A stretch of 64,000 nucleotides of DNA. It comes from Parapedobacter tibetensis. Its GTDB lineage: Bacteria; Bacteroidota; Bacteroidia; Sphingobacteriales; Sphingobacteriaceae. The notes beneath the pieces are model-generated. The model was not told the origin of the DNA. It made no database searches and was given only the letters and a program-made list of their open reading frames with translations. Of the stretch, positions 1-64,000 are shown piece after piece; position 1 is the first letter of the stretch; each line of letters begins with the position of its first letter. The stretch spans positions 62,001-126,000 of the forward strand of contig NZ_JAMXBE010000001.1 of the NCBI RefSeq assembly GCF_024704835.1, in the 5' to 3' direction. The position numbers were made by a program, and so were the translations under genes.

Positions 1-3000
1 TGCATAGTGAATATTTATGGCCGAAACGCTGGCAAGCAGTGCATTGAACTCAATCCTCAAGCTATCAAAGGCCACGCCCGGTGCGAAATGGAGTTCGGCG
101 GGATTTCCGCCTTCAGCCGGATGTAACTCAAACACTGTATTATCATTATTATACTGTCTTACCTGTGTGTTTCCATCATATAACGTAAATGTAAGCCCTG
201 TAAGTAAGCTTGCGTCCGTTAGTGGAACACCTGCGCTTATTCCAATCCGAAGGACATCGTGCGTAGCGGAAGTTGCTGCAAAGCCCAGTGCTTGGTATAC
301 TCCGCCCAGCAGCCCTGGACTCACTTGCAGTTCTGAATACGTATCTTTATCGGCATCAATGGCCAGTGGAGCATCTACAACGGTACAGCCCAGGCATGCC
401 ACACCAGCAGTACCTGCGAACTGTGTTTCGGCCCACCCGCAGGGCAACGGTACCACTACTGTAATCGTAAAGGATGCCTCGTATGTTCCTCCATTATTAT
501 CGGTGGTCCGGATGCGCACGCTCTTCGGCCCTGTGGACAATGACGACGGATTGGTTGCCCGCAGCGTTGAACTATCGATGTTAAAGCTGCCGTTGTCGTT
601 ATCCCCATCTCCGACTACCAAGGTATAGGTATGCGTATCGCCCGCATCGGCATCGGTGGAGGTGAGTGTGCCCACAACCGCGTTGGCACCCGCGCTTTGG
701 TTTACGGAGCTGTTGCTGAGATCGATATCGGTGGGCGCATTGTTTACAGCGGTGATCATGAATCTGACCGTAGCTGTATCGCAAAGTGAAGGTGTACCGT
801 TGTCGCAAACCTGATAGATCAGGCTGTCAAGACCGCTGTAATTGGCATTTGGTGTATACGTAAAGCTACCATCCGCATTCAATACCACGGTTCCGTTAAC
901 GGGTGCGATAACGAGGGATGCCGTCAGTGCGTCTCCTTCCGCGTCTGAGTCGTTCGTCAAGACATTGCCGGATGTGGGTATATCTTCCTCAACCGCGACC
1001 TCGTCATCCACAGCGGTCGGCCGTGCATTCACCTCCCCCTGAAACTCATACGCTCCCATGTCAATCACTCCATCACCTGTGAAATTATACACTCGCGGGT
1101 TGCCGGCGAGGTCTAAGTCGTTCGCCAGGTCTCCGCCCGCATCGGTATACGCCTGGTTGCCGCCCACACTGATGGCGGGGCTATTTGCTGACAACGAATA
1201 ATCGCCGTTTGCAGGATCGGCGAATAGCGGATTATCGTGCAAGACCGCCGTGGTATTAAAAACGGTACCTTCATTACTGGAGATATCGTTATCGCCATCC
1301 GCATATAGGCTATGCGAGAGGCTGAGGTGATTCCCAACGATAGTAAGGTTAAACAGCTGATTACCAGCTCCATCAGCCGTATTCGCCCAGATGATGGTGT
1401 TTGTCAGGTTAGCCGTGTGGGCCCCGAGATTCGCTATCCCCCCGCCTCTGCCTGCTGCGTTATGGGAAATGGTACCGTTGGTTATGGTTAATATTCCTTC
1501 ATAATTTTCGATCCCACCAGCTATAAGACTTGCTGCATTTTTGGAAACTACCGCGTTTATTAACGTAAGCATATGAAAACTCGTTATCCCCCCGCCCCGC
1601 GATGCTTGATTATGGGTAATCACACCATTGGCTATTGTGATGTCGCTATTCAGTTCACTAAACAGACCACCACCGTAGCCCATCACAGAATTATTTGCAA
1701 TGACGATATGGCTAAGCAAAGTTGACGTCCCAAGGAAGTACATTCCGCCACCGTGTGCCCTCGTGACGCCTATCCCGTTTACGTTTAATCGGCCAGTGCC
1801 GTTCGCATTCCCGCCGGTCACCGTAAACCCATCCACGAGCGCACTGCCCACATCACTGACACTGACGATCAGGTGATGGGCGTTTTCTAGGTGATTATCG
1901 AAATTATCCGTATTGTCATTACCTGCAAAATCACCACTCAGGATGCTGCCCACTTGGGGGTCGTTGTTATCAGGCAGGATACGCGCATCATCCAGCGCTT
2001 CGATTCCGGCAGTTGGGTCAAACCCACCATACAGTTGTACATCGGGAACCAGCACAAAGCTGTTATCCCGACCGCCATCAGTGGTATATTGCCCGTCAGC
2101 CGCACTGTATAACGGTAGGTAAGTACCTACAGCCACGAAGACGCGCAGGGGTTCGGCTTCCGTCCAGCCGGGGCTGTCGCCATCGTGCTGCTCGCGCGCC
2201 CATTTCAGCGCATCAGCCAGCTCGGGAACAGCGTTCGCCCAGCTATCGCCTGCGCCAGTATAACCACCGGCCGTGGTATTGACGTTGATGTCTACGTAGA
2301 GGACGTTATTGGCATCAGGAATGAGGTCTCCGTCGCAATCTGCAGCTTGCGTATCGCCCGAGATCGTCCAGCCATGATCGTCGATCAGCGACTGCCGCTC
2401 ACTGGCAGCGGCACAGTATTCCAGGCCGTCTGCGCCGAGGGTTACGTCGTTCTGCAGCGCCTGCCCGGCCCAACCAATCAAGGTGGCGTCGTAGTTTTCC
2501 GGGGAGAGGCCGGAATTACTTAACATTTCGAACATATCGGTCACGTTGGAAACATCCCAATTACCCAAATTCACATTAAAGGCAGGGGTATTAAAAAACA
2601 TTCTTTGCATAATCGTAACCTTTGCTACGTTCCACCCGCTAAGGTCCTGACTGAACTCCACTGCGTTACGAAACATACTATTCATGTTGGTCACATTTCC
2701 CACCAGCCAGCTGCTGATATCCTGATTGAATGCATAGGCGTTGACAAACAGGCCATCCATATTGGTCACATTTGAGACAATCCAACTACCTATATCCTGA
2801 TTAAAGCTGTTTGCACTGGTAAACATCCCGGACATATTCGTTACGCCGGATATATCCCAGCTGCCGATGTTCCCGTTGAACATGCTGGCACCCTGGAACA
2901 TCCAGGCCAGGCTGGTGACCCCGCTCAGATCCGGTGTGTCTGTTGCATTGCCCATGAGGTTAGAGGCGCCATTGAATGCTCCCTCCATAGAGCTCCACGC

Positions 3001-4452
3001 AATATCTCCCCATTGCTCAATGGAAAGGATTTTCTGGCGGTCTCCGCCACCATTGAAGAAGATGCGGGGGAAGTCGCCGGTGATTTCAACGGTGTAGGTT
3101 CCGGGTGCGGCATAGGTGTGGGTGAGCCCCTCCGGGGTGTCTCCATCCTGCCAGGTGGTCTGGTTTCCATCCCCCCAGGCAATGCTGAAGTTGTACCCAC
3201 CGTCCTGGTGAATGGGGATGGTGATCTGGTTGTCTTCCGAGTCGCCGGGATTGTCGGTTTTCCAGGTGGTGATGAAATTGGTGGGGTCGCCGGGGATGAT
3301 ATCGGGGCTGGTACTGCTATTCCTCAGCAACGTGATATTATCATTGGATATATTATGTACTACGACGATGTCACGCCGGCTGTCATTATTAAAGTCATCC
3401 ATCGCAAGCGATACCGGCGTGCCATCCAGGCCGACTGTAAATTGATCGGCAAAGGTACCATCCCCATTGTTCAGCAGGATAGACAACGTCCTTCCGTTGA
3501 CATTAACGATGGCGAGGTCTGGCTTGTCATCATCGTTTAAATCGCCGATGATCACCGAATCAGTGTTTTCTCCTGCATCGTATAGTTCGTGGGGAAGAAA
3601 CGTACCATCGCCCTTGTTCAACAATATCGATACGTTGCCGGAATTTCTGTTGACAACAACCAGATCAGCTGCATCGTCGTCATTTAAATCTCCGATTGCT
3701 ACACAACGAGCATAATTGCCGGTAGGGTACGACACCTGTGCAGCAAACGTGCCGTCGCCCTGGTTCAAGAGCACTGAAACGCTATTCGCCCCCCCATTTG
3801 ACGCGGCCAAATCTGCATAGCCGTCGCCGTCCAAATCGCCAATGGCCAACTGCGTACCTCCGGCTACGGGGTAGGTAACAGGTGCCACAAATGTACCATC
3901 GCCATTATTCAGTAATACAGCGACACTTTCACCAAAATTTGACGTCGCAATGTCAAGCGCACCGTCATGATCGAAGTCGCCGATAACGATCCCCGACAGA
4001 CCAGACCCAACACCATAATAGGCTGCCTCCGAAAATGTGCCATCGCCTTCATTCAATAAGATCGCCAGGGAGTTGGTGGCACTCCCCAAAATCACCGCCA
4101 AATCGAGATGTCCATCTTGGTTCAAATCGCCCACGGCAACAGCAGCTGGCGGATCATCGAAGGAATAAATAGCAGGCGGTTCAAAATCACCATTCCCATC
4201 ATTCAACAATATCGCCACATTGTAGGGCGACGGAAAGGTTGATAACCAATCATTATTGACGACCACGATATCCGCATGACCATCGTCATTGACGTCTGCT
4301 GTCGTGACAAACCAAGCCAGTCCGTCTGAATGGTCTTTGGATTCGATAAAGTCAATTTGCGCCGAAGCCGTAGTGCCCGACAGGAAAAAGAATAACAAAG
4401 TTGTCCAAAGGCAAACCAGCCTAACGGGCAGACGTGGTAGAGATCTTTCCAT
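1..4452 (-). CDS. Giant mosaic surface protein (FG-GAP, BspA-like, beta-helix, cadherin-like); 3' end outside window
   Basis: The reading frame is open from ATG at 4452 to the window edge, 1484 codons, with the C terminus missing. A signal peptide ends near residue 32 (hydrophobic LFFFLSG core, then TASAQ). Residues about 45-375 hold seven calcium-type FG-GAP/VCBS motifs such as [10 protein letters not shown] and [10 protein letters not shown]. About 390-460 is a short beta domain with WGDGNQTTW. About 465-650 are BspA-like DUF285 repeats (MFxxAxxFNQDIxSW, VxNVTNM). About 705-1135 look like a right-handed beta-helix with [22 protein letters not shown] and repeated GGGI. About 1140-1235 is a tandem-95/cadherin-like domain and 1236-1330 another cadherin-like domain. 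Family knowledge says such proteins are secreted and adhesive; a C-terminal type IX secretion signal would lie beyond the window. Substrate and partner are unknown. Confidence 0.88.
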
Positions 4453-4526
4453 AGCGCTACAAAGTGACGATAAATCAACCAGAAATAATACCCCTCTTTT
4501 GGGGGGTCTCGGGGTGTTCCAAAAAG

Positions 4527-5114
4527 AGGACTGTAAATCTCCGGTTTAGGATCGGTTTTCGGAAAATACCGAATGCTTTTTTCGGAAAACCGATCCTCTT
4601 TTGCCGGGAGAGAATTGGTTTTCGGGGATTACCGATTAGTTTCTGTGGATTTCCGATTGGCGCCGTTGGATTTCCGATTCATTGATGGAAATTTCCGATT
4701 GGTATAAGGCAAAAGAGCATTTACAATGGTGAAGGGAGAATTGGTTTTCGGGGATAACCAATTGGAAAACGTTGCGAACGGGTTGACGAGCGTAAAAAAC
4801 CAATTCGCTTTTGCGCTGTGCCGATTGGAAACCGCGGAAAACCGATTGTAATCCACCGCGGACCGGTCGTATTTTTGCGAAAACCGTTCGGTATGTTGCG
4901 CCTGGGGATTGGTTTTTGCAGAAAGGCAATTGGCTTGGCGATCGGACGAATTGCTTTTTATAAAAGAGCAATTCACAAGAGGCAAAAGGCAACTGTAAAA
5001 TCCAGAAAAGCAGTTGTGAACTGGAGCATTCCGATTGTAAAATCCTAACAACCAATCGGCATTCCCTAAGTTACCATTGGTTTGCGGGAATTTCCGAATC
5101 TCATCTCCCGTAAC
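4527..5114. repeat. Phase-locked 21-bp tandem array, about 28 diverged units
   Basis: Counting from 4527 in steps of 21, a core like CCGATTGG recurs in register. Examples are 4590, 4632, 4653, 4674, 4695, 4758, 4800, 4821, 4842, 4926, 4968, 5031 and 5052. Positions 4-6 of the unit read ATT in about 17 of 28 units, followed by a G/T-rich middle and an A-rich end. No insertion or deletion breaks the register, although hardly any two units are identical. Because 21 is seven codons, several frames stay open and give heptad-like peptides (for example minus 4629-5207), which I treat as by-products. The array fills most of the gap between the surface protein and higBA. Confidence 0.85.
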
Positions 5115-5194
5115 CGTTCCTTTTTTTGGGGGGGTATTGTGCTGCGACAAAGGCGGAGGTGACTGTTGATTTTTGTAGTGAAAAGAAAAAATAG

Positions 5195-5230
5195 TTGTTT
5201 TTTTCATTCAACAAGTGTAAATTTACACTT
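5195..5230 (+). promoter_or_regulatory. higBA promoter with 18-bp palindromic operator
   Basis: AAGTGTAAATTTACACTT at 5213-5230 is a perfect 18-bp palindrome ending 11 bases before the higB start. A possible Bacteroidota promoter, TTG at 5195-5197, 20-bp spacer, TAAATTTA at 5218-5225, has its -7 element inside the palindrome. Binding of HigA here would block transcription, the usual autoregulation of higBA. Palindrome seen; binding inferred. Confidence 0.6.
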
Positions 5231-5241
5231 TACAATAAGGC

Positions 5242-5526
5242 ATGATTAAAAGTTTTAAGCATAAAGGGCTTAAATTGCTATGGGAAGACGGCAAAACAAA
5301 CAAGCTGCCAGCAGAGCAGGTTGCCCGTATCGAACGAATGCTTGAGACCATCGACAGTGCATCAGCGGTGCCAGAAGATTTTGGAGCGTTCCCGAATTGG
5401 AACATCCATAAGCTATCGGGCGACCTGAAAGACTTTTGGAGCGTGAAAGTAAACAAGAATTACCGCATCATTTTCCGCTTTGACGGGCAACATGCATACG
5501 ATGTGGATTATATAGACTATCATTAA
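5242..5526 (+). CDS. higB: HigB-type RelE-superfamily toxin
   Basis: A 94-residue protein of the HigB/RelE-like host-killing family (PF05015 type). Recognisable parts are the N-terminal SFKHKGLKLLWEDG, the central NIHKLSGDLKDFWSVKVNKNYRI and the C-terminal FRFDGQHAYDVDYIDYH. Family members are ribosome-dependent mRNA endonucleases; the basic residues of KVNKNYRIIFRF match the region that forms the active site. The toxin gene comes first and the antitoxin gene 12 bases later, the order typical of higBA. Length is normal for the family. The promoter and palindromic operator lie directly upstream. Confidence 0.88.
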   Translation: MIKSFKHKGLKLLWEDGKTNKLPAEQVARIERMLETIDSASAVPEDFGAFPNWNIHKLSGDLKDFWSVKVNKNYRIIFRFDGQHAYDVDYIDYH

Positions 5527-5532
5527 GGAGGG
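5527..5532 (+). promoter_or_regulatory. Strong Shine-Dalgarno of higA
   Basis: GGAGGG sits 6 bases before the higA ATG and just after the higB stop. Such a strong site is rare in this window, where most starts have none, and would favour antitoxin over toxin synthesis from the shared mRNA. Confidence 0.6.
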
Positions 5533-5538
5533 CAGAAC

Positions 5539-5841
5539 ATGAAACGGAAAATGCGACCCATCCATCCGGGCGAAATCTTGCGGGAGGAAATCGTAAATGC
5601 TTATGACCTGAAAACAGGTGAAGCGGCTAAAATGTTGGGTATTTCACGGCAGATGCTTAATAACATTATCCACGAGAAATCCGACATCACGCCTGATATG
5701 GCATTTCGGATTGCACAGGTATTTGGCGGTACAGCTGAAATCTGGGCGAACATGCAAACCAAATACAATCTGCATCTCGCAGCCGAACGCGCCAAATTGT
5801 TCAAGCTAAAGCCATATCACGGGCAATTGCAAACCGTTTAA
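5539..5841 (+). CDS. higA: HigA-type antitoxin, XRE-family DNA-binding protein
   Basis: A 100-residue protein opening with the HigA signature RPIHPGEILREEIV. The helix-turn-helix is at about residues 29-50 (KTGEAAKMLGISRQMLNNIIHEK), followed by the conserved ITPDMAFRIAQVFGGTAEIWANMQTKYNLHLA. HigA neutralises HigB and represses the operon by binding a palindrome, here probably 5213-5230. The GGAGGG site upstream supports this start; an internal Met at residue 5 is an alternative. It converges on the response-regulator gene with a 21-base gap. Confidence 0.9.
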   Translation: MKRKMRPIHPGEILREEIVNAYDLKTGEAAKMLGISRQMLNNIIHEKSDITPDMAFRIAQVFGGTAEIWANMQTKYNLHLAAERAKLFKLKPYHGQLQTV

Positions 5842-5862
5842 ACGACAGTTTTTTTCTGAGTT

Positions 5863-6483
5863 CTACTTATACTTCCTACTGATCAGCGCATGGCGACTAT
5901 TGACCTGTAGCTTCTCGTAGATGTTCTTGATGTGGTATTTGACGGTTTCCAGCGAAATATCCAGGCGGATGGCGACTTCCTTATTGGTCAGCCCTTCCTC
6001 GATGGCTTCCACCACCTGGGCTTCCCGGGGGGTCAGTTTTTCCTGAAGGTCTTCGGTGTGTTTAGGATTGAAGTACTCCACAACTTTGCGGGCAATGCCG
6101 GGCGACATGGGTGCACCGCCTTCATGGAGTGACACCACCGCTTCTTTGACCTTCTGCAACGGGGTCTGCTTGAGCAGGTACCCCGATGCACCGTTGCAAA
6201 GCGCCTGGAACACCCGATTGGCATCGTCGTACACGGTGAGCATGATTACCTGACACTTCGGTGCATGTTTCTTGATACGCTGCACGCCCTTGATGCCCGA
6301 CTCGCCGGGGAGGCCGATGTCTGAGAGCACAATATCCAGCGTGATATCGTCTTTCCATTGCTCGAAAAACGACTCTACCGAATGTGCGGACAGTAGACAG
6401 GAAACCCCGGTTTGGTCTTTAAAAAAATTAACCAGCATGGCCCTAATCTGTTCATCGTCCTCTATTATGCCCAAACGTATCAT
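5863..6483 (-). CDS. NarL/LuxR-type response regulator
   Basis: A 206-residue two-component response regulator. The receiver domain spans about 1-120 with acidic pocket EDD (8-10), phospho-acceptor Asp55 in LSDIGLPG, and the Lys of YLLKQTP. The LuxR-type HTH is at about 140-200 (LTPREAQVVEAIEEGLTNKEVAIRLDISLETVKYHI). I chose the ATG at 6483 (MIRLGIIEDDE), as usual for the family; an in-frame start at 6507 would add eight residues. It lies 72 bases downstream of the sensor kinase gene on the same strand, so the two form a cognate pair, probably controlling a nearby glycan-use locus such as the GH92 gene (inference). Confidence 0.9.
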   Translation of the reverse strand: MIRLGIIEDDEQIRAMLVNFFKDQTGVSCLLSAHSVESFFEQWKDDITLDIVLSDIGLPGESGIKGVQRIKKHAPKCQVIMLTVYDDANRVFQALCNGASGYLLKQTPLQKVKEAVVSLHEGGAPMSPGIARKVVEYFNPKHTEDLQEKLTPREAQVVEAIEEGLTNKEVAIRLDISLETVKYHIKNIYEKLQVNSRHALISRKYK

Positions 6484-6555
6484 GGTGTAAAGGTAGGTAT
6501 TGCCCACGAAATCGCATATCCCCCTTTTGGGGAGTACGGTATTTCTGCCGGGAAA

Positions 6556-9513
6556 CTACGGGATGACCAACGTGAGCTGGAATATGCCATCCGCATCGGT
6601 AAATGAAAGCTCCCCATCCATTTTTGCTGCCCGCTGTTCCATACTTTGGATGCCCCGCCCTCCCTGCCGGTCTGCGTCATGGACATCCGCCGTTGAATAG
6701 CTGTTTTTTAGCACCAATCGTAAGGTGTGTTCGAAACTCAGTTCGATAACTATTTCCGAGCCGTCGCCGTATTTGATGGCATTTGTAAGTGCCTCCTTGA
6801 AGATAAGGAATAGGTTTTGCCGGACAATCTGCGATAACGAACGTGATTCATAATCGCCCCGCATCTCAAACCGGTACGCGATCTCCAACTCTTCGCGAAG
6901 TTTGTAGACATAATCTTTCATGCGGATTACCAACTCGCTTATGGTGTCAAAGCGTGAATCGATGGACCAAACCATGTCGCTCATGGTCAATAGTGCTTGC
7001 CTGCTCGTATCGGCGATCAGTTGCAGTTCATTTTTGGCGCCCGATGTCGCCGCGCCCTTCGACGACAGGATGTTGGCCTGGTAGTAAATTCGCGTAAGCG
7101 AACTGCCCACCTCGTCATGCAGGTCTGCCGCGATCCGGTTGCGGATGGCCTGTTCGCGCCGTATCTTGCGGACCCGGCTCCGGTACCAGAGCAGCAGGAG
7201 CAACATGACCACTGCGACGATCAACGCGCTAAACCACCATGTTTGATAGTAATGCGGGCGTTTAACGATGGCAAACTCCTTTTGCCAGCCATCCACTGCC
7301 GTACTTCGGGTCTCCAATTTTAGGCGGTAATCTCCTGGCAAGGGTTCGATGAGCGATATAAACTGACCCAATTCCAGCGGCTCCCAATCACCGGTACTGA
7401 GCGTGTAGCGTATCTCGCTATCGGCGCGGTGGTTTCCGGGTGTACCTACATATAGGCCCGTCAAACTCTGGCCCGGCTGCAGTACCAATGTCCGTTCGCC
7501 ACGGTAGGGCCAAGTGTAGTCTGCCGATTTCGCTCCTGTGTTCCCTTTGGAGGTGTGTATTTCGGTCACGTAGCTCTCCAACTGGTCGTTGTTATCAAAC
7601 CAACGTTGGGTCATATCCAACACGGTATAGCCCATCAGTCCACCGACGTACACCCGCTTCCTGCGCTCGTCCCAAAACGACGCGCCGGAGTTGAATTCCG
7701 ATTGGCTCAGTCCTTCCGCTGTACCGATGCGCCGAACCTGTTGATTCCTGATCAGGTTTAACCCATCCGCTGTGCCGGCGATCAGGATGCCATCGGCATA
7801 CTCTAAGCTGTAAATAAGGTTGTTGCTGAGGCCTTCTTCCGTAGTGAAGGTTTGCAGTATACGCCCTTCGGCGTCAATCGCTACAAGTCCTTTCCCTTGT
7901 GTGGCCACCCAAAGGGTGTCGCCCACTGCCAGTGATTTATAAACACCTAAATTTCCCGATTGGGGGTACCGCTTTGTCAACGTTTCTTGGGACACTTCAA
8001 AAAGTCCGACATTCGTGCTCAGCAACATACCGCCCTGCGGTGTCAGCTGGATGTAACGAATGTGAAGGTCCAGTCCATGGGGTTCACCGGAAATATCGGT
8101 AAACCGCCGCAGGCTATAGTTTTCCTTATTGAGCAGCCAAAGGCCGCCAGTACTACCAATCAGGTAATCCGAATCGGTCTCCGCCAAGCTCATCACTTGG
8201 GTCGGAAGGTTAAAGGCATGCTTCTCCTTGGTCTCCGGAGTAAGTGCATAATTGATATCAGTGACCTGATGCCGCCTTCGGTCAAAAACTTTCAGGAAGC
8301 CCCCTTCCGTGCCGACTAACAACTCGTTGGCGTTGATCGGGTACAACACATAGGCATGGCGCAATTGCTCAAAGGGCCACACGGTTCCGTCGGATTCGAC
8401 GAATCCGGCTCCCTGATACGTGCTGTAAAAGAAAGCGCCATCGGGATAGACATAGATTCCACGTGTACTTTTATTGGTGCTTTCATTGGGCGGGATAAAC
8501 TGCGAAAGGCCCTTCGTTTTCGGATAAACCACAAAAACACCCTCTTCCGTACCCAAAACAGCCTCGTCGCCAACGATGCAAACGTGTTTGGGTCCAAATT
8601 CGTTTTTTAAAGGCATAGCGATCCGCTGCTCTATTCCCAAGTCTGCATCCAATAGGTAAGCCGATTTCGTATCAGCATAGACATGCATCTGCTTACCTTC
8701 CCCCAGTACGTAATATTCGTCCTCCGCTAATGAAAAGTCGCCAGGAATAAATTCATCCCATTCACCGTTGCTTTGTAACCGATATAAGTCATTCGGAAAG
8801 ACGTTCACGATCAATCCATCATCGTGGGCAATCAGGTTCAGAATAATCCGGTGGATGTCTGGCAGCTGATGGTATTGAGTTTGGTATGCGTGGTCTGGGT
8901 CTATGGACAGCAGGGTACCTGCCGATGTGCCTATCCAATATTTCCCGTCCCATAGCGTCACGCTAAGCGGCAATACTTTGTAGTTGGCTGTCATGCTCTG
9001 ATGATACAAGCCATCGACACGCACATAGTTATCGCCATTGATGAGCAGCAGGTGTCCGTTTTCGTAAGCCACCATCACGGTCGAGTCTGCAACTTGTTTG
9101 ATCCAGCTCACCATGCGGAGGCTTACCGGCGGCAGCAGGTTGGAATCCACGGCGTGCACGGTCCACGTTTTGAGATCGAGGTAACTCAGATTGGCATTTC
9201 CGGCCATCCACAGTCGGTTTCGGCGATCGGCGAGGATACGCTGGGGCATGTCGTCGGTGAGCCGCTGATCCGCGATGGTCTTCAGGATATCCAAAGATCG
9301 GTAGCCATCATAGCGATAGATTTCACCATTGGTCAGAAACCAGATAAAACCCAGGCTATCACACGTCACGTCCTTGATCAAGACCTCATCGCGGTCGGGG
9401 AACAACTGAAGTTTGGCAATCGCATAGTCTTGGCTGAATCCTGATCTCGCGATAACTAAGAGCCCCAGAAAAATAAGCCATTTTTTATGACAGTACAACG
9501 CTTTCGATTTCAT
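6556..9513 (-). CDS. Propeller-type sensor histidine kinase (Y_Y_Y, HisKA_3, HATPase)
   Basis: A 985-residue membrane sensor. A signal peptide or anchor (FLGLLVIARSGFSQ) precedes a long periplasmic region of two-component-regulator propeller repeats (GFIWFLTNGEIYRYDGY, RLWMAG, YWIGTSAGTL and others), then a Y_Y_Y domain. A membrane helix near residue 755 (WWFSALIVAVVMLLLLLW) leads to a HisKA_3 dimerisation domain with His799 in ADLHDEVGSSL, and a HATPase with NLFLIFKEALTNAIKYG and GGRGIQSMEQR. Unlike hybrid systems of Bacteroides, the receiver is a separate gene downstream. The start at 9513 gives a clean signal peptide; a GTG at 9573 would overlap the upstream stop by four bases (GTGA). Family knowledge suggests sensing of oligosaccharide fragments. 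Confidence 0.88.
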   Translation of the reverse strand: MKSKALYCHKKWLIFLGLLVIARSGFSQDYAIAKLQLFPDRDEVLIKDVTCDSLGFIWFLTNGEIYRYDGYRSLDILKTIADQRLTDDMPQRILADRRNRLWMAGNANLSYLDLKTWTVHAVDSNLLPPVSLRMVSWIKQVADSTVMVAYENGHLLLINGDNYVRVDGLYHQSMTANYKVLPLSVTLWDGKYWIGTSAGTLLSIDPDHAYQTQYHQLPDIHRIILNLIAHDDGLIVNVFPNDLYRLQSNGEWDEFIPGDFSLAEDEYYVLGEGKQMHVYADTKSAYLLDADLGIEQRIAMPLKNEFGPKHVCIVGDEAVLGTEEGVFVVYPKTKGLSQFIPPNESTNKSTRGIYVYPDGAFFYSTYQGAGFVESDGTVWPFEQLRHAYVLYPINANELLVGTEGGFLKVFDRRRHQVTDINYALTPETKEKHAFNLPTQVMSLAETDSDYLIGSTGGLWLLNKENYSLRRFTDISGEPHGLDLHIRYIQLTPQGGMLLSTNVGLFEVSQETLTKRYPQSGNLGVYKSLAVGDTLWVATQGKGLVAIDAEGRILQTFTTEEGLSNNLIYSLEYADGILIAGTADGLNLIRNQQVRRIGTAEGLSQSEFNSGASFWDERRKRVYVGGLMGYTVLDMTQRWFDNNDQLESYVTEIHTSKGNTGAKSADYTWPYRGERTLVLQPGQSLTGLYVGTPGNHRADSEIRYTLSTGDWEPLELGQFISLIEPLPGDYRLKLETRSTAVDGWQKEFAIVKRPHYYQTWWFSALIVAVVMLLLLLWYRSRVRKIRREQAIRNRIAADLHDEVGSSLTRIYYQANILSSKGAATSGAKNELQLIADTSRQALLTMSDMVWSIDSRFDTISELVIRMKDYVYKLREELEIAYRFEMRGDYESRSLSQIVRQNLFLIFKEALTNAIKYGDGSEIVIELSFEHTLRLVLKNSYSTADVHDADRQGGRGIQSMEQRAAKMDGELSFTDADGIFQLTLVIP

Positions 9514-9569
9514 AGGTACTTTTGGCAGATCCACTGTCAAAAGTAAAAAAAAAACCGACATGAGACGCC

Positions 9570-10571
9570 TCACCCCCTCATCGAAGACTCCCTGATGACC
9601 AACTCCGAGGGCAGCACCACCTGTTTAAGCCCCTTCTCTTTGCCATCAAGCTGGTTGAGCAGGATGTTGATGAGTTCATCCGCAATGGCTTCAATCGGTT
9701 GAGATACGGCCGTGATCGTGGGCGAGAATAATTTGAATAGCGTATGATCGTCGTATGAAGCAACCGCAGGCATCGGCATATGGTGCTGCTTGATGGCTTT
9801 CAGACCGGTGATGGCCAAGTAATTAGTGGCAAAAAAGACCGCATCGGGATGCTGGTCTTCCAAAAAAGAATGGAAATCATTGATGGCCGTTTGTTCATCG
9901 TCGCCCAAATTGACTTTCTTGACATAGGGCTGCAATTTATAGGTATCGATGGCTCGCATATAACCATCCATACGGTCGCGCATCTGGGTTTGGGAAGAGT
10001 ATAAGGTTACGAGCGCGATACGCTTGCATCCTTGCTGGGCCAAGTGAGCCGTGGCATCGTAGGCGCCTTTCACGTTGTCGGAAACCACATAATTGGTGTC
10101 CAAATCCGGGATATACCGATCAAACAAGACTACGGGCAACTGGCTGCTCAATAAAGATTGGACGGTATCGGTTATTCCTTCCGAGGGGGTGATGATATAC
10201 CCGTCCACGTGGCGGTCGCGGAATAGCTGTATAAGTTCAACGGTTTTTTCTGTTTCGTTATCGGTGCTGCAATAAATAATCCGGTAACCACGGCTGTATG
10301 CTTTGGCCTCAATGAATCGGGCAATATTGGCAAAAAAAGGATTGGCAATGTCCTCGATGACGAGCCCAATGATTTTCGTTTTGCCCGTGCGCAGGCTTTT
10401 GGCTAACTCATTGGGTTTATACCCCACTTTTTTCACATGTTCTAGTACCCGCTTCGTCAACCCCTCACTGATGCGTTTTTCCTTGGCTTTACCATTAAGG
10501 ATGAACGATACCGTGGTAACCGATATACCGAGGTCCTTTGCAATATCGCTGATGAGTATTTTTTTCTTCAT
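9570..10571 (-). CDS. LacI/GalR-family transcriptional regulator
   Basis: A 333-residue regulator. The HTH is at residues 7-27 (ISDIAKDLGISVTTVSFILNG), with the hinge helix KPNELAKSLRTGKT. The rest is a periplasmic-binding-protein-like effector domain (IIGLVIEDIANPFFANIARFIE, DGYIITPSEG, VSDNVKGAYDATAHL). Divergent from the GH92 gene across a 143-bp gap holding promoters for both, and followed by the sensor kinase gene. It likely represses the mannosidase gene until a sugar ligand binds (inference). The stop overlaps a possible GTG start of the kinase by four bases. Confidence 0.9.
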   Translation of the reverse strand: MKKKILISDIAKDLGISVTTVSFILNGKAKEKRISEGLTKRVLEHVKKVGYKPNELAKSLRTGKTKIIGLVIEDIANPFFANIARFIEAKAYSRGYRIIYCSTDNETEKTVELIQLFRDRHVDGYIITPSEGITDTVQSLLSSQLPVVLFDRYIPDLDTNYVVSDNVKGAYDATAHLAQQGCKRIALVTLYSSQTQMRDRMDGYMRAIDTYKLQPYVKKVNLGDDEQTAINDFHSFLEDQHPDAVFFATNYLAITGLKAIKQHHMPMPAVASYDDHTLFKLFSPTITAVSQPIEAIADELINILLNQLDGKEKGLKQVVLPSELVIRESSMRG

Positions 10572-10604
10572 TTTAGCAAAAAAGCTTAATGTTTAGCAAC
10601 CCGA

Positions 10605-10633
10605 CAAACCTATGGAATTTTTTATGAAGTCAA
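10605..10633 (-). promoter_or_regulatory. Promoter of the LacI-type regulator gene
   Basis: On the minus strand TTG (10633-10631), 18-bp spacer, TAGGTTTG (10612-10605) matches the Bacteroidota pattern fully. The ATG at 10571 is about 34 bases downstream. Confidence 0.6.
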
Positions 10634-10651
10634 GCAAAATATTTAATGAAA

Positions 10652-10679
10652 TTGTTATCCTTTCAGAATAATAAATTTA
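10652..10679 (+). promoter_or_regulatory. Possible promoter of the GH92 gene
   Basis: TTG (10652-10654), 17-bp spacer, TAAATTTA (10672-10679), one mismatch to TAnnTTTG. The same -7 variant occurs at the higBA operator. The divergent regulator promoter is only 18 bp away, so one bound repressor could affect both. Confidence 0.4.
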
Positions 10680-10714
10680 GTTTTACGGCAGATTAAACAA
10701 TTAACTTCTCAATA

Positions 10715-12961
10715 ATGGGCATGCTAAGGCGTTTAAGCACTTTCATCATCTTCGGGTTCCTTTACACCCTATCGTGGGCACAGCAACCTTTGATTTCATA
10801 TGTCGACCCTTTCATTGGAACCGGTGGACACGGCCATACGTTTCCCGGGGCCGCGGTCCCTTTTGGGATGGTGCAACTCAGTCCAGACAATGGGCGAGCC
10901 GGTTGGGATTGGTGCAGCGGTTACCACTATAGTGATAGCCTTATTGCTGGATTCAGCCACATGCACCTCAGTGGCACAGGCATTGGCGATTGGCTGGACA
11001 TATCGGTGATGCCCTTATTGGTTCCGCTTGACGACACCACCAAAACCTTGAAAGTGCCTTTCAGCCATGACAATGAAAAAGCCTCCCCCGGATATTACGA
11101 GGTTACGTTGGACAATGGCATCAAAGCGGAATTGACCACCACCGAACGATGTGGTTACCACCGGTATACATTCCCCCAAGGTAGCACACCCACCATACGT
11201 TTCGATTTGGCGTTCCACCTCAATTGGGATACGCCTACCGAAACCCATATCAGCATCCTCAACGATAGTACCTTGGTGGGGTACCGATATTCCACCGGAT
11301 GGGCCAAGGTTCAACGGGTATATTTTGCGGCAAGGACGTCGGCATCGTTTACGAAAACCATTCTCAATGATGGGCAATCGGCATCCGATATGGTGGATAT
11401 GAGCGAAACCTATGATGAGGGAACAGGGGTGACTGCCCAACTCCTATTTGATGGAGGCACGAGCAAATCCATTGACCTGAAAGTAGCGCTGTCCATGACC
11501 AGTTATGAAAAGGCATTACTAGCCCTCGATGAAATCCAAGGTTGGGACTTCAATGCTGTGCGGAAATCCGCCGAAGATAAATGGGAAAACGAGTTGAAAA
11601 AGGTTCGGATTCATTCAAAAAATGACGAGCTGAAACGCATTTTCTATACGGCCTGCTATCATACGGCCATGGCGCCCACGTTGTATTCCGACGCGGATGG
11701 TGCATACCAAAACGCCAATGGCGATATCCATACCATGCCCAATGGGGCCAGTCGGTACACCTTGTTTTCGCTATGGGATACCTTCCGCGCATTGAAACCG
11801 CTATTTACGCTTACTCAACGCGAGAAATATACCGACATGCTTAATAGCATGCTGACTTTCCATGACGAAAACGGGCTCCTCCCGGTATGGGACCTCAGTA
11901 CTTGGGAGACGAATACCATGACGGGATATCACGCCATACCTGTACTGGCGGATGCCATCCTTAAGGATTGGCCAGGACTGGATGCTGAACGGGCTTACCA
12001 AGCCATGATCCGGAGCGCACACCAAGATATCCGTGGCGTACCGGACTATATTGAATATGGTTACTTACCCCAAAATAAGGCTGGCGGCAGTGTGACTATC
12101 ACCCTGGAATATGCATACGATGATTGGTGCATTGCCCAAGTGGCCAAGAAACTGGGTAAAAAGGCCGATTATACCACATTCATGGAACGTGCAAAGTCGT
12201 ATGCCCAACTTTTTGACAAGGAATCGGGATTCATGCGGGCCAAGAACAGTGATGGCGACTTCGTGGAACCATTCGATCCTTATTGGTCGGAGCACGACTT
12301 CGACAAAAGCCAGTACATCGAAGGCAATGCCTGGCAACATTCGTTCTTTGTGCCCCATGATGTACGTGGACTGGCCAACCTATATGGGGATGACTATAAG
12401 GGATTGAGCAACAAGCTGGATGAACTGTTTTCGGCGTCTTCCGTGATGCATGGGGATAACATTTCGCCGGATGCGAGTGGATTCATCGGCCAATATGCGC
12501 ATGGCAATGAGCCCAGCCATCAAATTGCTTACATGTACACTTATATCGGCGAAGCTTGGAAAACCCAGGAAAAAGTACGCCACATTCTCGATTCCATGTA
12601 CCACGATGGTCCGGATGGCTATGCGGGCAACGAAGATGCTGGCCAAATGAGTGCTTGGGCAGTGTGGAGCATCGCCGGGCTCTATCCTGTGAACCCCGCT
12701 GCTGGCGAATATGTCTTCGGTAGCCCAATGGCAGATGAAACCATATTCGCGTTGACAGATGGCCAGCAGTTTACCATCCGCGCACTGAATAATAGCGAAA
12801 AAAACATGTATATCCAGTCGGCCACCTTGAATGGAGAACCCTATGAAAACACCTATATCCGGCACCAAGACATCCTCAATGGTGGTGAGCTGGTTTTTAA
12901 GATGGGATCTAGGCCCAATAAACGTTTCGGCCGCAAACCGGAGACCTGGCCAGGAAATTAG
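10715..12961 (+). CDS. GH92-family alpha-mannosidase, secreted
   Basis: A 748-residue glycoside hydrolase family 92 protein. It has a signal peptide (FIIFGFLYTLSWAQQ) and the family's N-terminal signature YVDPFIGTGGHGHTFPGAAVPFGMVQ..., then HMHLSGTG. The catalytic (alpha/alpha)6 part carries FSLWDTFRALKPLFTL, GSVTITLEYAYDDWCIAQ, GNAWQHSFFVPHD and the C-terminal GNEDAGQMSAWAVWSIAGLYPV. Family enzymes are calcium-dependent exo-alpha-mannosidases (often alpha-1,2) that trim mannose from N-glycans or fungal mannan. Length is normal. It is divergent from a LacI-type regulator and a two-component system that probably control it. Confidence 0.93.
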   Translation: MGMLRRLSTFIIFGFLYTLSWAQQPLISYVDPFIGTGGHGHTFPGAAVPFGMVQLSPDNGRAGWDWCSGYHYSDSLIAGFSHMHLSGTGIGDWLDISVMPLLVPLDDTTKTLKVPFSHDNEKASPGYYEVTLDNGIKAELTTTERCGYHRYTFPQGSTPTIRFDLAFHLNWDTPTETHISILNDSTLVGYRYSTGWAKVQRVYFAARTSASFTKTILNDGQSASDMVDMSETYDEGTGVTAQLLFDGGTSKSIDLKVALSMTSYEKALLALDEIQGWDFNAVRKSAEDKWENELKKVRIHSKNDELKRIFYTACYHTAMAPTLYSDADGAYQNANGDIHTMPNGASRYTLFSLWDTFRALKPLFTLTQREKYTDMLNSMLTFHDENGLLPVWDLSTWETNTMTGYHAIPVLADAILKDWPGLDAERAYQAMIRSAHQDIRGVPDYIEYGYLPQNKAGGSVTITLEYAYDDWCIAQVAKKLGKKADYTTFMERAKSYAQLFDKESGFMRAKNSDGDFVEPFDPYWSEHDFDKSQYIEGNAWQHSFFVPHDVRGLANLYGDDYKGLSNKLDELFSASSVMHGDNISPDASGFIGQYAHGNEPSHQIAYMYTYIGEAWKTQEKVRHILDSMYHDGPDGYAGNEDAGQMSAWAVWSIAGLYPVNPAAGEYVFGSPMADETIFALTDGQQFTIRALNNSEKNMYIQSATLNGEPYENTYIRHQDILNGGELVFKMGSRPNKRFGRKPETWPGN

Positions 12962-13004
12962 AAAGATGGAACGCGGATGGAGCAAATCGCCACGGATTTT
13001 TTGC

Positions 13005-13038
13005 AAAAAGCCGGATACACCCCAAGGTATATCCGGCT
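13005..13038 (-). terminator. Rho-independent terminator of pnp
   Basis: Read on the minus strand, AGCCGGATA and TATCCGGCT (13038-13030 and 13017-13009) form a 9-bp stem followed by a T run at 13009-13005, 25 bases after the pnp stop. It may also shield the convergent GH92 gene. Confidence 0.75.
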
Positions 13039-13062
13039 AATGCTATTAATTGAAGAGACAGC

Positions 13063-15195
13063 TTACGCTTCTTTTGTCTCTGGACGTGGAATCAATACTT
13101 TACGTGAAAGTTTCAACTTACCTTGCTTATCGATATCCAGTAATTTCACGGTCACCATATCACCTACGTTGAAGATGCCATCCATGGTCTCAAACCGTTT
13201 CCAGTCGATTTCCGAGATGTGGAGCAATCCGTCTTTGCCGGGGATGATTTCGATGAATGCACCGAATGGCATGATAGATTTCACCTTACCCTCGTAGATT
13301 TCGCCCACTTCGGGTTTGGCAGCAATCGCTTTGATGCGACGTACCGCATCATCGATGGATGCCTTATCATCGGCAAACACTTGTACCACGCCTTTATTAT
13401 CCACTTCTTCAATGGCAATGGTAGCGCCGGTTTCACGCTGCATTTCCTGTATGATTTTCCCTCCTGGCCCAATCACCGCACCGATAAACTCCTTGTCGAT
13501 GGTAAAGCTGACAATGCGAGGTGCATGCGGTTTGTAATCGGCACGAGGCTCAGCAAGGGTTTTCTTCATTTCGTTGAGGATATGCAAGCGGGCTTCCTTA
13601 GCTTGCTCCAGGGCTTGACTAAGCACTTCCCATTTCAGGCCATTGATTTTGAGGTCCATTTGGCAAGCCACGATCCCTTTTTCGGTACCCGTTACCTTGA
13701 AATCCATATCGCCCAAGTGATCCTCGTCACCAAGAATATCACTCAAGATGGCATATTTGCCTGTCTTTTCATCGGTAATCAAGCCCATGGCAATACCGGA
13801 TACAGGTGATTTGATTTTCACTCCGGCATCCATCAGCGCCAATGCGCCGGCACAAACAGTAGCCATGGATGACGAACCATTCGATTCAAGGATATCCGAA
13901 ACGATACGGATGGTATAGGGGTTTTCATCGCCAGTAGGCAACACTTGCTTCAATGAGCGCATGGCTAAGTTGCCATGGCCTACCTCGCGGCGGCCTGGCC
14001 CTCTGTTGGGCCTTGCCTCACCAGTTGAAAAGGAAGGGAAATTGTAGTGCAGGATGAACTTATTGTATCCACGGAAAAGCACGCCGTCAACCAGTTGCTC
14101 GTCGTCTTTGGCGCCCAATGTGACGGAGGTAAGGGATTGTGTTTCGCCACGGGTGAATACGGCCGAACCATGTGCTGCGGGCAGGTAATCTACCTCGCTC
14201 CATATGGGGCGTACGGTCCGTGCATCCCGACCGTCAAGCCGGATGCCTTCATCCAATACGAGGTTACGTACAGCGTCATACTGTACATCATGAAAGTATT
14301 TCTTAAATAAGAACGCGGTTTCTTCATCGATCTCCTCGCCCAATGTCAACGCAAATTCTGCTGCAATTTGTGAGAATTCTTCTGAGCGATCATGCTTAGC
14401 CGATGCGGATTTGGCCACCGCATATACCTTGTCGTAAGTAGCCGCAAAGATTTGTTCGCGCAATTCAGGATTGCTGGGTTCATGGTTATATTCCCGCTTT
14501 GTTGTTTTACCGGCCAGCTCAGCAAGTTTCACCTGTGCTGCCACCTGTTCTTGTATCGCCTTATGTGCAAACTCAATAGCTTCCACCATTTCGGCCTCTG
14601 AAATTTCCTTAGCCTCGCCTTCTACCATACCGATATCTCCGGCGGAGCCAGCGACAATAAATTCCAGTGTAGCGCGTTCCAATTCGCTCAACAGGGGGTT
14701 GATGACCAACTTCCCGTCAATTTTGGCTACACGTACTTCAGATATTGGTCCGTTGAATGGGATATCCGATACGGCAATAGCAGCCGAGGCGGCTAAACCG
14801 GCCAATGCATCAGGCATAATATCTTTATCTGCAGATATCAAGGATATCATCACCTGGGTTTCCGCATGATAGTCATCCGGAAATAAAGGTCGAAGTGCCC
14901 TATCGATCAAGCGACATATCAGGATCTCGTGGTCCGATAAACGTCCCTCGCGGCGCAAAAACCCACCGGGTACGCGCCCTGTAGCCGCATATTTCTCTTG
15001 GTAATCTACGGTAAGTGGTAAAAAATCCACTCCTGCTTTAGCTTCCTGTGCGGAAACCACTGTGGCCAATAGCATGGTGTTTCCTTGCTTGACCACCACC
15101 GCGCCATCAGCCTGTTTGGCCAACTTTCCGGTGGAGATTTCGATCTGGCGTCCCCCGCCCATATCGATTGTTGTTTTGACTTCGTTGTAATTCAT
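13063..15195 (-). CDS. pnp: Polyribonucleotide nucleotidyltransferase (PNPase)
   Basis: A 710-residue PNPase, phosphorolytic 3'-5' exoribonuclease of mRNA decay. In order: first RNase PH domain ([24 protein letters not shown]..., [14 protein letters not shown]), alpha-helical linker, second RNase PH domain ([33 protein letters not shown] with the catalytic region [11 protein letters not shown]), KH domain with GPGGK, and C-terminal S1 domain ([17 protein letters not shown]). I chose ATG 15195 ([15 protein letters not shown]); the frame extends 14 codons further but without family similarity. It lies after rpsO on the same strand, the classical rpsO-pnp order. Confidence 0.97.
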
Positions 15196-15270
15196 TTGTT
15201 GTTTCAATTCGATGTGCCGTTCATCTTTGGGCAACACACCATATATATAATAGACCTTTTAATTTGCAAG

Positions 15271-15302
15271 CAAAAGTACAAAAATAAAAAGCCATCCGCC
15301 AA
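15271..15302 (-). promoter_or_regulatory. Possible pnp promoter overlapping the rpsO terminator
   Basis: On the minus strand TTG (15302-15300), 21-bp spacer, TACTTTTG (15278-15271). The TTG lies in the terminator loop and the spacer covers its stem and T tract. Confidence 0.4.
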
Positions 15303-15317
15303 CTGGCGGATGGCTTT
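15279..15317 (-). terminator. Rho-independent terminator of rpsO
   Basis: A 13-bp perfect stem AAAGCCATCCGCC/GGCGGATGGCTTT (15288-15300 and 15305-15317) has a 4-base loop and, on the minus strand, is followed by a T-rich tract at 15287-15279. It begins 22 bases after the rpsO stop. Confidence 0.8.
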
Positions 15318-15338
15318 CATCAAAATTTTACCTGAAAG

Positions 15339-15617
15339 CTATTTTATGATATCCCGCAAGCCCAAGGCTTTGATGATAGCACGGTAACGTTCGATATCTT
15401 TCTTGTACAGATAAGCCAACAATGAACGGCGTTTCCCCACTAACATTTGAAGGGAACGCTGTGTAGCGAAATCTTTTCTGTTTTTTTTCAGATGCCCTGT
15501 TAAATGGGCAATTCGTTTGGTGAATAAGGCCACCTGGCCTTCTGTGGAACCGGTGTTTATCTCACCTCCGGCAAATTCAGCGAAAATATTCGCTTTGTAC
15601 TCTTTACTTAAATACAT
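15339..15617 (-). CDS. rpsO: 30S ribosomal protein S15
   Basis: A 92-residue S15, the 16S rRNA-binding protein of the 30S platform. Recognisable parts: TGSTEGQVALFTKRIAHLTGHLKKNRKDFATQRSL and LVGKRRSLLAYLYKKDIERYRAIIKALGLR. The ATG at 15617 (MYLSKEYKANIF) fits family length; the frame is open for 33 more codons upstream, which is leader. A predicted promoter at 15744-15714 implies a leader of about 90 bases, a size compatible with S15 autoregulation (inference). A strong terminator separates it from pnp. Confidence 0.96.
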   Translation of the reverse strand: MYLSKEYKANIFAEFAGGEINTGSTEGQVALFTKRIAHLTGHLKKNRKDFATQRSLQMLVGKRRSLLAYLYKKDIERYRAIIKALGLRDIIK

Positions 15618-15713
15618 TACTTGAATAATATTAAAGCGTTTAAAACTTAGTGAAACGATCTCATTGATACCATTAAAACAAACAATAGCATCAATAAATA
15701 AATTAATTGGCTG

Positions 15714-15744
15714 CAAAGCTACGCTAATTTTGATTGGTTTCCAA
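15714..15744 (-). promoter_or_regulatory. rpsO promoter
   Basis: On the minus strand TTG (15744-15742), 20-bp spacer, TAGCTTTG (15721-15714), a full match to the Bacteroidota pattern. Confidence 0.6.
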
Positions 15745-15765
15745 ATGGGATTTTACTGGGGGTTA

Positions 15766-15805
15766 GTGACTTTGGTCTTCGCAACTTTCGGACTTTGGAC
15801 TCCTT
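15766..15805. repeat. 8-bp phase-locked array, five units
   Basis: Units GTGACTTT, GGTCTTCG, CAACTTTC, GGACTTTG, GACTCCTT keep an 8-bp step with a shared CTTT/CTTC core. It is part of the roughly 390-base gene-free gap between rpsO and the DUF5009-like gene, which otherwise holds the rpsO promoter and dispersed repeats. Confidence 0.55.
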
Positions 15806-15870
15806 TCACGCAAAGCTCGCAAAGATGCCCACGCTCTACCCAAGTACGCCAAGATTTTCTTCCTGACTTT
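15804..15870. repeat. Dispersed repeat A, copy 1
   Basis: About 67 bp starting TTTCACGCAAAGCTCGC, with AAGTACGCCAAG and TTTCTTCCTGACTTT. Copy 2 is at 55946-56013 with the same order and nearly the same length. Similar 'CGCAAAG' repeats are widespread between Bacteroidota genes (general knowledge). Confidence 0.75.
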
Positions 15871-15892
15871 CCGACCTCTTTCTCGCAACGAA

Positions 15893-15982
15893 TGAACACC
15901 GATAACGCGGATGAAACAGATAATCGCAGATTGACTAAAAATAAGCAGCGTAAATCCGCATAATCGGCGTTATCCGCGTTCC
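15893..15982. repeat. Dispersed repeat B, copy 1
   Basis: About 90 bp from GAACACCGATAACGCGGATG through ATCGCAGATTGACTAAAA to AATCCGCATAATCGGCG and CGCGTTCC. The two ends are loosely inverted, so the RNA could fold on itself. Copy 2 is at 17273-17363; a weak fragment may lie at 12965-13002. Confidence 0.75.
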
Positions 15983-15984
15983 AA

Positions 15985-16008
15985 CTCCTGACTTTCGGTC
16001 TTCCATCT
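15985..16008. repeat. 8-bp array fragment abutting a stop codon
   Basis: CTCCTGAC, TTTCGGTC, TTCCATCT end exactly at the stop codon of the gene starting at 17232. The same word type occurs at 15766-15805 and 56000-56047. Confidence 0.4.
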
Positions 16009-17232
16009 TCAAACCTTAATATAAATCCCTTTCCTATCCAATAGGTAGCCAATCGCCCAGCAAAGCGCTAAAAAAGCCAAGGCATAACAGAATGACCCCA
16101 CTTCCGGCGGACCCGGTGCCTTGGCACAGATTTCCGTATAAAACCATCTTAATGGTGTGGTATACAAGGTTTCACCTGTGTCACCCACCCCGGTTTTGAT
16201 GCGCAGCAGGCCCAGTAAGCGCGGCAACAGACCACTCAACACAAAAATAAACAACGGGTTTTTGCCAAAGACATCAAAGAACCGTGTCAGGCCATTCCTT
16301 ACCTTCAACACTTCGATAAACCAAATCATTACACCTATAGACATCAAGGCCAATCCAGTGGTATACAATACATAGGAGCTGGTCCATATCTTCTTATTGA
16401 TGGGGAAATCCAACCCCCAAAACATGCCCATGAGGCAGAGCAAAATCGCGACGACAAACATACCGGATAACATCCGATAGGTACGGTGGCCACCGTGTTC
16501 GGCTACGGTATCCAAACTACTCCACAGCCAGTTAACCTTGCCCCCCGAACGGATATAGCAGCCAGCCATATAGCCCAGCACCACCTGTACAATGGCTGGT
16601 AATGTGCTGACAAGCCCTTCGGGATCAAAAGGCACCCCCTCCCCTTTATATAGATGGGCAACACCCAATACCTGCTTATCGATCGCTGTGCCAAACCAGC
16701 TCGCCAAGCTATAGGGATCTTGCCCTCCGAACGCCGCACAGAGCAACCAATAAAGCAATAGCAGTGCAGCGGAGACAACGATAACGGTCTTTTCCTTCAA
16801 ATAATACACCAGAATAGAAGCAAAACAATAGGCCAACGCGATACGTTGCAGCACACCTAAGATGCGGATGCCTTGTCCAGGGTCATTGGGATCGACCCAT
16901 TGCTTGAACACCAAGGCGTCTCCTTGCCATTTTACAAACGGCCACCAATTGAGGAATAATCCAATAAGAAAAATAAGCACCGTTCGCTTCAGCACTTTCT
17001 TCCAGAAAACAGCGCTGCCCGATTCGCGTAGACGGGGCATCACAAAAGCCATGGCATTGCCCACAGCAAAAAGGAAAAAGGGGAAAACCAAATCCGTAGG
17101 AGTACAGCCATGCCAGTCGGCATGCCCCAATGGGGAAAACAGGTACGACCAGCTTCCGGGATTGTTTACCAAGATCATCAGTGCTACGGTAGCCCCGCGA
17201 AACACATCAAGGGAATAATAACGTTGGTTCAT
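16009..17232 (-). CDS. DUF5009/NagX-like membrane acyltransferase (HGSNAT-related)
   Basis: A 407-residue multi-pass membrane protein of COG4299, related to heparan-alpha-glucosaminide N-acetyltransferase and bacterial NagX. The N terminus RYYSLDVFRGATVALMILVNNPGSW and HADWHGCTPTDLVFPFFLFAVGNAM are the family signature; the conserved His lies in the latter. About ten hydrophobic segments follow (LIFLIGLFLNWWPF, ILGVLQRIALAYCFASILVYY, ALLLLYWLLCA, GKNPLFIFVLSGLLPRLLG and others). The family transfers acetyl groups across the membrane or helps take up amino sugars; the exact substrate here is unknown. Flanked on both sides by short repeats. Confidence 0.85.
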   Translation of the reverse strand: MNQRYYSLDVFRGATVALMILVNNPGSWSYLFSPLGHADWHGCTPTDLVFPFFLFAVGNAMAFVMPRLRESGSAVFWKKVLKRTVLIFLIGLFLNWWPFVKWQGDALVFKQWVDPNDPGQGIRILGVLQRIALAYCFASILVYYLKEKTVIVVSAALLLLYWLLCAAFGGQDPYSLASWFGTAIDKQVLGVAHLYKGEGVPFDPEGLVSTLPAIVQVVLGYMAGCYIRSGGKVNWLWSSLDTVAEHGGHRTYRMLSGMFVVAILLCLMGMFWGLDFPINKKIWTSSYVLYTTGLALMSIGVMIWFIEVLKVRNGLTRFFDVFGKNPLFIFVLSGLLPRLLGLLRIKTGVGDTGETLYTTPLRWFYTEICAKAPGPPEVGSFCYALAFLALCWAIGYLLDRKGIYIKV

Positions 17233-17238
17233 TTTTTT

Positions 17239-17271
17239 TCAGCTTTCGGTTATCAGTTTTCGGACTTTTAT
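17239..17271. repeat. 8-bp array, four units
   Basis: TCAGCTTT, CGGTTATC, AGTTTTCG, GACTTTTA in steps of eight, directly upstream of the DUF5009-like gene and next to dispersed repeat B. Confidence 0.45.
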
Positions 17272-17272
17272 A

Positions 17273-17363
17273 GAACACTGATGGCACAGATAGAACGGAT
17301 AACCGCAGATTGATTAAAATAATAATCAGTGTGAATCCGCATAATCTGGGCTATCAGCGTTCC
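17273..17363. repeat. Dispersed repeat B, copy 2
   Basis: Same layout as 15893-15982: GAACACTGATGG, then AACCGCAGATTGATTAAAAT, GTGAATCCGCATAATC and TATCAGCGTTCC. The two copies bracket the DUF5009-like gene. Confidence 0.75.
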
Positions 17364-17367
17364 ATTA

Positions 17368-18138
17368 TCAAATGGTTCCAATAAACAGCCTTGTCTTATA
17401 AGATAATCGTACTTTTCCTTCCTTTTCGTATTCGTTAAACAAGGCCATCAGCGAGTCTAATACTTCTTTTAGGGTATCCGACGTCTCATCCGGCATATAC
17501 GAATAGGAAAGTGTCCGGCCACGTAGTTGTTCGAAGGTAAGGAAATCCGCATGTTCAAAAACCCGGTACTCCGGTACATGCGGAGAAAAAAACGCCAACA
17601 CTTCAGCTGTATCGGTCTGCCGATGGCTAACGTTCAGGTAATCCATCGCATAAGTGCGGATAAATGTTTCATATCCCACTTCAAAGGGGCTATCCGTATT
17701 CCGGAGATTCCAAATGACGGCCACATACGGATTGCCACGACCGATGCGTTTGAACTCTTCCTTCGCCTGCGCTGCATTAAACCAGTGAAAAGCTTGTGCT
17801 GAAACAATGAAATCCACGGATTGGTCTGGAAGTCCCGTTTCCTCGGCCGTGCCATCTATAAAAATGCACGATTGGAATGCCGACAATCGCTGAGTTGCCA
17901 TATGCCTCATGTACATATTGGGCTCCACCACATAGATGGTATTGCCCCAGTCGGCAATTTGCTCAGTGAATATTCCCGTACCCGCAGCGATATCCGCAAT
18001 GCTATGCTCGGCGTCCAGCGATACATATTCCTTGAGGAAATCAACCAACTCCGGAGGATAGTTTGGCCGGAATCGATCATAATTCTCGGCCCGATACGAA
18101 AACCGTTTTACGCTATCCTGCTGCATATGCGATCCCAT
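17368..18138 (-). CDS. Class I SAM-dependent methyltransferase
   Basis: A 256-residue Rossmann-fold methyltransferase. Motif I is DIAAGTGIFTEQIADWG, followed by an acidic motif II (VVEPN), GTAEETGLPDQSVDFIVSAQAFHWFN (motif III/IV region), typical of the UbiE/Methyltransf_11 group. The N terminus SYRAENYDRFRPNYPPELVDFL matches this group. Substrate cannot be told. Start at 18138; Met at 18126 is an alternative. It is transcribed away from the ROK/SusCD block across a 273-bp AT-rich gap. Confidence 0.88.
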   Translation of the reverse strand: MGSHMQQDSVKRFSYRAENYDRFRPNYPPELVDFLKEYVSLDAEHSIADIAAGTGIFTEQIADWGNTIYVVEPNMYMRHMATQRLSAFQSCIFIDGTAEETGLPDQSVDFIVSAQAFHWFNAAQAKEEFKRIGRGNPYVAVIWNLRNTDSPFEVGYETFIRTYAMDYLNVSHRQTDTAEVLAFFSPHVPEYRVFEHADFLTFEQLRGRTLSYSYMPDETSDTLKEVLDSLMALFNEYEKEGKVRLSYKTRLFIGTI

Positions 18139-18339
18139 GTAGAAGTCGGTATTTCGATTGGTTATTTTTCATCATTCGGAGTAAAAATACATAAATAGTT
18201 TGAAAAGTAAGTTATTAGTTCCAATACAGGGCATGGGGATTGATTGATACATTGTTACGAACATGCATCACAAAACATAATAATAATTAATTGATAAACA
18301 ATAATATATGTAATCTTACTATTTTTTTTTAAAAAGTTA

Positions 18340-18371
18340 TTGCATTCGGTATTATTATTTTATTAAGTTTG
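18340..18371 (+). promoter_or_regulatory. Promoter of the ROK/SusCD block
   Basis: TTG (18340-18342), 21-bp spacer, TAAGTTTG (18364-18371), a full match, 40 bases before the GTG start at 18412. The upstream part of the 273-bp gap is very AT-rich with no other signal seen. Confidence 0.55.
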
Positions 18372-18411
18372 CATAACTAAGATACTATCCAACCATTTAT
18401 ACAATGAAATT

Positions 18412-19653
18412 GTGAAGATCCAGCGTCAAGACCAATTGAAGAAATCCGTAATTAAGTTGTTGTATTATAAGGGGGCATTGTCTTTAGCGGAATTGAGTAT
18501 GTACACCAAGAAAAGCGTACCGAATATTACCAGCATTGTAAATATCCTTGTGAAGGAAGGGTACGCGGTGGAGCATGGCCTGGCCCCTTCTACCGGTGGG
18601 CGGCGCCCAGTGAAATACCTCTTAAACAAGAAAAATAAAAAACATATCGTATCGGTGGCAATGGACCAATTTGTCACCCGCATTGTGATATACAACTTAT
18701 TGAACGAAGCGGTTCACCCTGAAAAATCCATCTCGTTGCCCCTGCAAGACAATCCCGGCGCTTTTAAACAGCTATGCCATTGCATCGATGCTTACATCGA
18801 TGCGTCCGGGATAAAGCAGGAGCACATCCTCGGTATCGGTATTGCCATGCCCGGGTTTGTGGATGTGGAAAAGGGGGTAAACGCTTCTTTTTTGACCAGT
18901 GAAGATGATGGATTGCCCTTACGCGACCAGCTGACCCAGTACTTCGAATTGCCCGTATTCATAGAAAACGATTCCAGCGCCATTGCCGTTGCTGAATTGC
19001 ACCTCGGCATGGCCAAGGGGATGCAGGACGTCATGGTGGTCAACATGGGATGGGGCATCGGGCTGGGGATGATTGTCAACGGCAGCCTGTTCAGGGGCCA
19101 TAACGGTTACGCCGGCGAGTTCAGCCATATTCCCCTGTCCCATAGCAACAAACTCTGTTCCTGTGGCAAAAGGGGTTGCCTGGAGGTGGATGCATCGTTA
19201 CTCGTGGCCGTGGAAAAAGCGAAACAGGCGATGGCGGAAGGCACGAAATCAAGCTTGGAATGCCTGTTCGCCGACACGTCCAAAGCCGAAGGCGACCACC
19301 TCATTGATGCCGCCCGCAAGGGCGACCAATTGGCGGTGGCCTCGCTGTCCGATGCGGCCTTCATGATGGGCAAGGGCATTGCCACGCTCATCCACATCAT
19401 GAATCCGGAGCGGGTGGTGTTGAGTGGCAGGGGCTCGGCAACCGGCAAATTGCTGCTTGCCCCCGTGCAACGGGCCATCAATGAATTTTGTATCCCCAAG
19501 CTGGCCGAACAAACGGATATCGTTTTGTCCGAACTCAGTTATCGGGCGGAGCTGCTCGGGGCCGCGAGTTTGGTGATGGAACACGGCGATCTGGGCGATG
19601 AACATGAAGTGAAACCCTCCGAAAGGCCGTCGAAAATGAGCGCACAACAATAA
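18412..19653 (+). CDS. ROK-family transcriptional regulator
   Basis: A 413-residue ROK protein with an N-terminal winged helix (about 5-75: VIKLLYYKGALSLAELSMYTKKSVPNITSIVNILVKEGYAVEHG). The ROK domain has IENDSSAIAVAELHLG, GWGIGLGMIVNGSLFRGHNGYAGEFSHIPL and zinc-binding CSCGKRGCLE. The usual kinase phosphate motif DxGGT is replaced (VAMDQFVTRI), which argues for a sugar-sensing regulator like NagC/Mlc rather than a kinase. The start is GTG; the nearest upstream ATG runs into a stop. It lies 64 bases before susC on the same strand and probably controls it. Confidence 0.88.
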   Translation: MKIQRQDQLKKSVIKLLYYKGALSLAELSMYTKKSVPNITSIVNILVKEGYAVEHGLAPSTGGRRPVKYLLNKKNKKHIVSVAMDQFVTRIVIYNLLNEAVHPEKSISLPLQDNPGAFKQLCHCIDAYIDASGIKQEHILGIGIAMPGFVDVEKGVNASFLTSEDDGLPLRDQLTQYFELPVFIENDSSAIAVAELHLGMAKGMQDVMVVNMGWGIGLGMIVNGSLFRGHNGYAGEFSHIPLSHSNKLCSCGKRGCLEVDASLLVAVEKAKQAMAEGTKSSLECLFADTSKAEGDHLIDAARKGDQLAVASLSDAAFMMGKGIATLIHIMNPERVVLSGRGSATGKLLLAPVQRAINEFCIPKLAEQTDIVLSELSYRAELLGAASLVMEHGDLGDEHEVKPSERPSKMSAQQ

Positions 19654-19717
19654 CAATACCATTAATATATAAACAAATGAATAATTAACTAATCTTTTAA
19701 CCAATCAAACACACAAG

Positions 19718-22700
19718 ATGAAAAATTTGTACATCAGATGTTGCATGGTAGCACTGGCGCTTTTGGTAACGGCGACAACTAGCTATGGACAGCAAGCCGT
19801 GACCGGGACGGTTACGGACAGTGAGGGGGGCATCCCGGGTGTAAGCGTTGCTGTGCCGGGAACTACCCGAGGCACGCAAACTGATGCCAACGGGCGTTAT
19901 TCGATTCAAGCATCGCAAGGGGAAGTGCTGCGCTTTTCCATCATCGGCTATTCGGCAAAAGACATTACCGTGGGTACTTCGCCCATCATCAATGTTCAAC
20001 TTGAAATGGACGCCAGTGAAATCGGTGAAGTGGTGGTGACGGCATTAGGTATAAAACGCGCGCCCAAAGAGCTGGGTTATGCAATGAGTACCGTCCAAGC
20101 AGAAGACATCACAAAAACCGGAAGCCCAAACTTCGCAGGCGCCTTATACGGCAAAGCACCGGGCGTACGGATTTCAGCGGCCCCGGGTGGCGCTACATCC
20201 GGCATCAACATTAATATTCGGGGCACGAACTCCATCACCGGCAACTCCCAGCCCTTGGTAATCATTGACGGCATACCTATGCGTCAAAACACATTTAACA
20301 ACTCGGATTATTGGGGTGATCAACGTGCGCGAGGGAATGGCTTAGAAGATCTTAACCCCGAAGACATCGAATCCATCAGTGTATTGAAAGGCGCTTCGGC
20401 TGCAGCCCTTTATGGTTCTGAAGCCATGAACGGTGTTGTTTTGGTAACCACGAAGTCGGGCAAAGGCAGTCAAGGGTTCTCGATCGATTTCAATGCGACG
20501 TATACCAACGACCAGATTGCCTACCTACCCAGATTCCAGGATGTCAGGGGCCCGGGCTACACAACCGCATTCCAAGATAATGGTCAAGCAGATGATCTAT
20601 TCTATTACTATGGAAACAGTCAAGCCGTAAACGGAGTCACCCGCGGATTACTGGGCTCAACGATCAATTTTGGCCCCAAATTCGACGGCAATGACGTAAT
20701 CGCATGGGATGGCCAGGTAAGACCGTACGTAGCACAAAAAGCCTACGACAAGTTCTTCAACAACCCGAATAACACCATCTTTAACCTCGCCATCGGGAAT
20801 TCCACTGAAAATTCAAATACACGGTTCTCGGTTACACGCCAGGACAACCAGATGACATCTTTGGACTCCTATAACAAAAAGAATATAGCCAACCTCAATA
20901 CTTCGGTCAAGTTATGGGATAAGCTTACCACCGATGTTGTGGTAAATTATGTCAATCAGCACACCCATAACAGGCCTTTCATGACAGACCGGCTTATGAA
21001 CAACACTGCGGGCATGATTTCGACGTTCGATAGTCCCGAATGGTATCTTGATAAGTACCAAACGAGTCTAGGATACAAGTATGTCGTCCAATCTCCGGAC
21101 GCAGAAAGTCTCACACCCGAAGAAAATATCCGGTACAACGGCTTCAGGCCCGATGTCGGCGATTTCATCTGGAACACGAAAGCCAAGCAATATGACGAAT
21201 ACTCAAACCGGGTCATCGGATCGGTTACCAACACCTGGCAGGTGTTCAGCGATCTTTCAGTACGCGCTCGTTTCTCTGCCGATATCACATCAATGAAAAC
21301 GGAAGATCGCGAACCGAATTACAGGCCGCTGCAATTCGGCGATAGCGGTTATTTTGGTTTAGGATCGCAAAACGCCAACATTTATTACACCGATCTTTTA
21401 GCTAACTACAGGAAGCAGCTCAATCAGGGTATTTCCATCGGCGCCATGGTGGGCTATACAGCAACCAAGAGTCTGGACACCTATGTGCAACGCGAAACAA
21501 CAACGGGTCTGAGCGTCAGGAACTGGTACGACATCAACGCTTCCGTGAATACCATCGGTGGCAACACACGGTTCAATTACCGCAGGAACATGCTTCGGGA
21601 TGCCGTGTTCGGCACCCTGAACTTGAACGTAAAAGAATTCTGGTTTGTGGAAGGTACGCTCAGGCGCGAGCGCATCTCTACGATGCACCCGGATAACAAC
21701 GTGCTGTACTATCCTTCCGTTAACTCCAGCTTAATTTTAAATGAGGCATTTGACCTGCCCGAAGCCTTTGACTACGCAAAACTGCGGGGATCCTGGGGCA
21801 TTGTAGGCAACTATCCGGATATTTACAAAAGTGCGCTTAGCTACACCCAGCAAACGTTAGGTGTACAGCAAACAAATGGTGCTGCAGTGATATACAACAC
21901 CGTGCCGACCGCTGAATTCGGTAATGAAAACATCCAACCCGAGCGGAAGCAGGAGATCGAATTCGGCCTTGAGACCCGGTTATTCAACAACCGATTGGGA
22001 TTGGATATCACCTATTATAATGGTCGCATCGAAAATCAAATCCTTAATTATACCCTTCCTATTTCCATGGGATCAGGGTCTATTCTCGCCAACGTCGGTA
22101 CATTGCGTAACAAAGGATGGGAATTTGCCATCACCGGCACTCCCGTCCGAAATGACAACTTCCGTTGGGATGCCATCCTGAACGTCGGCATGAATAAAAA
22201 TACGGTCGAGGAGTTGCCGGGAGGTGTCCAGGAACTGCTCCATCGCGACTATGACGGGCAAGCAGCACAATTAGTCTCTAAGGTCGGACAACCAATGGGC
22301 GATATCATGGTGCGCCCCCTTGCTACCGACGAAAACGGCAATAAAATAGTGCAAGACAATGGCTTATACCAATTGGATGCGAATGCATGGGTTAAAGCAG
22401 GAAACGCCATGCCCAAGGCTACAGGCGGATTCATTAATACCTTTACCTATAAGAATTTCACATTAGATGCACTTGTGGATTTCCGCTGGGGCGGTCACGT
22501 GATGCCCACAGGTATTAACTGGATGATGAGCCGCGGTCTGCTGGAGGAAAGTTTGAATTACATGGATGCTGCCAGCGGTGGATTAAGTTACTACGTAAGT
22601 GGTGATAAGGGCGTCGCCTATGATGGAACGGTCGGCCCTAATGGCGAAACCGTGTATCACGATGGGATGCTTATGGACGGCGTATTGTCTGACGGCAGCG

Positions 22701-23050
22701 CCAACGACAATATCATTCCGCAATCCAGATATTACTTCGAAACCTACAATTGGGGCGGCCCCCAATACAGTAGCTCGCGCTATGAATTATACGTTCAGAA
22801 GAACAACTACATAAAAATGCGGGAACTCTCACTCGGGTATAGGCTACCTAGATCAATAGCGTCACGGCTGAAAGCGAAAAACCTGCAGTTATCCGTTTTT
22901 GGCAGAAACCTCTTCTTTATCTACCGTACGATCAAAGACCTGGATCCTGAGCAGATGACGGGCGGATCGAACTGGATCAATCAGGTTTCCAACGTAGGAA
23001 CAAGCCCAGCGACTAGGACTTATGGTTTAATGCTACGCGCTAGCTTCTAA
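19718..23050 (+). CDS. SusC/RagA-family TonB-dependent outer-membrane transporter
   Basis: A 1110-residue outer-membrane receptor. Signal peptide (VALALLVTATTSYGQQ), a CarboxypepD_reg-like beta domain at about 27-105 (VTGTVTDSEGGIPGVSVAVPGTTRGTQTDANGRYSI), the SusC link IGEVVVTALGIKR, a plug domain at about 115-230 (GALYGKAPGVRIS..., INIRGTNSITGNSQPLVIIDG, VLKGASAAALYGSEAMNGVVLVTTKSG), then a 22-stranded barrel ending in Phe (GLMLRASF). It imports oligosaccharides, or sometimes peptides, with its SusD partner 12 bases downstream. There is no STN domain, so direct anti-sigma signalling is unlikely. The cargo is unknown. Confidence 0.95.
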   Translation: MKNLYIRCCMVALALLVTATTSYGQQAVTGTVTDSEGGIPGVSVAVPGTTRGTQTDANGRYSIQASQGEVLRFSIIGYSAKDITVGTSPIINVQLEMDASEIGEVVVTALGIKRAPKELGYAMSTVQAEDITKTGSPNFAGALYGKAPGVRISAAPGGATSGININIRGTNSITGNSQPLVIIDGIPMRQNTFNNSDYWGDQRARGNGLEDLNPEDIESISVLKGASAAALYGSEAMNGVVLVTTKSGKGSQGFSIDFNATYTNDQIAYLPRFQDVRGPGYTTAFQDNGQADDLFYYYGNSQAVNGVTRGLLGSTINFGPKFDGNDVIAWDGQVRPYVAQKAYDKFFNNPNNTIFNLAIGNSTENSNTRFSVTRQDNQMTSLDSYNKKNIANLNTSVKLWDKLTTDVVVNYVNQHTHNRPFMTDRLMNNTAGMISTFDSPEWYLDKYQTSLGYKYVVQSPDAESLTPEENIRYNGFRPDVGDFIWNTKAKQYDEYSNRVIGSVTNTWQVFSDLSVRARFSADITSMKTEDREPNYRPLQFGDSGYFGLGSQNANIYYTDLLANYRKQLNQGISIGAMVGYTATKSLDTYVQRETTTGLSVRNWYDINASVNTIGGNTRFNYRRNMLRDAVFGTLNLNVKEFWFVEGTLRRERISTMHPDNNVLYYPSVNSSLILNEAFDLPEAFDYAKLRGSWGIVGNYPDIYKSALSYTQQTLGVQQTNGAAVIYNTVPTAEFGNENIQPERKQEIEFGLETRLFNNRLGLDITYYNGRIENQILNYTLPISMGSGSILANVGTLRNKGWEFAITGTPVRNDNFRWDAILNVGMNKNTVEELPGGVQELLHRDYDGQAAQLVSKVGQPMGDIMVRPLATDENGNKIVQDNGLYQLDANAWVKAGNAMPKATGGFINTFTYKNFTLDALVDFRWGGHVMPTGINWMMSRGLLEESLNYMDAASGGLSYYVSGDKGVAYDGTVGPNGETVYHDGMLMDGVLSDGSANDNIIPQSRYYFETYNWGGPQYSSSRYELYVQKNNYIKMRELSLGYRLPRSIASRLKAKNLQLSVFGRNLFFIYRTIKDLDPEQMTGGSNWINQVSNVGTSPATRTYGLMLRASF

Positions 23051-23062
23051 ATTTAAAAGAAC

Positions 23063-24646
23063 ATGAAAAGATATATTTTAATATTAGGGCTTTTTACCGC
23101 CACACTGATTTACACCACATCGTGCCAGAAAAGCGCCTTTGACGACTTTTACCGCGACCCTTCAAAAGTGACCGAAGCAACCGTAGAACGGCAATTTACA
23201 GGGATGATATACAGTTACCGGCAACTGATCATGCCCGAATACAGGAATCTATTCGTGACGCTACGCCCCACGATTTTCCGGTATCTACACATTACAGGAT
23301 GGGAAAATGAAGAGAACCAGCTCTTGCCGGGGGGTGCCGCCATCGAAGATCGCTGGACACGCTACTACGAAGGCCTTGCTCAATACAGGGAACTCGAAAC
23401 GATCTATAATAATTCTGTAGCCGTTGAGCAGGAAGAAAAGCGGATATTTTTCTTGGCCGCGAAAGTACTTTTCTATGACCAAACGCAACAGATAGTAGAC
23501 CTGCACGGCGATATTCCTTGGAGTAAAGCAGGGATGCTGAGCACGAACAATAGTGATTACCTTTCTTCTTACCCGGCGTATGACCACGGAGAAGACATTT
23601 ACAACGTAATGCTGGACGATCTGAAAGCAATCGGTGCAGAGCTGAAAACCATTACGGTAAGCCAGTCTATGCAAGACCGCTTTAAAACACAGGATCTAAT
23701 TAACAACGGGGATGTCGCTTTGTGGGAAAAATACTGCAATTCCTTACGGGTTCGAATGTTGATGCGCATATCTGAAAGTCCGGAATTTGCTGCCAGGGCC
23801 ACGCAAGAGCTTACCGAAATCATTGGCAATCCGGCATCCTATCCGTTGATCATGACCAACGAAGAGAATGCTCAGCTTGACGTATTCAGCATCGATGATA
23901 ACAGCATCCACACCAAAAATATCGAAGGGGCATTCGAAGCTGAAGGCTGGTTCGCTAACTTAGCGAGCAAACGGATGGTCGACCACATGGTCGAAAACGA
24001 AGACCCCCGCCTACCGTTCATTTTTGAGCCGGGAGCTGAGGCTGACGGGGCGTATATCGGGCTTGACCAATCACTAACTACCCCAGTGCAATCCGGCTTA
24101 GCCCGAGGTGGCACGATATCCATCTTCAATCGCTCGACTTTTTCACGAAATCAGTATTTTCCAGGTGTCTTATTTTCAGCCACCGAAACAAATCTATTGT
24201 TATCCGAATACTACCAAAAGAATGGGAATGCTGCAGCTGCAAAAAGCGCATTTGGAAACGGCGTCGCCGCATCGGTGGATCTCTATCGATTGATCCGCAG
24301 TAAGAGCGCCAACAATGTCGTACCCGCCCCTGCTGCGCCCACCCAAGCTCAGATTAACACTTATCTGACAAACTTGGATTGGGATGGAACCAGCAATAAA
24401 ATCGGATTGATCGCCACCCAAAAATGGATACATTTTGGCGTCATCCAAACCACTCAATCCTGGGCCGAAATCAGGAGATACGACTATCCCACTTTTGATT
24501 TCCGTGTCCAAAATTCAGACATCCAGAAAATAGCCCCGGTAAAATGGAACTTACCCCCTTCGGAGGCTACCTACAATACGGAAAATTACAATACTGTGCG
24601 TGACCAGGATAATGTGAATACCAAACTCTTCTGGGACGTTAATTAA
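23063..24646 (+). CDS. SusD/RagB-like surface lipoprotein
   Basis: A 527-residue SusD-family lipoprotein. The lipobox is YTTSC with Cys near residue 21. The N-terminal part contains helical TPR-like segments (FFLAAKVLFYDQTQQIVDLHGDIPWSKAG), then YDHGEDIYNVMLDDLKAI, KYCNSLRVRMLMRIS and C-terminal GLIATQKWIHFGVIQTTQSWAEIRRYDYP, resembling the SusD-like group 2 (PF12771 type). It caps the SusC barrel and binds ligand at the cell surface. Followed by a strong terminator. Confidence 0.93.
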   Translation: MKRYILILGLFTATLIYTTSCQKSAFDDFYRDPSKVTEATVERQFTGMIYSYRQLIMPEYRNLFVTLRPTIFRYLHITGWENEENQLLPGGAAIEDRWTRYYEGLAQYRELETIYNNSVAVEQEEKRIFFLAAKVLFYDQTQQIVDLHGDIPWSKAGMLSTNNSDYLSSYPAYDHGEDIYNVMLDDLKAIGAELKTITVSQSMQDRFKTQDLINNGDVALWEKYCNSLRVRMLMRISESPEFAARATQELTEIIGNPASYPLIMTNEENAQLDVFSIDDNSIHTKNIEGAFEAEGWFANLASKRMVDHMVENEDPRLPFIFEPGAEADGAYIGLDQSLTTPVQSGLARGGTISIFNRSTFSRNQYFPGVLFSATETNLLLSEYYQKNGNAAAAKSAFGNGVAASVDLYRLIRSKSANNVVPAPAAPTQAQINTYLTNLDWDGTSNKIGLIATQKWIHFGVIQTTQSWAEIRRYDYPTFDFRVQNSDIQKIAPVKWNLPPSEATYNTENYNTVRDQDNVNTKLFWDVN

Positions 24647-24675
24647 CTATTTTAATACCACAATTTATATGCCCG

Positions 24676-24706
24676 AAAAGCCGCCCAAGTGGCGGCTTTT
24701 TCTTTT
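24676..24706 (+). terminator. Rho-independent terminator of the SusCD transcript
   Basis: AAAAGCCGCC/GGCGGCTTTT forms a perfect 10-bp stem with a 5-base loop (24676-24700), followed by a T-rich tail, 30 bases after the susD stop. Confidence 0.85.
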
Positions 24707-24989
24707 CTAGCGGCTTTTTGAAAAATCCCCGCTACTCGAAGGTCCTGTCAATATGATCATTGACCCGTCCAGCCCGATGTAAGCGCTTTACCATCCGGTA
24801 GCCCAGGTACTAGGTTCACATCGGAGAAATTCTGCTCCCGGACATTCAGTACCGAACCACGGGAGCCGCTAAAACAACCGTATTGACCTATCACCAGCAT
24901 TCATAAACTAGAATTCACAACAATGCTAATTTCGGAATCGTCGTAAAATCCTCTGGGATGTAAACTAAATCAGCAAAAAAATGTACCTT
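24707..24989. other. Gene-free gap with a possible coding remnant
   Basis: No full gene seen. On the minus strand 24900-24757 encodes 47 residues ending NFSDVNLVPGLPDGKALTSGWTGQ, which reads like the tail of a protein. It has no recognised family and may be a gene relic or chance. Confidence 0.25.
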
Positions 24990-25031
24990 ATCAGCGTATT
25001 TCTGGATAACGAGAAACACGCTGATTTTTTT
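24990..25031 (+). promoter_or_regulatory. Terminator-like hairpin directly before a start codon
   Basis: ATCAGCGTATTTCT (24990-25003) and AGAAACACGCTGAT (25012-25025) pair over 14 positions with one mismatch and an 8-base loop. T follows from 25025 to 25031, and the ATG of the next gene is at 25032. An attenuator or a blocker of upstream transcription is possible; structure seen, role inferred. Confidence 0.6.
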
Positions 25032-26597
25032 ATGAAAATATGGATATGCATATCGGTTATCCTGTTGCTATGCGTTATGCTTACGATAACGGGCGGAATG
25101 CACGTAGATCAACACGCGGCGAGGATAACACAACGCGATTCCGTGCTATCCGGGGCGCAATTAGCGCGTCAATATTGCGGAATGTGCCACCGCTATCCTG
25201 ATCCGTCTTTATTGGACAAAAAAACGTGGACAGCTAACGTGCTCCCCAATATGGCGCTAAGGCTAGGCATTCGAAAACCGGGTCAAGATCCGTACGATGG
25301 CATGGACAAAGCCGAGCAAGACGTCCTTCGCTCGATGAATATTTATCCGGATAGCCCACTGATCGTGCTGGATGCTTGGGAGAAAATCGTCAGTTTTTAC
25401 GAGCAGGCAGCACCTGATAAACCTGTACCACAACCTCCTCACCCACCGATAAGCCGTTCACTCGGTTTATTTGATGTTAAACCATTGTATTTTGAAGAAA
25501 AGCTGATTCCGCAGACGACCCTGTTAAAATTTGACCACCATACAGATCAACTCTATGTGGGCGATGCCTCCGATTTTTTGTATGTGCTGGACCATACTTT
25601 TACATTTAAAGCTGCATGGCAATTGGAAAGTCCGGCAGTTGATATCGATTTTCCATTGCAGCAGCCTCCCAGATTGCTTACAATAGGAACCTTCAACCCG
25701 TCCGATCTGGCACGGGGTCGTTTCTTCACCTTTGATACCATTGGCACTACACCCGCATCGCAGCTGATCAATATTCCTGATTTACCCAGACCCGTTGAAT
25801 TTTCCGTGGCTGACCTAAACGGGGATGAACGAGAAGACCTGATCGTTTGCGGATTTGGAAATCATACCGGAAAACTATCCTGGTACGACAACTTCCAGCC
25901 AGACAAAGAACATTTGTTGAGCACCCTACCGGGCGCTCTCAATGTTCGGATCGGCGATTTCAATCGGGATGGGAAACCGGATTTAATGGTGTTTATGGGC
26001 CAGGCATGGGAAGGGATATCCATCTTCTACAACCAAGGCGGTGGACGATTTGAGGAGAAACGCATTTTACAATTCGATCCGGTTTTCGGTTCGTCATACT
26101 TTGAACTAGCAGATTTCAACAACGACGGGCTCGTGGATATTCTCTTAACCAATGGTGACAATTGGGACTATTCCCGTGTCGACAAGAATTTCCATGGTGT
26201 GCGTATATATTTGAATGATGGTAGCTTTAACTTCCATGAGGCTTGGTTTTTCCCGTTGCACGGCGCATCCAAAGCGGTAGCCCGTGATTTCGATAACGAT
26301 GGCGATCTGGATATCGCTGCCATTGCATTCTATGCTGGTGAGGATGAGCCGGGTAACGGATTTGTGTATTTTTCCAACGGAGGTTCCTTGGATTTCAAAC
26401 CTCATTCCTTTGAAGAAGCCGCTACCGGCAAATGGCTGTGCATGGAAGTAGCCGATGTAGACCATGATGGTGATGAGGATATCGTATTGGGTTCTTATAT
26501 CCACAACATGGCGGAGCTAAACCAATTTTTGCGTCAGCACGTTACACAATACCCACATCTCTTGGTATTGACCAATCGGTTGATGAATATCAATTAA
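25032..26597 (+). CDS. FG-GAP/VCBS repeat protein with N-terminal heme c motif
   Basis: A 521-residue exported protein. Hydrophobic segment ICISVILLLCVMLTITGG, then Cys49-Gly-Met-Cys-His53 (QYCGMCHRYPDP), a c-type heme attachment motif within LARQYCGMCHRYPDPSLL as in small cytochromes. From about 260 on there are FG-GAP calcium motifs: DLNGDEREDL, DFNRDGKPDL, DFNNDGLVDI, DFDNDGDLDI, DVDHDGDEDI, forming a probable beta-propeller. The ATG at 25032 gives the signal sequence; a longer start at 24981 would translate through the hairpin. Not part of the SusCD transcript because of the terminator. Function unknown; electron transfer coupled to a binding propeller is only a guess. Confidence 0.82.
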   Translation: MKIWICISVILLLCVMLTITGGMHVDQHAARITQRDSVLSGAQLARQYCGMCHRYPDPSLLDKKTWTANVLPNMALRLGIRKPGQDPYDGMDKAEQDVLRSMNIYPDSPLIVLDAWEKIVSFYEQAAPDKPVPQPPHPPISRSLGLFDVKPLYFEEKLIPQTTLLKFDHHTDQLYVGDASDFLYVLDHTFTFKAAWQLESPAVDIDFPLQQPPRLLTIGTFNPSDLARGRFFTFDTIGTTPASQLINIPDLPRPVEFSVADLNGDEREDLIVCGFGNHTGKLSWYDNFQPDKEHLLSTLPGALNVRIGDFNRDGKPDLMVFMGQAWEGISIFYNQGGGRFEEKRILQFDPVFGSSYFELADFNNDGLVDILLTNGDNWDYSRVDKNFHGVRIYLNDGSFNFHEAWFFPLHGASKAVARDFDNDGDLDIAAIAFYAGEDEPGNGFVYFSNGGSLDFKPHSFEEAATGKWLCMEVADVDHDGDEDIVLGSYIHNMAELNQFLRQHVTQYPHLLVLTNRLMNIN

Positions 26598-26746
26598 GGA
26601 ATATTAGCTCTCCTACATGATTTCAATTGCAAAGATAATCAATGCCTTACCCCAATTTTCCGGATATTATACCAGAAAAGTGCTACTTGCTATGTCGCAT
26701 TTCCCTTGCGGCCTTCGTTATTCATTATAGCTAAAAAGACAAAACC

Positions 26747-27436
26747 ATGAAATATTCCGCTATTTATGCAATAGTCATTGCACTGTTGCTTTCTTGTCAG
26801 AAAAATGGAAGGGAATCTTATGACTATTGGTCTGAACAAGCCTATCAGACGTTTCTGGAAATGCAGCAACTCAGCCAGTCGGTTCCCTGCACGGATATTG
26901 ACGCGTTCGAAACTGTTATGGCAGCAAATTTTTATTTTCTTGTACATCCTTCCATTCAACATGCATTTGGCAAATTAAGCGACCGTTATCAATCCAATTC
27001 GTCCAAAGCGCTGGAAGCAGCTATCAGGGAAGGAATCATCGTAGAACCGCCGGAGCACAACCCACCTTTACGGAGAGTCTGTGATAACGAGGTAGCCACG
27101 CTGGTCTTCGCTCAACAGCTGACCCTGGAAGAAATCAATGCTGAGCTTCCCATAAGACACGATAAAATCATCAACTTCTATCACGATGTCCCCTGCACCG
27201 ATGCCGATGCCTGGTTCTCCCAATTCCTCAAAACAGGTTGCTGTTATGAAGGGATAGCCGCCCATAAAACTATCGACACCAAAATCTTTTTTGACCAGCT
27301 CACGATATACAACCAGCTTATGGAACGAAAGCTTTATCTCGAAAATACACCATGCGAGTACGAGACCTGCAAACGCTTTGCAAAGCCACCCCAATGTGTA
27401 GATGGCCAGCCGGTTGTTGAGCTTGTTGATGAGTAA
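26747..27436 (+). CDS. Cysteine-rich lipoprotein, unknown function
   Basis: I do not recognise the family. The 229-residue protein has a lipoprotein signal (AIVIALLLSCQKN, Cys17). After cleavage it contains a duplicated motif, VPCTDIDAFETV near residue 46 and VPCTDADAWFSQ near 148, plus CDNE, GCCYEG and CEYETCKR, so disulfide bonds are likely. The spacing suggests two related halves of about 100 residues. It is followed 26 bases later by the remains of another lipoprotein gene, and the two may have formed one small operon. Confidence 0.7.
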   Translation: MKYSAIYAIVIALLLSCQKNGRESYDYWSEQAYQTFLEMQQLSQSVPCTDIDAFETVMAANFYFLVHPSIQHAFGKLSDRYQSNSSKALEAAIREGIIVEPPEHNPPLRRVCDNEVATLVFAQQLTLEEINAELPIRHDKIINFYHDVPCTDADAWFSQFLKTGCCYEGIAAHKTIDTKIFFDQLTIYNQLMERKLYLENTPCEYETCKRFAKPPQCVDGQPVVELVDE

Positions 27437-27462
27437 AACAGATTACTCTAAAGACTCTAGTC

Positions 27463-28012
27463 ATGAAGAAATTACTATCCTTTATCTTTGTTGCCACCTT
27501 GTTATTTACGCTGCCGTCATGTGAGAAAAAAGACAGCGTATTTAAAGAAAACGCTTTCAGGGTGACATTTCTACGTGAATCGGATGGCTGCCCTGCCGGA
27601 CCTTTGGTCCAATTCAAAGCAAAAGACATTGGCCGATTGAAACAGTTTCTACCGGGAGGGTATACGGAAAACTATACAGGTTCCGGCATTATATCGGCCA
27701 TTAATTTGGGCAGCACATATGACCCGGGGAAACCATTATCATAAAAATCCGCCAACTCATTGCCGATGAAAACCATCCGTGCACAGCAAATATACCATGG
27801 TACCCGGGCGTTTACGTACTGGAAGCTGAAACCAATAAAGCAAATTTATGAATCATATATTTTCCAGGGTAGCAACTGCGTAATCTTACCAAAGTATAGT
27901 CATTTATAACGCTGATTTGGCCAACACACCCGATGGTTGGCACACCAAACTATCTCGGACGGGATAAGGTTATTATGTAGTCCCGGGAAAAGTAAACGAC
28001 TGCTATAGGTAA
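27463..28012 (+). pseudogene. Frameshifted lipoprotein gene remnant
   Basis: ATG 27463 starts a lipoprotein (FIFVATLLFTLPSCEKK, Cys20) that stops at 27744 after 93 residues. Protein-like sequence continues in another frame from about 27735 (IIIKIRQLIADENHPCTANIPWYPGVYVLEAE) to a stop at 27849-27851. Further fragments follow in shifted frames: FQGSNCVILPKYSHL, YNADLANTPDGWHTKLSRTG and GYYVVPGKVNDCYR, the last ending at TAA 28010-28012. The first shift lies near a GGGG run at 27725-27728. Several separate breaks argue for real decay; a sequencing error alone would explain only the first. Family unknown. The final TAA overlaps an 11-bp array. Confidence 0.6.
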
Positions 28013-28064
28013 GCCACGGTTTAGCCACCCTTCATCCACCTATTAGCCACGTATTAGCCACGTT
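28010..28064. repeat. 11-bp phase-locked array, five units
   Basis: Units TAAGCCACGGT, TTAGCCACCCT, TCATCCACCTA, TTAGCCACGTA, TTAGCCACGTT, each exactly 11 bp, share the core AGCCAC. The array lies 119 bases upstream of the MlrC-like gene. The rest of the gap to 28183 shows nothing else I can name. Confidence 0.85.
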
Positions 28065-28183
28065 TCAGTAAGTGTTTAATACCTGTATTATCAGTGCCAG
28101 ACACGACTGCAATAGTTGTCTTTACCGTAGGTAATCATTAACTTAGTCCCGAGTCACTGATAGTAATCATCAAATATGCAAAC

Positions 28184-29764
28184 ATGAACCAGCGCTCCTT
28201 CTTAATCGCCATCGCTGCATCGCTATTCCTCAATAGCTGCGACGATACCGGCACGCAATCCTCTTCCCTGAAACCGAAGATTGCCATTGCTGGCCTAGCC
28301 ATCGAATCAAGTACGTTTTCGCCTGCAACCACGGATACCGCCGCATTCCACCCGAAAAGAGGGAACGAAATTTTTGCCAACTATCCGTTCTTCGCCGAAG
28401 GTTCGGAACTGCGAGAGGCGGCGGAATGGGTACCTACATTGACCGGGAAATCTATCCCCGGCGGTGCGGTGACACGGGAAGCCTACGAGGCGTTGGTGGA
28501 AGAGATGCTGGATTCGCTGGAAAAGAACCTCCCGTATGATGGTATATTTTTTGACATCCACGGTGCCATGAGCGTCGTAGGACTAGACGATGCCGAGGGC
28601 GATCTCATCACACGTGTCCGCGAGGTGGTCGGCACCGAAACGGTCATTTCCACCAGCATGGACCTGCACGGCTGTGTCACCGAAACGCTTGCCGCATATT
28701 CAGACATCATTACCTGCTACCGATTGGCTCCCCATGAAGATGCCATGGAATCCAAAGAACGTTCCGTGCGAAACCTGGTGGACAGGTTGGTGGCCGGCAC
28801 GGGCAAACCCGCATATAAGGCCTTGGTCCGAATCCCAATCCTTTTGGCCGGCGAACAGACCAGTACACGGATAGAGCCGGGCAAAAGCCTCTATGCCGCC
28901 GTGGAGCCGACAGCAGCCCGGAAGGGAATCGTGGATGCCGGTATCTGGATGGGCTACCCATGGGCCGATGAACCCCGCAACCATGCGAATGTAATAGTGG
29001 TGGGTGATGATGAGGCAGGGGTAAAGGCGGCCGCCGAAGCGCTGGCTACGAAATTCTGGGACGTCCGACATGAATTTGACTTCGTGGCGCCAACAACTAC
29101 GTTGGATGATGCCTTGGCTCAAGCATTGAAAAGCACCAAAAAACCGTTCATCATCAGCGATATGGGTGACAATCCCACCGCCGGAGGTGCTGGCGACGTA
29201 ACCAGGACGCTTACCGATGTGCTGGCCAATCCTTCCTTCGCATCCCCAAACGGCCCAACGTTCATCTATGCTTCTTTACCTGGCCCTGATCTGGTGGAAA
29301 AAGCGTTGGAGGCGGGGGTAGGGAGTCCCGTGGAAGGCCTCGTCGGCGCACTGGTGGATAACCGGTTCGCCCCGCCCCTGAAATTGAGCGGCACGGTGCA
29401 TGCCATCAAGGAAGGCGACCGGAATGCCGAGGTGGAAGTTGTGGTAAAAACCGACAACAACTACATCATCGTCACGAAAAAGCGCAAACCTTATCATAGG
29501 GAGCAAGACTTCACCGACCTTGGCCTCAAGCCGAGGGAAGCCGATATCCTCATGGTGAAAATCGGTTACCTAGTACCCGAACTATACGACATGCGGGGTG
29601 ATTGGGTCATGGCATTGACCGTGGGCGGTGTGGACCAAAACCTGGAAGCGCTGCCTTATAAACGCATCCCGCGGCCGATATTCCCGTTGGATAGGGATAT
29701 GGAAGATCCGGATTTGTCTGCGAGGCTTATACCATTGTCGCATGAATACCAGCCCGACAACTAG
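28184..29764 (+). CDS. M81-family metallopeptidase (MlrC-like), lipoprotein
   Basis: A 526-residue member of the M81 family, named for microcystinase C. A lipoprotein signal (AIAASLFLNSCDD) is followed by KPKIAIAGLAIESSTFSPATT. Likely zinc ligands lie in IFFDIHGAMSV and STSMDLHGCVTE, and the C-terminal domain starts with IISDMGDNPTAGGAGDVTRTL, all characteristic of the family. Family members cleave small peptides, but most have unknown natural substrates. Export with a lipid anchor suggests a role in the envelope. Flanked by 11-bp arrays on both sides. Confidence 0.88.
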   Translation: MNQRSFLIAIAASLFLNSCDDTGTQSSSLKPKIAIAGLAIESSTFSPATTDTAAFHPKRGNEIFANYPFFAEGSELREAAEWVPTLTGKSIPGGAVTREAYEALVEEMLDSLEKNLPYDGIFFDIHGAMSVVGLDDAEGDLITRVREVVGTETVISTSMDLHGCVTETLAAYSDIITCYRLAPHEDAMESKERSVRNLVDRLVAGTGKPAYKALVRIPILLAGEQTSTRIEPGKSLYAAVEPTAARKGIVDAGIWMGYPWADEPRNHANVIVVGDDEAGVKAAAEALATKFWDVRHEFDFVAPTTTLDDALAQALKSTKKPFIISDMGDNPTAGGAGDVTRTLTDVLANPSFASPNGPTFIYASLPGPDLVEKALEAGVGSPVEGLVGALVDNRFAPPLKLSGTVHAIKEGDRNAEVEVVVKTDNNYIIVTKKRKPYHREQDFTDLGLKPREADILMVKIGYLVPELYDMRGDWVMALTVGGVDQNLEALPYKRIPRPIFPLDRDMEDPDLSARLIPLSHEYQPDN

Positions 29765-29944
29765 TCCTGAGTGAATATAAAGCTGAGCCAAGGAGTTTGA
29801 CTGTTACCTTTGGCGAAATCATTTTATCCTCTCAAGTACGTATGGTTCAAGGTGTGTGAGAGAAATGTATGGAATCTAATGTGTGAATGCGCCCTAAAAG
29901 CACGGGGTATGCCCATGCAAAGCGCATGGCGTGCAGGTCGTACC
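29765..29944. other. Gap after the MlrC-like gene with a small hairpin
   Basis: No gene seen. CCATGC (29913-29918) and GCATGG (29924-29929) form a 6-bp hairpin 16 bases before the second 11-bp array. No T run follows, so it is not a typical terminator. Confidence 0.35.
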
Positions 29945-29988
29945 GTACTTTACCAGTACTTCAATAGTACTTGATATGTACTTTACAT
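29945..29988. repeat. 11-bp phase-locked array, four units
   Basis: GTACTTTACCA, GTACTTCAATA, GTACTTGATAT, GTACTTTACAT in perfect 11-bp register, core GTACTT. It lies 180 bases after the MlrC-like stop and about 80 bases before the promoter of the next gene pair. Confidence 0.85.
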
Positions 29989-30067
29989 GCGCTTATCATA
30001 CGCACATCTCCAGCATCATCGATCTTTCCATCAGTGTAATCTATGAAAACAGCTTCGAATATTCACG

Positions 30068-30097
30068 TTGTTTAATCACCGATTATTAGTATCTTTG
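30068..30097 (+). promoter_or_regulatory. Promoter of the DUF433/DUF5615 pair
   Basis: TTG (30068-30070), 19-bp spacer, TATCTTTG (30090-30097), a full match; the ATG is 30 bases downstream. Confidence 0.65.
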
Positions 30098-30127
30098 TAA
30101 TGTGTTGTGAATTAACAATAAGAAACC

Positions 30128-30364
30128 ATGGCTTGGCAAGATTACATCGTTTCGGACAAAAATATATTGATTGGGAAGCCAACAATAAAGGGTACTCGTA
30201 TTTCTGTTGAGTTGATTCTCGAACTGTTGTCTTCCGGGTGGACTGAACAGCAATTGCTGGAAAGCTACCCACAACTGAAAGCCGACCACATCAAAGCAGT
30301 GTTTTCCTACCTCAGGGATTGCCTGAAAAACGAACTGTTTTTTTCGTTGACCAAAACTGCCTAA
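30128..30364 (+). CDS. DUF433 protein, probable antitoxin
   Basis: A 78-residue DUF433 protein with the signature YIVSDKNILIGKPTIKGTRISVELILELLSSGWTEQQLLESYPQLKADHIKAVFSYL, a small winged-helix-like fold. In many genomes DUF433 genes stand just before a DUF5615 PIN-like gene, as here (one base between stop and next start), and are taken as the antitoxin and repressor of the pair. Function inferred from family and context. Confidence 0.85.
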   Translation: MAWQDYIVSDKNILIGKPTIKGTRISVELILELLSSGWTEQQLLESYPQLKADHIKAVFSYLRDCLKNELFFSLTKTA

Positions 30365-30365
30365 T

Positions 30366-30728
30366 GTGACATTTCTGGCAAATGAGAATTTTCCGTTTCC
30401 GAGCATCAAGTTATTGCGAGTGCTAAAATTAGACGTAAAAAGTATTGCTGAGGAAATGTTTGGCATCGCGGACAATGAAGTTGTCGCTATAGCCCAACGG
30501 GAGAATCGGATAATACTGACGTTTGACAGTGACTATGGCGAAATCATTTACCGTCATGGTTTAGATAATCCTCCCGCAGTCATCTATTTTCGAGATAAAG
30601 GCCTTGAGCCGCTATTTGCTGGCCAGATGCTTCAACATTTGATGGAGACGACCGATATCGTATTCGAAAATGCCTTCACAGTGGTGGAAGCAAACAATAT
30701 ACGACAGCGCCAGTACAAAATGACTTGA
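30366..30728 (+). CDS. DUF5615 PIN-like protein, probable toxin
   Basis: A 120-residue PIN-like protein: FLANENFPFPSIKLLRVLKLDVKSIAEEMFGIADNEVVAIAQRENRIILTFDSDYGEIIY matches DUF5615/Mut7-C-like proteins. PIN enzymes are metal-dependent RNases. The first acidic position, Asp in many relatives, is Asn here (ANEN), while the acidic pair of FDSDYG remains. The start is GTG 30366; the ATG overlapping at 30364 meets a stop at once. Translation is probably coupled to the DUF433 gene. Confidence 0.82.
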   Translation: MTFLANENFPFPSIKLLRVLKLDVKSIAEEMFGIADNEVVAIAQRENRIILTFDSDYGEIIYRHGLDNPPAVIYFRDKGLEPLFAGQMLQHLMETTDIVFENAFTVVEANNIRQRQYKMT

Positions 30729-30781
30729 TTGTGTTATTACATCAGCGACGGCATTAGGCATGGTTCAAGAGGTTGTTTTTC

Positions 30782-31012
30782 TTATTTGGAAAGCAAACGC
30801 CCCTTCACTTCCGCAAAGAACACGCCCTTATCTTGGCCTGACTTCAAATCCTGTGATCGTTTATCCAATTCCTGTACCAACAGCTCGTCTTCCCACCAGT
30901 TGTAGGCCGAACCCTCTGGGTTGATGGAATAGCTCAGGCCTAATTTATCCAGCAGCGCCTTGACTTTCCGTTCAGCACCTTGGTCATCGATATTTACCGT
31001 CAGTGTTGCCAT
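30782..31012 (-). CDS. Small antitoxin-like protein, unknown
   Basis: A 76-residue protein, ATLTVNIDDQGAERKVKALLDKLGLSY..., then acidic-basic helix YNWWEDELLVQELDKRSQDLKSGQDKG. The beta strand followed by helices resembles small antitoxins or addiction-module components, but I cannot name a family and no toxin gene is adjacent on this strand. The ATG at 31012 sits 19 bases from a promoter match; an in-frame start at 31033 would place the promoter in the coding region. Confidence 0.6.
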   Translation of the reverse strand: MATLTVNIDDQGAERKVKALLDKLGLSYSINPEGSAYNWWEDELLVQELDKRSQDLKSGQDKGVFFAEVKGRLLSK

Positions 31013-31030
31013 CGTTTTTGTGTTGTCTAA

Positions 31031-31061
31031 CAAAGATAAGACTTAAAGTTTTGGTACGCAA
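31031..31061 (-). promoter_or_regulatory. Promoter of the small gene at 30782-31012
   Basis: On the minus strand TTG (31061-31059), 20-bp spacer, TATCTTTG (31038-31031), a full match. Confidence 0.6.
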
Positions 31062-31218
31062 GTGCTGCAAAAGCGCGTTGGGAATTTGTCATTTCTACAG
31101 ATAAGCGACGTATAATCGCAGTTAATGAACCAATTTTTGCTATTTTTGGATCGAGTTATAGAATTTAATTATGATCTGAATCTTGACATATACATTGAAC
31201 CCAATTGATATAATAAAC

Positions 31219-32718
31219 ATGAATAGCGCATTACAACAACACCACCCTAATTACTACGGCAAGGCATTAAGGCCCTTAATGATCATGCTATTGAGCATTA
31301 TACTGTCTACGGCAATATCCACTAAGGCCAGCGCCCAACACCACAACGTTTCTGCCGGATACATCCCTCCATCAGATCCGGCCGTCCAACAAAACCTTGC
31401 CGAGTGGCAGGATCTCAAATTCGGCCTCTTCATGCATTGGGGCACCTACAGCCAATGGGGCATCGTGGAAAGCTGGAGTCTCTGCCCGGAAGATGAAGGC
31501 TGGACACAGCGCCGAGGCGAACATGCCGGCAATTACGTTGACTACGTAAAAGCCTATGAAAACCTGCAGACGACTTTTAATCCGACCGATTTCAATCCGG
31601 AAAAATGGGCCGAAGCAGCCAAACAGGCAGGGATGAAATACGTGGTCTTCACCACCAAGCACCACGACGGCTTTGCGATGTTTGATACGAAACAGAACAA
31701 TTATAACATCACGGATACCAAGACCCCGTTTTCTACAAACCCACGCGCCAATGTGACCAAAGAAATCTTCAACGCTTTCCGTGCCGATAATTTCAAAGTA
31801 GGCGCATATTTTTCCAAACCCGATTGGCACACGGAATATTACTGGTGGCCTTACTTCCCGCCCAAAGACCGCAATGTCAATTACGACCCGCTAAAATATC
31901 CTGAACGTTGGCAGCAATTTAGGGACTTCACCTATAACCAGATCGAGGAACTGATGACCGGATATGGCAAGGTGGATATCCTGTGGCTTGATGGGGGCTG
32001 GGTCCGCCCACTCGCCAGTGTGGATACAACGGTGGATTGGCAACGAACAATAAAAACCGAGCAGGATATTGACATGCCGCGCATCGCGCAAATGGCCCGT
32101 AAAAATCAGCCCGGCATCCTTGTAGTAGACCGCACGGTAGCTGGCGAATTTGAAAATTACGTAACCCCCGAGCAGACGGTGCCAGCACAACCTCTTGATA
32201 TCCCTTGGGAAAGCTGTATCACCATGGGCAATTCATGGAGCTACGTGCCCGATGACACCTACAAGCCCGCCCGTGACATCGTGCATACCCTCATCAAGAT
32301 TGTATCGCGGGGTGGAAATTACCTGCTCAACATCGGCCCCGGACCGCATGGCGACTGGGATCCGGTGGCCTACGAACGCCTTGAAGCCATTGGTAAATGG
32401 ATGGCGTTAAATGGTGACGGAATTTATAACACCCGCCCCATCGCACCTTATTCGAGCGATGCGTTTTATTACACCCAAAGCAAGGACCAAAAGCACAGTT
32501 ATGTATTCAGCTTGTCTGAAACTGAAAAGGTCACGGTATCGAATACCTACCGTTTCCCTATTCCAGAAAACTTCCCGGTTAAAAAAGTGGAAATCCTTGG
32601 AGAAGATCGGGCCTTGAAGTGGAAAACCGTAGGGAACGAAATAGAGGTTTCCATCCCTAAAAAAGTGCAGCAAAACCAATCTTTCAACCATGCCATAACG
32701 TTTAAATTGTCCGTTTAG
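31219..32718 (+). CDS. GH29 alpha-L-fucosidase, secreted
   Basis: A 499-residue GH29 enzyme. Signal peptide LMIMLLSIILSTAISTKASAQ. The barrel shows LKFGLFMHWGTYSQWG, GMKYVVFTTKHHDGFAMFDTK, VGAYFSKPDWH and the nucleophile Asp258 in VDILWLDGGW, then WESCITMGNSWSYVPDD and SRGGNYLLNIGPGPHGDW. It removes terminal L-fucose by a retaining mechanism. ATG 31219 puts the signal peptide near the start; a TTG at 31183 is less likely. First gene of a GH29-GH18-GH3 series with gaps of 9 and 57 bases. Confidence 0.93.
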   Translation: MNSALQQHHPNYYGKALRPLMIMLLSIILSTAISTKASAQHHNVSAGYIPPSDPAVQQNLAEWQDLKFGLFMHWGTYSQWGIVESWSLCPEDEGWTQRRGEHAGNYVDYVKAYENLQTTFNPTDFNPEKWAEAAKQAGMKYVVFTTKHHDGFAMFDTKQNNYNITDTKTPFSTNPRANVTKEIFNAFRADNFKVGAYFSKPDWHTEYYWWPYFPPKDRNVNYDPLKYPERWQQFRDFTYNQIEELMTGYGKVDILWLDGGWVRPLASVDTTVDWQRTIKTEQDIDMPRIAQMARKNQPGILVVDRTVAGEFENYVTPEQTVPAQPLDIPWESCITMGNSWSYVPDDTYKPARDIVHTLIKIVSRGGNYLLNIGPGPHGDWDPVAYERLEAIGKWMALNGDGIYNTRPIAPYSSDAFYYTQSKDQKHSYVFSLSETEKVTVSNTYRFPIPENFPVKKVEILGEDRALKWKTVGNEIEVSIPKKVQQNQSFNHAITFKLSV

Positions 32719-32727
32719 CCTGCGATC

Positions 32728-33831
32728 ATGATCTGCAAAAAATTCCTCATATCCGTATATACGTTAACATTACTATTGGTTGCCAGCCATTCAAACGCGC
32801 AGCAGCCCAATGACATCGCGGTAATCGCTTACTATACCGGCGATGAAAAGGAAATAGGCAACTATGATATTCATAAACTGACTCATATCATTTTCAGCTT
32901 CTGCCATTTGAAAGACGGTAGACTGCATGTGGATAATGCCGGAGATACCGTAACGATAAAACATTTGGTGGAATTGAAACGGGAACATCCAACATTGAAG
33001 GTCATGCTTTCCCTTGGTGGATGGGGTGGATGTGAGCCCTGTTCCGATGCCTTCTCCACGTCTGAAGGCAGGCAATTATTTGCCCGCTCCGTGAAGGAGG
33101 TTAATGATTATTTTGGAACCGATGGCATTGACCTGGATTGGGAATATCCGGCCATTGAAGGCCATCCGGGCCATCCCTATGAGCCAGCAGACCGAGCGAA
33201 TTTTACAGCATTGGTGAAGGAGTTGAGGACCGTATTGGGTGAAAAGCAGGAGTTAAGTTTTGCTGCCGGCGGATTTCAGAAATTCCTGGATCAGTCGGTC
33301 GAATGGAATGAAGTGATGCCACTGGTAGATCGGGTTAATATCATGAGTTACGACTTGGTAAATGGCTACGCTACCGTGACTGGACATCACACGCCGTTAT
33401 ATCATACCAATCCGGATGAAGAGTCTACCAACCGTGCGGTGGAGTATTTGTTAAATTTGGGTATTCCAGCAAAAAAACTGGTTATTGGTGCTGCTTTCTA
33501 TACCCGGATTTGGAAAAATGTGGCATCTGCGAATAACGGAAGATACCAAACCGGTGAACATACCCGCGGCTATCATTTTAAACGGTATGAAACCGAGCTG
33601 GTGCCTGAGAACGGTTGGGAATACTTTTACGATGAGCAGGCAGAGGCCCCTTATTGGTACAACCAGGCTGCTAATCGGTACGCCACGGGTGACGACCTGC
33701 GATCGGTTCGGGCTAAAACAACCTATGCCATCGAAAAGAAATTGGGTGGCATCATGTTTTGGGAGCTTACACTCGACACCTACCGGAAGGGGATGCTCGA
33801 TGCCATCGATGAAGTCAAAAGAAGTCATTGA
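32728..33831 (+). CDS. GH18 chitinase or endo-glucosaminidase, secreted
   Basis: A 367-residue GH18 enzyme. Signal peptide LTLLLVASHSNAQQ. The barrel has LTHIIFSFCHL, KVMLSLGGWGG and the catalytic DGIDLDWEYP with Glu139 as proton donor, then VNIMSYDLVNGY and GIMFWELTLDT. GH18 enzymes cut beta-1,4-linked N-acetylglucosamine chains using the substrate's acetamido group; the family includes both chitinases and N-glycan endoglycosidases. The GxxF-type groove and typical length fit a chitinase, yet the fucosidase neighbour leaves N-glycans possible. Only 9 bases after the GH29 stop. Confidence 0.93.
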   Translation: MICKKFLISVYTLTLLLVASHSNAQQPNDIAVIAYYTGDEKEIGNYDIHKLTHIIFSFCHLKDGRLHVDNAGDTVTIKHLVELKREHPTLKVMLSLGGWGGCEPCSDAFSTSEGRQLFARSVKEVNDYFGTDGIDLDWEYPAIEGHPGHPYEPADRANFTALVKELRTVLGEKQELSFAAGGFQKFLDQSVEWNEVMPLVDRVNIMSYDLVNGYATVTGHHTPLYHTNPDEESTNRAVEYLLNLGIPAKKLVIGAAFYTRIWKNVASANNGRYQTGEHTRGYHFKRYETELVPENGWEYFYDEQAEAPYWYNQAANRYATGDDLRSVRAKTTYAIEKKLGGIMFWELTLDTYRKGMLDAIDEVKRSH

Positions 33832-33888
33832 ACGGACATGAGCATACCGATCATCCGCTCAATTATAATTACAATCACCTTATCGTAA

Positions 33889-36549
33889 ATGTCACATCGC
33901 ATCATTATTGTTATATCCCTCGTCATCTTAACCACGTTATTGGGAAGGGCCCAGCAAACCCCGGTTTATAAAAATCCTCATGCACCCATCGAAGATCGGG
34001 TGAAGGACCTGCTTGCGCGCATGACCCCCGAAGAGAAATTCTGGCAACTTTTCATGATTCCCGGCGATTTAGACGGTGTGGATAAACAACAGTATAAAAA
34101 CGGTCTGTTTGGTTTTCAAGTAAGCGCCGGTACAAAAGGCGGTGGGGCTGCAGGACAGTTGCTCAGCTATAACGCCACGGAGAATGCATTGACATTGGCT
34201 AAGAAGGTGAATGCCATTCAGCGGTATTTCATGGAGGAAACCCGTCTGGGCATTCCCATGCTGGCTTTTGATGAAGCATTGCATGGATTGGTACGCGAAG
34301 GCGCCACCGCCTTCCCCCAAGCCATCGGCCTTGCTGCCACATTCGATACCGTCCTAATGGGTGAAGTGGCCGATGCCATCGCCAAGGAGACCAGCGCAAG
34401 GGGCATCCGCCAGATATTGACACCTGTAGTGAACCTAGCCAATGATGTGCGCTGGGGCCGCACGGAAGAAACTTATGGCGAAGATCCCTACCTATCATCC
34501 GCCATAGGTGTGGCTTTTGTAGGCGCATTCGAGCGCCAAAACATCATCAGCACACCCAAGCACTTCGTGGCCAATGTGGGCGATGGGGGGCGTGATAGCT
34601 ACCCCATCCACTTCAGCGAACGCTTTCTGGAAGAAACTCATTTCGTGCCGTTCAAAGCAGCATTCCATCAAGGTGGAAGCCGCTCGGTGATGACAGCATA
34701 TAATGCTGTCGATGGTTCGCCAGCTACCGCGAACGACTGGTTGCTCAACAAAAAACTGAAAGGCGAATGGGGGTTCACTGGCTTTGTGATTTCAGACGCT
34801 AGTGCCGTGGGGGGTGCCAACGTGCTGCATTATACGGCTAATGACTATCCCGAGGCTTCCGCACAAGCGATCACCAATGGATTGGACGTGATTTTCCAAA
34901 CCGAATATGAGCATTATAAATTGTTCATCCCCCCTTTTCTCGATGGCACCATTCCCAAAGCACGCATAGATGATGCAGTTTCAAGAGTGTTGCGGGCAAA
35001 ATTTGAGCTTGGTTTATTTGAAAACCCTTATGTGGATGAAGCCGAGAAGCTCCTGACTGACAAAAGCCATAAGGGTATAGCAAGGAAAGCGGCCCGTGAA
35101 TCATTCGTGCTATTAAAAAATGATAATCAGACGTTGCCCATCAGTTCCGACATCAATACGATACTCGTCATCGGTGAAGACGCTACCGAAGCCCGGTTAG
35201 GCGGCTACAGTGGTCCGGGCAACGGTAAGGTGTCGATTTTGGAAGGGATTAAAAGTCGTGCTGGCGACAACCTAACCGTCCAATATACCAAAGGCTCCAG
35301 CCGAAAGACGGAAAACGTACATCCAGTACCGACCGATTTTCTGAGTCATGCGGGAGGAAGGGGATTAAAGGCCACGTATTTTGATAACGTCACCTATCAA
35401 GGTAATCCGGTGTTGGAGCGCATCGATGAAACCATCAATTTTTCGTGGACATTATTTGCGCCCGACCCCAAGCTTCCACTAGACCATTATGCCATCCGTT
35501 GGGAAGGCCAATTAACTCCTCCTGAAACTGGCGATTACCGCATTGGACTGGAAGGCAACGATGGGTTCAGGCTTTACATTGATGGCGAGCTGTTGATCGA
35601 CCGGTGGAGAAAAGAGAGTTACCATACAACAACCGAGACCGTAACCCTGGAAGAAGGCAAAGCATACACGATAAAAATTGAATTTCATGAAAACCGTGGC
35701 AACGCACACATCAAGTTGGTATGGGATAATGGGGTGGTCACGAATCATCGGGAAGAAATCGAAAAGGCAACACAACTTGCGCAACAAGCGGATATGGTAA
35801 TCATCGCCGCAGGAATCGAAGAAGGTGAATTTCTTGATAGGGCCATGCTATCACTGCCCGGAAACCAGGAAGAGCTGATCAACGCAATCTGCGAAACGGG
35901 CAAGCCGGTAGTCGTTTTGCTCGTAGGTGGCAGCGCCATTACCATGGGGGAATGGCTGGATGACGCCTCCGCTGTGTTAAATGTGTGGTATCCGGGTGAA
36001 GAAGGTGGCCATGCGGTGGCGGATATCGTGTTTGGCGACTATAACCCCGCGGGTAGGCTACCTATTACCTATCCGATACATGAAGCACAATTACCCTTGG
36101 TGTACAACCATAAACCCACCGGAAGGGGAGACGATTACAACAACCTGAGCGGTGAACCGTTGTTTCCCTTTGGATTTGGATTGAGCTATACGACATTTGA
36201 ATACAGCAAACTTCGATTGGATAAGCAGTCCGTCGACCAAGGCGAAACCACCGTCGCCTCATTTACCCTTACGAATACCGGTAAGCTTGCTGGGGAGGAA
36301 GTCGTTCAACTCTATATCCGTGATTTGTTAAGCAGTGTATCGCGCCCGGTACTGGAACTCAAAGGATTTCAGCGCGTGCATCTAGAAGCAGGGGAAAGCA
36401 AGGAGCTGTCTTTTGATATCACCCCGGATCTATTGCAAATGCTCGATGTGGATATGAATATCCTTGTCGAACCCGGTGATTTCCGTATCATGATAGGCCC
36501 CTCCTCTCGCGATTTACCACTGAAAGCTAATTTGTCCATTATGCCATAA
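33889..36549 (+). CDS. GH3 beta-glycosidase with PA14 insert, secreted
   Basis: An 886-residue GH3 enzyme. Signal peptide VISLVILTTLLGRAQQ, then the N-terminal barrel (IPMLAFDEALHGLVREGATAFPQAIGLAATFD, ARGIRQILTPVVNLANDVRWGRTEETYGEDPYL, TPKHFVANVGDGG) with nucleophile Asp303 in FVISDASAVGG. The C-terminal alpha/beta domain is split by a PA14 module at about 480-625 (GLKATYFDNVTYQGNPVLERID, GLEGNDGFRLYIDGELLIDRW, LVWDNG), and a fibronectin III-like domain ends the protein (SFTLTNTGKLAGEEVVQLYIRD). PA14 inserts often shape the sugar-binding site. Substrate may be a beta-glucoside, beta-xyloside or N-acetylglucosaminide. Confidence 0.94.
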   Translation: MSHRIIIVISLVILTTLLGRAQQTPVYKNPHAPIEDRVKDLLARMTPEEKFWQLFMIPGDLDGVDKQQYKNGLFGFQVSAGTKGGGAAGQLLSYNATENALTLAKKVNAIQRYFMEETRLGIPMLAFDEALHGLVREGATAFPQAIGLAATFDTVLMGEVADAIAKETSARGIRQILTPVVNLANDVRWGRTEETYGEDPYLSSAIGVAFVGAFERQNIISTPKHFVANVGDGGRDSYPIHFSERFLEETHFVPFKAAFHQGGSRSVMTAYNAVDGSPATANDWLLNKKLKGEWGFTGFVISDASAVGGANVLHYTANDYPEASAQAITNGLDVIFQTEYEHYKLFIPPFLDGTIPKARIDDAVSRVLRAKFELGLFENPYVDEAEKLLTDKSHKGIARKAARESFVLLKNDNQTLPISSDINTILVIGEDATEARLGGYSGPGNGKVSILEGIKSRAGDNLTVQYTKGSSRKTENVHPVPTDFLSHAGGRGLKATYFDNVTYQGNPVLERIDETINFSWTLFAPDPKLPLDHYAIRWEGQLTPPETGDYRIGLEGNDGFRLYIDGELLIDRWRKESYHTTTETVTLEEGKAYTIKIEFHENRGNAHIKLVWDNGVVTNHREEIEKATQLAQQADMVIIAAGIEEGEFLDRAMLSLPGNQEELINAICETGKPVVVLLVGGSAITMGEWLDDASAVLNVWYPGEEGGHAVADIVFGDYNPAGRLPITYPIHEAQLPLVYNHKPTGRGDDYNNLSGEPLFPFGFGLSYTTFEYSKLRLDKQSVDQGETTVASFTLTNTGKLAGEEVVQLYIRDLLSSVSRPVLELKGFQRVHLEAGESKELSFDITPDLLQMLDVDMNILVEPGDFRIMIGPSSRDLPLKANLSIMP

Positions 36550-36591
36550 CATTTTAACAATTTTTAACTATGAAAAGATAATATTTAGCGT

Positions 36592-36819
36592 TACATTTGC
36601 ACAAGCAGTCAACCGGTTAAGGGTGATTTTCCCTGAGAATCTGATACCAAGAACTATCAATTCCCATTACGACTTAGGAAGATTCAAAAAAGGGTTGAAT
36701 ATTAGGCATTCATTTGCCTTATCATATGATAATAAGGCCCAAGGGCCATCAAGATTTTGGTTTGTTTTAATAGGTAGGAAGATGCCGATTGCCTCCCGGC
36801 GATCGGCGCTTCCGTTTTT
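36592..36819 (+). ncRNA. Candidate structured small RNA or long 3' leader
   Basis: TACATTTG at 36592-36599 fits the -7 promoter element (no clear -33). The following 220 bases hold no gene but a chain of hairpins: ATTCAA/TTGAAT (36682-36700), GGCA/TGCC (36705-36718), GCCTTAT/ATAAGGC (36716-36738), GGCCC/GGGCC (36736-36747), then a terminator. No known RNA family is recognised. It could also be the 3' untranslated part of the GH3 mRNA. Confidence 0.35.
36777..36819 (+). terminator. Strong rho-independent terminator, plus strand
   Basis: GGAAG pairs with CTTCC, and GCCGATTGCC with GGCGATCGGC around a TCCC loop, followed by GTTTTT. It ends 5 bases before the stop of the convergent aminopeptidase gene. 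Confidence 0.8.
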
Positions 36820-36824
36820 AGTCC

Positions 36825-38606
36825 TTATCCAATAGCTTGCGTTTTTTCTTTCAGCCATCGCTGATCCACCGCTTCCAAATGAGGTGCAAGTTTATCATAT
36901 ACCATGGCATGATAGGTGTTCAGCCAAGCGATATGTACCGCATCAAGTAGCGAAGTGTCGATTAACGAAGTATCGATGTAGCATAGGGTCAACGTCTCAA
37001 AGGCCATAAACGGGCCAAAGGATGTGTCTTGGTGGTCGACACTTAACACCAGATTCTCTATACGGATACCGTATTCCCCTTCGCGGTACAATCCCGGTTC
37101 AATGGAAGTAATCATCCCCGGTTCGACCGGCACGTCCACGGCAGCCGAATTGAAGGTATGCGGCCCTTCATGCACGTTGAGGAAAAAACCCACCCCATGA
37201 CCCGTGCCATGGCCATAGTTGCGCAGGTGGTCCCAAAGCGGTTTCCGGGTGATGGCATCTAGTTGGTATCCACGGGTACCCTTAGGGAAAACAGCGGTGC
37301 TCCCTTCGATCATTCCTTTCAGTACAAGTGTATAATCGGTTTTTTCCGCCTCGGAAGCATTGCCAAGTGACACCACGCGGGTGATATCAGTGGTGCCGGT
37401 GTGGTATTGCCCGCCGGAATCTACCAACAACAAGCCTTCGGGCAACAACGCGCTGTTACTTTCAGGCGTGGCTTTGTAGTGTGGCAATGCGCCATGGGCC
37501 CGATATCCGGCGATGGTATCAAAACTCTCCCCCACGAAACCTTCTAGCTCAGCCCGGAAACCACGCAGTTTTTCAGCTAAGGATATTTCCGTGATGGGTT
37601 CGTTACCAAGAGTTTCCTCCAGCCATTTGAAAAACCGGGTGAGAGCCACCCCATCTTTCACCATGGTATGGCGGGTGTGCGTCACCTCCACGTTGTTTTT
37701 TACCGCCTTGAATAGTGTTGTCGGGTTTGTTTTTTCGAGAACAGTTACCTCATCAGGAATCCGATTATAAAAGTCGAAGCAGGTCCGCTTAGGGTCGATT
37801 AGCAGTACCAACCCAGTGTCTAAGTGGGCAAGCGCATTTTCGGCTTCAGCATAGTCTTCAACCGTGACACCGGCCTCCTGCAGGGATGTTTTATCCTTAT
37901 CAGTCAGCTTCCCCTGGTCAATAAATAGTATGGCTGTTGTATCCGTAATCAACGCAAAGGCCAGGGCTACCGGGTTGCAGGCCACGTCGCTTCCCCGGAT
38001 ATTGAAGAGCCAAGCCACGTCATCAAGCGAGGAGATGAAGTGTGCCCCTATCCCACTCCGCTCCATTTCCTTGCGCAACCGCTGGAGTTTGGAGGCTGTC
38101 GTCGCTCCCGTTATGGTCTCATAAATTAAGTAAGCAGGGGAAGTGGGCAAGGCCGGTCGGTCGTGCCACAAGGGGGTGAGTAAATCAATGGCACTTTTTA
38201 CCGCAATACCCCTAGGCACCAACCGTTCTTCAATCGCCTGGGCCAGCAATACCGAGGCCAGCTTACCATCAAATGCCACCACTGCATTTTTAGGCAATGT
38301 TTGCGCCAACCAATCGGCAAATTCCGGAGCCGTCTGCACCTTTAGTTTCATCAGCTCGTAGCCGCTTCCGGCTAATTGGTCGGCAGCCTGCACGAAATAC
38401 CGCGAATCCGTCCATAGGCCCGCGAATTCTTGGGTGATGGCCAATGTGCCTGCAGATCCCGTGAAACCCGATGCCCAGGCAATGCACCGGTAATGGTCGG
38501 GCAGATACTCGCTGATGTGCGGATCGGATGAGGGGATAATGTAAGCGTCAATATGTTGTTGTTTCATCATGCCGCGGAGTGCAGCCAGTTTTTCTTTAAA
38601 GGTCAT
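36825..38606 (-). CDS. Xaa-Pro aminopeptidase (M24B family)
   Basis: A 593-residue aminopeptidase P-like enzyme, which removes the first residue from peptides with proline second. Two creatinase-like N-terminal domains (TFKEKLAALRGMMKQQHIDAYIIPSSDPHISEYLPDHYR, GFTGSAGTLAIT) precede the pita-bread catalytic domain. Metal ligands are seen in LLVDSGGQYHTGTTDITR, NYGHGTGHGVGFFLNVHEGP, TSIEPGLYREGEYGIRIENL. This three-domain length is that of the cytosolic eukaryote-type enzyme. ATG 38606 (MTFKEK) fits the family; the frame extends 41 codons further. No signal peptide, so cytosolic. Confidence 0.93.
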   Translation of the reverse strand: MTFKEKLAALRGMMKQQHIDAYIIPSSDPHISEYLPDHYRCIAWASGFTGSAGTLAITQEFAGLWTDSRYFVQAADQLAGSGYELMKLKVQTAPEFADWLAQTLPKNAVVAFDGKLASVLLAQAIEERLVPRGIAVKSAIDLLTPLWHDRPALPTSPAYLIYETITGATTASKLQRLRKEMERSGIGAHFISSLDDVAWLFNIRGSDVACNPVALAFALITDTTAILFIDQGKLTDKDKTSLQEAGVTVEDYAEAENALAHLDTGLVLLIDPKRTCFDFYNRIPDEVTVLEKTNPTTLFKAVKNNVEVTHTRHTMVKDGVALTRFFKWLEETLGNEPITEISLAEKLRGFRAELEGFVGESFDTIAGYRAHGALPHYKATPESNSALLPEGLLLVDSGGQYHTGTTDITRVVSLGNASEAEKTDYTLVLKGMIEGSTAVFPKGTRGYQLDAITRKPLWDHLRNYGHGTGHGVGFFLNVHEGPHTFNSAAVDVPVEPGMITSIEPGLYREGEYGIRIENLVLSVDHQDTSFGPFMAFETLTLCYIDTSLIDTSLLDAVHIAWLNTYHAMVYDKLAPHLEAVDQRWLKEKTQAIG

Positions 38607-38743
38607 TATTGTTATTTTTGAGGGCTGCAAGTTAGGAAATATTTTGTTTTTTCTTTTTGCCGCCCTGCACAGTCTTGCCTGCTTCTGTGGCCGCTCGTTT
38701 ACCTGGCAAGCCAAAGCATACCAAACCATGAAATCATCAATCT

Positions 38744-38774
38744 TTTGACGACCGGTATCTTTTGGCTACCTTAG
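38744..38774 (+). promoter_or_regulatory. dacB promoter
   Basis: TTTG (38744-38747), 19-bp spacer, TACCTTAG (38767-38774), one mismatch in the -7 element; ATG 21 bases downstream. Confidence 0.5.
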
Positions 38775-38795
38775 CCCTTATCAATCCAATGAATA

Positions 38796-40214
38796 ATGAA
38801 ACAATTTGTGTTACCTATATTAGCTATCCTTTGTCTTGTTTCCCCGGCATCAGCCCAACCCATCTCTCAAAAGATCGCAACAGCCTTCAGCACGCTCGAA
38901 TCGCATGAAAGCCTTGCAAATGGTATGGCCGCCATTACGGTCATCAACGCCAATACGGGTGAAGTGGTCTTTTCCAAAAACGACAAACTGGGCATGGCTC
39001 CTGCATCCACGCTCAAAACCGTCACGGCCTCGGCGGCATACCATATCCTTGGGGCGGAATATTCCTTTGAAACAACGCTGTCTTATACCGGAAAAATCGA
39101 TGCCACGGGCACATTGAATGGTGACATCGTCATCCGGGGTAGCGGCGATCCCTCATTGGGCAGCGACCGCTTTCCCCAAACTACGGATACGGCATTACTT
39201 GCTGCTTGGGTGCAGGCCATACGAGCTGCAGGCATTCGGAAAATCGAAGGTACTGTTGTGGGTGACGACCGGCTTTATAGCGGCCAGACCGCACCTCGGG
39301 GCTGGACCTGGCAAGATATGGGCAACTATTATGGAGCGGGCGTATCTGCCCTCAATTGGCGGGAGAATTCCGTAGGGGTCAATTTCATTCCCGGCCGTGC
39401 ATCGGACGCCTCAACAAGCATCGCCAATACCACCGCAGATATCAGTTACCTGCAACTGGTCAATGAAACCGTTACGGGAAACCGTGGTACGGGAGACAAC
39501 GTATATGCCTTTGCCGCCCCATATTCTTCGCGCATCTACCTGCGAGGCACCTACGGCATCGACTTAAAAAAAACCATATATTTATCCATACCGGATGGCG
39601 CTTATGATGCTGCCTATCAGCTGCATCATGCCTTGGAGCAAGCCCATATCAGCCAAATGGGCACCCCCACCACTACACACCTACTCCTGCTTGCCGGCAG
39701 TGAAGTACCTAATGGCGGCACCATACTACATACCCATCGCTCACCCACGCTCAGTGAGCTGGTCTATTGGTTCAATCAGAAAAGCGTTAACCTATATGGC
39801 GAAGCCCTGCTCAAAGCCATCGCCTTCCAAATGGAAGGCAAGACCGACACCCGTGATGGTGCGGAAAAGCTGCGCGATTTCTGGGCAGGGAAATTGGGTA
39901 TTGCCCCCGGGGAGCTCAAAATCTTCGATGGTAGTGGCCTCTCGCCCGAAAACCGGATCACGACCAACGCCTTGGCGCGTATCATGGCTTCCCTACGCCG
40001 CGAGCCCTGGTTTGCAAGTTTCCATGAAAGCCTGCCCACTTACAATGGCATGAAGATGAAAAGCGGCACCATAGGCGGAGTACTGGGCTATACGGGTTAC
40101 CATACGGCGAAAGATGGAACGCCCTTAGTGTTTGCCCTGCTGGTCAATAATTACCAAGGCTCGGCACAGTCCATGCGGAAGCGGATGTTTCGGTTACTGG
40201 ATACGTTGAAATGA
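38796..40214 (+). CDS. dacB: D-alanyl-D-alanine carboxypeptidase/endopeptidase (PBP4 type)
   Basis: A 472-residue S13-family penicillin-binding protein. Signal peptide LPILAILCLVSPASAQ. The active-site triad is visible: Ser71 in STLK, the SxN motif in KSVNLYGEAL, and the KTG-like box in MKSGTIGGVLGYTG. A family-typical insert domain (LNGDIVIRGSGDPSLGSD, IEGTVVGDDRLYSG) sits after the first motif. It trims or cuts peptide cross-links of peptidoglycan in the periplasm. Preceded by its own promoter, divergent from the aminopeptidase gene. Confidence 0.92.
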   Translation: MKQFVLPILAILCLVSPASAQPISQKIATAFSTLESHESLANGMAAITVINANTGEVVFSKNDKLGMAPASTLKTVTASAAYHILGAEYSFETTLSYTGKIDATGTLNGDIVIRGSGDPSLGSDRFPQTTDTALLAAWVQAIRAAGIRKIEGTVVGDDRLYSGQTAPRGWTWQDMGNYYGAGVSALNWRENSVGVNFIPGRASDASTSIANTTADISYLQLVNETVTGNRGTGDNVYAFAAPYSSRIYLRGTYGIDLKKTIYLSIPDGAYDAAYQLHHALEQAHISQMGTPTTTHLLLLAGSEVPNGGTILHTHRSPTLSELVYWFNQKSVNLYGEALLKAIAFQMEGKTDTRDGAEKLRDFWAGKLGIAPGELKIFDGSGLSPENRITTNALARIMASLRREPWFASFHESLPTYNGMKMKSGTIGGVLGYTGYHTAKDGTPLVFALLVNNYQGSAQSMRKRMFRLLDTLK

Positions 40215-40230
40215 TTTATTCTTTTCACCC

Positions 40231-40258
40231 TTGTTCTCCCAAAAGTATTTTACCTTTG
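40231..40258 (+). promoter_or_regulatory. Malic enzyme promoter
   Basis: TTG (40231-40233), 17-bp spacer, TACCTTTG (40251-40258), a full match; ATG 35 bases downstream. Confidence 0.65.
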
Positions 40259-40292
40259 CAAAAGAATGCTGTAGCAGAACCTTAATTATAAC

Positions 40293-42593
40293 ATGAGCAA
40301 AACTAATCGTAAGCAAGATGCCCTAGACTACCATTCGAAAGGGAGACCTGGCAAAATTGCTGTTATACCAACAAAACCGACTCATTCACAGCGTGACCTC
40401 TCACTGGCATATTCCCCCGGAGTGGCTGAACCTTGTCTAAGGATAGCCGAAAACAAGGAAAATGTCTATAAATATACCGCCAAAGGCAATCTGGTGGCTG
40501 TCATTAGCAACGGAACGGCCGTATTGGGCTTGGGAGACATCGGCCCTGAAGCTGGTAAACCCGTCATGGAAGGCAAGGGCCTGCTCTTTAAAATTTTCGC
40601 AGATATCGACGTATTTGATATCGAATTGGACACCAAAGATGTGGATGAGTTTGTACGCATCGTTAAATGCCTAGAACCTACCTTTGGCGGGATAAACCTG
40701 GAGGACATCAAGGCGCCTGAGTGCTTTGAAATAGAGCGTAGGCTCAAAGCGGAAATGAAAATCCCGGTGATGCATGACGATCAGCATGGAACAGCCATCA
40801 TCTCCGGCGCAGCGCTAATCAATGCCTGCATACTACAGAAAAAGCGAATAGAAAAAGTAAAAATTGTGGTAAATGGCGCCGGTGCTGCCGCGATTTCATG
40901 CACACGTATGTATGTGGCTTTGGGAGCCCGTAAGGAGAACATCGTGATGCTCGACAGCAAAGGCTGCATCCGTCAGGGTCGCCCAGACTTGGATGCCACC
41001 AAGGCCGAATTCGCCACAAGGCAAGCTATTGATACGCTGGGTGAGGCACTGAAGGGTGCGGATGTGTTCATCGGCCTCTCTAAAGGAGACGTGATGACAG
41101 CCGACATGCTCAAGAGCATGGCCAAAAACCCCATTGTATTCGCCATGGCCAATCCCGATCCCGAAATTGCTTATCCCTTAGCCGTGAAAACGCGCAAGGA
41201 CGTAATTATGGCTACGGGCCGTTCGGATTACCCCAACCAGGTGAACAATGTGCTCGGATTCCCCTATATTTTCCGCGGTGCACTTGATGTCCGTGCCACC
41301 TCCATCAACGAGGAAATGAAAATCGCGGCCGTAAAAGCGATTGCCGAATTGGCCAAACAATCCGTGCCAGAATCCGTAAATCAGGCTTACAACACCAATA
41401 ACCTTAAGTTTGGGCCTGACTACATCATCCCCAAGCCCACAGATCCGCGCCTGATTACCGTGGTGGCTCCGGCGGTGGCGAGGGCAGCCATCGATTCCGG
41501 CGTTGCACGGTTAGCGATTACCGATTGGGACAAGTATTACGAAGAGTTGCGGCAGCGCCTGGGTCAGGATGACCGCATCATGCGTAATCTCAGCGAAGCG
41601 GCCAAACGTGATCCTAAACGGGTGGTCTTCGCCGAAGCCGATAATTATAAAACCCTACGTGCCGCACAAATCGTGAAAGAGGAGGGAATAGCCGTTCCCA
41701 TTTTACTAGGCAACAAAGCCAAAATCAACCAACTCATCAAAGACAATCTGCTTGATTTGGATGATGTCGATATCATAAGTCCCTTGGATGAAGTGGGAAC
41801 CGAACGCTTCGGGAAATATGTAGAGTTCCTGTATGCCAAACGACAAAGGAGAGGCATTTCCCTCCTCGACGCGCGGAAACTCATGCTTGACAGGAACTAC
41901 TTCGGGGCTAGCATGGTGCAATTTGGTGAGGCCGACACGCTCATTTCGGGCCTTACAAAAAACTACGCCACCACCATTCGGCCGGCCTTGCATGTTATCG
42001 GCACACAACCCGGCAGCAAGCTTGCGGGCATGTACATGATGCTTACCGCCAAAGGCCCCGTATTCTTCGGGGATACTACGGTCAACGCAGACCCAACAGC
42101 CGAACAACTGGTAGACATCACCATGCTCTTGCATGAAGCGGTCAAAAAAATGAACGTATCCCCCCGGATTGCGCTCCTCTCCTACTCCAACTTCGGATCC
42201 AACAGTGGAAACGTGCCAGAGAAGGTTCGCGAGGCAGTGAAAATACTCCATGAAAAGTATCCGGATATTTTGGTGGATGGCGATATGCAGGCTAACTTTG
42301 CCATGAATAGCGACCTGCTTGCATCCAATTTCCCCTTCAGCTCATTGAATGGAAACCCTGCCAATACCTTGGTATTCCCCAACCTGGAATCGGGTAATAT
42401 CGCTTATAAATTGCTGCAGGAGATCGGTAATGCGGAAGCTGTGGGCCCTATTCTATTAGGCATGAACAAACCGGTCCATGTGCTGCAGCTTGACAGCTCG
42501 GTGCGCGAAATCGTCAACATGGTCACCATCGCTGTGGTGGATGTACTGTCAAGAGAAATCGTTACCGACAAAAAGACAAGAAGAACCAAGTAG
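40293..42593 (+). CDS. maeB: NADP-dependent malic enzyme with phosphotransacetylase-like domain
   Basis: A 766-residue MaeB-type enzyme that decarboxylates malate to pyruvate with reduction of NADP. The malic domain is about 1-420 ([74 protein letters not shown] as the nucleotide-binding loop). The C-terminal 430-760 resembles phosphotransacetylase ([65 protein letters not shown]), which in MaeB is regulatory, responding to acetyl-CoA. Full length, own promoter, 43 bases before ruvA. Confidence 0.95.
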
Positions 42594-42636
42594 TATGTAC
42601 ATATCCATGATAAAACAACCCAACTAAGAAACAGCT

Positions 42637-43218
42637 ATGTACGAATACCTAAACGGCAAATTGGCTTATAAGGCGCCCACCCACGTTGTGCTCGACGTAG
42701 GTGGCGTGGGTTATCATGTGCACATCTCGTTGCATACCTATTCGCAAATCAAGGATGTCGAACAATGCAAGCTATTCATCAGTTTTCAGGTGCGGGAAGA
42801 TGCCCATACCTTCTATGGCTTTGCAGAAGAGGGTGAGCGTCGTTTGTTTGAGCACCTCATATCGGTGTCAGGGATAGGTCCCGGTACCGGAAGGATGATC
42901 CTCTCTTCCATCACGCCGGATGAAATCCAATTGGCCATCATTAATGGAAATGTACCATTAATCCAACGGATCAAAGGCATTGGCCCCAAAACGGCCCAGC
43001 GCATGGTGCTGGAATTGCAGGATAAGCTCAAAAAACAAGGGCCAGACGCGTTGATTGCCGGGCCAAGGCAGCAAAGTGTCCCGGAGGAGGCGCTCAGTGC
43101 TTTGGTAATGCTGGGATTTACCCGTACACAGGTGGAAAAAGTATTGGGAGGGATTGCACAAAACAATCCAGAGATGACCGTAGAAGCACTTATCAAGGGA
43201 GCATTGAAAAAATTGTAA
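42637..43218 (+). CDS. ruvA: Holliday junction helicase subunit RuvA
   Basis: A 193-residue RuvA: OB-fold N terminus (MYEYLNGKLAYKAPTHVVLDVGGVGYHVHIS), two helix-hairpin-helix motifs (LISVSGIGPGTGRMIL and IKGIGPKTAQRMVLEL), and the flexible C-terminal domain III (EEALSALVMLGFTRTQVEKVL) that contacts RuvB. It binds four-way junctions and loads RuvB for branch migration. Placed between maeB and sprA, a neighbourhood often seen in Bacteroidota. Confidence 0.97.
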   Translation: MYEYLNGKLAYKAPTHVVLDVGGVGYHVHISLHTYSQIKDVEQCKLFISFQVREDAHTFYGFAEEGERRLFEHLISVSGIGPGTGRMILSSITPDEIQLAIINGNVPLIQRIKGIGPKTAQRMVLELQDKLKKQGPDALIAGPRQQSVPEEALSALVMLGFTRTQVEKVLGGIAQNNPEMTVEALIKGALKKL

Positions 43219-43480
43219 AAAACTTATTTCATTATATAATTAAAAAAAATAAATTGCATGACTATCCGAGCCAGCATAAAAACGCCAATTCGACGAATCG
43301 GTAGCGTATTGATGGGTTGGAAGACGGGTGATAATTAATAATTAAAACATTTACCACTAGAGTTCATTAAAATGATTTGCACATTCCGTTTTGATCGTAT
43401 AACGGCATACGGACAACACAAACTTCTAATAGGTATCAGTAAATAGCCAGTAATTGTTTTTCACTTAAATTGTTAAACCT

Positions 43481-46400
43481 TTGAAAAGAACAATACTGTT
43501 TCGCTGTCTGCTGCTGGTGCTGCCTTTTTCCCTGGCTATTGTAACCAATACTGCCGGACAAACCGCTATTGACTCGCTTAAGCGTGATAGTATAAAGCTC
43601 CGTTATCCGCTCAAAGACCTCCCTTTTCTCAATCTATACCCCAAAAGGGGGGCATTCGATCTCAGCATGCCATCAAATATCAATAGAGAGATTATCTTCG
43701 ACCCGTTGACCCGGCAATACATCATCCGTGAGAAACTGGGCAGCCGCTTATACCGGCCACCGCAATACCTCACCATCGATGAGTTCCAAGAATATGAAAA
43801 TAGCTTGCTGAAAAGCAATTATTGGCGCGAATTGTCTGACCGGCAATTGACCAATGCAAGACAGGATCGACTGATACCCACGATATATGTGCAAAGCGAG
43901 GCATTCGAAAAAATCTTTGGGGGCAATACGATTGACATTATTCCTAGGGGAAGCGCTGATATCAGCATCATGGCCCAGCGAAACACGAATGCTAACCCGA
44001 TGTTCAACGAAAGGCAGCGAAGGCAGTGGGGCTTTGATTTTGACCAGCGTATCCAAATGAACCTGACGGGGCAGATTGGCGACCGGCTGAAACTAACGAC
44101 CAATTACAATACGGAAGCTCAGTTTGACTTTGAAAACCAAATCCGGCTTGATTACACCGGCAAGGATGACGACATCATCAGACGGATAGAATTGGGTAAT
44201 GTGAGCATGCCCCTCAATACCACACTCATCAGTGGTACCCAAGCTTTATTCGGCCTCAAGACACAATTGCAATTCGGACGGTTGAATGTTACGGGTATCT
44301 TCTCCCAACAACGCTCGCAGCAACGGGAAATTGTGATCAAAAATGGCGCACAGGAAAGTGAATTTGCTCTGAAAGCGGATGAATATGAAGACAACCAGCA
44401 CTACTTCCTTGCCCAGTACTTCCGCGATAATTTCAATCGTGCGCTTTCCATCGCACCGATCATCACTACCGATGTGAATATTACGCAGATTGAGGTATGG
44501 ATAAGCAACCGGAGCAATTCAGTGGACGATTCAAGGGATGTATTGGCATTGATGGATTTGGGTGAGGTTAACGCCTACAATCCCATTGTTCAGCAGGGTG
44601 CCTCCCGATATCCATCAACGGGGATTCCGGGTGAGCCAAACCAGCAGCTATCAAACAGGCTTATTCCCCAGCTTCAGGAATACGACCCTAATTTCAGGCA
44701 AACACAGTCCAACGCCGTACAGACTTTTTTCAGTGGCACCGGTCGCAACGACAACTACGCCAAACTTACCTACGCCCGGAAACTCCGTGAAGGGACGGAA
44801 TATACGGTAGACAGGCGACTGGGCTTCATTTCCCTGAATATGCCACTGAACAATGACCAAATACTAGCGGTATCTTACCGATATACCGCCGGTGGCCGTG
44901 AATACCAAGTGGGGGAATTTTCTACCGATATACCCGTAACTCCTTCTCAACCTCAAATGCTGGTTGCCAAGTTGTTGAAAAACGAAATACTGAAAACAAA
45001 CCTGCCGATATGGGACTTAATGATGAAAAACATCTATTCCATCGGGGCCTATGGTGTGGGGCAGAACAATTTCAGGTTCAATATCTTCCGTATCGAAGAC
45101 GAAAGCGGGGTGGAACGCCCAGCCATGTATGAGGGGCAAAACACGCAAAATAAACTTTGGATACAATTGACGGGGTTGGACCGGCTTAACCCACAAAATT
45201 CGCAACGACCGGACGGTTTCTTCGATTTCCTTCCCGGCTTGACCATCGATCCGGAAAGGGGAAAGGTGATGTTTCCCGTGATTGAGCCCTTTGGCAGCGA
45301 CTTGGCAAGGCAATTCATTCAGGGCGCCGAACAGGCCTTAATCGATAAGTACACCTACCAGGCCTTATACGATTCTACCAAGGTAATCGCCCAACAATTC
45401 TTCCCCAAGCAAAACCGATATTTGATTAAAGGCACCTATGAATCAGAAGTGGGCACCGAATTCCAATTGGGGGCCATCAATGTGCCCCGTGGTTCAGTGC
45501 AGGTCTTTGCTGGCCCGGCACCGCTACAAGAGGGGGTGGATTTCATGGTCGACTACGATATCGGCCGTGTACGTATCCTCAATCAGGCGCTGTTGCAATC
45601 CGGACAACCCATTCGTATCAAAATGGAGAACAACCAACTGTTTGGTCTCCAACAACGCACCATGGTGGGTGGTAGGCTCGACTACCTGGTCAATGACAAG
45701 CTCCAACTTGGTGGAACCATCATGAACCTGACCGAACGGCCGCTCACGCAAAAGGTAAATATCGGTGAGGAACCCATATCGAATACCATGTGGGGTCTGG
45801 ATATGACATACAACTCGCCCTCACGTTGGCTGACCCGCATGGTGGATAAAATTCCCTTTATCGATACCAAGGAAGCTTCATCCATTTCGTTCTACGGCGA
45901 ATTTGCCCAATTGCTCCCCGGCCATCCCAGGGCGTTAAATTTTGCCGGAACAAGGAGTGGTATCTCGTATATCGACGATTTTGAAAACAGTCGCTCCTTC
46001 ATCGATATCAAGGGTGCTTTTAACTGGCAGCTTTCCGGCACCCCACAACTATTCCCAGAGGCGCAGCTGATGGACGATCTTGCCTCTGGATTCAACCGCG
46101 CGCGATTGGCGTTTTACAACATCGACCCGATTTTTTACCGGAATATCAACCTTACTCCCCCAAACATTAACAACACCGAGCTGTCCAAACATCGTGTACG
46201 TGAGGTGCTCGAACAGGAAGTATTCCCCTTCCGCGAATCGACCACGGGATTGCCTATATTCCTATCCACATTGGATTTGGCATTCTATCCGACTATCCGT
46301 GGGTCATATAATTACACCACTACTAGCGTCAATCCTGATGGTACCCTAGCCAATCCCCGCAGCAGATGGGGCGGCATGTTCCGCAAAATTGATGCACCGG

Positions 46401-49400
46401 ATTTCGAGGCACAGAACATCGAGTTTATCGAAGTGTGGATGATGGATCCTTTCCTCACTAACCCCGGGTCGCAGGGTGGCGACCTCTATTTCAACCTGGG
46501 GAACATTTCGGAAGATATCCTTAAAGACGGGCGAAAGGCGATGGAGAACGGTATGTCGCCTTCAGGCGACCTCTCTCAAATAGATGAAACCAACTGGGGA
46601 CGTGTACCGCGTAACCAGCCAGTTATCCAAGCATTTGACAATGACCCTGCGGCTCGTGCACGGCAGGATATCGGATTAGATGGATTGAGCGACGCCGATG
46701 AACGCGGTTTCCATAGCAACTTCCTAAGTCAATTGCAGCCCCAACTCAACTCCATGGCGGCGCTGGCTTTGTCTGACGATCCTTCCGGGGATAACTTCCA
46801 ATATTTCCGGGGGACAGGCCTCGACAATCAAAATGCGGGCATCCTCAAGCGGTATGAACGGTTCAATGGCCCCGAGGGCAACTCCAAAACCCCAGAACAG
46901 GCCACAGGCGGTGTGGAAACGTCGGCTTCTACCCTACTTCCCGATGGAGAGGATATTAACCGCGACAATAACATGAACGAGGCTGAGGAATATTACCAAT
47001 ACCGCATATCACTCCAGCCACAGGATATGCAGGTGGGGCAAAACTACATCAACGACATGCACACTGCCGAGGTAAGACTCCCCAATGGGACTACCGAACA
47101 GGTGAAATGGTATCAATTCCGTATTCCACTGTCGCAATACCAAGAACGTGTGGGCGACATCCGTGATTTCAAATCCATCCGCTTTATCCGCATGTTTATG
47201 ACGGATTTTGCCGATACAGCAGTGGTAAGGCTCGCCCAAATGCAATTGGTACGGGGTGAATGGCGCCGCTATAATTCGGAGCGAAACACGGCCAAGGTCA
47301 TTGCCGATCCTAGCATGGGCCATGTAAGCCTCGACAATTCGACGATAGAGGTGGCAGCGGTGAATATTGAGCAAAATGGCAACCGCCAGCCTATCCCCTA
47401 TGTGGTGCCCCCCGGTATTGAACGCCAGTTGGACTGGGGCAACCTGAATACCAATGTACAGCTTAATGAGCAATCGCTCTCATTGGACGTGAAAAATCTC
47501 CGCGATGGATATGGACGCGCCGCATACCGTACCGCTACCAACGATTTCAGGGCTTACGGCCGATTGGAAATGTTCATCCATGCCGAGGGGCCGAATCTTC
47601 AAGATGGGGACTTCAGGGCCTTCATCCGTGTGGGCACGGACGACCAATTTAATTACTACCAGTATGACATGCCCTTGAAAATCACTCAGCCCGGCACGCG
47701 TGATCCCGAGGTGATATGGCCCCAGGAAAACCGGATGAATGTACGCATCAGTCTGTTCCAAGATGCCAAAGAGGCGCGCAACAAGGCGACACTCAATGGG
47801 CAACCTTGGCCTATTGATGTGCCGTTCTCTTATTTCGATGGTGCCAATAGGGTGACTATCCTTGGCCAACCGGACATTAGCAAAGTCCGGTTCTATATGC
47901 TTGGTGTAATGAACCCACTCCGGGGTACGGAGGCAAGCATACCGAATGACGATGGATTGGATAAGTCAGGCCTGTTTTGGTTCGACGAGATGCGGCTCAC
48001 CGATTTCGACGACAAGGGCGGATGGGCAGCCATGGCAAGGGTGAACGCCCAGCTTGCCGATTTTGCCAACATCACCGTTTCTGGCAGCAAAAGCACCATC
48101 GGTTTCGGTTCCATTGAACAACGCATCGGAGAGCGAAGCCGCAGCGATGATTTGTACCTTGATTTTGTGACCAACGCCGAACTCGGCAAATTCTTCCCTG
48201 CCGATTATGGCCTCCGGATTCCGCTGTTCTTCAGCTACACCAACCAGACCAGCACACCGGAATATAATCCGCTGATGCCTGATATCGAAATGAACAGTGC
48301 CCTGGCAAACTTGTCACGAAACCAGCGCGATTCCTTGCTCCGGGTGACACAGGATTATACCACACGGAGAAGCTTTAACCTCACTAATGTCCGCAAGATA
48401 CGCACCAATATAGAAAAACCCGTACGCCCATGGGATATTGAGAACTTCAGTGCCACATATGCCTATTCACAGTATTACCACCGTGATTACCTTACGGAAA
48501 TTTCTTTGCAAAAAAATTACCGGGCCGCACTGGATTACAATTTCAGCAGTAGTAATGAGAAATATTTGGAACCCTTTAAAAACATCTTCAAGAAAAAATA
48601 CCAAAGCTTGCTTGGGGATTTCAATTTCAACTTAGTGCCTTCATTGTTGCATTTCCGGATAGACGTAAACAGGATTTACAACGAAAATACACTCCGTGAC
48701 AACTCGCCCGACAATTTCTTGCCGAGCATGGGTACTTTATATAATAAGAATTTCACCATGAACCGCATCTATGGTATCAGTTGGAACCTCAGTAAGTCGT
48801 TGAAACTTGATTTCAATGCCACCAACTATGCGATCGTCGATGAACCGGATGGACGCTTGGATGGCCTCAAACGCGATACGCTATGGGACAATTTCTGGCG
48901 ATTGGGCCGTACCACCGATTACAACCACATGATGAACCTTACCTACTCGCTGCCCGTCCATAAAATACCAGGGCTGGATTGGGTGAATGTGGATGCACGG
49001 TATGGCGCCCAATTCAACTGGCAGACCGAGCCCTTGCTATCTATACAGAGTGCTGATATCGATATGGGCAACAGCATCCAGAACTCACGTACCATCCAGC
49101 TTAATCCCACGTTCAATATGGCGGGATTGTATAATAAATTTGGCTTCATCCGTAAAAACACGGGGCTGGACGCGAGCGGAGCGGGAGCGTTTTTCACCAA
49201 CCTCCTTACTAGTATCAAGAACGTAAACGCTGCATATACACGAGTAGAAAACACATTCCTGCCCGGATACACACCACGGACGAACATCATGGGCTATGAT
49301 TTCGATCATAACGCCCCCGGACTGGGCTTCCTTTTCGGCAGTCAGCGCGACATCCGTCAGCGAGCGGCAGTCAACGGGTGGATTACCACGGATACCTTGC

Positions 49401-50521
49401 AAACGCAGCTCTACATGACCTCATTGACGGAAGACCTTTCCATGCGTGCCCTTGTAGAGCCTGTCAGGGATTTGAATATCGAATTGACCGCCGTGAAGCT
49501 GAATAACAAGAACTATTCTACCTCTTTCCAATACTCCGCTCAGGAAAACGACTTCAAAAGCCTTACACCCGTTACCACAGGCAATTACAGCATCTCATAC
49601 TTCTCCATTGGTACGGCCTTTAAGAACCCCGAGTCACTCTTCCGTGCCTTTGAGCAGAACAGACAAACTGTTTCCCAACGACTGGGTCAACTTAACCCCA
49701 ATTCATCTGGGCAGACCGGTGGTTTTGCGGATGGCTATGGCCGCACTAACCAAGATGTGGTGGTGAATGCTTTCCTAGCGGCGTATACGGGTAAGGATGC
49801 TAGTCGCAGCAAATTGGTAAACTTCCCTAATATCCCTTTCCCGAATTGGAATGTGACGTACAGTGGATTAGGCAAAATACCGCTTTTCAGTGAACTCCTG
49901 ACCTCCCTCACCCTACGTCATGGGTATAATACACGCTACTCCATCAACGGGTATAACTCCCTGATTCGGTATAACGAAACCAGTGGCTTCCCCTCCGAAC
50001 GGGATGTCAATGAAGATTTCCTGCCCGAATTCCAGTTCCAGCAGGTATCACTTTTTGAGCAGTTTGTCCCACTCATCGGATTTGATGCTCGGTTTAAGAA
50101 TAACATCACGGCAAACTCAGAATACCGGCGTGCCCGTACCCTGAACCTCAGCCTGCAAAACAGCCAATTGGCCATGCTGAGTGACCAGTCCTTTGTATTG
50201 GGCATGGGTTACCGTACCACAGGATTCAGGATGCCTTTCGGATGGTTCAGCAATTTCAAGATGAACAATGATCTGAATTTCAGACTGGACGTATCGCTCA
50301 ATGATCTGAAAACAATGGTATATCGCGCTGACATCAATGAAGCAGAAGTATCGGCGGGCAACAGGAGCATTTCTTACCGTCCGTCGGTTGATTATGTCAT
50401 CAACCAACGGTTCAATATCCGCCTGTTCTTCGACAGCAATTCAGTTCGGCCTTATACTTCACAGACGTTTGCCACCTCGTATGCCAATTTCGGATTTAAC
50501 CTGAGGGTAATGTTGCAATAG
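43481..50521 (+). CDS. sprA: SprA, outer-membrane translocon of the type IX secretion system
   Basis: A 2346-residue SprA/Sov protein. Signal peptide CLLLVLPFSLAIVTNTAGQ. Family signatures include YPLKDLPFLNLYPKRGAFDLSMPSNI, the repeated ADISIMAQRNTNANPMFNERQRRQWGFDFDQRIQMNLTGQIGDRLKL and C-terminal barrel strands such as YANFGFNLRVMLQ. In Flavobacterium johnsoniae SprA forms a 36-stranded barrel that passes folded cargo with C-terminal secretion domains; it is also needed for gliding. Start is TTG, since no ATG precedes the signal peptide in frame. The 262-base gap to ruvA is AT-rich with no clear promoter. Cargo may include the giant protein at 1-4452 (inference). Confidence 0.95.
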   Translation: MKRTILFRCLLLVLPFSLAIVTNTAGQTAIDSLKRDSIKLRYPLKDLPFLNLYPKRGAFDLSMPSNINREIIFDPLTRQYIIREKLGSRLYRPPQYLTIDEFQEYENSLLKSNYWRELSDRQLTNARQDRLIPTIYVQSEAFEKIFGGNTIDIIPRGSADISIMAQRNTNANPMFNERQRRQWGFDFDQRIQMNLTGQIGDRLKLTTNYNTEAQFDFENQIRLDYTGKDDDIIRRIELGNVSMPLNTTLISGTQALFGLKTQLQFGRLNVTGIFSQQRSQQREIVIKNGAQESEFALKADEYEDNQHYFLAQYFRDNFNRALSIAPIITTDVNITQIEVWISNRSNSVDDSRDVLALMDLGEVNAYNPIVQQGASRYPSTGIPGEPNQQLSNRLIPQLQEYDPNFRQTQSNAVQTFFSGTGRNDNYAKLTYARKLREGTEYTVDRRLGFISLNMPLNNDQILAVSYRYTAGGREYQVGEFSTDIPVTPSQPQMLVAKLLKNEILKTNLPIWDLMMKNIYSIGAYGVGQNNFRFNIFRIEDESGVERPAMYEGQNTQNKLWIQLTGLDRLNPQNSQRPDGFFDFLPGLTIDPERGKVMFPVIEPFGSDLARQFIQGAEQALIDKYTYQALYDSTKVIAQQFFPKQNRYLIKGTYESEVGTEFQLGAINVPRGSVQVFAGPAPLQEGVDFMVDYDIGRVRILNQALLQSGQPIRIKMENNQLFGLQQRTMVGGRLDYLVNDKLQLGGTIMNLTERPLTQKVNIGEEPISNTMWGLDMTYNSPSRWLTRMVDKIPFIDTKEASSISFYGEFAQLLPGHPRALNFAGTRSGISYIDDFENSRSFIDIKGAFNWQLSGTPQLFPEAQLMDDLASGFNRARLAFYNIDPIFYRNINLTPPNINNTELSKHRVREVLEQEVFPFRESTTGLPIFLSTLDLAFYPTIRGSYNYTTTSVNPDGTLANPRSRWGGMFRKIDAPDFEAQNIEFIEVWMMDPFLTNPGSQGGDLYFNLGNISEDILKDGRKAMENGMSPSGDLSQIDETNWGRVPRNQPVIQAFDNDPAARARQDIGLDGLSDADERGFHSNFLSQLQPQLNSMAALALSDDPSGDNFQYFRGTGLDNQNAGILKRYERFNGPEGNSKTPEQATGGVETSASTLLPDGEDINRDNNMNEAEEYYQYRISLQPQDMQVGQNYINDMHTAEVRLPNGTTEQVKWYQFRIPLSQYQERVGDIRDFKSIRFIRMFMTDFADTAVVRLAQMQLVRGEWRRYNSERNTAKVIADPSMGHVSLDNSTIEVAAVNIEQNGNRQPIPYVVPPGIERQLDWGNLNTNVQLNEQSLSLDVKNLRDGYGRAAYRTATNDFRAYGRLEMFIHAEGPNLQDGDFRAFIRVGTDDQFNYYQYDMPLKITQPGTRDPEVIWPQENRMNVRISLFQDAKEARNKATLNGQPWPIDVPFSYFDGANRVTILGQPDISKVRFYMLGVMNPLRGTEASIPNDDGLDKSGLFWFDEMRLTDFDDKGGWAAMARVNAQLADFANITVSGSKSTIGFGSIEQRIGERSRSDDLYLDFVTNAELGKFFPADYGLRIPLFFSYTNQTSTPEYNPLMPDIEMNSALANLSRNQRDSLLRVTQDYTTRRSFNLTNVRKIRTNIEKPVRPWDIENFSATYAYSQYYHRDYLTEISLQKNYRAALDYNFSSSNEKYLEPFKNIFKKKYQSLLGDFNFNLVPSLLHFRIDVNRIYNENTLRDNSPDNFLPSMGTLYNKNFTMNRIYGISWNLSKSLKLDFNATNYAIVDEPDGRLDGLKRDTLWDNFWRLGRTTDYNHMMNLTYSLPVHKIPGLDWVNVDARYGAQFNWQTEPLLSIQSADIDMGNSIQNSRTIQLNPTFNMAGLYNKFGFIRKNTGLDASGAGAFFTNLLTSIKNVNAAYTRVENTFLPGYTPRTNIMGYDFDHNAPGLGFLFGSQRDIRQRAAVNGWITTDTLQTQLYMTSLTEDLSMRALVEPVRDLNIELTAVKLNNKNYSTSFQYSAQENDFKSLTPVTTGNYSISYFSIGTAFKNPESLFRAFEQNRQTVSQRLGQLNPNSSGQTGGFADGYGRTNQDVVVNAFLAAYTGKDASRSKLVNFPNIPFPNWNVTYSGLGKIPLFSELLTSLTLRHGYNTRYSINGYNSLIRYNETSGFPSERDVNEDFLPEFQFQQVSLFEQFVPLIGFDARFKNNITANSEYRRARTLNLSLQNSQLAMLSDQSFVLGMGYRTTGFRMPFGWFSNFKMNNDLNFRLDVSLNDLKTMVYRADINEAEVSAGNRSISYRPSVDYVINQRFNIRLFFDSNSVRPYTSQTFATSYANFGFNLRVMLQ

Positions 50522-50535
50522 CCAAAAGAATTGGT

Positions 50536-50754
50536 TCAACTATCATACTCCCCTTGCAAGGCATACCAGCCAAATACGCACAGTCCGCCGGTAATGATGG
50601 GCATCAGGATGAATGTATAGATAATAGCGGGCACCAAATCTTCTGATTTATCACTTTGAAACTGCGGCAAGGCTTGGCTAATCAGCAGGTAATATCCTGC
50701 TGCAAGGCCAAGACCAATCCAAACGACACCTAATATTCTTTTTATCGTATTCAT
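50536..50754 (-). CDS. Small two-helix membrane protein (DUF6814-like)
   Basis: A 72-residue protein with two membrane segments, ILGVVWIGLGLAAGYYLLISQAL and IIYTFILMPIITGGLCVFGWYAL, and a short acidic tail. It lies 13 bases after the MFS transporter gene on the same strand, and similar small proteins follow such transporters in other Bacteroidota, so a role as transporter partner is plausible. The DUF6814 assignment is tentative. It converges with sprA across a 14-base gap. Confidence 0.7.
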   Translation of the reverse strand: MNTIKRILGVVWIGLGLAAGYYLLISQALPQFQSDKSEDLVPAIIYTFILMPIITGGLCVFGWYALQGEYDS

Positions 50755-50767
50755 AAATTCTCCTCGA

Positions 50768-52345
50768 TTATTGGACGTTCCGATTTTTATTCTTGATATA
50801 AAGCAACCCGATTACGAAACTTACACCTGCAATGATGATTGGGTACCATAATCCTTGAAGATAAGGTTTATCATGTGGCATGGAAGCCTCGCCAGTCCCC
50901 AAAACTTCGTTTGCCATCTGCGCCTTCGCAACCAGGTAAGTGGCCACTGCCGGTAACAATCCCCCGAATATCCCATTACCGATATGGTAAGGTAGCGACA
51001 TGGAGGTATACCGGATACGAACAGGGAACATCTCCACCAAGAAAGCTGCAATGGGCCCATATACCATGGTCACGTAAAGCACTTGGATAAATACGAGCAA
51101 AACAAGGGATGCAAATGTACTGTTCCCCACATGCACAGTTCCTTTGACCGTTGGCGCCGAATAATCAGCCGCATCAATCGGTTTCACCGATCGTACTTCT
51201 TCCTTGTATGTAGACCCATCATGATAGACTTTACTAATCGTGGTCACCTTTATGGATTCTCCTGTTTCGGTAGTGTGTATAAGGGGATCACTGGTTATCC
51301 GTTGATCGAGCAGCTCTTGTTTATTGCTTACATCGGCCAACTGATAGATACGATCATAAATGGGCCTGTAAGTCAATATAGCTAGCAACATACCGGTTAG
51401 CATCACCGCCTTCCGACCAATTTTATCCGATAGCCAGCCAAAAAAGACAAAGAAGCCGGTGCCTGCCAACAATGCAGCGCCTATGATGTAATTCGTCTGG
51501 TCAAAGTCGACTCGGCAGACACTTTGGAGGAAAGATAATGCATAAAACTGCCCGGTATACCAGATGACCCCCTGCCCCATGGTTGCCCCGAACAATGCCA
51601 ACAATACAAACTTGAAATTATATTTTTTTCCAAAAGATTCCTGCAGTGGATTCGATGAGGTTTTTCCTTCGCTTTTAGCTTTCTTGAAAAGCGGGGATTC
51701 ATCCATGTTCTTTCGAATAAAATAGGATACAACCACCATAACAGACGATATCAGGAACGGAACACGCCAGCCCCAAGCATCGAAAGCCTCTGCAGACATG
51801 CTACTTTTGGTAAGCATGATGACTCCAAGGGAAATAAAAAGACCGAAAGTAGCCGTGGTTTGAATCCAGGAAGTGCGGAGCCCCCGTTTGTGTGGTTCGG
51901 AGTATTCAGCCACATATGTAGCGGCCCCACCGTATTCCCCACCAAGTGCAAGCCCTTGTAATAGGCGCAATACCAATACGATAATAGGTGCTGCAAAACC
52001 AATGGTCTCATACCCAGGCACCAAGCCAATCGCACAGGTTGCTAACCCCATGACTAACAAGGTGACCATAAAGGTATATTTTCGGCCGATGATATCGCCC
52101 AGTCGGCCGAAAAATAAGGCTCCGAATGGCCGCACCACAAATCCTGCGGCGAATGTGGCTAATGTAGAAAGAAATGCAGCTGTAGGATTATCCGGTGGGA
52201 AAAATTTGGTAGAGATGACAATGGCTAGGCTACCAAAGATATAGAAATCATACCATTCAATCAGTGTGCCCAAGGAAGACGCACCGATGACTTTCCATAA
52301 GGTCTTTTTGTCGGGAGCCGTAACGACGGCTGGAGTTTCTTGCAT
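50768..52345 (-). CDS. MFS transporter, MHS family (ProP-like)
   Basis: A 525-residue major facilitator, metabolite:H+ symporter family. Signatures: SSLGTLIEWYDFYIFG, the loop 2-3 motif FGRLGDIIGRKYTFM, LLQGLALGGEYGGAATYVAEY, and FVFFGWLSDKIGRKAVML in the second half. Between about residues 325 and 415 sits an unusually long hydrophilic loop (YDRIYQLADVSNKQELLDQ... to ...VKGTVHVGNST), so the protein is longer than the usual 430-450. Substrates of the family include proline, betaine, citrate and other organic acids; none can be chosen here. Probably co-transcribed with the small protein downstream. Confidence 0.9.
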   Translation of the reverse strand: MQETPAVVTAPDKKTLWKVIGASSLGTLIEWYDFYIFGSLAIVISTKFFPPDNPTAAFLSTLATFAAGFVVRPFGALFFGRLGDIIGRKYTFMVTLLVMGLATCAIGLVPGYETIGFAAPIIVLVLRLLQGLALGGEYGGAATYVAEYSEPHKRGLRTSWIQTTATFGLFISLGVIMLTKSSMSAEAFDAWGWRVPFLISSVMVVVSYFIRKNMDESPLFKKAKSEGKTSSNPLQESFGKKYNFKFVLLALFGATMGQGVIWYTGQFYALSFLQSVCRVDFDQTNYIIGAALLAGTGFFVFFGWLSDKIGRKAVMLTGMLLAILTYRPIYDRIYQLADVSNKQELLDQRITSDPLIHTTETGESIKVTTISKVYHDGSTYKEEVRSVKPIDAADYSAPTVKGTVHVGNSTFASLVLLVFIQVLYVTMVYGPIAAFLVEMFPVRIRYTSMSLPYHIGNGIFGGLLPAVATYLVAKAQMANEVLGTGEASMPHDKPYLQGLWYPIIIAGVSFVIGLLYIKNKNRNVQ

Positions 52346-52522
52346 AAGTTAGCGTTATAATCGTAGGTGTTCAATGAGTTTGCTAAGGCTATTGATGAAA
52401 AGCGTAGCCATTTTGCTAAAATAAACTATTTGCCCAAATAGTTGCTAAATTATTTAAAAATGTACTATCATCAATCGTTTGCATGAAATACGCATCTTTA
52501 ATTCGTTTTAGCATAAGATTCC

Positions 52523-52530
52523 TATATTTG
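52523..52530 (+). promoter_or_regulatory. Possible -7 element for the GH20 gene
   Basis: TATATTTG matches TAnnTTTG, 38 bases before the ATG, but no TTG stands at the right distance upstream. Confidence 0.35.
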
Positions 52531-52568
52531 GACATTAGATAATCCTTTGTAATTGTTTTAACGAAATC

Positions 52569-54455
52569 ATGATAACGAAGAAATCACCTTCCATTTTTGC
52601 AGCATGTTTACTCATGACCACCATGGCAATGGCTCAACAATCGGCTCCCAATTTGGCCATTATTCCTGCCCCTACGGAAATCCAGACTTTGTCTGGGCAG
52701 TTCCCCATTGATGCGGCAACCAAAATTGCCTATGATAATGAATCCGATAAAAGGATCGCTGAGTTTTTCCAAGCTTATGTGCAGGAGACATTGAACATGG
52801 CCATTCCCTTTCAATCGGGCGCGGAAGGAAAATCCGTTATTCATTTTTCATCCAGCAATACCGACGGAATACCGAACCGAGAAGGGTACACACTTACCGT
52901 TTCCGCAGACCGTATTAGTTTGCAAGGCAAGGAAGCCGGTCTATTCTATGCGATGCAGACTTTGGTGCAGTTATTACCTGAAAAGGCAGGAGAACAATTG
53001 GCCATTCCCGCTGTATCCATTAAGGATGAACCACGTTACATGTACCGAGGCCTTCATCTCGATGTAGGCCGGCATATGTTCCCCGTTTCATTCATCAAGA
53101 AATATATTGATTTCATCGCGGCCTATAAGCTCAACAACTTCCACTGGCATCTTACCGAAGACCAGGGTTGGCGCATTGAGATCAAGAAATACCCGAAGCT
53201 GACCGAGATCGGTGCTTACCGTGACCAAACGCTTATCGGTAACTATAAAAAAGATGGCGATTATGATGGCACACGTTATGGTGGATTTTATACCCAAGAT
53301 GAGGTAAAGGAAATTGTAGCATACGCCGCTGAGCGGTATGTAAATGTTATTCCTGAAATCGAGCTTCCCGGCCACGCCCTAGGCGCCCTAGCTGCATACC
53401 CCCACCTGGGATGTGGCGACAACCCCGGACCTTACAAGGTGGCCCAAACTTGGGGTGTGTTTGACGATGTCTTCTGTGCGGGAAAAGAAGAGACCTTTGC
53501 CTTTTTGGAAGGTGTGCTTGACGAAGTCGTTGCGCTGTTCCCCAGTGAATACATCCACATCGGGGGAGATGAATGCCCTAAAACCAAATGGGAGACCTGC
53601 CCACACTGCCAAAAAAGGGTTAAGGATGAGGGCTTAAAGGATGAGCATGAACTGCAAAGCTATTTCATTCAGCGCATGGAGAAATACCTCAACAGCAAAG
53701 GCCGTCGCATCATCGGTTGGGATGAAATTCTCGAAGGCGGTTTGGCCCCCAATGCCACGGTGATGAGCTGGCGGGGTGAAGACGGTGGCATTGCAGCTGC
53801 AAAGCAAGGCCACGATGTCATCATGACAGCAAATAGCTATGGCCTTTATTTTGACCATAAACAAGGTCCAGATCCCAACCGTGAACCCTTGAACATCGGG
53901 GGATACTCCACATTACAGAAAGTGTACGCGGCAGACCCTACCCCTAAAGCACTGTCTGCCGAGGAGCAAAAGCACATCCTCGGCGTACAAGCCAATGTGT
54001 GGACGGAATATATGGAAACCGATAAAAAAGTGGAATTCATGGTCTTACCACGCTTGTATGCACTTTCGGAAATTGCCTGGACAGATCCCTCGCGCAAAAA
54101 TTGGACGGATTTTTCGGAAGCGCGCGTACCGCAACACCTGGCCAAACTTGACCAAACGGAAACCGTATACCGTGTGCCAGAGGTCTTGGGTCTCAAAGAT
54201 ACGGTAATCTATGCCAGCGAATACACATTCCGAGCGTTGAAACCTTCGGTGGCAGGTGGAAAGATTTACTACACCATCGATAATTATAACCCTACGGATA
54301 CCGATTTGGAATACCAAGATGCGGTGAAAATAGTTGTGCCGGAAGGTAAGGAAAGGGTGTTCAAGGCGGTGGTAATCGCACCATCAGGACGACAAAGCAA
54401 TTATGTACGGGCGGTAATCGTAAACAGCAAAACACCCGAGGTGGCCAGTAAATAA
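52569..54455 (+). CDS. GH20 beta-N-acetylhexosaminidase, secreted
   Basis: A 628-residue GH20 enzyme. Signal peptide AACLLMTTMAMAQQ, an N-terminal GH20b-type domain (about 25-150: LAIIPAPTEIQTLSGQF), then the barrel beginning RYMYRGLHLDVGRHMFPVSFIKKYIDFIAAYKLNNFHWHLTEDQGWRIEIKKYP. The catalytic pair Asp334-Glu335 is in YIHIGGDECPKTKWE; IPEIELPGHA and QANVWTEYM are further active-site stretches. A C-terminal beta domain (YYTIDNYNPTDTDLEYQ) follows. It releases terminal GlcNAc or GalNAc by substrate-assisted catalysis, fitting downstream processing of GH18 products or N-glycans. Confidence 0.95.
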   Translation: MITKKSPSIFAACLLMTTMAMAQQSAPNLAIIPAPTEIQTLSGQFPIDAATKIAYDNESDKRIAEFFQAYVQETLNMAIPFQSGAEGKSVIHFSSSNTDGIPNREGYTLTVSADRISLQGKEAGLFYAMQTLVQLLPEKAGEQLAIPAVSIKDEPRYMYRGLHLDVGRHMFPVSFIKKYIDFIAAYKLNNFHWHLTEDQGWRIEIKKYPKLTEIGAYRDQTLIGNYKKDGDYDGTRYGGFYTQDEVKEIVAYAAERYVNVIPEIELPGHALGALAAYPHLGCGDNPGPYKVAQTWGVFDDVFCAGKEETFAFLEGVLDEVVALFPSEYIHIGGDECPKTKWETCPHCQKRVKDEGLKDEHELQSYFIQRMEKYLNSKGRRIIGWDEILEGGLAPNATVMSWRGEDGGIAAAKQGHDVIMTANSYGLYFDHKQGPDPNREPLNIGGYSTLQKVYAADPTPKALSAEEQKHILGVQANVWTEYMETDKKVEFMVLPRLYALSEIAWTDPSRKNWTDFSEARVPQHLAKLDQTETVYRVPEVLGLKDTVIYASEYTFRALKPSVAGGKIYYTIDNYNPTDTDLEYQDAVKIVVPEGKERVFKAVVIAPSGRQSNYVRAVIVNSKTPEVASK

Positions 54456-54539
54456 TCGAAGTTTGTCACCTCGATGACAAAACCCATGCGATTTCTGTAT
54501 ATTTTTGCAGTAATCACATGGGTTTTATTTTTCGTCATC

Positions 54540-55007
54540 ATGGCAGAAGAACTATTTATAGCTAGGGGCACCAAGGAAGAACAATACCAAGCCTTATTGC
54601 CGCAGATTGAAGCGCTGGTTTCCGGAGAACCTGACTTGATTGCCAACATGGCTAATGTATCGGCTGTACTCAAGGCGCAATTTGGCTTCCTTTGGGTAGG
54701 ATTCTACCTCGTTAAAGCGGAGCAACTCGTGTTGGGTCCTTTCCAAGGCCCATTGGCCTGCACCCGTATTGCTAAAGGCAAGGGCGTATGCGGCACGGCT
54801 TGGGAACGTGGAGAAACACTCATCGTATCCGATGTGGACGCTTTCCCCGGCCACATTGCATGCAGTTCGCTATCAAAATCAGAGCTAGTGGTTCCCCTTT
54901 TCCATGAGGGCGAAGTCATTGCGGTTTTGGATGTGGATAGTGAGCAACTGGACGATTTGGATGAGGTGGATGCGAAATATCTGGAGCGAATGCTGAAATT
55001 CCTTTGA
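54540..55007 (+). CDS. msrC: Free methionine-R-sulfoxide reductase (GAF domain)
   Basis: A 155-residue single GAF-domain protein of the fRMsr/YebR type, which reduces free methionine-(R)-sulfoxide. The fold shows ANVSAVLKAQFGFLWVGFYLV, LVLGPFQGPLACTRIAKGKGVCGTAWE, and DVDAFPGHIACSSLSKSELVVPLF; the three cysteines in this stretch correspond to the conserved catalytic and resolving positions. The ATG at 54540 matches family length; the frame is open from 54474, but those residues span an inverted repeat (AAAACCCATG/CATGGGTTTT) and look untranslated. Gene symbol by family similarity. Confidence 0.88.
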   Translation: MAEELFIARGTKEEQYQALLPQIEALVSGEPDLIANMANVSAVLKAQFGFLWVGFYLVKAEQLVLGPFQGPLACTRIAKGKGVCGTAWERGETLIVSDVDAFPGHIACSSLSKSELVVPLFHEGEVIAVLDVDSEQLDDLDEVDAKYLERMLKFL

Positions 55008-55019
55008 TAATCCAGACTC

Positions 55020-55937
55020 CTATAGGGAAACATCCCATACCATCGCTTTTTTATCATCGCTTACGGAAATCAATTGGTCTTTGTAGCTATTCCATATGAT
55101 GTTATTGATGGATAGGAAATGGCTGTCAAAACCTTTCTCCAAACTGATGATGCGTAGCAGCTTAAAATCCTCTGCGGACCAAATTTTGATACTTTTATCC
55201 CGACTAGCCGTGGCGAAAATGGGTAGCGTAGGATGGTATTTGATGGCATACACCGTAAAGAGGTGTGGGGTAAACGTGTTAACTATTGAAAAATCCGTCC
55301 CATTAAGCACGTTCAATTGCGCGTCCCTTCCTCCAGTAAGTAAATATCGGCCATCGGGCGAAAAACAAAGTGAGGTGACCGGAAGGGTATGTGCCGCTAT
55401 CTCAGACACAAAGGAATAATCCAACGCATTGTATAGTTTCAGCTTGCCGTCTTTTGTGCCAAACACCACCCATTGCTCGTCATTACTGATGGCTATGGTT
55501 CGGACGGTTTGCTGCGCTACTTTAAAGTGGTACAATAGATTGAAATTGTCGGTATCCCATACCGAAACCGTACCATCTTCCGAGGACAGGATCATTTCGG
55601 GTTTCGTTTTAAAGGATTTAACATCGAAAACCGGTCGTTGGTGATGTGCAAGTTTCGCCAAGAGCTTAGCCGTACCGATGTCGACAACATGTACTTTACC
55701 TTCACGCGTACCGATGGCTAACAGGGAAGTATTTGGAAGCAGGTGTAGCGTATATACTGAAAATTGGACGGGATGTAGGATACGCGCAAAAGCCATAGTA
55801 TTCAAATCCCATTGCACCACTCCTTTATCATTGCCTCCGGTAAATACCATATGAGGCTCGGGTCCATTTTCCACAGCGAAAATTGGATTTTGATGACCTG
55901 ATAAGGTTCCTGCTTTATGGATTTGGAGTTTACTCAT
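55020..55937 (-). CDS. WD40-repeat beta-propeller protein
   Basis: A 305-residue protein of about seven WD40 repeats: LSGHQNPIFAVENGPEPHMVFTGGNDKGVVQWDL, KVHVVDIGTAKLLAKLAHHQRPVFDVKS, ILSSEDGTVSVWDTDNFNLLYHF, LKLYNALDYSFVSEIAAHTLPVTSLCFSPDGRYLLTGGRDAQL, FATASRDKSIKIWS and ISVSDDKKAMVWDV. No signal peptide, so cytosolic, probably a protein-binding scaffold; partner unknown. Start at 55937 (MSKLQIHKAGT). It follows hisIE on the same strand after a repeat-filled 110-base gap, so co-expression with the histidine genes is possible but functionally unexplained. Confidence 0.88.
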   Translation of the reverse strand: MSKLQIHKAGTLSGHQNPIFAVENGPEPHMVFTGGNDKGVVQWDLNTMAFARILHPVQFSVYTLHLLPNTSLLAIGTREGKVHVVDIGTAKLLAKLAHHQRPVFDVKSFKTKPEMILSSEDGTVSVWDTDNFNLLYHFKVAQQTVRTIAISNDEQWVVFGTKDGKLKLYNALDYSFVSEIAAHTLPVTSLCFSPDGRYLLTGGRDAQLNVLNGTDFSIVNTFTPHLFTVYAIKYHPTLPIFATASRDKSIKIWSAEDFKLLRIISLEKGFDSHFLSINNIIWNSYKDQLISVSDDKKAMVWDVSL

Positions 55938-55945
55938 CGTTCTTC

Positions 55946-56013
55946 TTTCACGCAAAGCTCGCTAAGACGCCTACGCTCTTGCCAAGTACGCCAAGGCTTT
56001 TCTTCCTGACTTT
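55946..56013. repeat. Dispersed repeat A, copy 2
   Basis: TTTCACGCAAAGCTCGC, AAGTACGCCAAG and TTTTCTTCCTGACTTT in the same order and spacing as 15804-15870, about 40 kb away. Confidence 0.75.
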
Positions 56014-56047
56014 CGAACTTCCCAACTTCCGGACTTTCAGACTTTCC
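56000..56047. repeat. 8-bp array, six units, abutting the hisIE stop
   Basis: TTCTTCCT, GACTTTCG, AACTTCCC, AACTTCCG, GACTTTCA, GACTTTCC in exact 8-bp steps, ending on the base next to the hisIE stop codon. It overlaps the end of dispersed repeat A. Confidence 0.75.
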
Positions 56048-56632
56048 CTACTGATGCCTATTCTCCAAATTTTTGGCGATGGCTTCCAATGGGATATTTT
56101 TCTCTCTCAACAACACCAATAAATGGAACAAGAGGTCGGATACCTCGTCGACAAAGCCCGAATCTTTTTCGGTCAATGCAGCAATTACGGTCTCAACGGC
56201 TTCCTCACCTACTTTTTGGGCGATTTTATTTAATCCACGTTCGTGCAATCTGTTTACATAAGAATCCACCGTAGGAAATTGGTAACGATTGTTAATGATG
56301 TTGACTAATTCAAAGATAAAATTCTGATTGTAGTCCGTATTGAAACAACTTCTGGTTCCCGTATGGCATGTCGGCCCTTTAGGCAATGCCTTGATCAATA
56401 TCGTATCATGGTCGCAATCGATATGTGTGCTTATGACGTCAAGGAAATGGCCGCTCTCCTCGCCCTTTGTCCACAGTCGGTTTTTACTCCGCGAGAAAAA
56501 GGTGACGCGTTGTTCTTCTTGGGTCTTCTGCCAAGCCTCTTCATTCATATGACCCAGCATCAATACTTCCAAGGTCTGGGCATGCTGTATGATGGCTGGG
56601 ATAAGGCCACCGCATTTTTCAAAATCCAACAT
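56048..56632 (-). CDS. hisIE: Bifunctional phosphoribosyl-AMP cyclohydrolase / phosphoribosyl-ATP pyrophosphatase
   Basis: A 194-residue fusion. HisI, about 1-105: EVLMLGHMNEEAWQKTQ, FFSRSKNRLWTKGEESGHFLDV, and metal-binding HIDCDHDTILIKALPKGPTCHTGTRSCF. HisE, about 110-194: SYVNRLHERGLNKIAQKVGEEAVETVIAAL and DEVSDLLFHLLVLLREKNIPLE. The two domains catalyse steps 3 and 2 of histidine synthesis. Last his gene of the minus-strand series, separated from hisF by an 8-bp array. Confidence 0.96.
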   Translation of the reverse strand: MLDFEKCGGLIPAIIQHAQTLEVLMLGHMNEEAWQKTQEEQRVTFFSRSKNRLWTKGEESGHFLDVISTHIDCDHDTILIKALPKGPTCHTGTRSCFNTDYNQNFIFELVNIINNRYQFPTVDSYVNRLHERGLNKIAQKVGEEAVETVIAALTEKDSGFVDEVSDLLFHLLVLLREKNIPLEAIAKNLENRHQ

Positions 56633-56649
56633 TTTTGCTTGTTCTTTTA

Positions 56650-56753
56650 TTTGCCGATTCGTTTATTTGCCGATTTGCTTATTCGTCTATTTGCTTTGTA
56701 CATCTTTACGAATCAGCGAATTCGCGCATTGGCGAATCAATACATCAGCTAAT
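56650..56753. repeat. 8-bp array, 13 units, with orientation switch, abutting the hisF stop
   Basis: From 56650, TTTGCCGA, TTCGTTTA, TTTGCCGA, TTTGCTTA, TTCGTCTA, TTTGCTTT follow in 8-bp steps. After GTACATCT the units read as the reverse complement type: TTACGAAT, CAGCGAAT, TCGCGCAT, TGGCGAAT, CAATACAT, CAGCTAAT. The array ends exactly at the hisF stop codon and fills nearly all of the hisF-hisIE gap. Confidence 0.8.
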
Positions 56754-57506
56754 CTACCTCACTTCAATTCCTTGTTTCCGGAGCTCATCTTTTAATTCAG
56801 GGATTAGTATTTCCCCGTAATGAAACACTGAGGCCGCCAATGCAGCATCCACATTGCTCTCCTGAAATACCTCCACAAAATGCTGCATATTGCCCGCTCC
56901 GCCGGAGGCTATGAGCGGTATGGACAGCTTATCGTTTATTTTTTTCAAAAAATCGCAATCGAATCCGTTTTTGGTGCCATCATGGTCCATGGAGGTCAAT
57001 AAGATCTCTCCTGCCCCACGGCTCTCCGCTTCCTTTATCCAATCTTCCGTTTCGATATCCGTTTTCAAACGCCCGCCATTGAGGTGGACATAATTTTTTC
57101 CGTCTACATGCCGGGTATCTACCGCCACCACCACAAATTGTATACCGAAAGCTTCCGCCATTTGGTTAATCAATCCGGGATTTCTTACCGCCGCCGAATT
57201 GATGGAAATCTTATCGGCGCCCGAATGTAATAACACATCGGCATCAGCCAATTCATTGATCCCCCCTCCAATTGTAAACGGGATGTTTACCTGCCGCGCT
57301 ACCGCCTTTACAAGTTCCGCAGTTGTTTTCCGCCGCTCATGCGTAGCGGTTATATCCAGGAACACCAACTCGTCCGCCCCCTGCCGTGAATATTGCCATG
57401 CCAGTTCCACCGGATCCCCTGCATCGCGCAAATCCACGAAGTTGACGCCTTTTACCGTCCGTCCGTCTTTTACATCCAAGCAGGGAATGATGCGTTTTGC
57501 CAACAT
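56754..57506 (-). CDS. hisF: Imidazole glycerol phosphate synthase, cyclase subunit
   Basis: A 250-residue TIM barrel: [33 protein letters not shown] with the catalytic Asp in [19 protein letters not shown] and [15 protein letters not shown] with the second catalytic Asp, and [12 protein letters not shown] for phosphate binding. With HisH it makes imidazole glycerol phosphate and AICAR. Six bases separate it from hisA. Confidence 0.97.
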
Positions 57507-57512
57507 GACAAG

Positions 57513-58262
57513 CTAAAAGCGGATAAGTGATTTAAGGTTCCACTCCTTAATCTGTTCGATACTGATGCGGTTTTCATAGATGGCCTTCCCGACTACACAT
57601 GCCTCTACCTTAATGGCATCCAATGTGTAAATATCGTCTATGGAGCTGATGCCTCCTGATGCTATCAGCTTGATAATGGGTGAGTGATCCAATAACTTCT
57701 TGTACAACTCCACACCTGCCCCACCCAGCTTCCCGTCCTTATCGATATCCGTGCATAGGAAACGGTAAAAACCTAATGAAAGACACCTATCGATATAGTC
57801 CATCAGTTTTACCGGGGAGCTTTCCATCCAACCGGAATACTTGATTATTTCATCCAGCACATCAATAGCGATAACCACTTGGTCTGCATACTTGTGTCGC
57901 CCATGGTTGAGTTTGCTGAGTTCATCCAGAAATTCAGGGTTTGTGATTGCTTGCGTACCTACTACCACGCGGTGTATGCCTGCATCCACCAATTCCTTCA
58001 CTTTATCGATGCTTCGCACGCCTCCCCCATACTGCACCTTCATATCCGTACGTTGTATGACGCCAAATAGGTATTCCTGGTTGGAAAAATCTCCTTTGGC
58101 GCCATTGAGATCTATAATGTGGACAAATTCGGTTCCATTAGATTGGTATTTCTCAATCATCTCTTCGAGGCTCACCTCATAGACGGTCACTTCGTCATAG
58201 TTCCCTTCGCGCAGCCGGACGACTTTCTTGTCCAATACATCTATCGCTGGAATAATATACAT
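57513..58262 (-). CDS. hisA: Phosphoribosylformimino-AICAR ribotide isomerase
   Basis: A 249-residue TIM barrel homologous to HisF. Signatures: [27 protein letters not shown] (catalytic Asp8), [41 protein letters not shown] (second catalytic Asp region) and [13 protein letters not shown]. It catalyses the Amadori rearrangement that feeds HisF/HisH. Confidence 0.96.
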
Positions 58263-58280
58263 GTCTTCTTTGGTTGATTT

Positions 58281-58874
58281 CTAATATAAGTTTGAAAAAT
58301 TCAACAATAACCTTTCGCCCGCTTCCCCAGATTTTTCAGGATGAAATTGCACGCCATAAAAGTTTTTATCCTGTATAGCTGCTGAAAACTTCAATCCATA
58401 TTGGGTAAATGCGGCCGTAAAAGTAGCATTATATTCAATAAAATAAGAGTGTACAAAGTAAAAGTATGCATCTTTTTTTATATTGTCGAATATTGGGCTT
58501 TCATTTTCGTGGAACACCTTATTCCAACCCATATGAGGTACTTTTTCAGTTATACGGCCTTCAAAATGTAACGTTTTAAGGGGTGTGATATTCAATAATG
58601 GACTGTCGCCCTCCTCTGAAAATGTGGTCAGTAATTGCATACCCACACATATACCCAACACGGGTTTTGTAATCTTACCGATGGAGGCGGCCAGTCCCGA
58701 CTCTTGCAATTTCCGCATGGCGGTACCCGCATGGCCTACCCCCGGAATGACAATCCGGTCGTAGCTGGCTATCTCATCCACTTCATTGATCATGCCGTAT
58801 GGAATGCCTAGCCGATTCAAAGCGGCTGTAAGTGAAAATATGTTTCCTGCCCCGTAATTGATGATTCCTATCAT
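58281..58874 (-). CDS. hisH: Imidazole glycerol phosphate synthase, glutaminase subunit
   Basis: A 197-residue class I glutamine amidotransferase: GIINYGAGNIFSLTAAL, IPGVGHAG, the nucleophile Cys in VLGICVGMQLL, and the His-Glu pair in GVQFHPEKSG. It delivers ammonia to HisF. The ATG at 58874 (MIGIINYG) matches the family; an upstream in-frame ATG at 58898 would add a poorly conserved octapeptide. The gap to hisB holds 7- and 8-bp repeats. Confidence 0.96.
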   Translation of the reverse strand: MIGIINYGAGNIFSLTAALNRLGIPYGMINEVDEIASYDRIVIPGVGHAGTAMRKLQESGLAASIGKITKPVLGICVGMQLLTTFSEEGDSPLLNITPLKTLHFEGRITEKVPHMGWNKVFHENESPIFDNIKKDAYFYFVHSYFIEYNATFTAAFTQYGLKFSAAIQDKNFYGVQFHPEKSGEAGERLLLNFSNLY

Positions 58875-58913
58875 GTCTTTGCTATCAGCTTTCGGCAATC
58901 GGCCCTCAGCCTT

Positions 58914-58961
58914 GTTCTTGCATTTCTAATTTCGTGTCTCGCACTTCTAATCTCGTACCTC
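58914..58961. repeat. 7-bp array, about seven units, abutting the hisB stop
   Basis: GTTCTTG, CATTTCT, AATTTCG, TGTCTCG, CACTTCT, AATCTCG, TACCTCT in exact 7-bp steps; the last unit touches the hisB stop codon (58962-58964). Weaker 8-bp words (CTTTCGGC, AATCGGCC, CTCAGCCT) fill the rest of the gap to hisH. Confidence 0.7.
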
Positions 58962-60101
58962 TCAAAGCACCCCTTTTGTGCTTGGCAATTCCATATGATC
59001 CGCATCGCGTCTCACCGCTTTTTTGACGGATTTGGCAAACGCCTTGAAAATCGCTTCTATTTTATGGTGTTCGTTTTCGCCTTCGGCTTTGATATTGAGG
59101 TTGCACTTGGCGGCATCCGAAAATGATTTGAAGAAATGGTAGAACATTTCCGTGGGCATATCCCCTATTTTCTCCCGTTTGAATTCGGCATCCCATACAA
59201 TCCAGTTGCGGCCACCGAAATCAATGGCCACCTGCGCCAGGCAATCGTCCATAGGCAGCGTAAACGCATAGCGTTCGATGCCTCGCTTGTCTCCTAATGT
59301 TTTCCCAAATATTTCCCCCAATGCAATCCCCGTATCCTCGATGGTATGATGTTCATCGATGTGCAGGTCGCCTTTGGCATGTATGGTGAGATCGATATTA
59401 CCGTGCCGGGCTATTTGATCGAGCATGTGATCAAAAAAAGGTAGGCCCGTGTCGATATCGGCTTTTCCTTTGCCATCGAGGTCTAGTTTGATATAGATAT
59501 CCGTTTCATTGGTCTTGCGACGATGTTCTCCCATACGGGATCCTAGTTTCAAAAACTCATAAATGGTCTCCCAGTCGGAAGTTTCCAGTGCCACTACAGA
59601 TGCTATTATTTGATGGGTCTCGGCCGCACCAAGCGCATCATTATTGCGCAACCAAATGGCTTTGGTACCAAGATTTTGAGCCAGTTTCACGTCATTGATG
59701 CGATCGCCAATCACAAAGGAATTGGCTAGGTCATACTTATCCTTGTCAAAATACCGGGTGAGCAATTCGGTACCCGGTTTGCGCGTGGGTGCATTTTCAT
59801 GAGGAAATGTACGATCGATATGCTCAGCCGCAAACACGACTCCTTCTCCCGCAAATGTGTTGATGATAAAATGGTGCACCGGCCAAAAGTTTTCCTCGGG
59901 ATGAGAAGCGGTACCCAGTCCATCCTGATTGGTCACCAATATCAATTCAAACTCCAACTCCTTGGCGATGCGTGGCAAGTATTGCAATGCTCCGGGATAA
60001 AAATGCAATTTGGCGAATGAATCAATTTGTTCATCTTCCGGTTCGGTTATCAATGTGCCGTCACGGTCTATGAATAGTAATCTTTTGATTGTATTAGGCA
60101 T
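58962..60101 (-). CDS. hisB: Bifunctional histidinol-phosphatase / imidazoleglycerol-phosphate dehydratase
   Basis: A 379-residue fusion. The HAD-type phosphatase occupies about 1-165: [12 protein letters not shown] (nucleophile and acid Asp), VTNQDGLGT, and [17 protein letters not shown]. The dehydratase occupies about 185-379: [48 protein letters not shown] with metal-binding HHTIED, and a second [15 protein letters not shown]. These are steps 8 and 6 of the pathway. Located 29 bases after hisC. Confidence 0.96.
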
Positions 60102-60130
60102 GGCTCACTTATTTTTATCGTATGGTTTTT

Positions 60131-61204
60131 CTATGCTGAATAATCCGGTTGGACATACTTAGCTAACGCTTCTACCAATACCTCGTTCTCAGTAGGTGTG
60201 CCCACAGTAATCCGAAGGCATCCTTCACACAGTGCTACCTTGGAACGGTCGCGAACGATAATGCTTTGATCTACCAGGTACTCGTATAGTTGCCGTGGTT
60301 CAGTCGTTTTGACCAGTATAAAGTTAGCATCAGAAGGGTACACGTGTTGAACAAATGACAGCGTCAGCACTTTTTTGGCTAGTTTATCTCGTTCGTCTAC
60401 TGCCTCCTTAATCCACGCGTTCACTATCGCTACCTTGTCCAGCGCTTTCAAAGCCAGTTCCTGCGTGGCTTGGTTGATATTGTACGGCGGTTTGATTTTA
60501 TTGAACACTTCGATGATTTCCTCACTTGCAAAGGCCATACCTAACCGCAGCCCTGCTAGTCCCCATGCTTTTGACAGTGTCTGTAACACCACCAAATTGC
60601 TATATTCCGTCAGTTCCTGGATGAATGTTTTCTGCCGGGAATAATTGATATAGGCCTCATCGATGACCACCAATCCATTGAAATTAGCTAAAATTGTCTC
60701 TACATCTTCCCTGTGCAGCGAATTTCCGGTCGGGTTATTGGGCGAGCACAGGAAAATTATTCGGGTATGGGTATCAATAGCTTCTGCAATACCCGCTAGG
60801 TCAAGCTGGAAGTCCGTTGTCAGATTCACTTTCTTTATCGCCACATCATTGATATTGGCTGATACCTCGTACATACCGTAGGTGGGTGGCACCAAAATAA
60901 CATGGTCTATTCCGGGGCGGCAGAATGCTCTGAATAGGATGTCTATCGCTTCATCGCTACCATTCCCAAGAAAGATATTCCGTGCGGGGACACCTTTGAT
61001 GCTACTCAATTTCAATTTCAACTGATGTTGTAACGGGTCGGGATAACGGTTGTAATCCTGATCCAATGGAGAGCCATAAGCATTTTCGTTGGCATCCAAC
61101 AATACAGATGCTTCCCCGTTGAATTCGTCGCGTGCAGATGAATAGGGGATTAATTTTCTAATATTTTCCCTCAACAAACTAGTTAAGTCAAATGAATTAG
61201 CCAT
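60131..61204 (-). CDS. hisC: Histidinol-phosphate aminotransferase
   Basis: A 357-residue class II PLP aminotransferase: VLLDANENAYGSP, NIFLGNGSDEAIDILFRAFCRPG, FLCSPNNPTGNSL, VVIDEAYINY, and LQTLSKAWGLAGLRLGMAFA, where the Lys of LSKAWGL binds PLP. First his gene of the series. hisG and hisD, often located ahead of hisC in this phylum, are not present in the window. 35 bases separate it from rnz, so transcription may continue from there. Confidence 0.96.
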   Translation of the reverse strand: MANSFDLTSLLRENIRKLIPYSSARDEFNGEASVLLDANENAYGSPLDQDYNRYPDPLQHQLKLKLSSIKGVPARNIFLGNGSDEAIDILFRAFCRPGIDHVILVPPTYGMYEVSANINDVAIKKVNLTTDFQLDLAGIAEAIDTHTRIIFLCSPNNPTGNSLHREDVETILANFNGLVVIDEAYINYSRQKTFIQELTEYSNLVVLQTLSKAWGLAGLRLGMAFASEEIIEVFNKIKPPYNINQATQELALKALDKVAIVNAWIKEAVDERDKLAKKVLTLSFVQHVYPSDANFILVKTTEPRQLYEYLVDQSIIVRDRSKVALCEGCLRITVGTPTENEVLVEALAKYVQPDYSA

Positions 61205-61239
61205 TTATCAATTCAAAATTAATGCTTTTTTGTATCTTA

Positions 61240-62151
61240 CTATACGCTAAACCAAATTCCTTCCTGTGCCAATTGTGTTTCCGCAAATGTGGTTTTACTC
61301 TCTTGCAGCAATGGTCTCAAATCCCTATATCTTGCCGAATAATGTCCGATGACTAATTTTTTCGCCCCTACTTCCGTTGCCACCTCTCCCGCTTGCAAAG
61401 CAGTGGTATGGAAGGTGTCCACCGCCCTGTCGTGCATGTCGTGCAGGAAAGTGGCTTCATGGTACAGCAAATCCACCCCTCGAATGTTTGGCAGGTAGCT
61501 AGCTGTTTTGACGGTATCCGAGCAGTATGCATAGCTGCGAGGGGCAGGGGAGGCATTCGTAAGATCTTGCCAAGGGTACACTGTCCCATCTGGGGCGATG
61601 TAATCGTGTCCGCGCTTAATCATCGGCAATTGAGCATTGGGTATACCAATGGCCCCGACCTTTTCCTTATTGATGCTAGGTAGTCGTTTTTTTTCATCAA
61701 AGCGGAACCCCGTACAGGCAATCCGGTGGCTGAGCGGAAAACTACTTACTTCCATAGCACCATTTTCAAAAATCACTTCCTTTGACTGATCTTGGGTGGC
61801 GTGGAAATGTAGTGGATAACGCAATACCGTTTGAGAATGCAAGAACTGCAACCTAATGATTTCTTCCAATGCCGGTGGTGCATAGAGATGCAATTCTTCC
61901 TTACGTCCAATCAAATGCATGGATGAAATAAGACCTATCAATCCTAAATAATGGTCGCCATGCAGATGGCTGATAAAAATATGCTTGATGCGGTTGCTTT
62001 TGATGCCATATTTAACCAGTTGTATCTGCGTGCCTTCTCCGCAGTCAATCAGATACAATTGCTCATTGAGGTTGATTAATTGTGAAGTTGGGTGACGTCC
62101 ATATATTGGTGTGGCTGAGCTGCATCCTAATATCAGTACTTCAAACTTCAT
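61240..62151 (-). CDS. rnz: Ribonuclease Z
   Basis: A 303-residue metallo-beta-lactamase-fold endonuclease that removes tRNA 3' trailers. Signatures: VLILGCSSATPIYGRHPTSQLI, LIDCGEGTQIQL, the metal motif FISHLHGDHYLGLIGLISSM, the exosite-adjacent FRFDEKKR, YCSDT, LYHEATF and KLVIGHYSARY. Its start overlaps the stop of the STAS gene by four bases (ATGA), so the two are probably translated together. Confidence 0.95.
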   Translation of the reverse strand: MKFEVLILGCSSATPIYGRHPTSQLINLNEQLYLIDCGEGTQIQLVKYGIKSNRIKHIFISHLHGDHYLGLIGLISSMHLIGRKEELHLYAPPALEEIIRLQFLHSQTVLRYPLHFHATQDQSKEVIFENGAMEVSSFPLSHRIACTGFRFDEKKRLPSINKEKVGAIGIPNAQLPMIKRGHDYIAPDGTVYPWQDLTNASPAPRSYAYCSDTVKTASYLPNIRGVDLLYHEATFLHDMHDRAVDTFHTTALQAGEVATEVGAKKLVIGHYSARYRDLRPLLQESKTTFAETQLAQEGIWFSV

Positions 62152-62531
62152 CCTTCTTCTACAGCGCCTCTCATTTCCTTTTCCAGTTCTTTCATGAATA
62201 TCAAATCTTCAGCTTTAGACATCTTAGATGCCAATGTGAGAACGCCATCCAGTTTACACATGGAAATAAGGCCTCTTATCTGTTCGTTGGCACCTACCAA
62301 TACAAACACCCCACCTGCCGCCTTGCATAGTCGATGCGCCAACAGGACAGTGCGCAGCCCTGAAGAGTCCGCTTCCTGCACGTGAGATAAATCAAGCAAG
62401 ATATTGCTTTGCCCTCCTGTATTTCGCAACAGGAACTCGGCCTTAATTTTGGGCGCATTATCTCCATCTAATATCTCCACATGGGGTTGGATGGCTACGT
62501 ATTTTTCATGCTTATCTACGGTGAACTTCAT
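62148..62531 (-). CDS. STAS-domain protein (anti-sigma-factor antagonist type)
   Basis: A 127-residue STAS protein: EKYVAIQPHVEILDGDNAPKIKAEFLLRN, LLDLSHVQEADSSGLRTVLLAHRLC and LVGANEQIRGLISMCKLDGVLTLA. The Ser in DSSGLR matches the phosphorylated residue of SpoIIAA-type antagonists. No anti-sigma kinase or phosphatase lies nearby. It overlaps rnz by four bases and follows purC by 25. Confidence 0.88.
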   Translation of the reverse strand: MKFTVDKHEKYVAIQPHVEILDGDNAPKIKAEFLLRNTGGQSNILLDLSHVQEADSSGLRTVLLAHRLCKAAGGVFVLVGANEQIRGLISMCKLDGVLTLASKMSKAEDLIFMKELEKEMRGAVEEG

Positions 62532-62556
62532 GACGTTAATTTTTTCGTTGAACGAT

Positions 62557-63507
62557 TCAATTCGTGATTTCCAACAGGGCAGTTGTTATATGACTGGATA
62601 CCTGTTCCAACCTATCTGCACCATCGGGGTATATAAATTGCTCTCCCGTGATATGTTCAAATAGCTCGATGTACCGTTCAGAAATCGAAGATACGATTTC
62701 ATTCGTCATTTCAGGAACTTCTTGGCCATCTTTTCCTTGAAATCCGTTTTCGATTAACCATTTACGTACAAATTCTTTCGATAATTGCCGCTGAGGTTTA
62801 CTTTCTTTTTGCAACATATCATAGCTATCTGCATAGAAATAACGGGAAGAATCGGGTGTATGGATTTCATCGATCAGCACTATTTCCCCATCCAACTTAC
62901 CGAATTCATATTTGGTGTCTACCAATATCAAACCTCGCTCGGCTGCTAAGCTGGTACCCCGACTGAACAAAGCTTTGGTATAAGCCTCCAGCTGCAGGTA
63001 ATCAGCCTCCGAAACGATGCCTTGTTTCAGGATATCGGCCCGTGAGATATCTTCATCATGTCCCACGGCAGCCTTTGTGGTAGGTGTAATGATTGGTTCA
63101 GGCAAACGATCATCTTCATGAAGGCCATCAGGGAGCGCTTCCCCACAGATTTGACGTTTACCCGCATTATACTCACGCCAAGCGTGCCCTGAGAGGTAGC
63201 CACGGATAACCATTTCCACCTTAAACGGTTGGCACAAATGGCCGATGGTCACACAAGGGTCTGGTACATCAATCACCCAATTGGGCACAATATCCTGGGT
63301 GGCTTTCAAAAACTTTGCAGCAATTTGGTTGAGCACTTGTCCCTTGCATGGAATGGCGCGCGGAAGTACAACGTCAAATGCAGAAATCCGGTCTGTTGCC
63401 ACCATGGCGAGGTATTTATTTGCAATCGTATACACATCGCGCACTTTGCCCCTGTAAAAAGCTGTTTGGTCTTCAAAATTGAAGTTCGTTTCTTTTAAGG
63501 TATTCAT
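62557..63507 (-). CDS. purC: SAICAR synthetase
   Basis: A 316-residue phosphoribosylaminoimidazole-succinocarboxamide synthase of purine synthesis. Signatures: [99 protein letters not shown]. It belongs to the longer form (about 310 residues) like the yeast enzyme rather than the 240-residue E. coli form. The gap to phoH is filled by short repeats. Confidence 0.96.
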
Positions 63508-63623
63508 GTTCTCTTTTCGGCTGTCAGCTTACAGTCATTAGCAAGAAGCCTCTACTTATCAGTTTTATTCAGCACCCTTTAAAACCGAAGGGCTCATCAA
63601 TGCCAATAATAACAAATGCGACA

Positions 63624-63693
63624 TCAATAATCTAAAATCGTCAATCTAAAATCGTAAATCGTCAATCTAAAATCGTAAATCGTAAATCTAAAA
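63624..63693. repeat. 7-bp array, ten units, abutting the phoH stop
   Basis: TCAATAA, TCTAAAA, TCGTCAA, TCTAAAA, TCGTAAA, TCGTCAA, TCTAAAA, TCGTAAA, TCGTAAA, TCTAAAA in exact 7-bp steps, ending on the base next to the phoH stop codon at 63694-63696. Confidence 0.85.
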
Positions 63694-64000
63694 TCAAATG
63701 TCCCCATAAGCTTCCAATATCCGTCTGACTAGCTTATGCCGCACCACATCACCTCCATCGAGGTAAATGATATCTATTCCTTCGATATTTTCCAACAGCT
63801 TGAGCGCTGTATTCAGGCCCGACTGTTGTTTTTTTGGTAAATCTATTTGTGTAACATCGCCGGTAACGATAAATTTTGCCGTAGGACCCATGCGTGTCAA
63901 AAACATTTTCAATTGCATGTCGGTGGCATTTTGTGCCTCATCCAAGATGACAAAACAGTTATCGAGCGTTCGTCCCCGCATAAAGGCAAGGGGGGCCACT
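63694..64000 (-). CDS. phoH: PhoH-like ATPase, C-terminal part (5' end outside window)
   Basis: The last 101 residues of a PhoH-family P-loop NTPase: [62 protein letters not shown]. The Walker B-like FVILDEAQN is seen; Walker A lies beyond the edge. PhoH proteins are linked to RNA metabolism and phosphate stress, with unclear exact role. The codon at 63999-63997 is GTG but encodes an internal Val. Same strand as purC and the his genes. Confidence 0.93.

Follow-up and report, generated by a model that had tools for sequence, protein, structure and literature searches.

A diverged 21-bp repeat array without a linked gene belongs to a widespread class of non-coding arrays lying just upstream of an FnIII-gene family in Bacteroidia

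The iterons of plasmid origins are tandem sites about 22 bp apart that lie upstream of a gene and are bound on one face of the helix, while in partition centromeres of the parC/ParR type helically phased repeats precede a small gene and are bound cooperatively in a filament. REP and BIME elements are short palindromic repeats that are interspersed in intergenic regions and form dispersed families. In the open-access literature of PMC, the nearest match to the arrays reported here was only the TAACTGA heptamer repeats. These direct repeats of a fixed 7-bp sequence, arranged head to tail, are intergenic and lie upstream of genes in Beggiatoaceae, Cyanobacteria and five Bacteroidetes, with long sets in some of the Bacteroidetes (PMC4679880). 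The array analyzed here is located in a 64,000-nucleotide stretch, the window (G000:C1:62001-126000), of the source genome G000 (5.98 Mb, 85 contigs). It represents, as an orphan, a widespread non-coding array class that in Bacteroidia is found just upstream of a family of genes encoding proteins with fibronectin type III (FnIII) domains, and this class is apparently so far undescribed.

As the preliminary description proposed, the window array (Table 1) consists of 28 units with a 21-bp period. Compared with mononucleotide shuffles, the autocorrelation of 4527-5114 has maxima at 21 (z = 12.2), 42 (z = 10.5), 63 (z = 9.0) and 84 (z = 9.9), with weak shoulders at 20 and 22, and cutting at 21-bp intervals from 4527 keeps the core CCRATTG in a single register to 5114. 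In the whole window, positions with an identity of at least 0.42 number 597 for k = 21 and 457 for k = 42, the next being 130 for k = 16, and no second comparable region was found when periods 5-60 were scanned. The units had been described as drifted, with few identical; all 28 are in fact distinct, without a single identical pair, and it is because of this strong divergence that Tandem Repeats Finder reports two copies only. The plus-strand consensus of the units is CCGATTGgtaTttGcnGAaaa, in which information is concentrated in CCGATTG, the first seven positions. One or two inner units and the first unit (4527-4547) fit the consensus poorly, and owing to the latter the clear array spans approximately 4548-5114. 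The core CCRA/TTGG is dyad-symmetric, with the dyad between A and T (e.g., between 4635 and 4636), and the unit is more palindromic than column-permuted profiles (p = 0.0005). Elsewhere in the window, a shorter intergenic array of simple heptamers with a 7/14/21-bp beat (AAATCGTCAATCTAAAATCGTAAATCGT) is found at 63629-63695, and small imperfect repeats of 16-24 bp lie between histidine-biosynthesis genes at 56002-56052, 56642-56694 and 58916-58956.

Table 1. Coordinates of the features discussed, counted from the first base of the window.
Feature	Position	Strand	Basis
FG-GAP/VCBS-like secreted protein gene, 2650 aa, first 4452 bases	1..4452 (G000:C1:58500-66452)	-	Translation
End block of the window array	4526..4675	-	78% over 150 bp to C5:126486-126635
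Array of 28 diverged 21-bp units	4527..5114	.	Autocorrelation and unit table
Long imperfect inverted repeat AGGATCGGTTTTC...GAAAACCGATCCT, from two adjoining units	4548..4594	.	Sequence, opposite-strand self-match, stem in RNA folds
Open frame (192 aa) running through the array, judged a non-gene	4629..5207	-	No family match, no codon-position bias
HigB-like toxin gene	5242..5526	+	Pfam PF05015, E = 4e-20
HigA-like antitoxin gene (HTH)	5539..5841	+	Pfam HTH_3
Response regulator gene	5863..6507	-	Conserved in genus

The array starts 75 bp from the start of the FG-GAP gene, which was not found in eight other genomes of the genus and whose product has a C-terminus resembling gliding/T9SS sorting domains. 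On the other side, five other genomes of the genus retain the response regulator gene at 85-90%; the only close HigA homologue within the genus is that of G028, which is not one of these five. In the relatives, neither the HigA nor the FG-GAP gene was found beside the response regulator gene. As judged from these gene neighborhoods, the stretch comprising the array, higBA and the FG-GAP gene is lineage-specific and bounded by the conserved response regulator gene, and the suggestion that the array is linked to higBA or keeps its place next to it therefore finds no support. We define the class by a tandem array longer than 150 bp that repeats every 20-22 bp, a dyad-symmetric unit and a helical-FnIII gene 100-500 bp downstream. 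The window array has a period of 21 bp and a dyad-symmetric unit, and no homologue or remnant of the helical-FnIII gene was found near it, even at E = 10, so that it is an orphan.

A DNA search of G000 identified two alignable relatives of the window array, in contigs C5 and C34. The C5 match is the gene-proximal end of an array that precedes the FnIII gene at G000:C5:126688, and the aligned block stops 53 bp before this 206-aa gene (L002:1703-2323). A wider window block, 4541-4745, is 71% alike to C34:498771-498975, with the matching end read on the minus strand; the C34 copy has the same context as that of C5, with the gene cut after its first codons. The window array thus belongs to a three-copy set whose members differ in the gene, which is present at C5, a stump at C34 and absent from the window. 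It is descended from, or sister to, the array that precedes the C5 gene, and its present place, between the FG-GAP gene and higBA, is an isolated one. Because it has neither the gene nor a conserved place, the window copy is probably a relic or a free-standing copy. Many other G000 arrays are also orphans, several of which are homologous to gene-linked arrays. When segments were counted by period (10-45) in 1.96 Mb of G000, 22 were found at 21 and 20 at 42, with 8 or fewer at any other period. One recent pair of G000 paralogs has an array at C45:150957 and none at C13, and hence gain or loss of the array is separable from the gene. At G000:C45:257958-259193, a gene of the family has a 21-bp array downstream rather than upstream. 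Four further arrays (C1:618896-619407, C34:81745-82426, C56:9979-10624 and C45:138392-138635) form a single dispersed G000 family, 80-91% alike and with sharp common ends, and some copies adjoin Rhs-type or toxin-immunity-like genes. An exact pattern match inside an NRPS gene was judged to be due to chance. With the C5 array as DNA query, only chance matches at AT-rich gene starts were obtained in relatives, and consequently the gene product was used as query instead.

The linked gene encodes a protein of about 205 aa with a helical N-terminus and an FnIII C-terminus. The C-terminal half is assigned as an FnIII domain from Pfam fn3 matches in 6 of 15 homologues (best E = 1e-5) and from a structural match to FnIII with Z = 14.4 and an rmsd of 1.7 over 89 residues. 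The N-terminal half is predicted to be a helical bundle, for which Foldseek with this domain alone found no significant match (best E = 1.3). Beyond fn3 the gene has no Pfam model, PADLOC and NCBIfam gave no meaningful match, and the phage-tail matches in PHROG are most simply caused by the FnIII domain and were discarded. Among 395 Bacteroidia genomes, a profile built from 15 members found homologues in 91, many of which have multiple copies. The members with a named source belong to Parapedobacter soli and to many species of Sphingobacterium. No DNA-binding fold was recognized in the gene product, nor was any regulator gene found to go with the arrays.

Of 69 loci, 51 have an array within 1.2 kb upstream of the gene; on the downstream side an array was found at 8 of 68, and the periods there are mixed. 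The best upstream period is 21 or 42 in 47 of the 51 loci, 20 in two and 22 in two, and one further locus has a period of 14; the 17 loci (of 69) without an upstream array include two that start at contig ends and so cannot be judged. Array scores reach 291, compared with a maximum of 13.4 for shuffled sequences. The arrays contain about 7 to 50 tandem sites and end at a median of 236 bp, typically 100-480 bp, upstream of the gene. In G300, a closed genome from another family, an array with a score of 121-178 lies directly upstream of each of the four genes sampled, and nothing scores above 37 in 320 kb of other sequence. Four Sphingobacterium orthologs (L079, L080, L082 and L085) have no detectable array while close relatives have one; the first three of these, together with the C13 paralog, indicate that the array is dispensable. 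At L035:1248-1385, at L028:1313-1399 and in the C45 and C13 copies of G000, an additional array lies between the main one and the gene; its period of about 10 bp (TTTGTACCGTTCTGTACCG; TTCCCGCCAA) corresponds to one helical turn instead of two. Near-perfect arrays also occur near the gene copies L074, where the array is downstream of the gene (period 40), and L075:488 (periods 17/34). The leaders contain TAnnTTTG boxes, clear mainly in one Sphingobacterium clade, and all exact ones are located between array and gene, at -36 to -53 relative to the start codon. TAnnTTTG is a likely promoter box, upstream of which the arrays would lie.

These distributions bear on whether the arrays could be platforms for recombination or dispersal, either as sites of a recombinase- or transposase-like protein or as homology blocks by which cassettes, such as FnIII and Rhs immunity genes, move. 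Such a role would suit the sharp-ended array families scattered in G000 and the occurrence of paralogs both with and without an array. No recombinase is generally found beside the arrays, however, none of the arrays was found in plasmid and viral collections, and in the sampled part of G300 the arrays are upstream of genes only, and we regard this role as rather unlikely.

The unit sequences are unrelated between loci (e.g., GCTCATGAGC, TACATGTA, AAATGATATCATTT, AAACGCTAGCGTTT and CCCTTTAAAGGG), while their symmetry recurs: the unit is palindromic (p < 0.05) in 47 of 65 arrays, with a median p of 0.006. When 30 independent arrays were aligned on the even dyad, the dyad itself was enriched in A/T (p = 0.002), and further out the arrays have G/C at 2-3 bp and then A/T at 6-8 bp in common. 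Information content is higher in the core than in the spacer (p = 0.036). Palindromicity is lowest in the least diverged, i.e., freshest, arrays (rho = -0.31, p = 0.024), a trend that fits an age-related loss of all but the symmetric core, although other readings are possible. Where the proteins are less than 70% identical, the similarity of array consensus sequences tracks that identity (Mantel p = 0.002). It persists down to 55-66% protein identity, and a GCT/AGC-like core is common to L033, which is of the Parapedobacter type, to L083, L084 and L092 of Sphingobacterium and to L097. Array consensus and gene have thus descended jointly. Locus-specific sequences that nevertheless have period, symmetry and the A/T-G/C-A/T pattern in common could be shape elements, in which phased flexible or bent DNA serves a general nucleoid protein that does not recognize specific sequence, and the 10-bp sub-arrays near some genes agree with such a function. 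Within a gene clade, however, it is the actual core sequence that is kept, beyond the A/T pattern, and the idea appears improbable to us.

Substitutions were related to distance from the dyad in three aligned array pairs of Sphingobacterium orthologs. They become more frequent with distance: the dyad has 9 of 104 (0.09 per site) and the farthest positions have 13 of 50 (~0.25 per site), with z = 3.2 and p = 0.0013 for the trend and p = 0.016 for core versus spacer. The earlier proposal that the missing indels in the window array reflect selection holds only in part. The register is indeed kept, but indels are also few in the leader between array and gene and in array-free leaders of the Sphingobacterium ortholog pairs, and scarcity of indels was accordingly dropped as proof of selection. 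The other half of that proposal, selection for a two-turn spacing as in cooperative binding, is better supported by the periods, the dyad symmetry and the slow evolution of the dyad.

The preliminary description had offered a heptad-repeat peptide, with seven codons per unit, as an alternative. Open frames of 192-197 aa do run through the window and C5 arrays, but periods of 20 and 22 bp also exist, L025 has stops in all six frames and the window frame matches no family. Substitutions are also uniform over codon positions. In seven pairs they number, for example, 10/5/46 in the gene, as expected of coding sequence, and 36/30/35 or similar in the array-bearing upstream stretch; they number 64/46/47 in the C5/C34 pair, in which a 197-aa frame is open, and 25/27/27 between the window array and its C5 paralog, so that the synonymous bias looked for in the minus frame 4629-5207 is absent. 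The periods and codon positions refute peptide coding as a general explanation, and it can hardly be right at all. The arrays could also act as RNA, i.e., as rows of 21-nt hairpins in transcribed leaders, with a role in protein binding or in translational control. The window array does fold better than shuffled sequence on either strand (z = -2.6 and -5.4), as would be expected from symmetric units anyway. The arms do not covary, those of one unit pairing no better with each other than with arms from elsewhere in the array (6 of 90 tests with p < 0.05), and G-T pairs are as frequent as A-C pairs in the arms, which indicates no strand preference. Moreover, the likely promoter is downstream of the array, and no Rfam family reached the threshold, the Rfam matches being due to chance. 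A role as RNA is therefore very improbable.

The main rival explanation is a functionless minisatellite process, in which slippage or rolling creates arrays of about 21 bp near these genes, and the arrays then travel with the gene while decaying. It explains the near-perfect fresh arrays, such as that of L072 with a unit identity of 0.97, the gain or loss of whole units, as in the single 21-bp gap between L002 and L003, and the lack of arrays at some orthologs and paralogs. It leaves unexplained why arrays of unrelated sequence are confined to 20-22 bp, why dyad symmetry is so common and substitution lower at the dyad, and why consensus sequences remain alike between distant proteins. We consider it unlikely, though with a real chance of being correct.

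Given the 20-22/42-bp periods at unrelated sequences, the symmetric cores and the slowest evolution at the dyad, we propose, at about even chances, that the arrays are tandem, dyad-symmetric candidate protein-binding sites spaced two helical turns apart upstream of a promoter. A homodimeric DNA-binding protein would sit on every site, always on one face of the helix, and may polymerize along the array, and the bound array would control the downstream promoter by silencing or bending. Several observations speak against this proposal: the gene product has no recognized DNA-binding fold, no regulator gene was seen beside the arrays as a rule, the freshest arrays are the least symmetric, some orthologs and one paralog do without an array, and many arrays in G000 are orphans. 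The binder could be specific to an array or a single protein that reads DNA shape; that is, specific recognition by a factor co-evolving with the gene and shape recognition by a general protein are both possible. An extension of the first, which we think unlikely, is a private DNA code for each array-gene pair, in which the gene product or a co-evolving factor would recognize its own array. Paralogous copies within one genome would then be insulated from each other, and the arrays would form a large, address-labeled regulatory family with free letters but a fixed two-turn beat and mirror symmetry.

If the binding-site proposal is correct, a gene family in about one quarter of the sampled Bacteroidia genomes would have this array element at most of its copies. 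The class escapes similarity searches because only period and symmetry are conserved, the sequence differing at nearly every locus. The arrays would provide many natural replicates for the co-evolution of protein-DNA specificity across paralogs and a first lead on a multi-copy gene family without a Pfam model beyond fn3, and they would allow helical phasing to be tested directly where operator-like sites form long arrays.

Compared with known systems, the likeness to iterons lies in the tandem spacing, here 20-22 bp, and in the place upstream of a gene. Unlike iterons, the arrays consist of about 7-50 strongly diverged, mostly palindromic units at chromosomal multi-copy loci, with a sequence specific to each locus, and no replication initiator gene is present: the window array has FG-GAP, HigB and HigA genes as neighbors, and the linked arrays precede the helical-FnIII gene. 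Helical phasing and an upstream place are shared with parC/ParR-type centromeres, but partition genes are absent and the linked product is instead a helical and FnIII protein. The TAACTGA repeats differ in having a fixed heptamer, whereas the arrays described here have a period of about 21 bp, are free in sequence, dyad-symmetric and tied to one gene family, the window consensus not being TAACTGA. Like REP and BIME elements, the arrays are palindromic and intergenic, but they have no common sequence, keep a strict two-turn tandem period and are linked to a gene.

Follow-up and report, generated by a model that had tools for sequence, protein, structure and literature searches.

The DNA analysed here (hereafter the window, a stretch of 64,000 nucleotides) comes from a Parapedobacter (Sphingobacteriaceae), as judged by the identities of its histidine biosynthesis genes within the genus, with hisF being 89-94% identical across eight other Parapedobacter and hisIE 85% identical to its Parapedobacter defluvii counterpart. 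These two genes lie on the minus strand, and the 121-bp spacer between them (56633-56753) was found to be an imperfect 8-bp array throughout, whose unit switches strand mid-way. The features of the locus are as follows:

56754..57506, minus strand: hisF, the upstream gene, a 250-aa ORF (Pfam His_biosynth, E 1e-80) whose stop codon (56754) abuts the array
56705..56753, minus strand: upstream arm in mRNA sense, made of GATTCGCC-type units straight after the hisF stop codon (RCRAAT matches in the lattice view)
56695..56704, minus strand: switch, or loop, between the arms, being the gap from the last left-type to the first right-type unit
56633..56694, minus strand: downstream A-rich arm in mRNA sense, made of GCAAATAA/ACGAATCG-type units that run to the hisIE start codon (ATTYGY hexamers and base composition)
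56633..56753, minus strand: whole two-armed octad array, the complete hisF-hisIE spacer, 121 bp
56048..56632, minus strand: hisIE, the downstream gene, a 194-aa ORF (Pfam PRA-CH and PRA-PH) whose start codon (56632) abuts the array

Lag-8 identity over 56633-56753 is 0.52 versus a shuffle mean of 0.29 (p=0.0005, which is the floor for 2000 shuffles and is unchanged when the best of lags 3-16 is taken), with 0.60 at lag 16 and only 0.30 at lag 7, and both halves of the array are periodic when tested separately (p=0.003 and 0.0005). For inverted symmetry, ungapped arms of 35 bp or more reach an identity of 0.60 at best, versus a shuffle mean of 0.41 (p=0.003, 300 shuffles). The initial annotation had described an 8-bp array that changes strand in its middle, and this description holds, as periodicity and inverted symmetry both exceed those of shuffled sequences. 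On the plus strand the hexamer ATTYGY occurs exactly at 56649, 56657, 56665, 56673, 56681 and 56689, giving six units at 8-bp spacing, while RCRAAT falls on an 8-bp lattice at 56708, 56716, 56724 (one mismatch), 56732 and 56748 (one mismatch), the lattice place at 56740 reading ATACAT and thus being off consensus. The second half also matches ATTYGY at 56720 (exactly) and at 56728 (with one mismatch), because GCGAATTCGC is itself palindromic. The reported count of six plus six units is therefore right for the first half (six exact), but the second half holds four good units and one weak one. Likewise, the array does lie where it had been placed (56650-56753), although its real limits are 56633-56753, from the hisF stop to the hisIE start, and the repeat written as TTTGCCGA/TTCGTTTA is present, being the octad in another frame. 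The last 60 nt of the downstream arm are 58% A.

When the spacer was searched against its own genome it matched 37 places, itself included, and the better of these matches prove, by eye and on the 8-bp lattice, to be spacer arrays built from the same octads. Further searches brought the number of curated two-armed octad loci in this Parapedobacter genome to about 30, where loci were kept by eye from BLAST and pattern matches if lattice units were visible in a spacer, and where matches inside genes, single-unit matches and very short arrays (L027, L152, L161, L172 and others) were left out of the counts. The hisF-hisIE array is one copy of this dispersed, species-expanded family of two-armed octad arrays. 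Members sit mostly in spacers between co-directional genes and occupy whole spacers; they are mostly 65-175 bp long, and their octad units are highly variable between copies in the lattice view. Bulk 8-bp autocorrelation over 400 kb shows no excess, as the arrays are rare.

In mRNA sense the usual layout is a stop codon, a shorter ATTCGC-type arm, the switch, a longer A-rich GCGAATAA-type arm and finally a start codon. Among 26 arrays that were oriented by hand with the downstream gene to the right, both arms were present in 22 and the right arm had more units in 24, and the ATTCGC-first order was the better fit in 19, with six ties and one reverse case. Because this arm order reads alike on either strand, the A-rich arm comes last in every mRNA. 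In 30 arrays we also set direction without reference to the genes, by placing the longer GCGAAT-type arm on the right; L024 has no right-hand and L294 no left-hand gene call, leaving 29 for each side. The start of the right-hand gene faced the array in 26 of 29, a test that, arm order being strand-symmetric, measures only which arm is longer and so lowered our confidence in the retention reading set out below; the left-hand gene was co-directional in 25 of 29. In 24 of the 26 successes the start lies no more than 20 nt from the array, the other two having a called start further off (L284, 43 nt; L011, 326 nt). The three right-side failures were L010 (convergent genes), L362 (a weak array) and L175, whose start codon adjoins the array by eye and was missed by the caller. 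At least one array (C4:80441) is flanked by convergent genes, with no start codon to serve.

The initial annotation also placed both halves of the hisF-hisIE array in a single 8-bp register through the switch, and this is upheld, both halves lying on the 8-bp lattice. Of 22 family members, 19 have a register offset of 2-4 (mod 8) across the switch (p=2.7e-5 by a binomial test corrected x8; Rayleigh p ~1e-4). Two caveats apply to these figures: in a few arrays an arm's majority phase amounts to one or two hits, and units close to a palindrome at the switch might couple one arm to the other. The shared register looks like a feature of the family.

The expansion of these arrays is species-specific. 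The octad pattern, with one mismatch allowed, gave 34+16 matches in this genome (13+7 for the reversed-pattern control) and 0-4 in each of eight other Parapedobacter. At least one match was found in 56 of 201 genomes of the family, and in one other genus (g21) several genomes carry 5-11. By eye, 7 of 17 related-genome loci are two-armed in the same order (L187, L188, L189, L194, L201, L202 and L206), four of which belong to g21; most of the other related loci have one arm only, and L195 has the opposite order.

Between species, an array is either present or absent at the spacers compared. With lengths measured to the aligned first residue, the hisF-hisIE spacer in five of the eight other Parapedobacter is 5, 11, 11, 16 (P. 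defluvii) or 22 bp and has no array, and in the remaining three it is 43 bp (short, with similar words), 123 bp (a similar array) and 109 bp (different). At L004 there are 89 bp of array in this genome, and the genes overlap by 4 bp in all four relatives in which both were found, whereas at L003 the five relatives with the genes side by side have 15, 16, 24, 67 and 154 bp. At L003 and hisF the ends of the coding sequences are conserved; the upstream protein of L004 has different final residues. As judged from these differing spacers, arrays are gained and lost quickly.

What such arrays might do is suggested by the way translation starts in this phylum. Bacteroidetes mRNAs are described as being without Shine-Dalgarno sequences, and in Flavobacterium johnsoniae A residues at -3, -6, -12 and -13 together with low structure are reported to favour initiation (available text of Baez 2019, PMC6847099). 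For the start regions of our arrays we used 25 with a usable spacer, of which 23 have an ATG and at least 60 nt. The unpaired probability from -20 to +15 is 0.654 for the arrays, 0.403 when the spacer is reverse-complemented (25 arrays) and 0.524 in the background (150 ORFs), and the native spacer is the more unpaired in 23 of 25 arrays. Position -3 is A at a frequency of 0.70 versus 0.40, and position -6 at 0.70 versus 0.34 (23 arrays versus 312 ORFs), with start codons called mechanically in both array and background sets, which blurs the comparison and dilutes the A signal of the background. For hisIE the gain in accessibility is small once hisF sequence is included (0.54 versus 0.49 reversed), and stops close all three frames of the A-rich arm in 52% versus 33% in shuffles (n=25), a slight excess only. 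As with the A-rich, Kozak-like starts of Baez 2019 (PMC6847099), the stretch before the start codon is A-rich and unstructured, but as those starts are presented in the available text they reflect ordinary leader composition, whereas here the A-rich stretch is supplied by a dispersed repeat.

Our preferred reading, held tentatively and with a confidence that stops just short of even, is that the arrays are fast-turnover spacer fillers retained where they would keep the next start A-rich and open. In such a scheme the element would enter, or expand in, gene junctions that are short or overlap, acting as filler there, and would be kept where it places a long, A-rich and weakly structured stretch before the next start codon, an A-rich and open start region being what the ribosome prefers in Bacteroidota, where Shine-Dalgarno sequences are not used. 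The hisIE gene would then be initiated independently instead of by coupling to hisF. Judging from sequence, the arrays may thus affect expression, and an effect on relative hisF:hisIE expression through the A-rich start region is possible. Should this be true, the spacers of Bacteroidota operons would be rewritten in each species with periodic DNA that serves at the same time as translation start region, and expression ratios in conserved operons (e.g. hisF:hisIE) could shift without a change of gene or promoter.

The strongest rival to this retention idea is a neutral one, which we regard as a serious possibility although one we would not expect to prevail. Here the arrays would be selfish or neutral repeats of no use to the cell, whose spread or growth in non-essential spacers would come from slippage and repair, and the bias towards a longer A-rich arm before the start would reflect only the removal of harmful cases. 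It accords well with the lack of co-variation between an array's own arms, with the high variability of the octad units, with the presence of unrelated units in one and the same spacer in different species, and with the five of eight relatives that do without an array at hisF-hisIE. It accounts less readily for start regions that are more open (0.654 versus 0.524) and A-richer than those of background genes, which is a rough comparison.

The spacer between pheT (the Pfam-supported upstream gene) and the gene that follows it (102 aa, with no Pfam match) is one position occupied by unrelated arrays in different species. This spacer is periodic in seven of nine species (p<=0.03 each, these being single-test values over nine tests), with best lags of 8, 7, 7, 7, 14, 7 and 14, and the two non-periodic spacers are the shortest, at 24 and 29 bp. 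Octad-like words are found in three of the species (G001, G007 and G008), while at least four have units unrelated to the octad: G002 (GTACGAG/GTTAGAA), G003 (GTTGAAA, with an inverted arm), G004 and G005. As far as sequence comparison can tell, octads common to many loci would argue for spreading or conversion within a genome, and unrelated units in one spacer for repeated independent filling. The recurrence at pheT with unrelated units would point to convergent rewriting, not to the descent of one insertion.

A wider survey of his spacers gave a similarly varied picture. Of 80 named loci with both his genes, 38 have spacers of 45-400 bp. Periodicity reaches p<0.02 in 11 of these spacers (lag 7 in seven, lag 9 in two, and lags 5 and 8 in one each), and 20 fold with z below -2, some of which are other kinds of hairpin element. 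The hisF-hisIE spacer of Daejeonella, Pedobacter and Mucilaginibacter is filled with other, unrelated hairpin or heptamer elements (L073, L080, L088, L099, L102 and L108). A 400-kb peak scan in each of four species, which misses degenerate octads including the hisF-hisIE array, placed intergenic peaks mainly at lags 7 (24), 11 (16) and 14 (11), with lag 8 (5) hardly above the remaining lags (0-4), and in this genome it returned only two 8-bp arrays, of another kind. The window itself carries two intergenic arrays of 11-bp period (28012-28063 and 29941-29972), lag 11 ranking second among the intergenic periods of the four species sampled.

Taken further, one could imagine that Bacteroidota have an undescribed process by which 7- or 8-bp arrays, many of them two-armed, are written into operon spacers time and again. 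Dialects would vary by species and spacer, and selection would keep those arrays that leave long, open, A-rich starts, which would provide a fast and portable uncoupling of operon genes in a phylum that makes no use of Shine-Dalgarno sequences. Although attractive, this more general proposal strikes us as rather improbable in its full form. A question raised by the retention reading is why 7-8 bp arrays, though their units differ, should land or grow in the same spacers over and over.

REP elements are linked to a Y1 transposase. No transposase or copying mechanism for the arrays was found, and none of the nine Parapedobacter genomes has an intact Y1 transposase: PF01797 has a single match in this genome, with three internal stops, and none in the other eight. 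The broken gene lies at about 1500-1797 of L385 (G000:C34:46216-46512). A live Y1/REP system was rejected, since the sole Y1 gene in nine genomes is broken. The arrays share with the REP/RAYT system the presence of many dispersed extragenic palindromes in one genome, but in the available text on that system (PMC3733652) REPs are 20-40 bp in length, whereas the octad arrays are periodic and mostly 65-175 bp, and the Y1 transposase, intact in REP/RAYT, is represented in this genome only by the single copy with three stops.

Short-period intergenic repeats have been seen elsewhere. The cyanobacterial STRR (short tandemly repeated repetitive sequences) are degenerate heptamer-type arrays in intergenic DNA. 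Our literature searches returned one close match only, namely MacGregor 2015 (PMC4679880), and two-armed octad arrays are not described in the literature searched. The available text of that paper reports direct repeats of the TAACTGA heptamer, in forward orientation shortly before start codons, from Beggiatoaceae, cyanobacteria and five Bacteroidetes. Some relatives have shorter, repeat-free spacers, and one set is reversed right after a stop codon. The paper proposes the heptamers as a protein-binding array. The octad arrays resemble these repeats, as so described, in being short-period, mostly intergenic and placed before start codons with a preferred direction (26 of 29, 24 within 20 nt), and in having relatives with shorter spacers free of the repeat, both at hisF-hisIE (5 of 8) and at L004 (4 of 4, with overlapping genes). 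They differ in that TAACTGA is an exact 7-bp direct tandem, whereas the octad unit is 8 bp, degenerate (RCRAATNN) and of another sequence. Unlike the TAACTGA repeats in that account, moreover, 22 of 26 octad arrays have two arms of opposite polarity, and at hisF-hisIE and several other loci they fill the spacer from stop to start. We have filed the octad arrays as a variant of the heptamer-repeat kind, set apart above all by their regular two-arm design.

A protein-binding role could be extended to the octads, with each 7-8 nt unit binding one single-strand RNA- or DNA-binding protein (of the S1, cold shock or Csr type). The 7-8 nt step recurs across different dialects, the arrays are sited before start codons, and a cold shock protein is reported to bind heptamer repeats (as cited in the available text of PMC4679880). 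The units vary by species and spacer, however, so that only the period could be recognised, and we consider a binding array unlikely.

Less likely still, to the point of being very improbable, is a tuned regulatory hairpin, in which a selected fold would set the hisF:hisIE ratio by attenuation, processing or masking. The initial annotation had proposed that the transcript could form a long imperfect hairpin, and the array does fold better than shuffled controls, with z of -2.4 on the mRNA (minus) strand (0 of 200 shuffles equally good) and -3.0 on the plus strand (1 of 200). Averaged across 21 arrays, folding z comes to -2.7 when read as mRNA and to -2.9 for the opposite strand, and it falls below -2 in 14 and 13 of them, respectively. 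Since the fold is equally strong on both strands, as for any DNA palindrome, it does not point to RNA. In an arm-swap test on 21 of the 26 arrays, the energies of an array's own left and right arms were no better than those between arrays (duplex p=0.86; hairpin gain p=0.79), while planted controls, in which each right arm was derived from its array's left arm by altering 10-40%, were picked up in every case (p<=0.0004). Pairing selected within each copy, or the copying of one arm from the other, would be expected to make own arms fit best. As own arms do not fit best, complementarity is a property of the family consensus, and we infer that the arms are complementary through a palindromic consensus and not through copy-by-copy selection to pair. 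A hairpin selected pair by pair was rejected on this test, which gave no evidence of selection on the fold of any given copy and also makes a recent local inversion or snap-back copying less likely. Hence the long hairpin stands as a fold that exceeds shuffles but not as a pairing peculiar to these two arms, and the idea that a specific hairpin controls hisF:hisIE is not sustained. An intrinsic terminator or attenuator was rejected as well, since a search of 56550-56850 for terminator-like sites (a G+C-rich stem followed by a U run) gave no match on the transcribed minus strand; the sole plus-strand match (56593-56609) lies inside hisIE. Nor did Rfam, in which the window has no match at the gathering threshold and six array loci have none at E<=0.5, place the arrays in a known structured RNA family.

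Finally, the strand switch in mid-array had raised the idea of a local inversion within a one-way array, which can be dismissed as extremely improbable unless each copy inverted on its own. Both arms occur in 22 of 26 arrays across the genome, with hardly any departure from one order, and 7 of 17 related-genome loci show them by eye, so that the switch is part of the element itself. The array is more likely to be a harmless filler, or a landing strip provided ready-made for the ribosome, than a regulatory switch or an inversion scar.

Other elements lie inside or beside arrays. A conserved element of about 65 bp (ACCCGACGCAGGAGGGTTCATTGATGCC...AATCAATAAT) has 12 copies in this genome (E<=5e-6), which by eye lie inside or beside octad units. 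These copies (L355-L366) are at C1:442430, C6:36389, C10:47126, C12:33818, C12:42962, C12:134753, C12:166008, C12:214930, C15:377, C17:35568, C34:146488 and C2:168932, the copy at L366 being reversed relative to the next gene. The element is expanded in this genome alone of nine, with four other Parapedobacter giving only matches of about 39 bp, and Rfam matched none of the four loci scanned (L002, L007, L011 and L015) at E<=0.5. In the spacer ahead of the RNase Y gene (L209 and L210), a block of about 200 nt that is well conserved in all nine Parapedobacter and ends in GCGG and a T run precedes either an array or other filler. Two loci of this block were scanned with no Rfam match at E<=0.1, and from its sequence the block looks like a putative small RNA gene.

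Within the window, the spacer between hisIE and a WD40-repeat gene (55956-56047) holds a different two-block 8-bp array of ACTTTCCG-type and CGCAAAGA-type units, and an array resembling it lies near C1:40192 of the same genome. At 63629-63695 and just below there is a 7-bp array of AATCTAAAATCGT units, adjoining a small element that ends in ATCAATAAT and resembles a core found within octad arrays.
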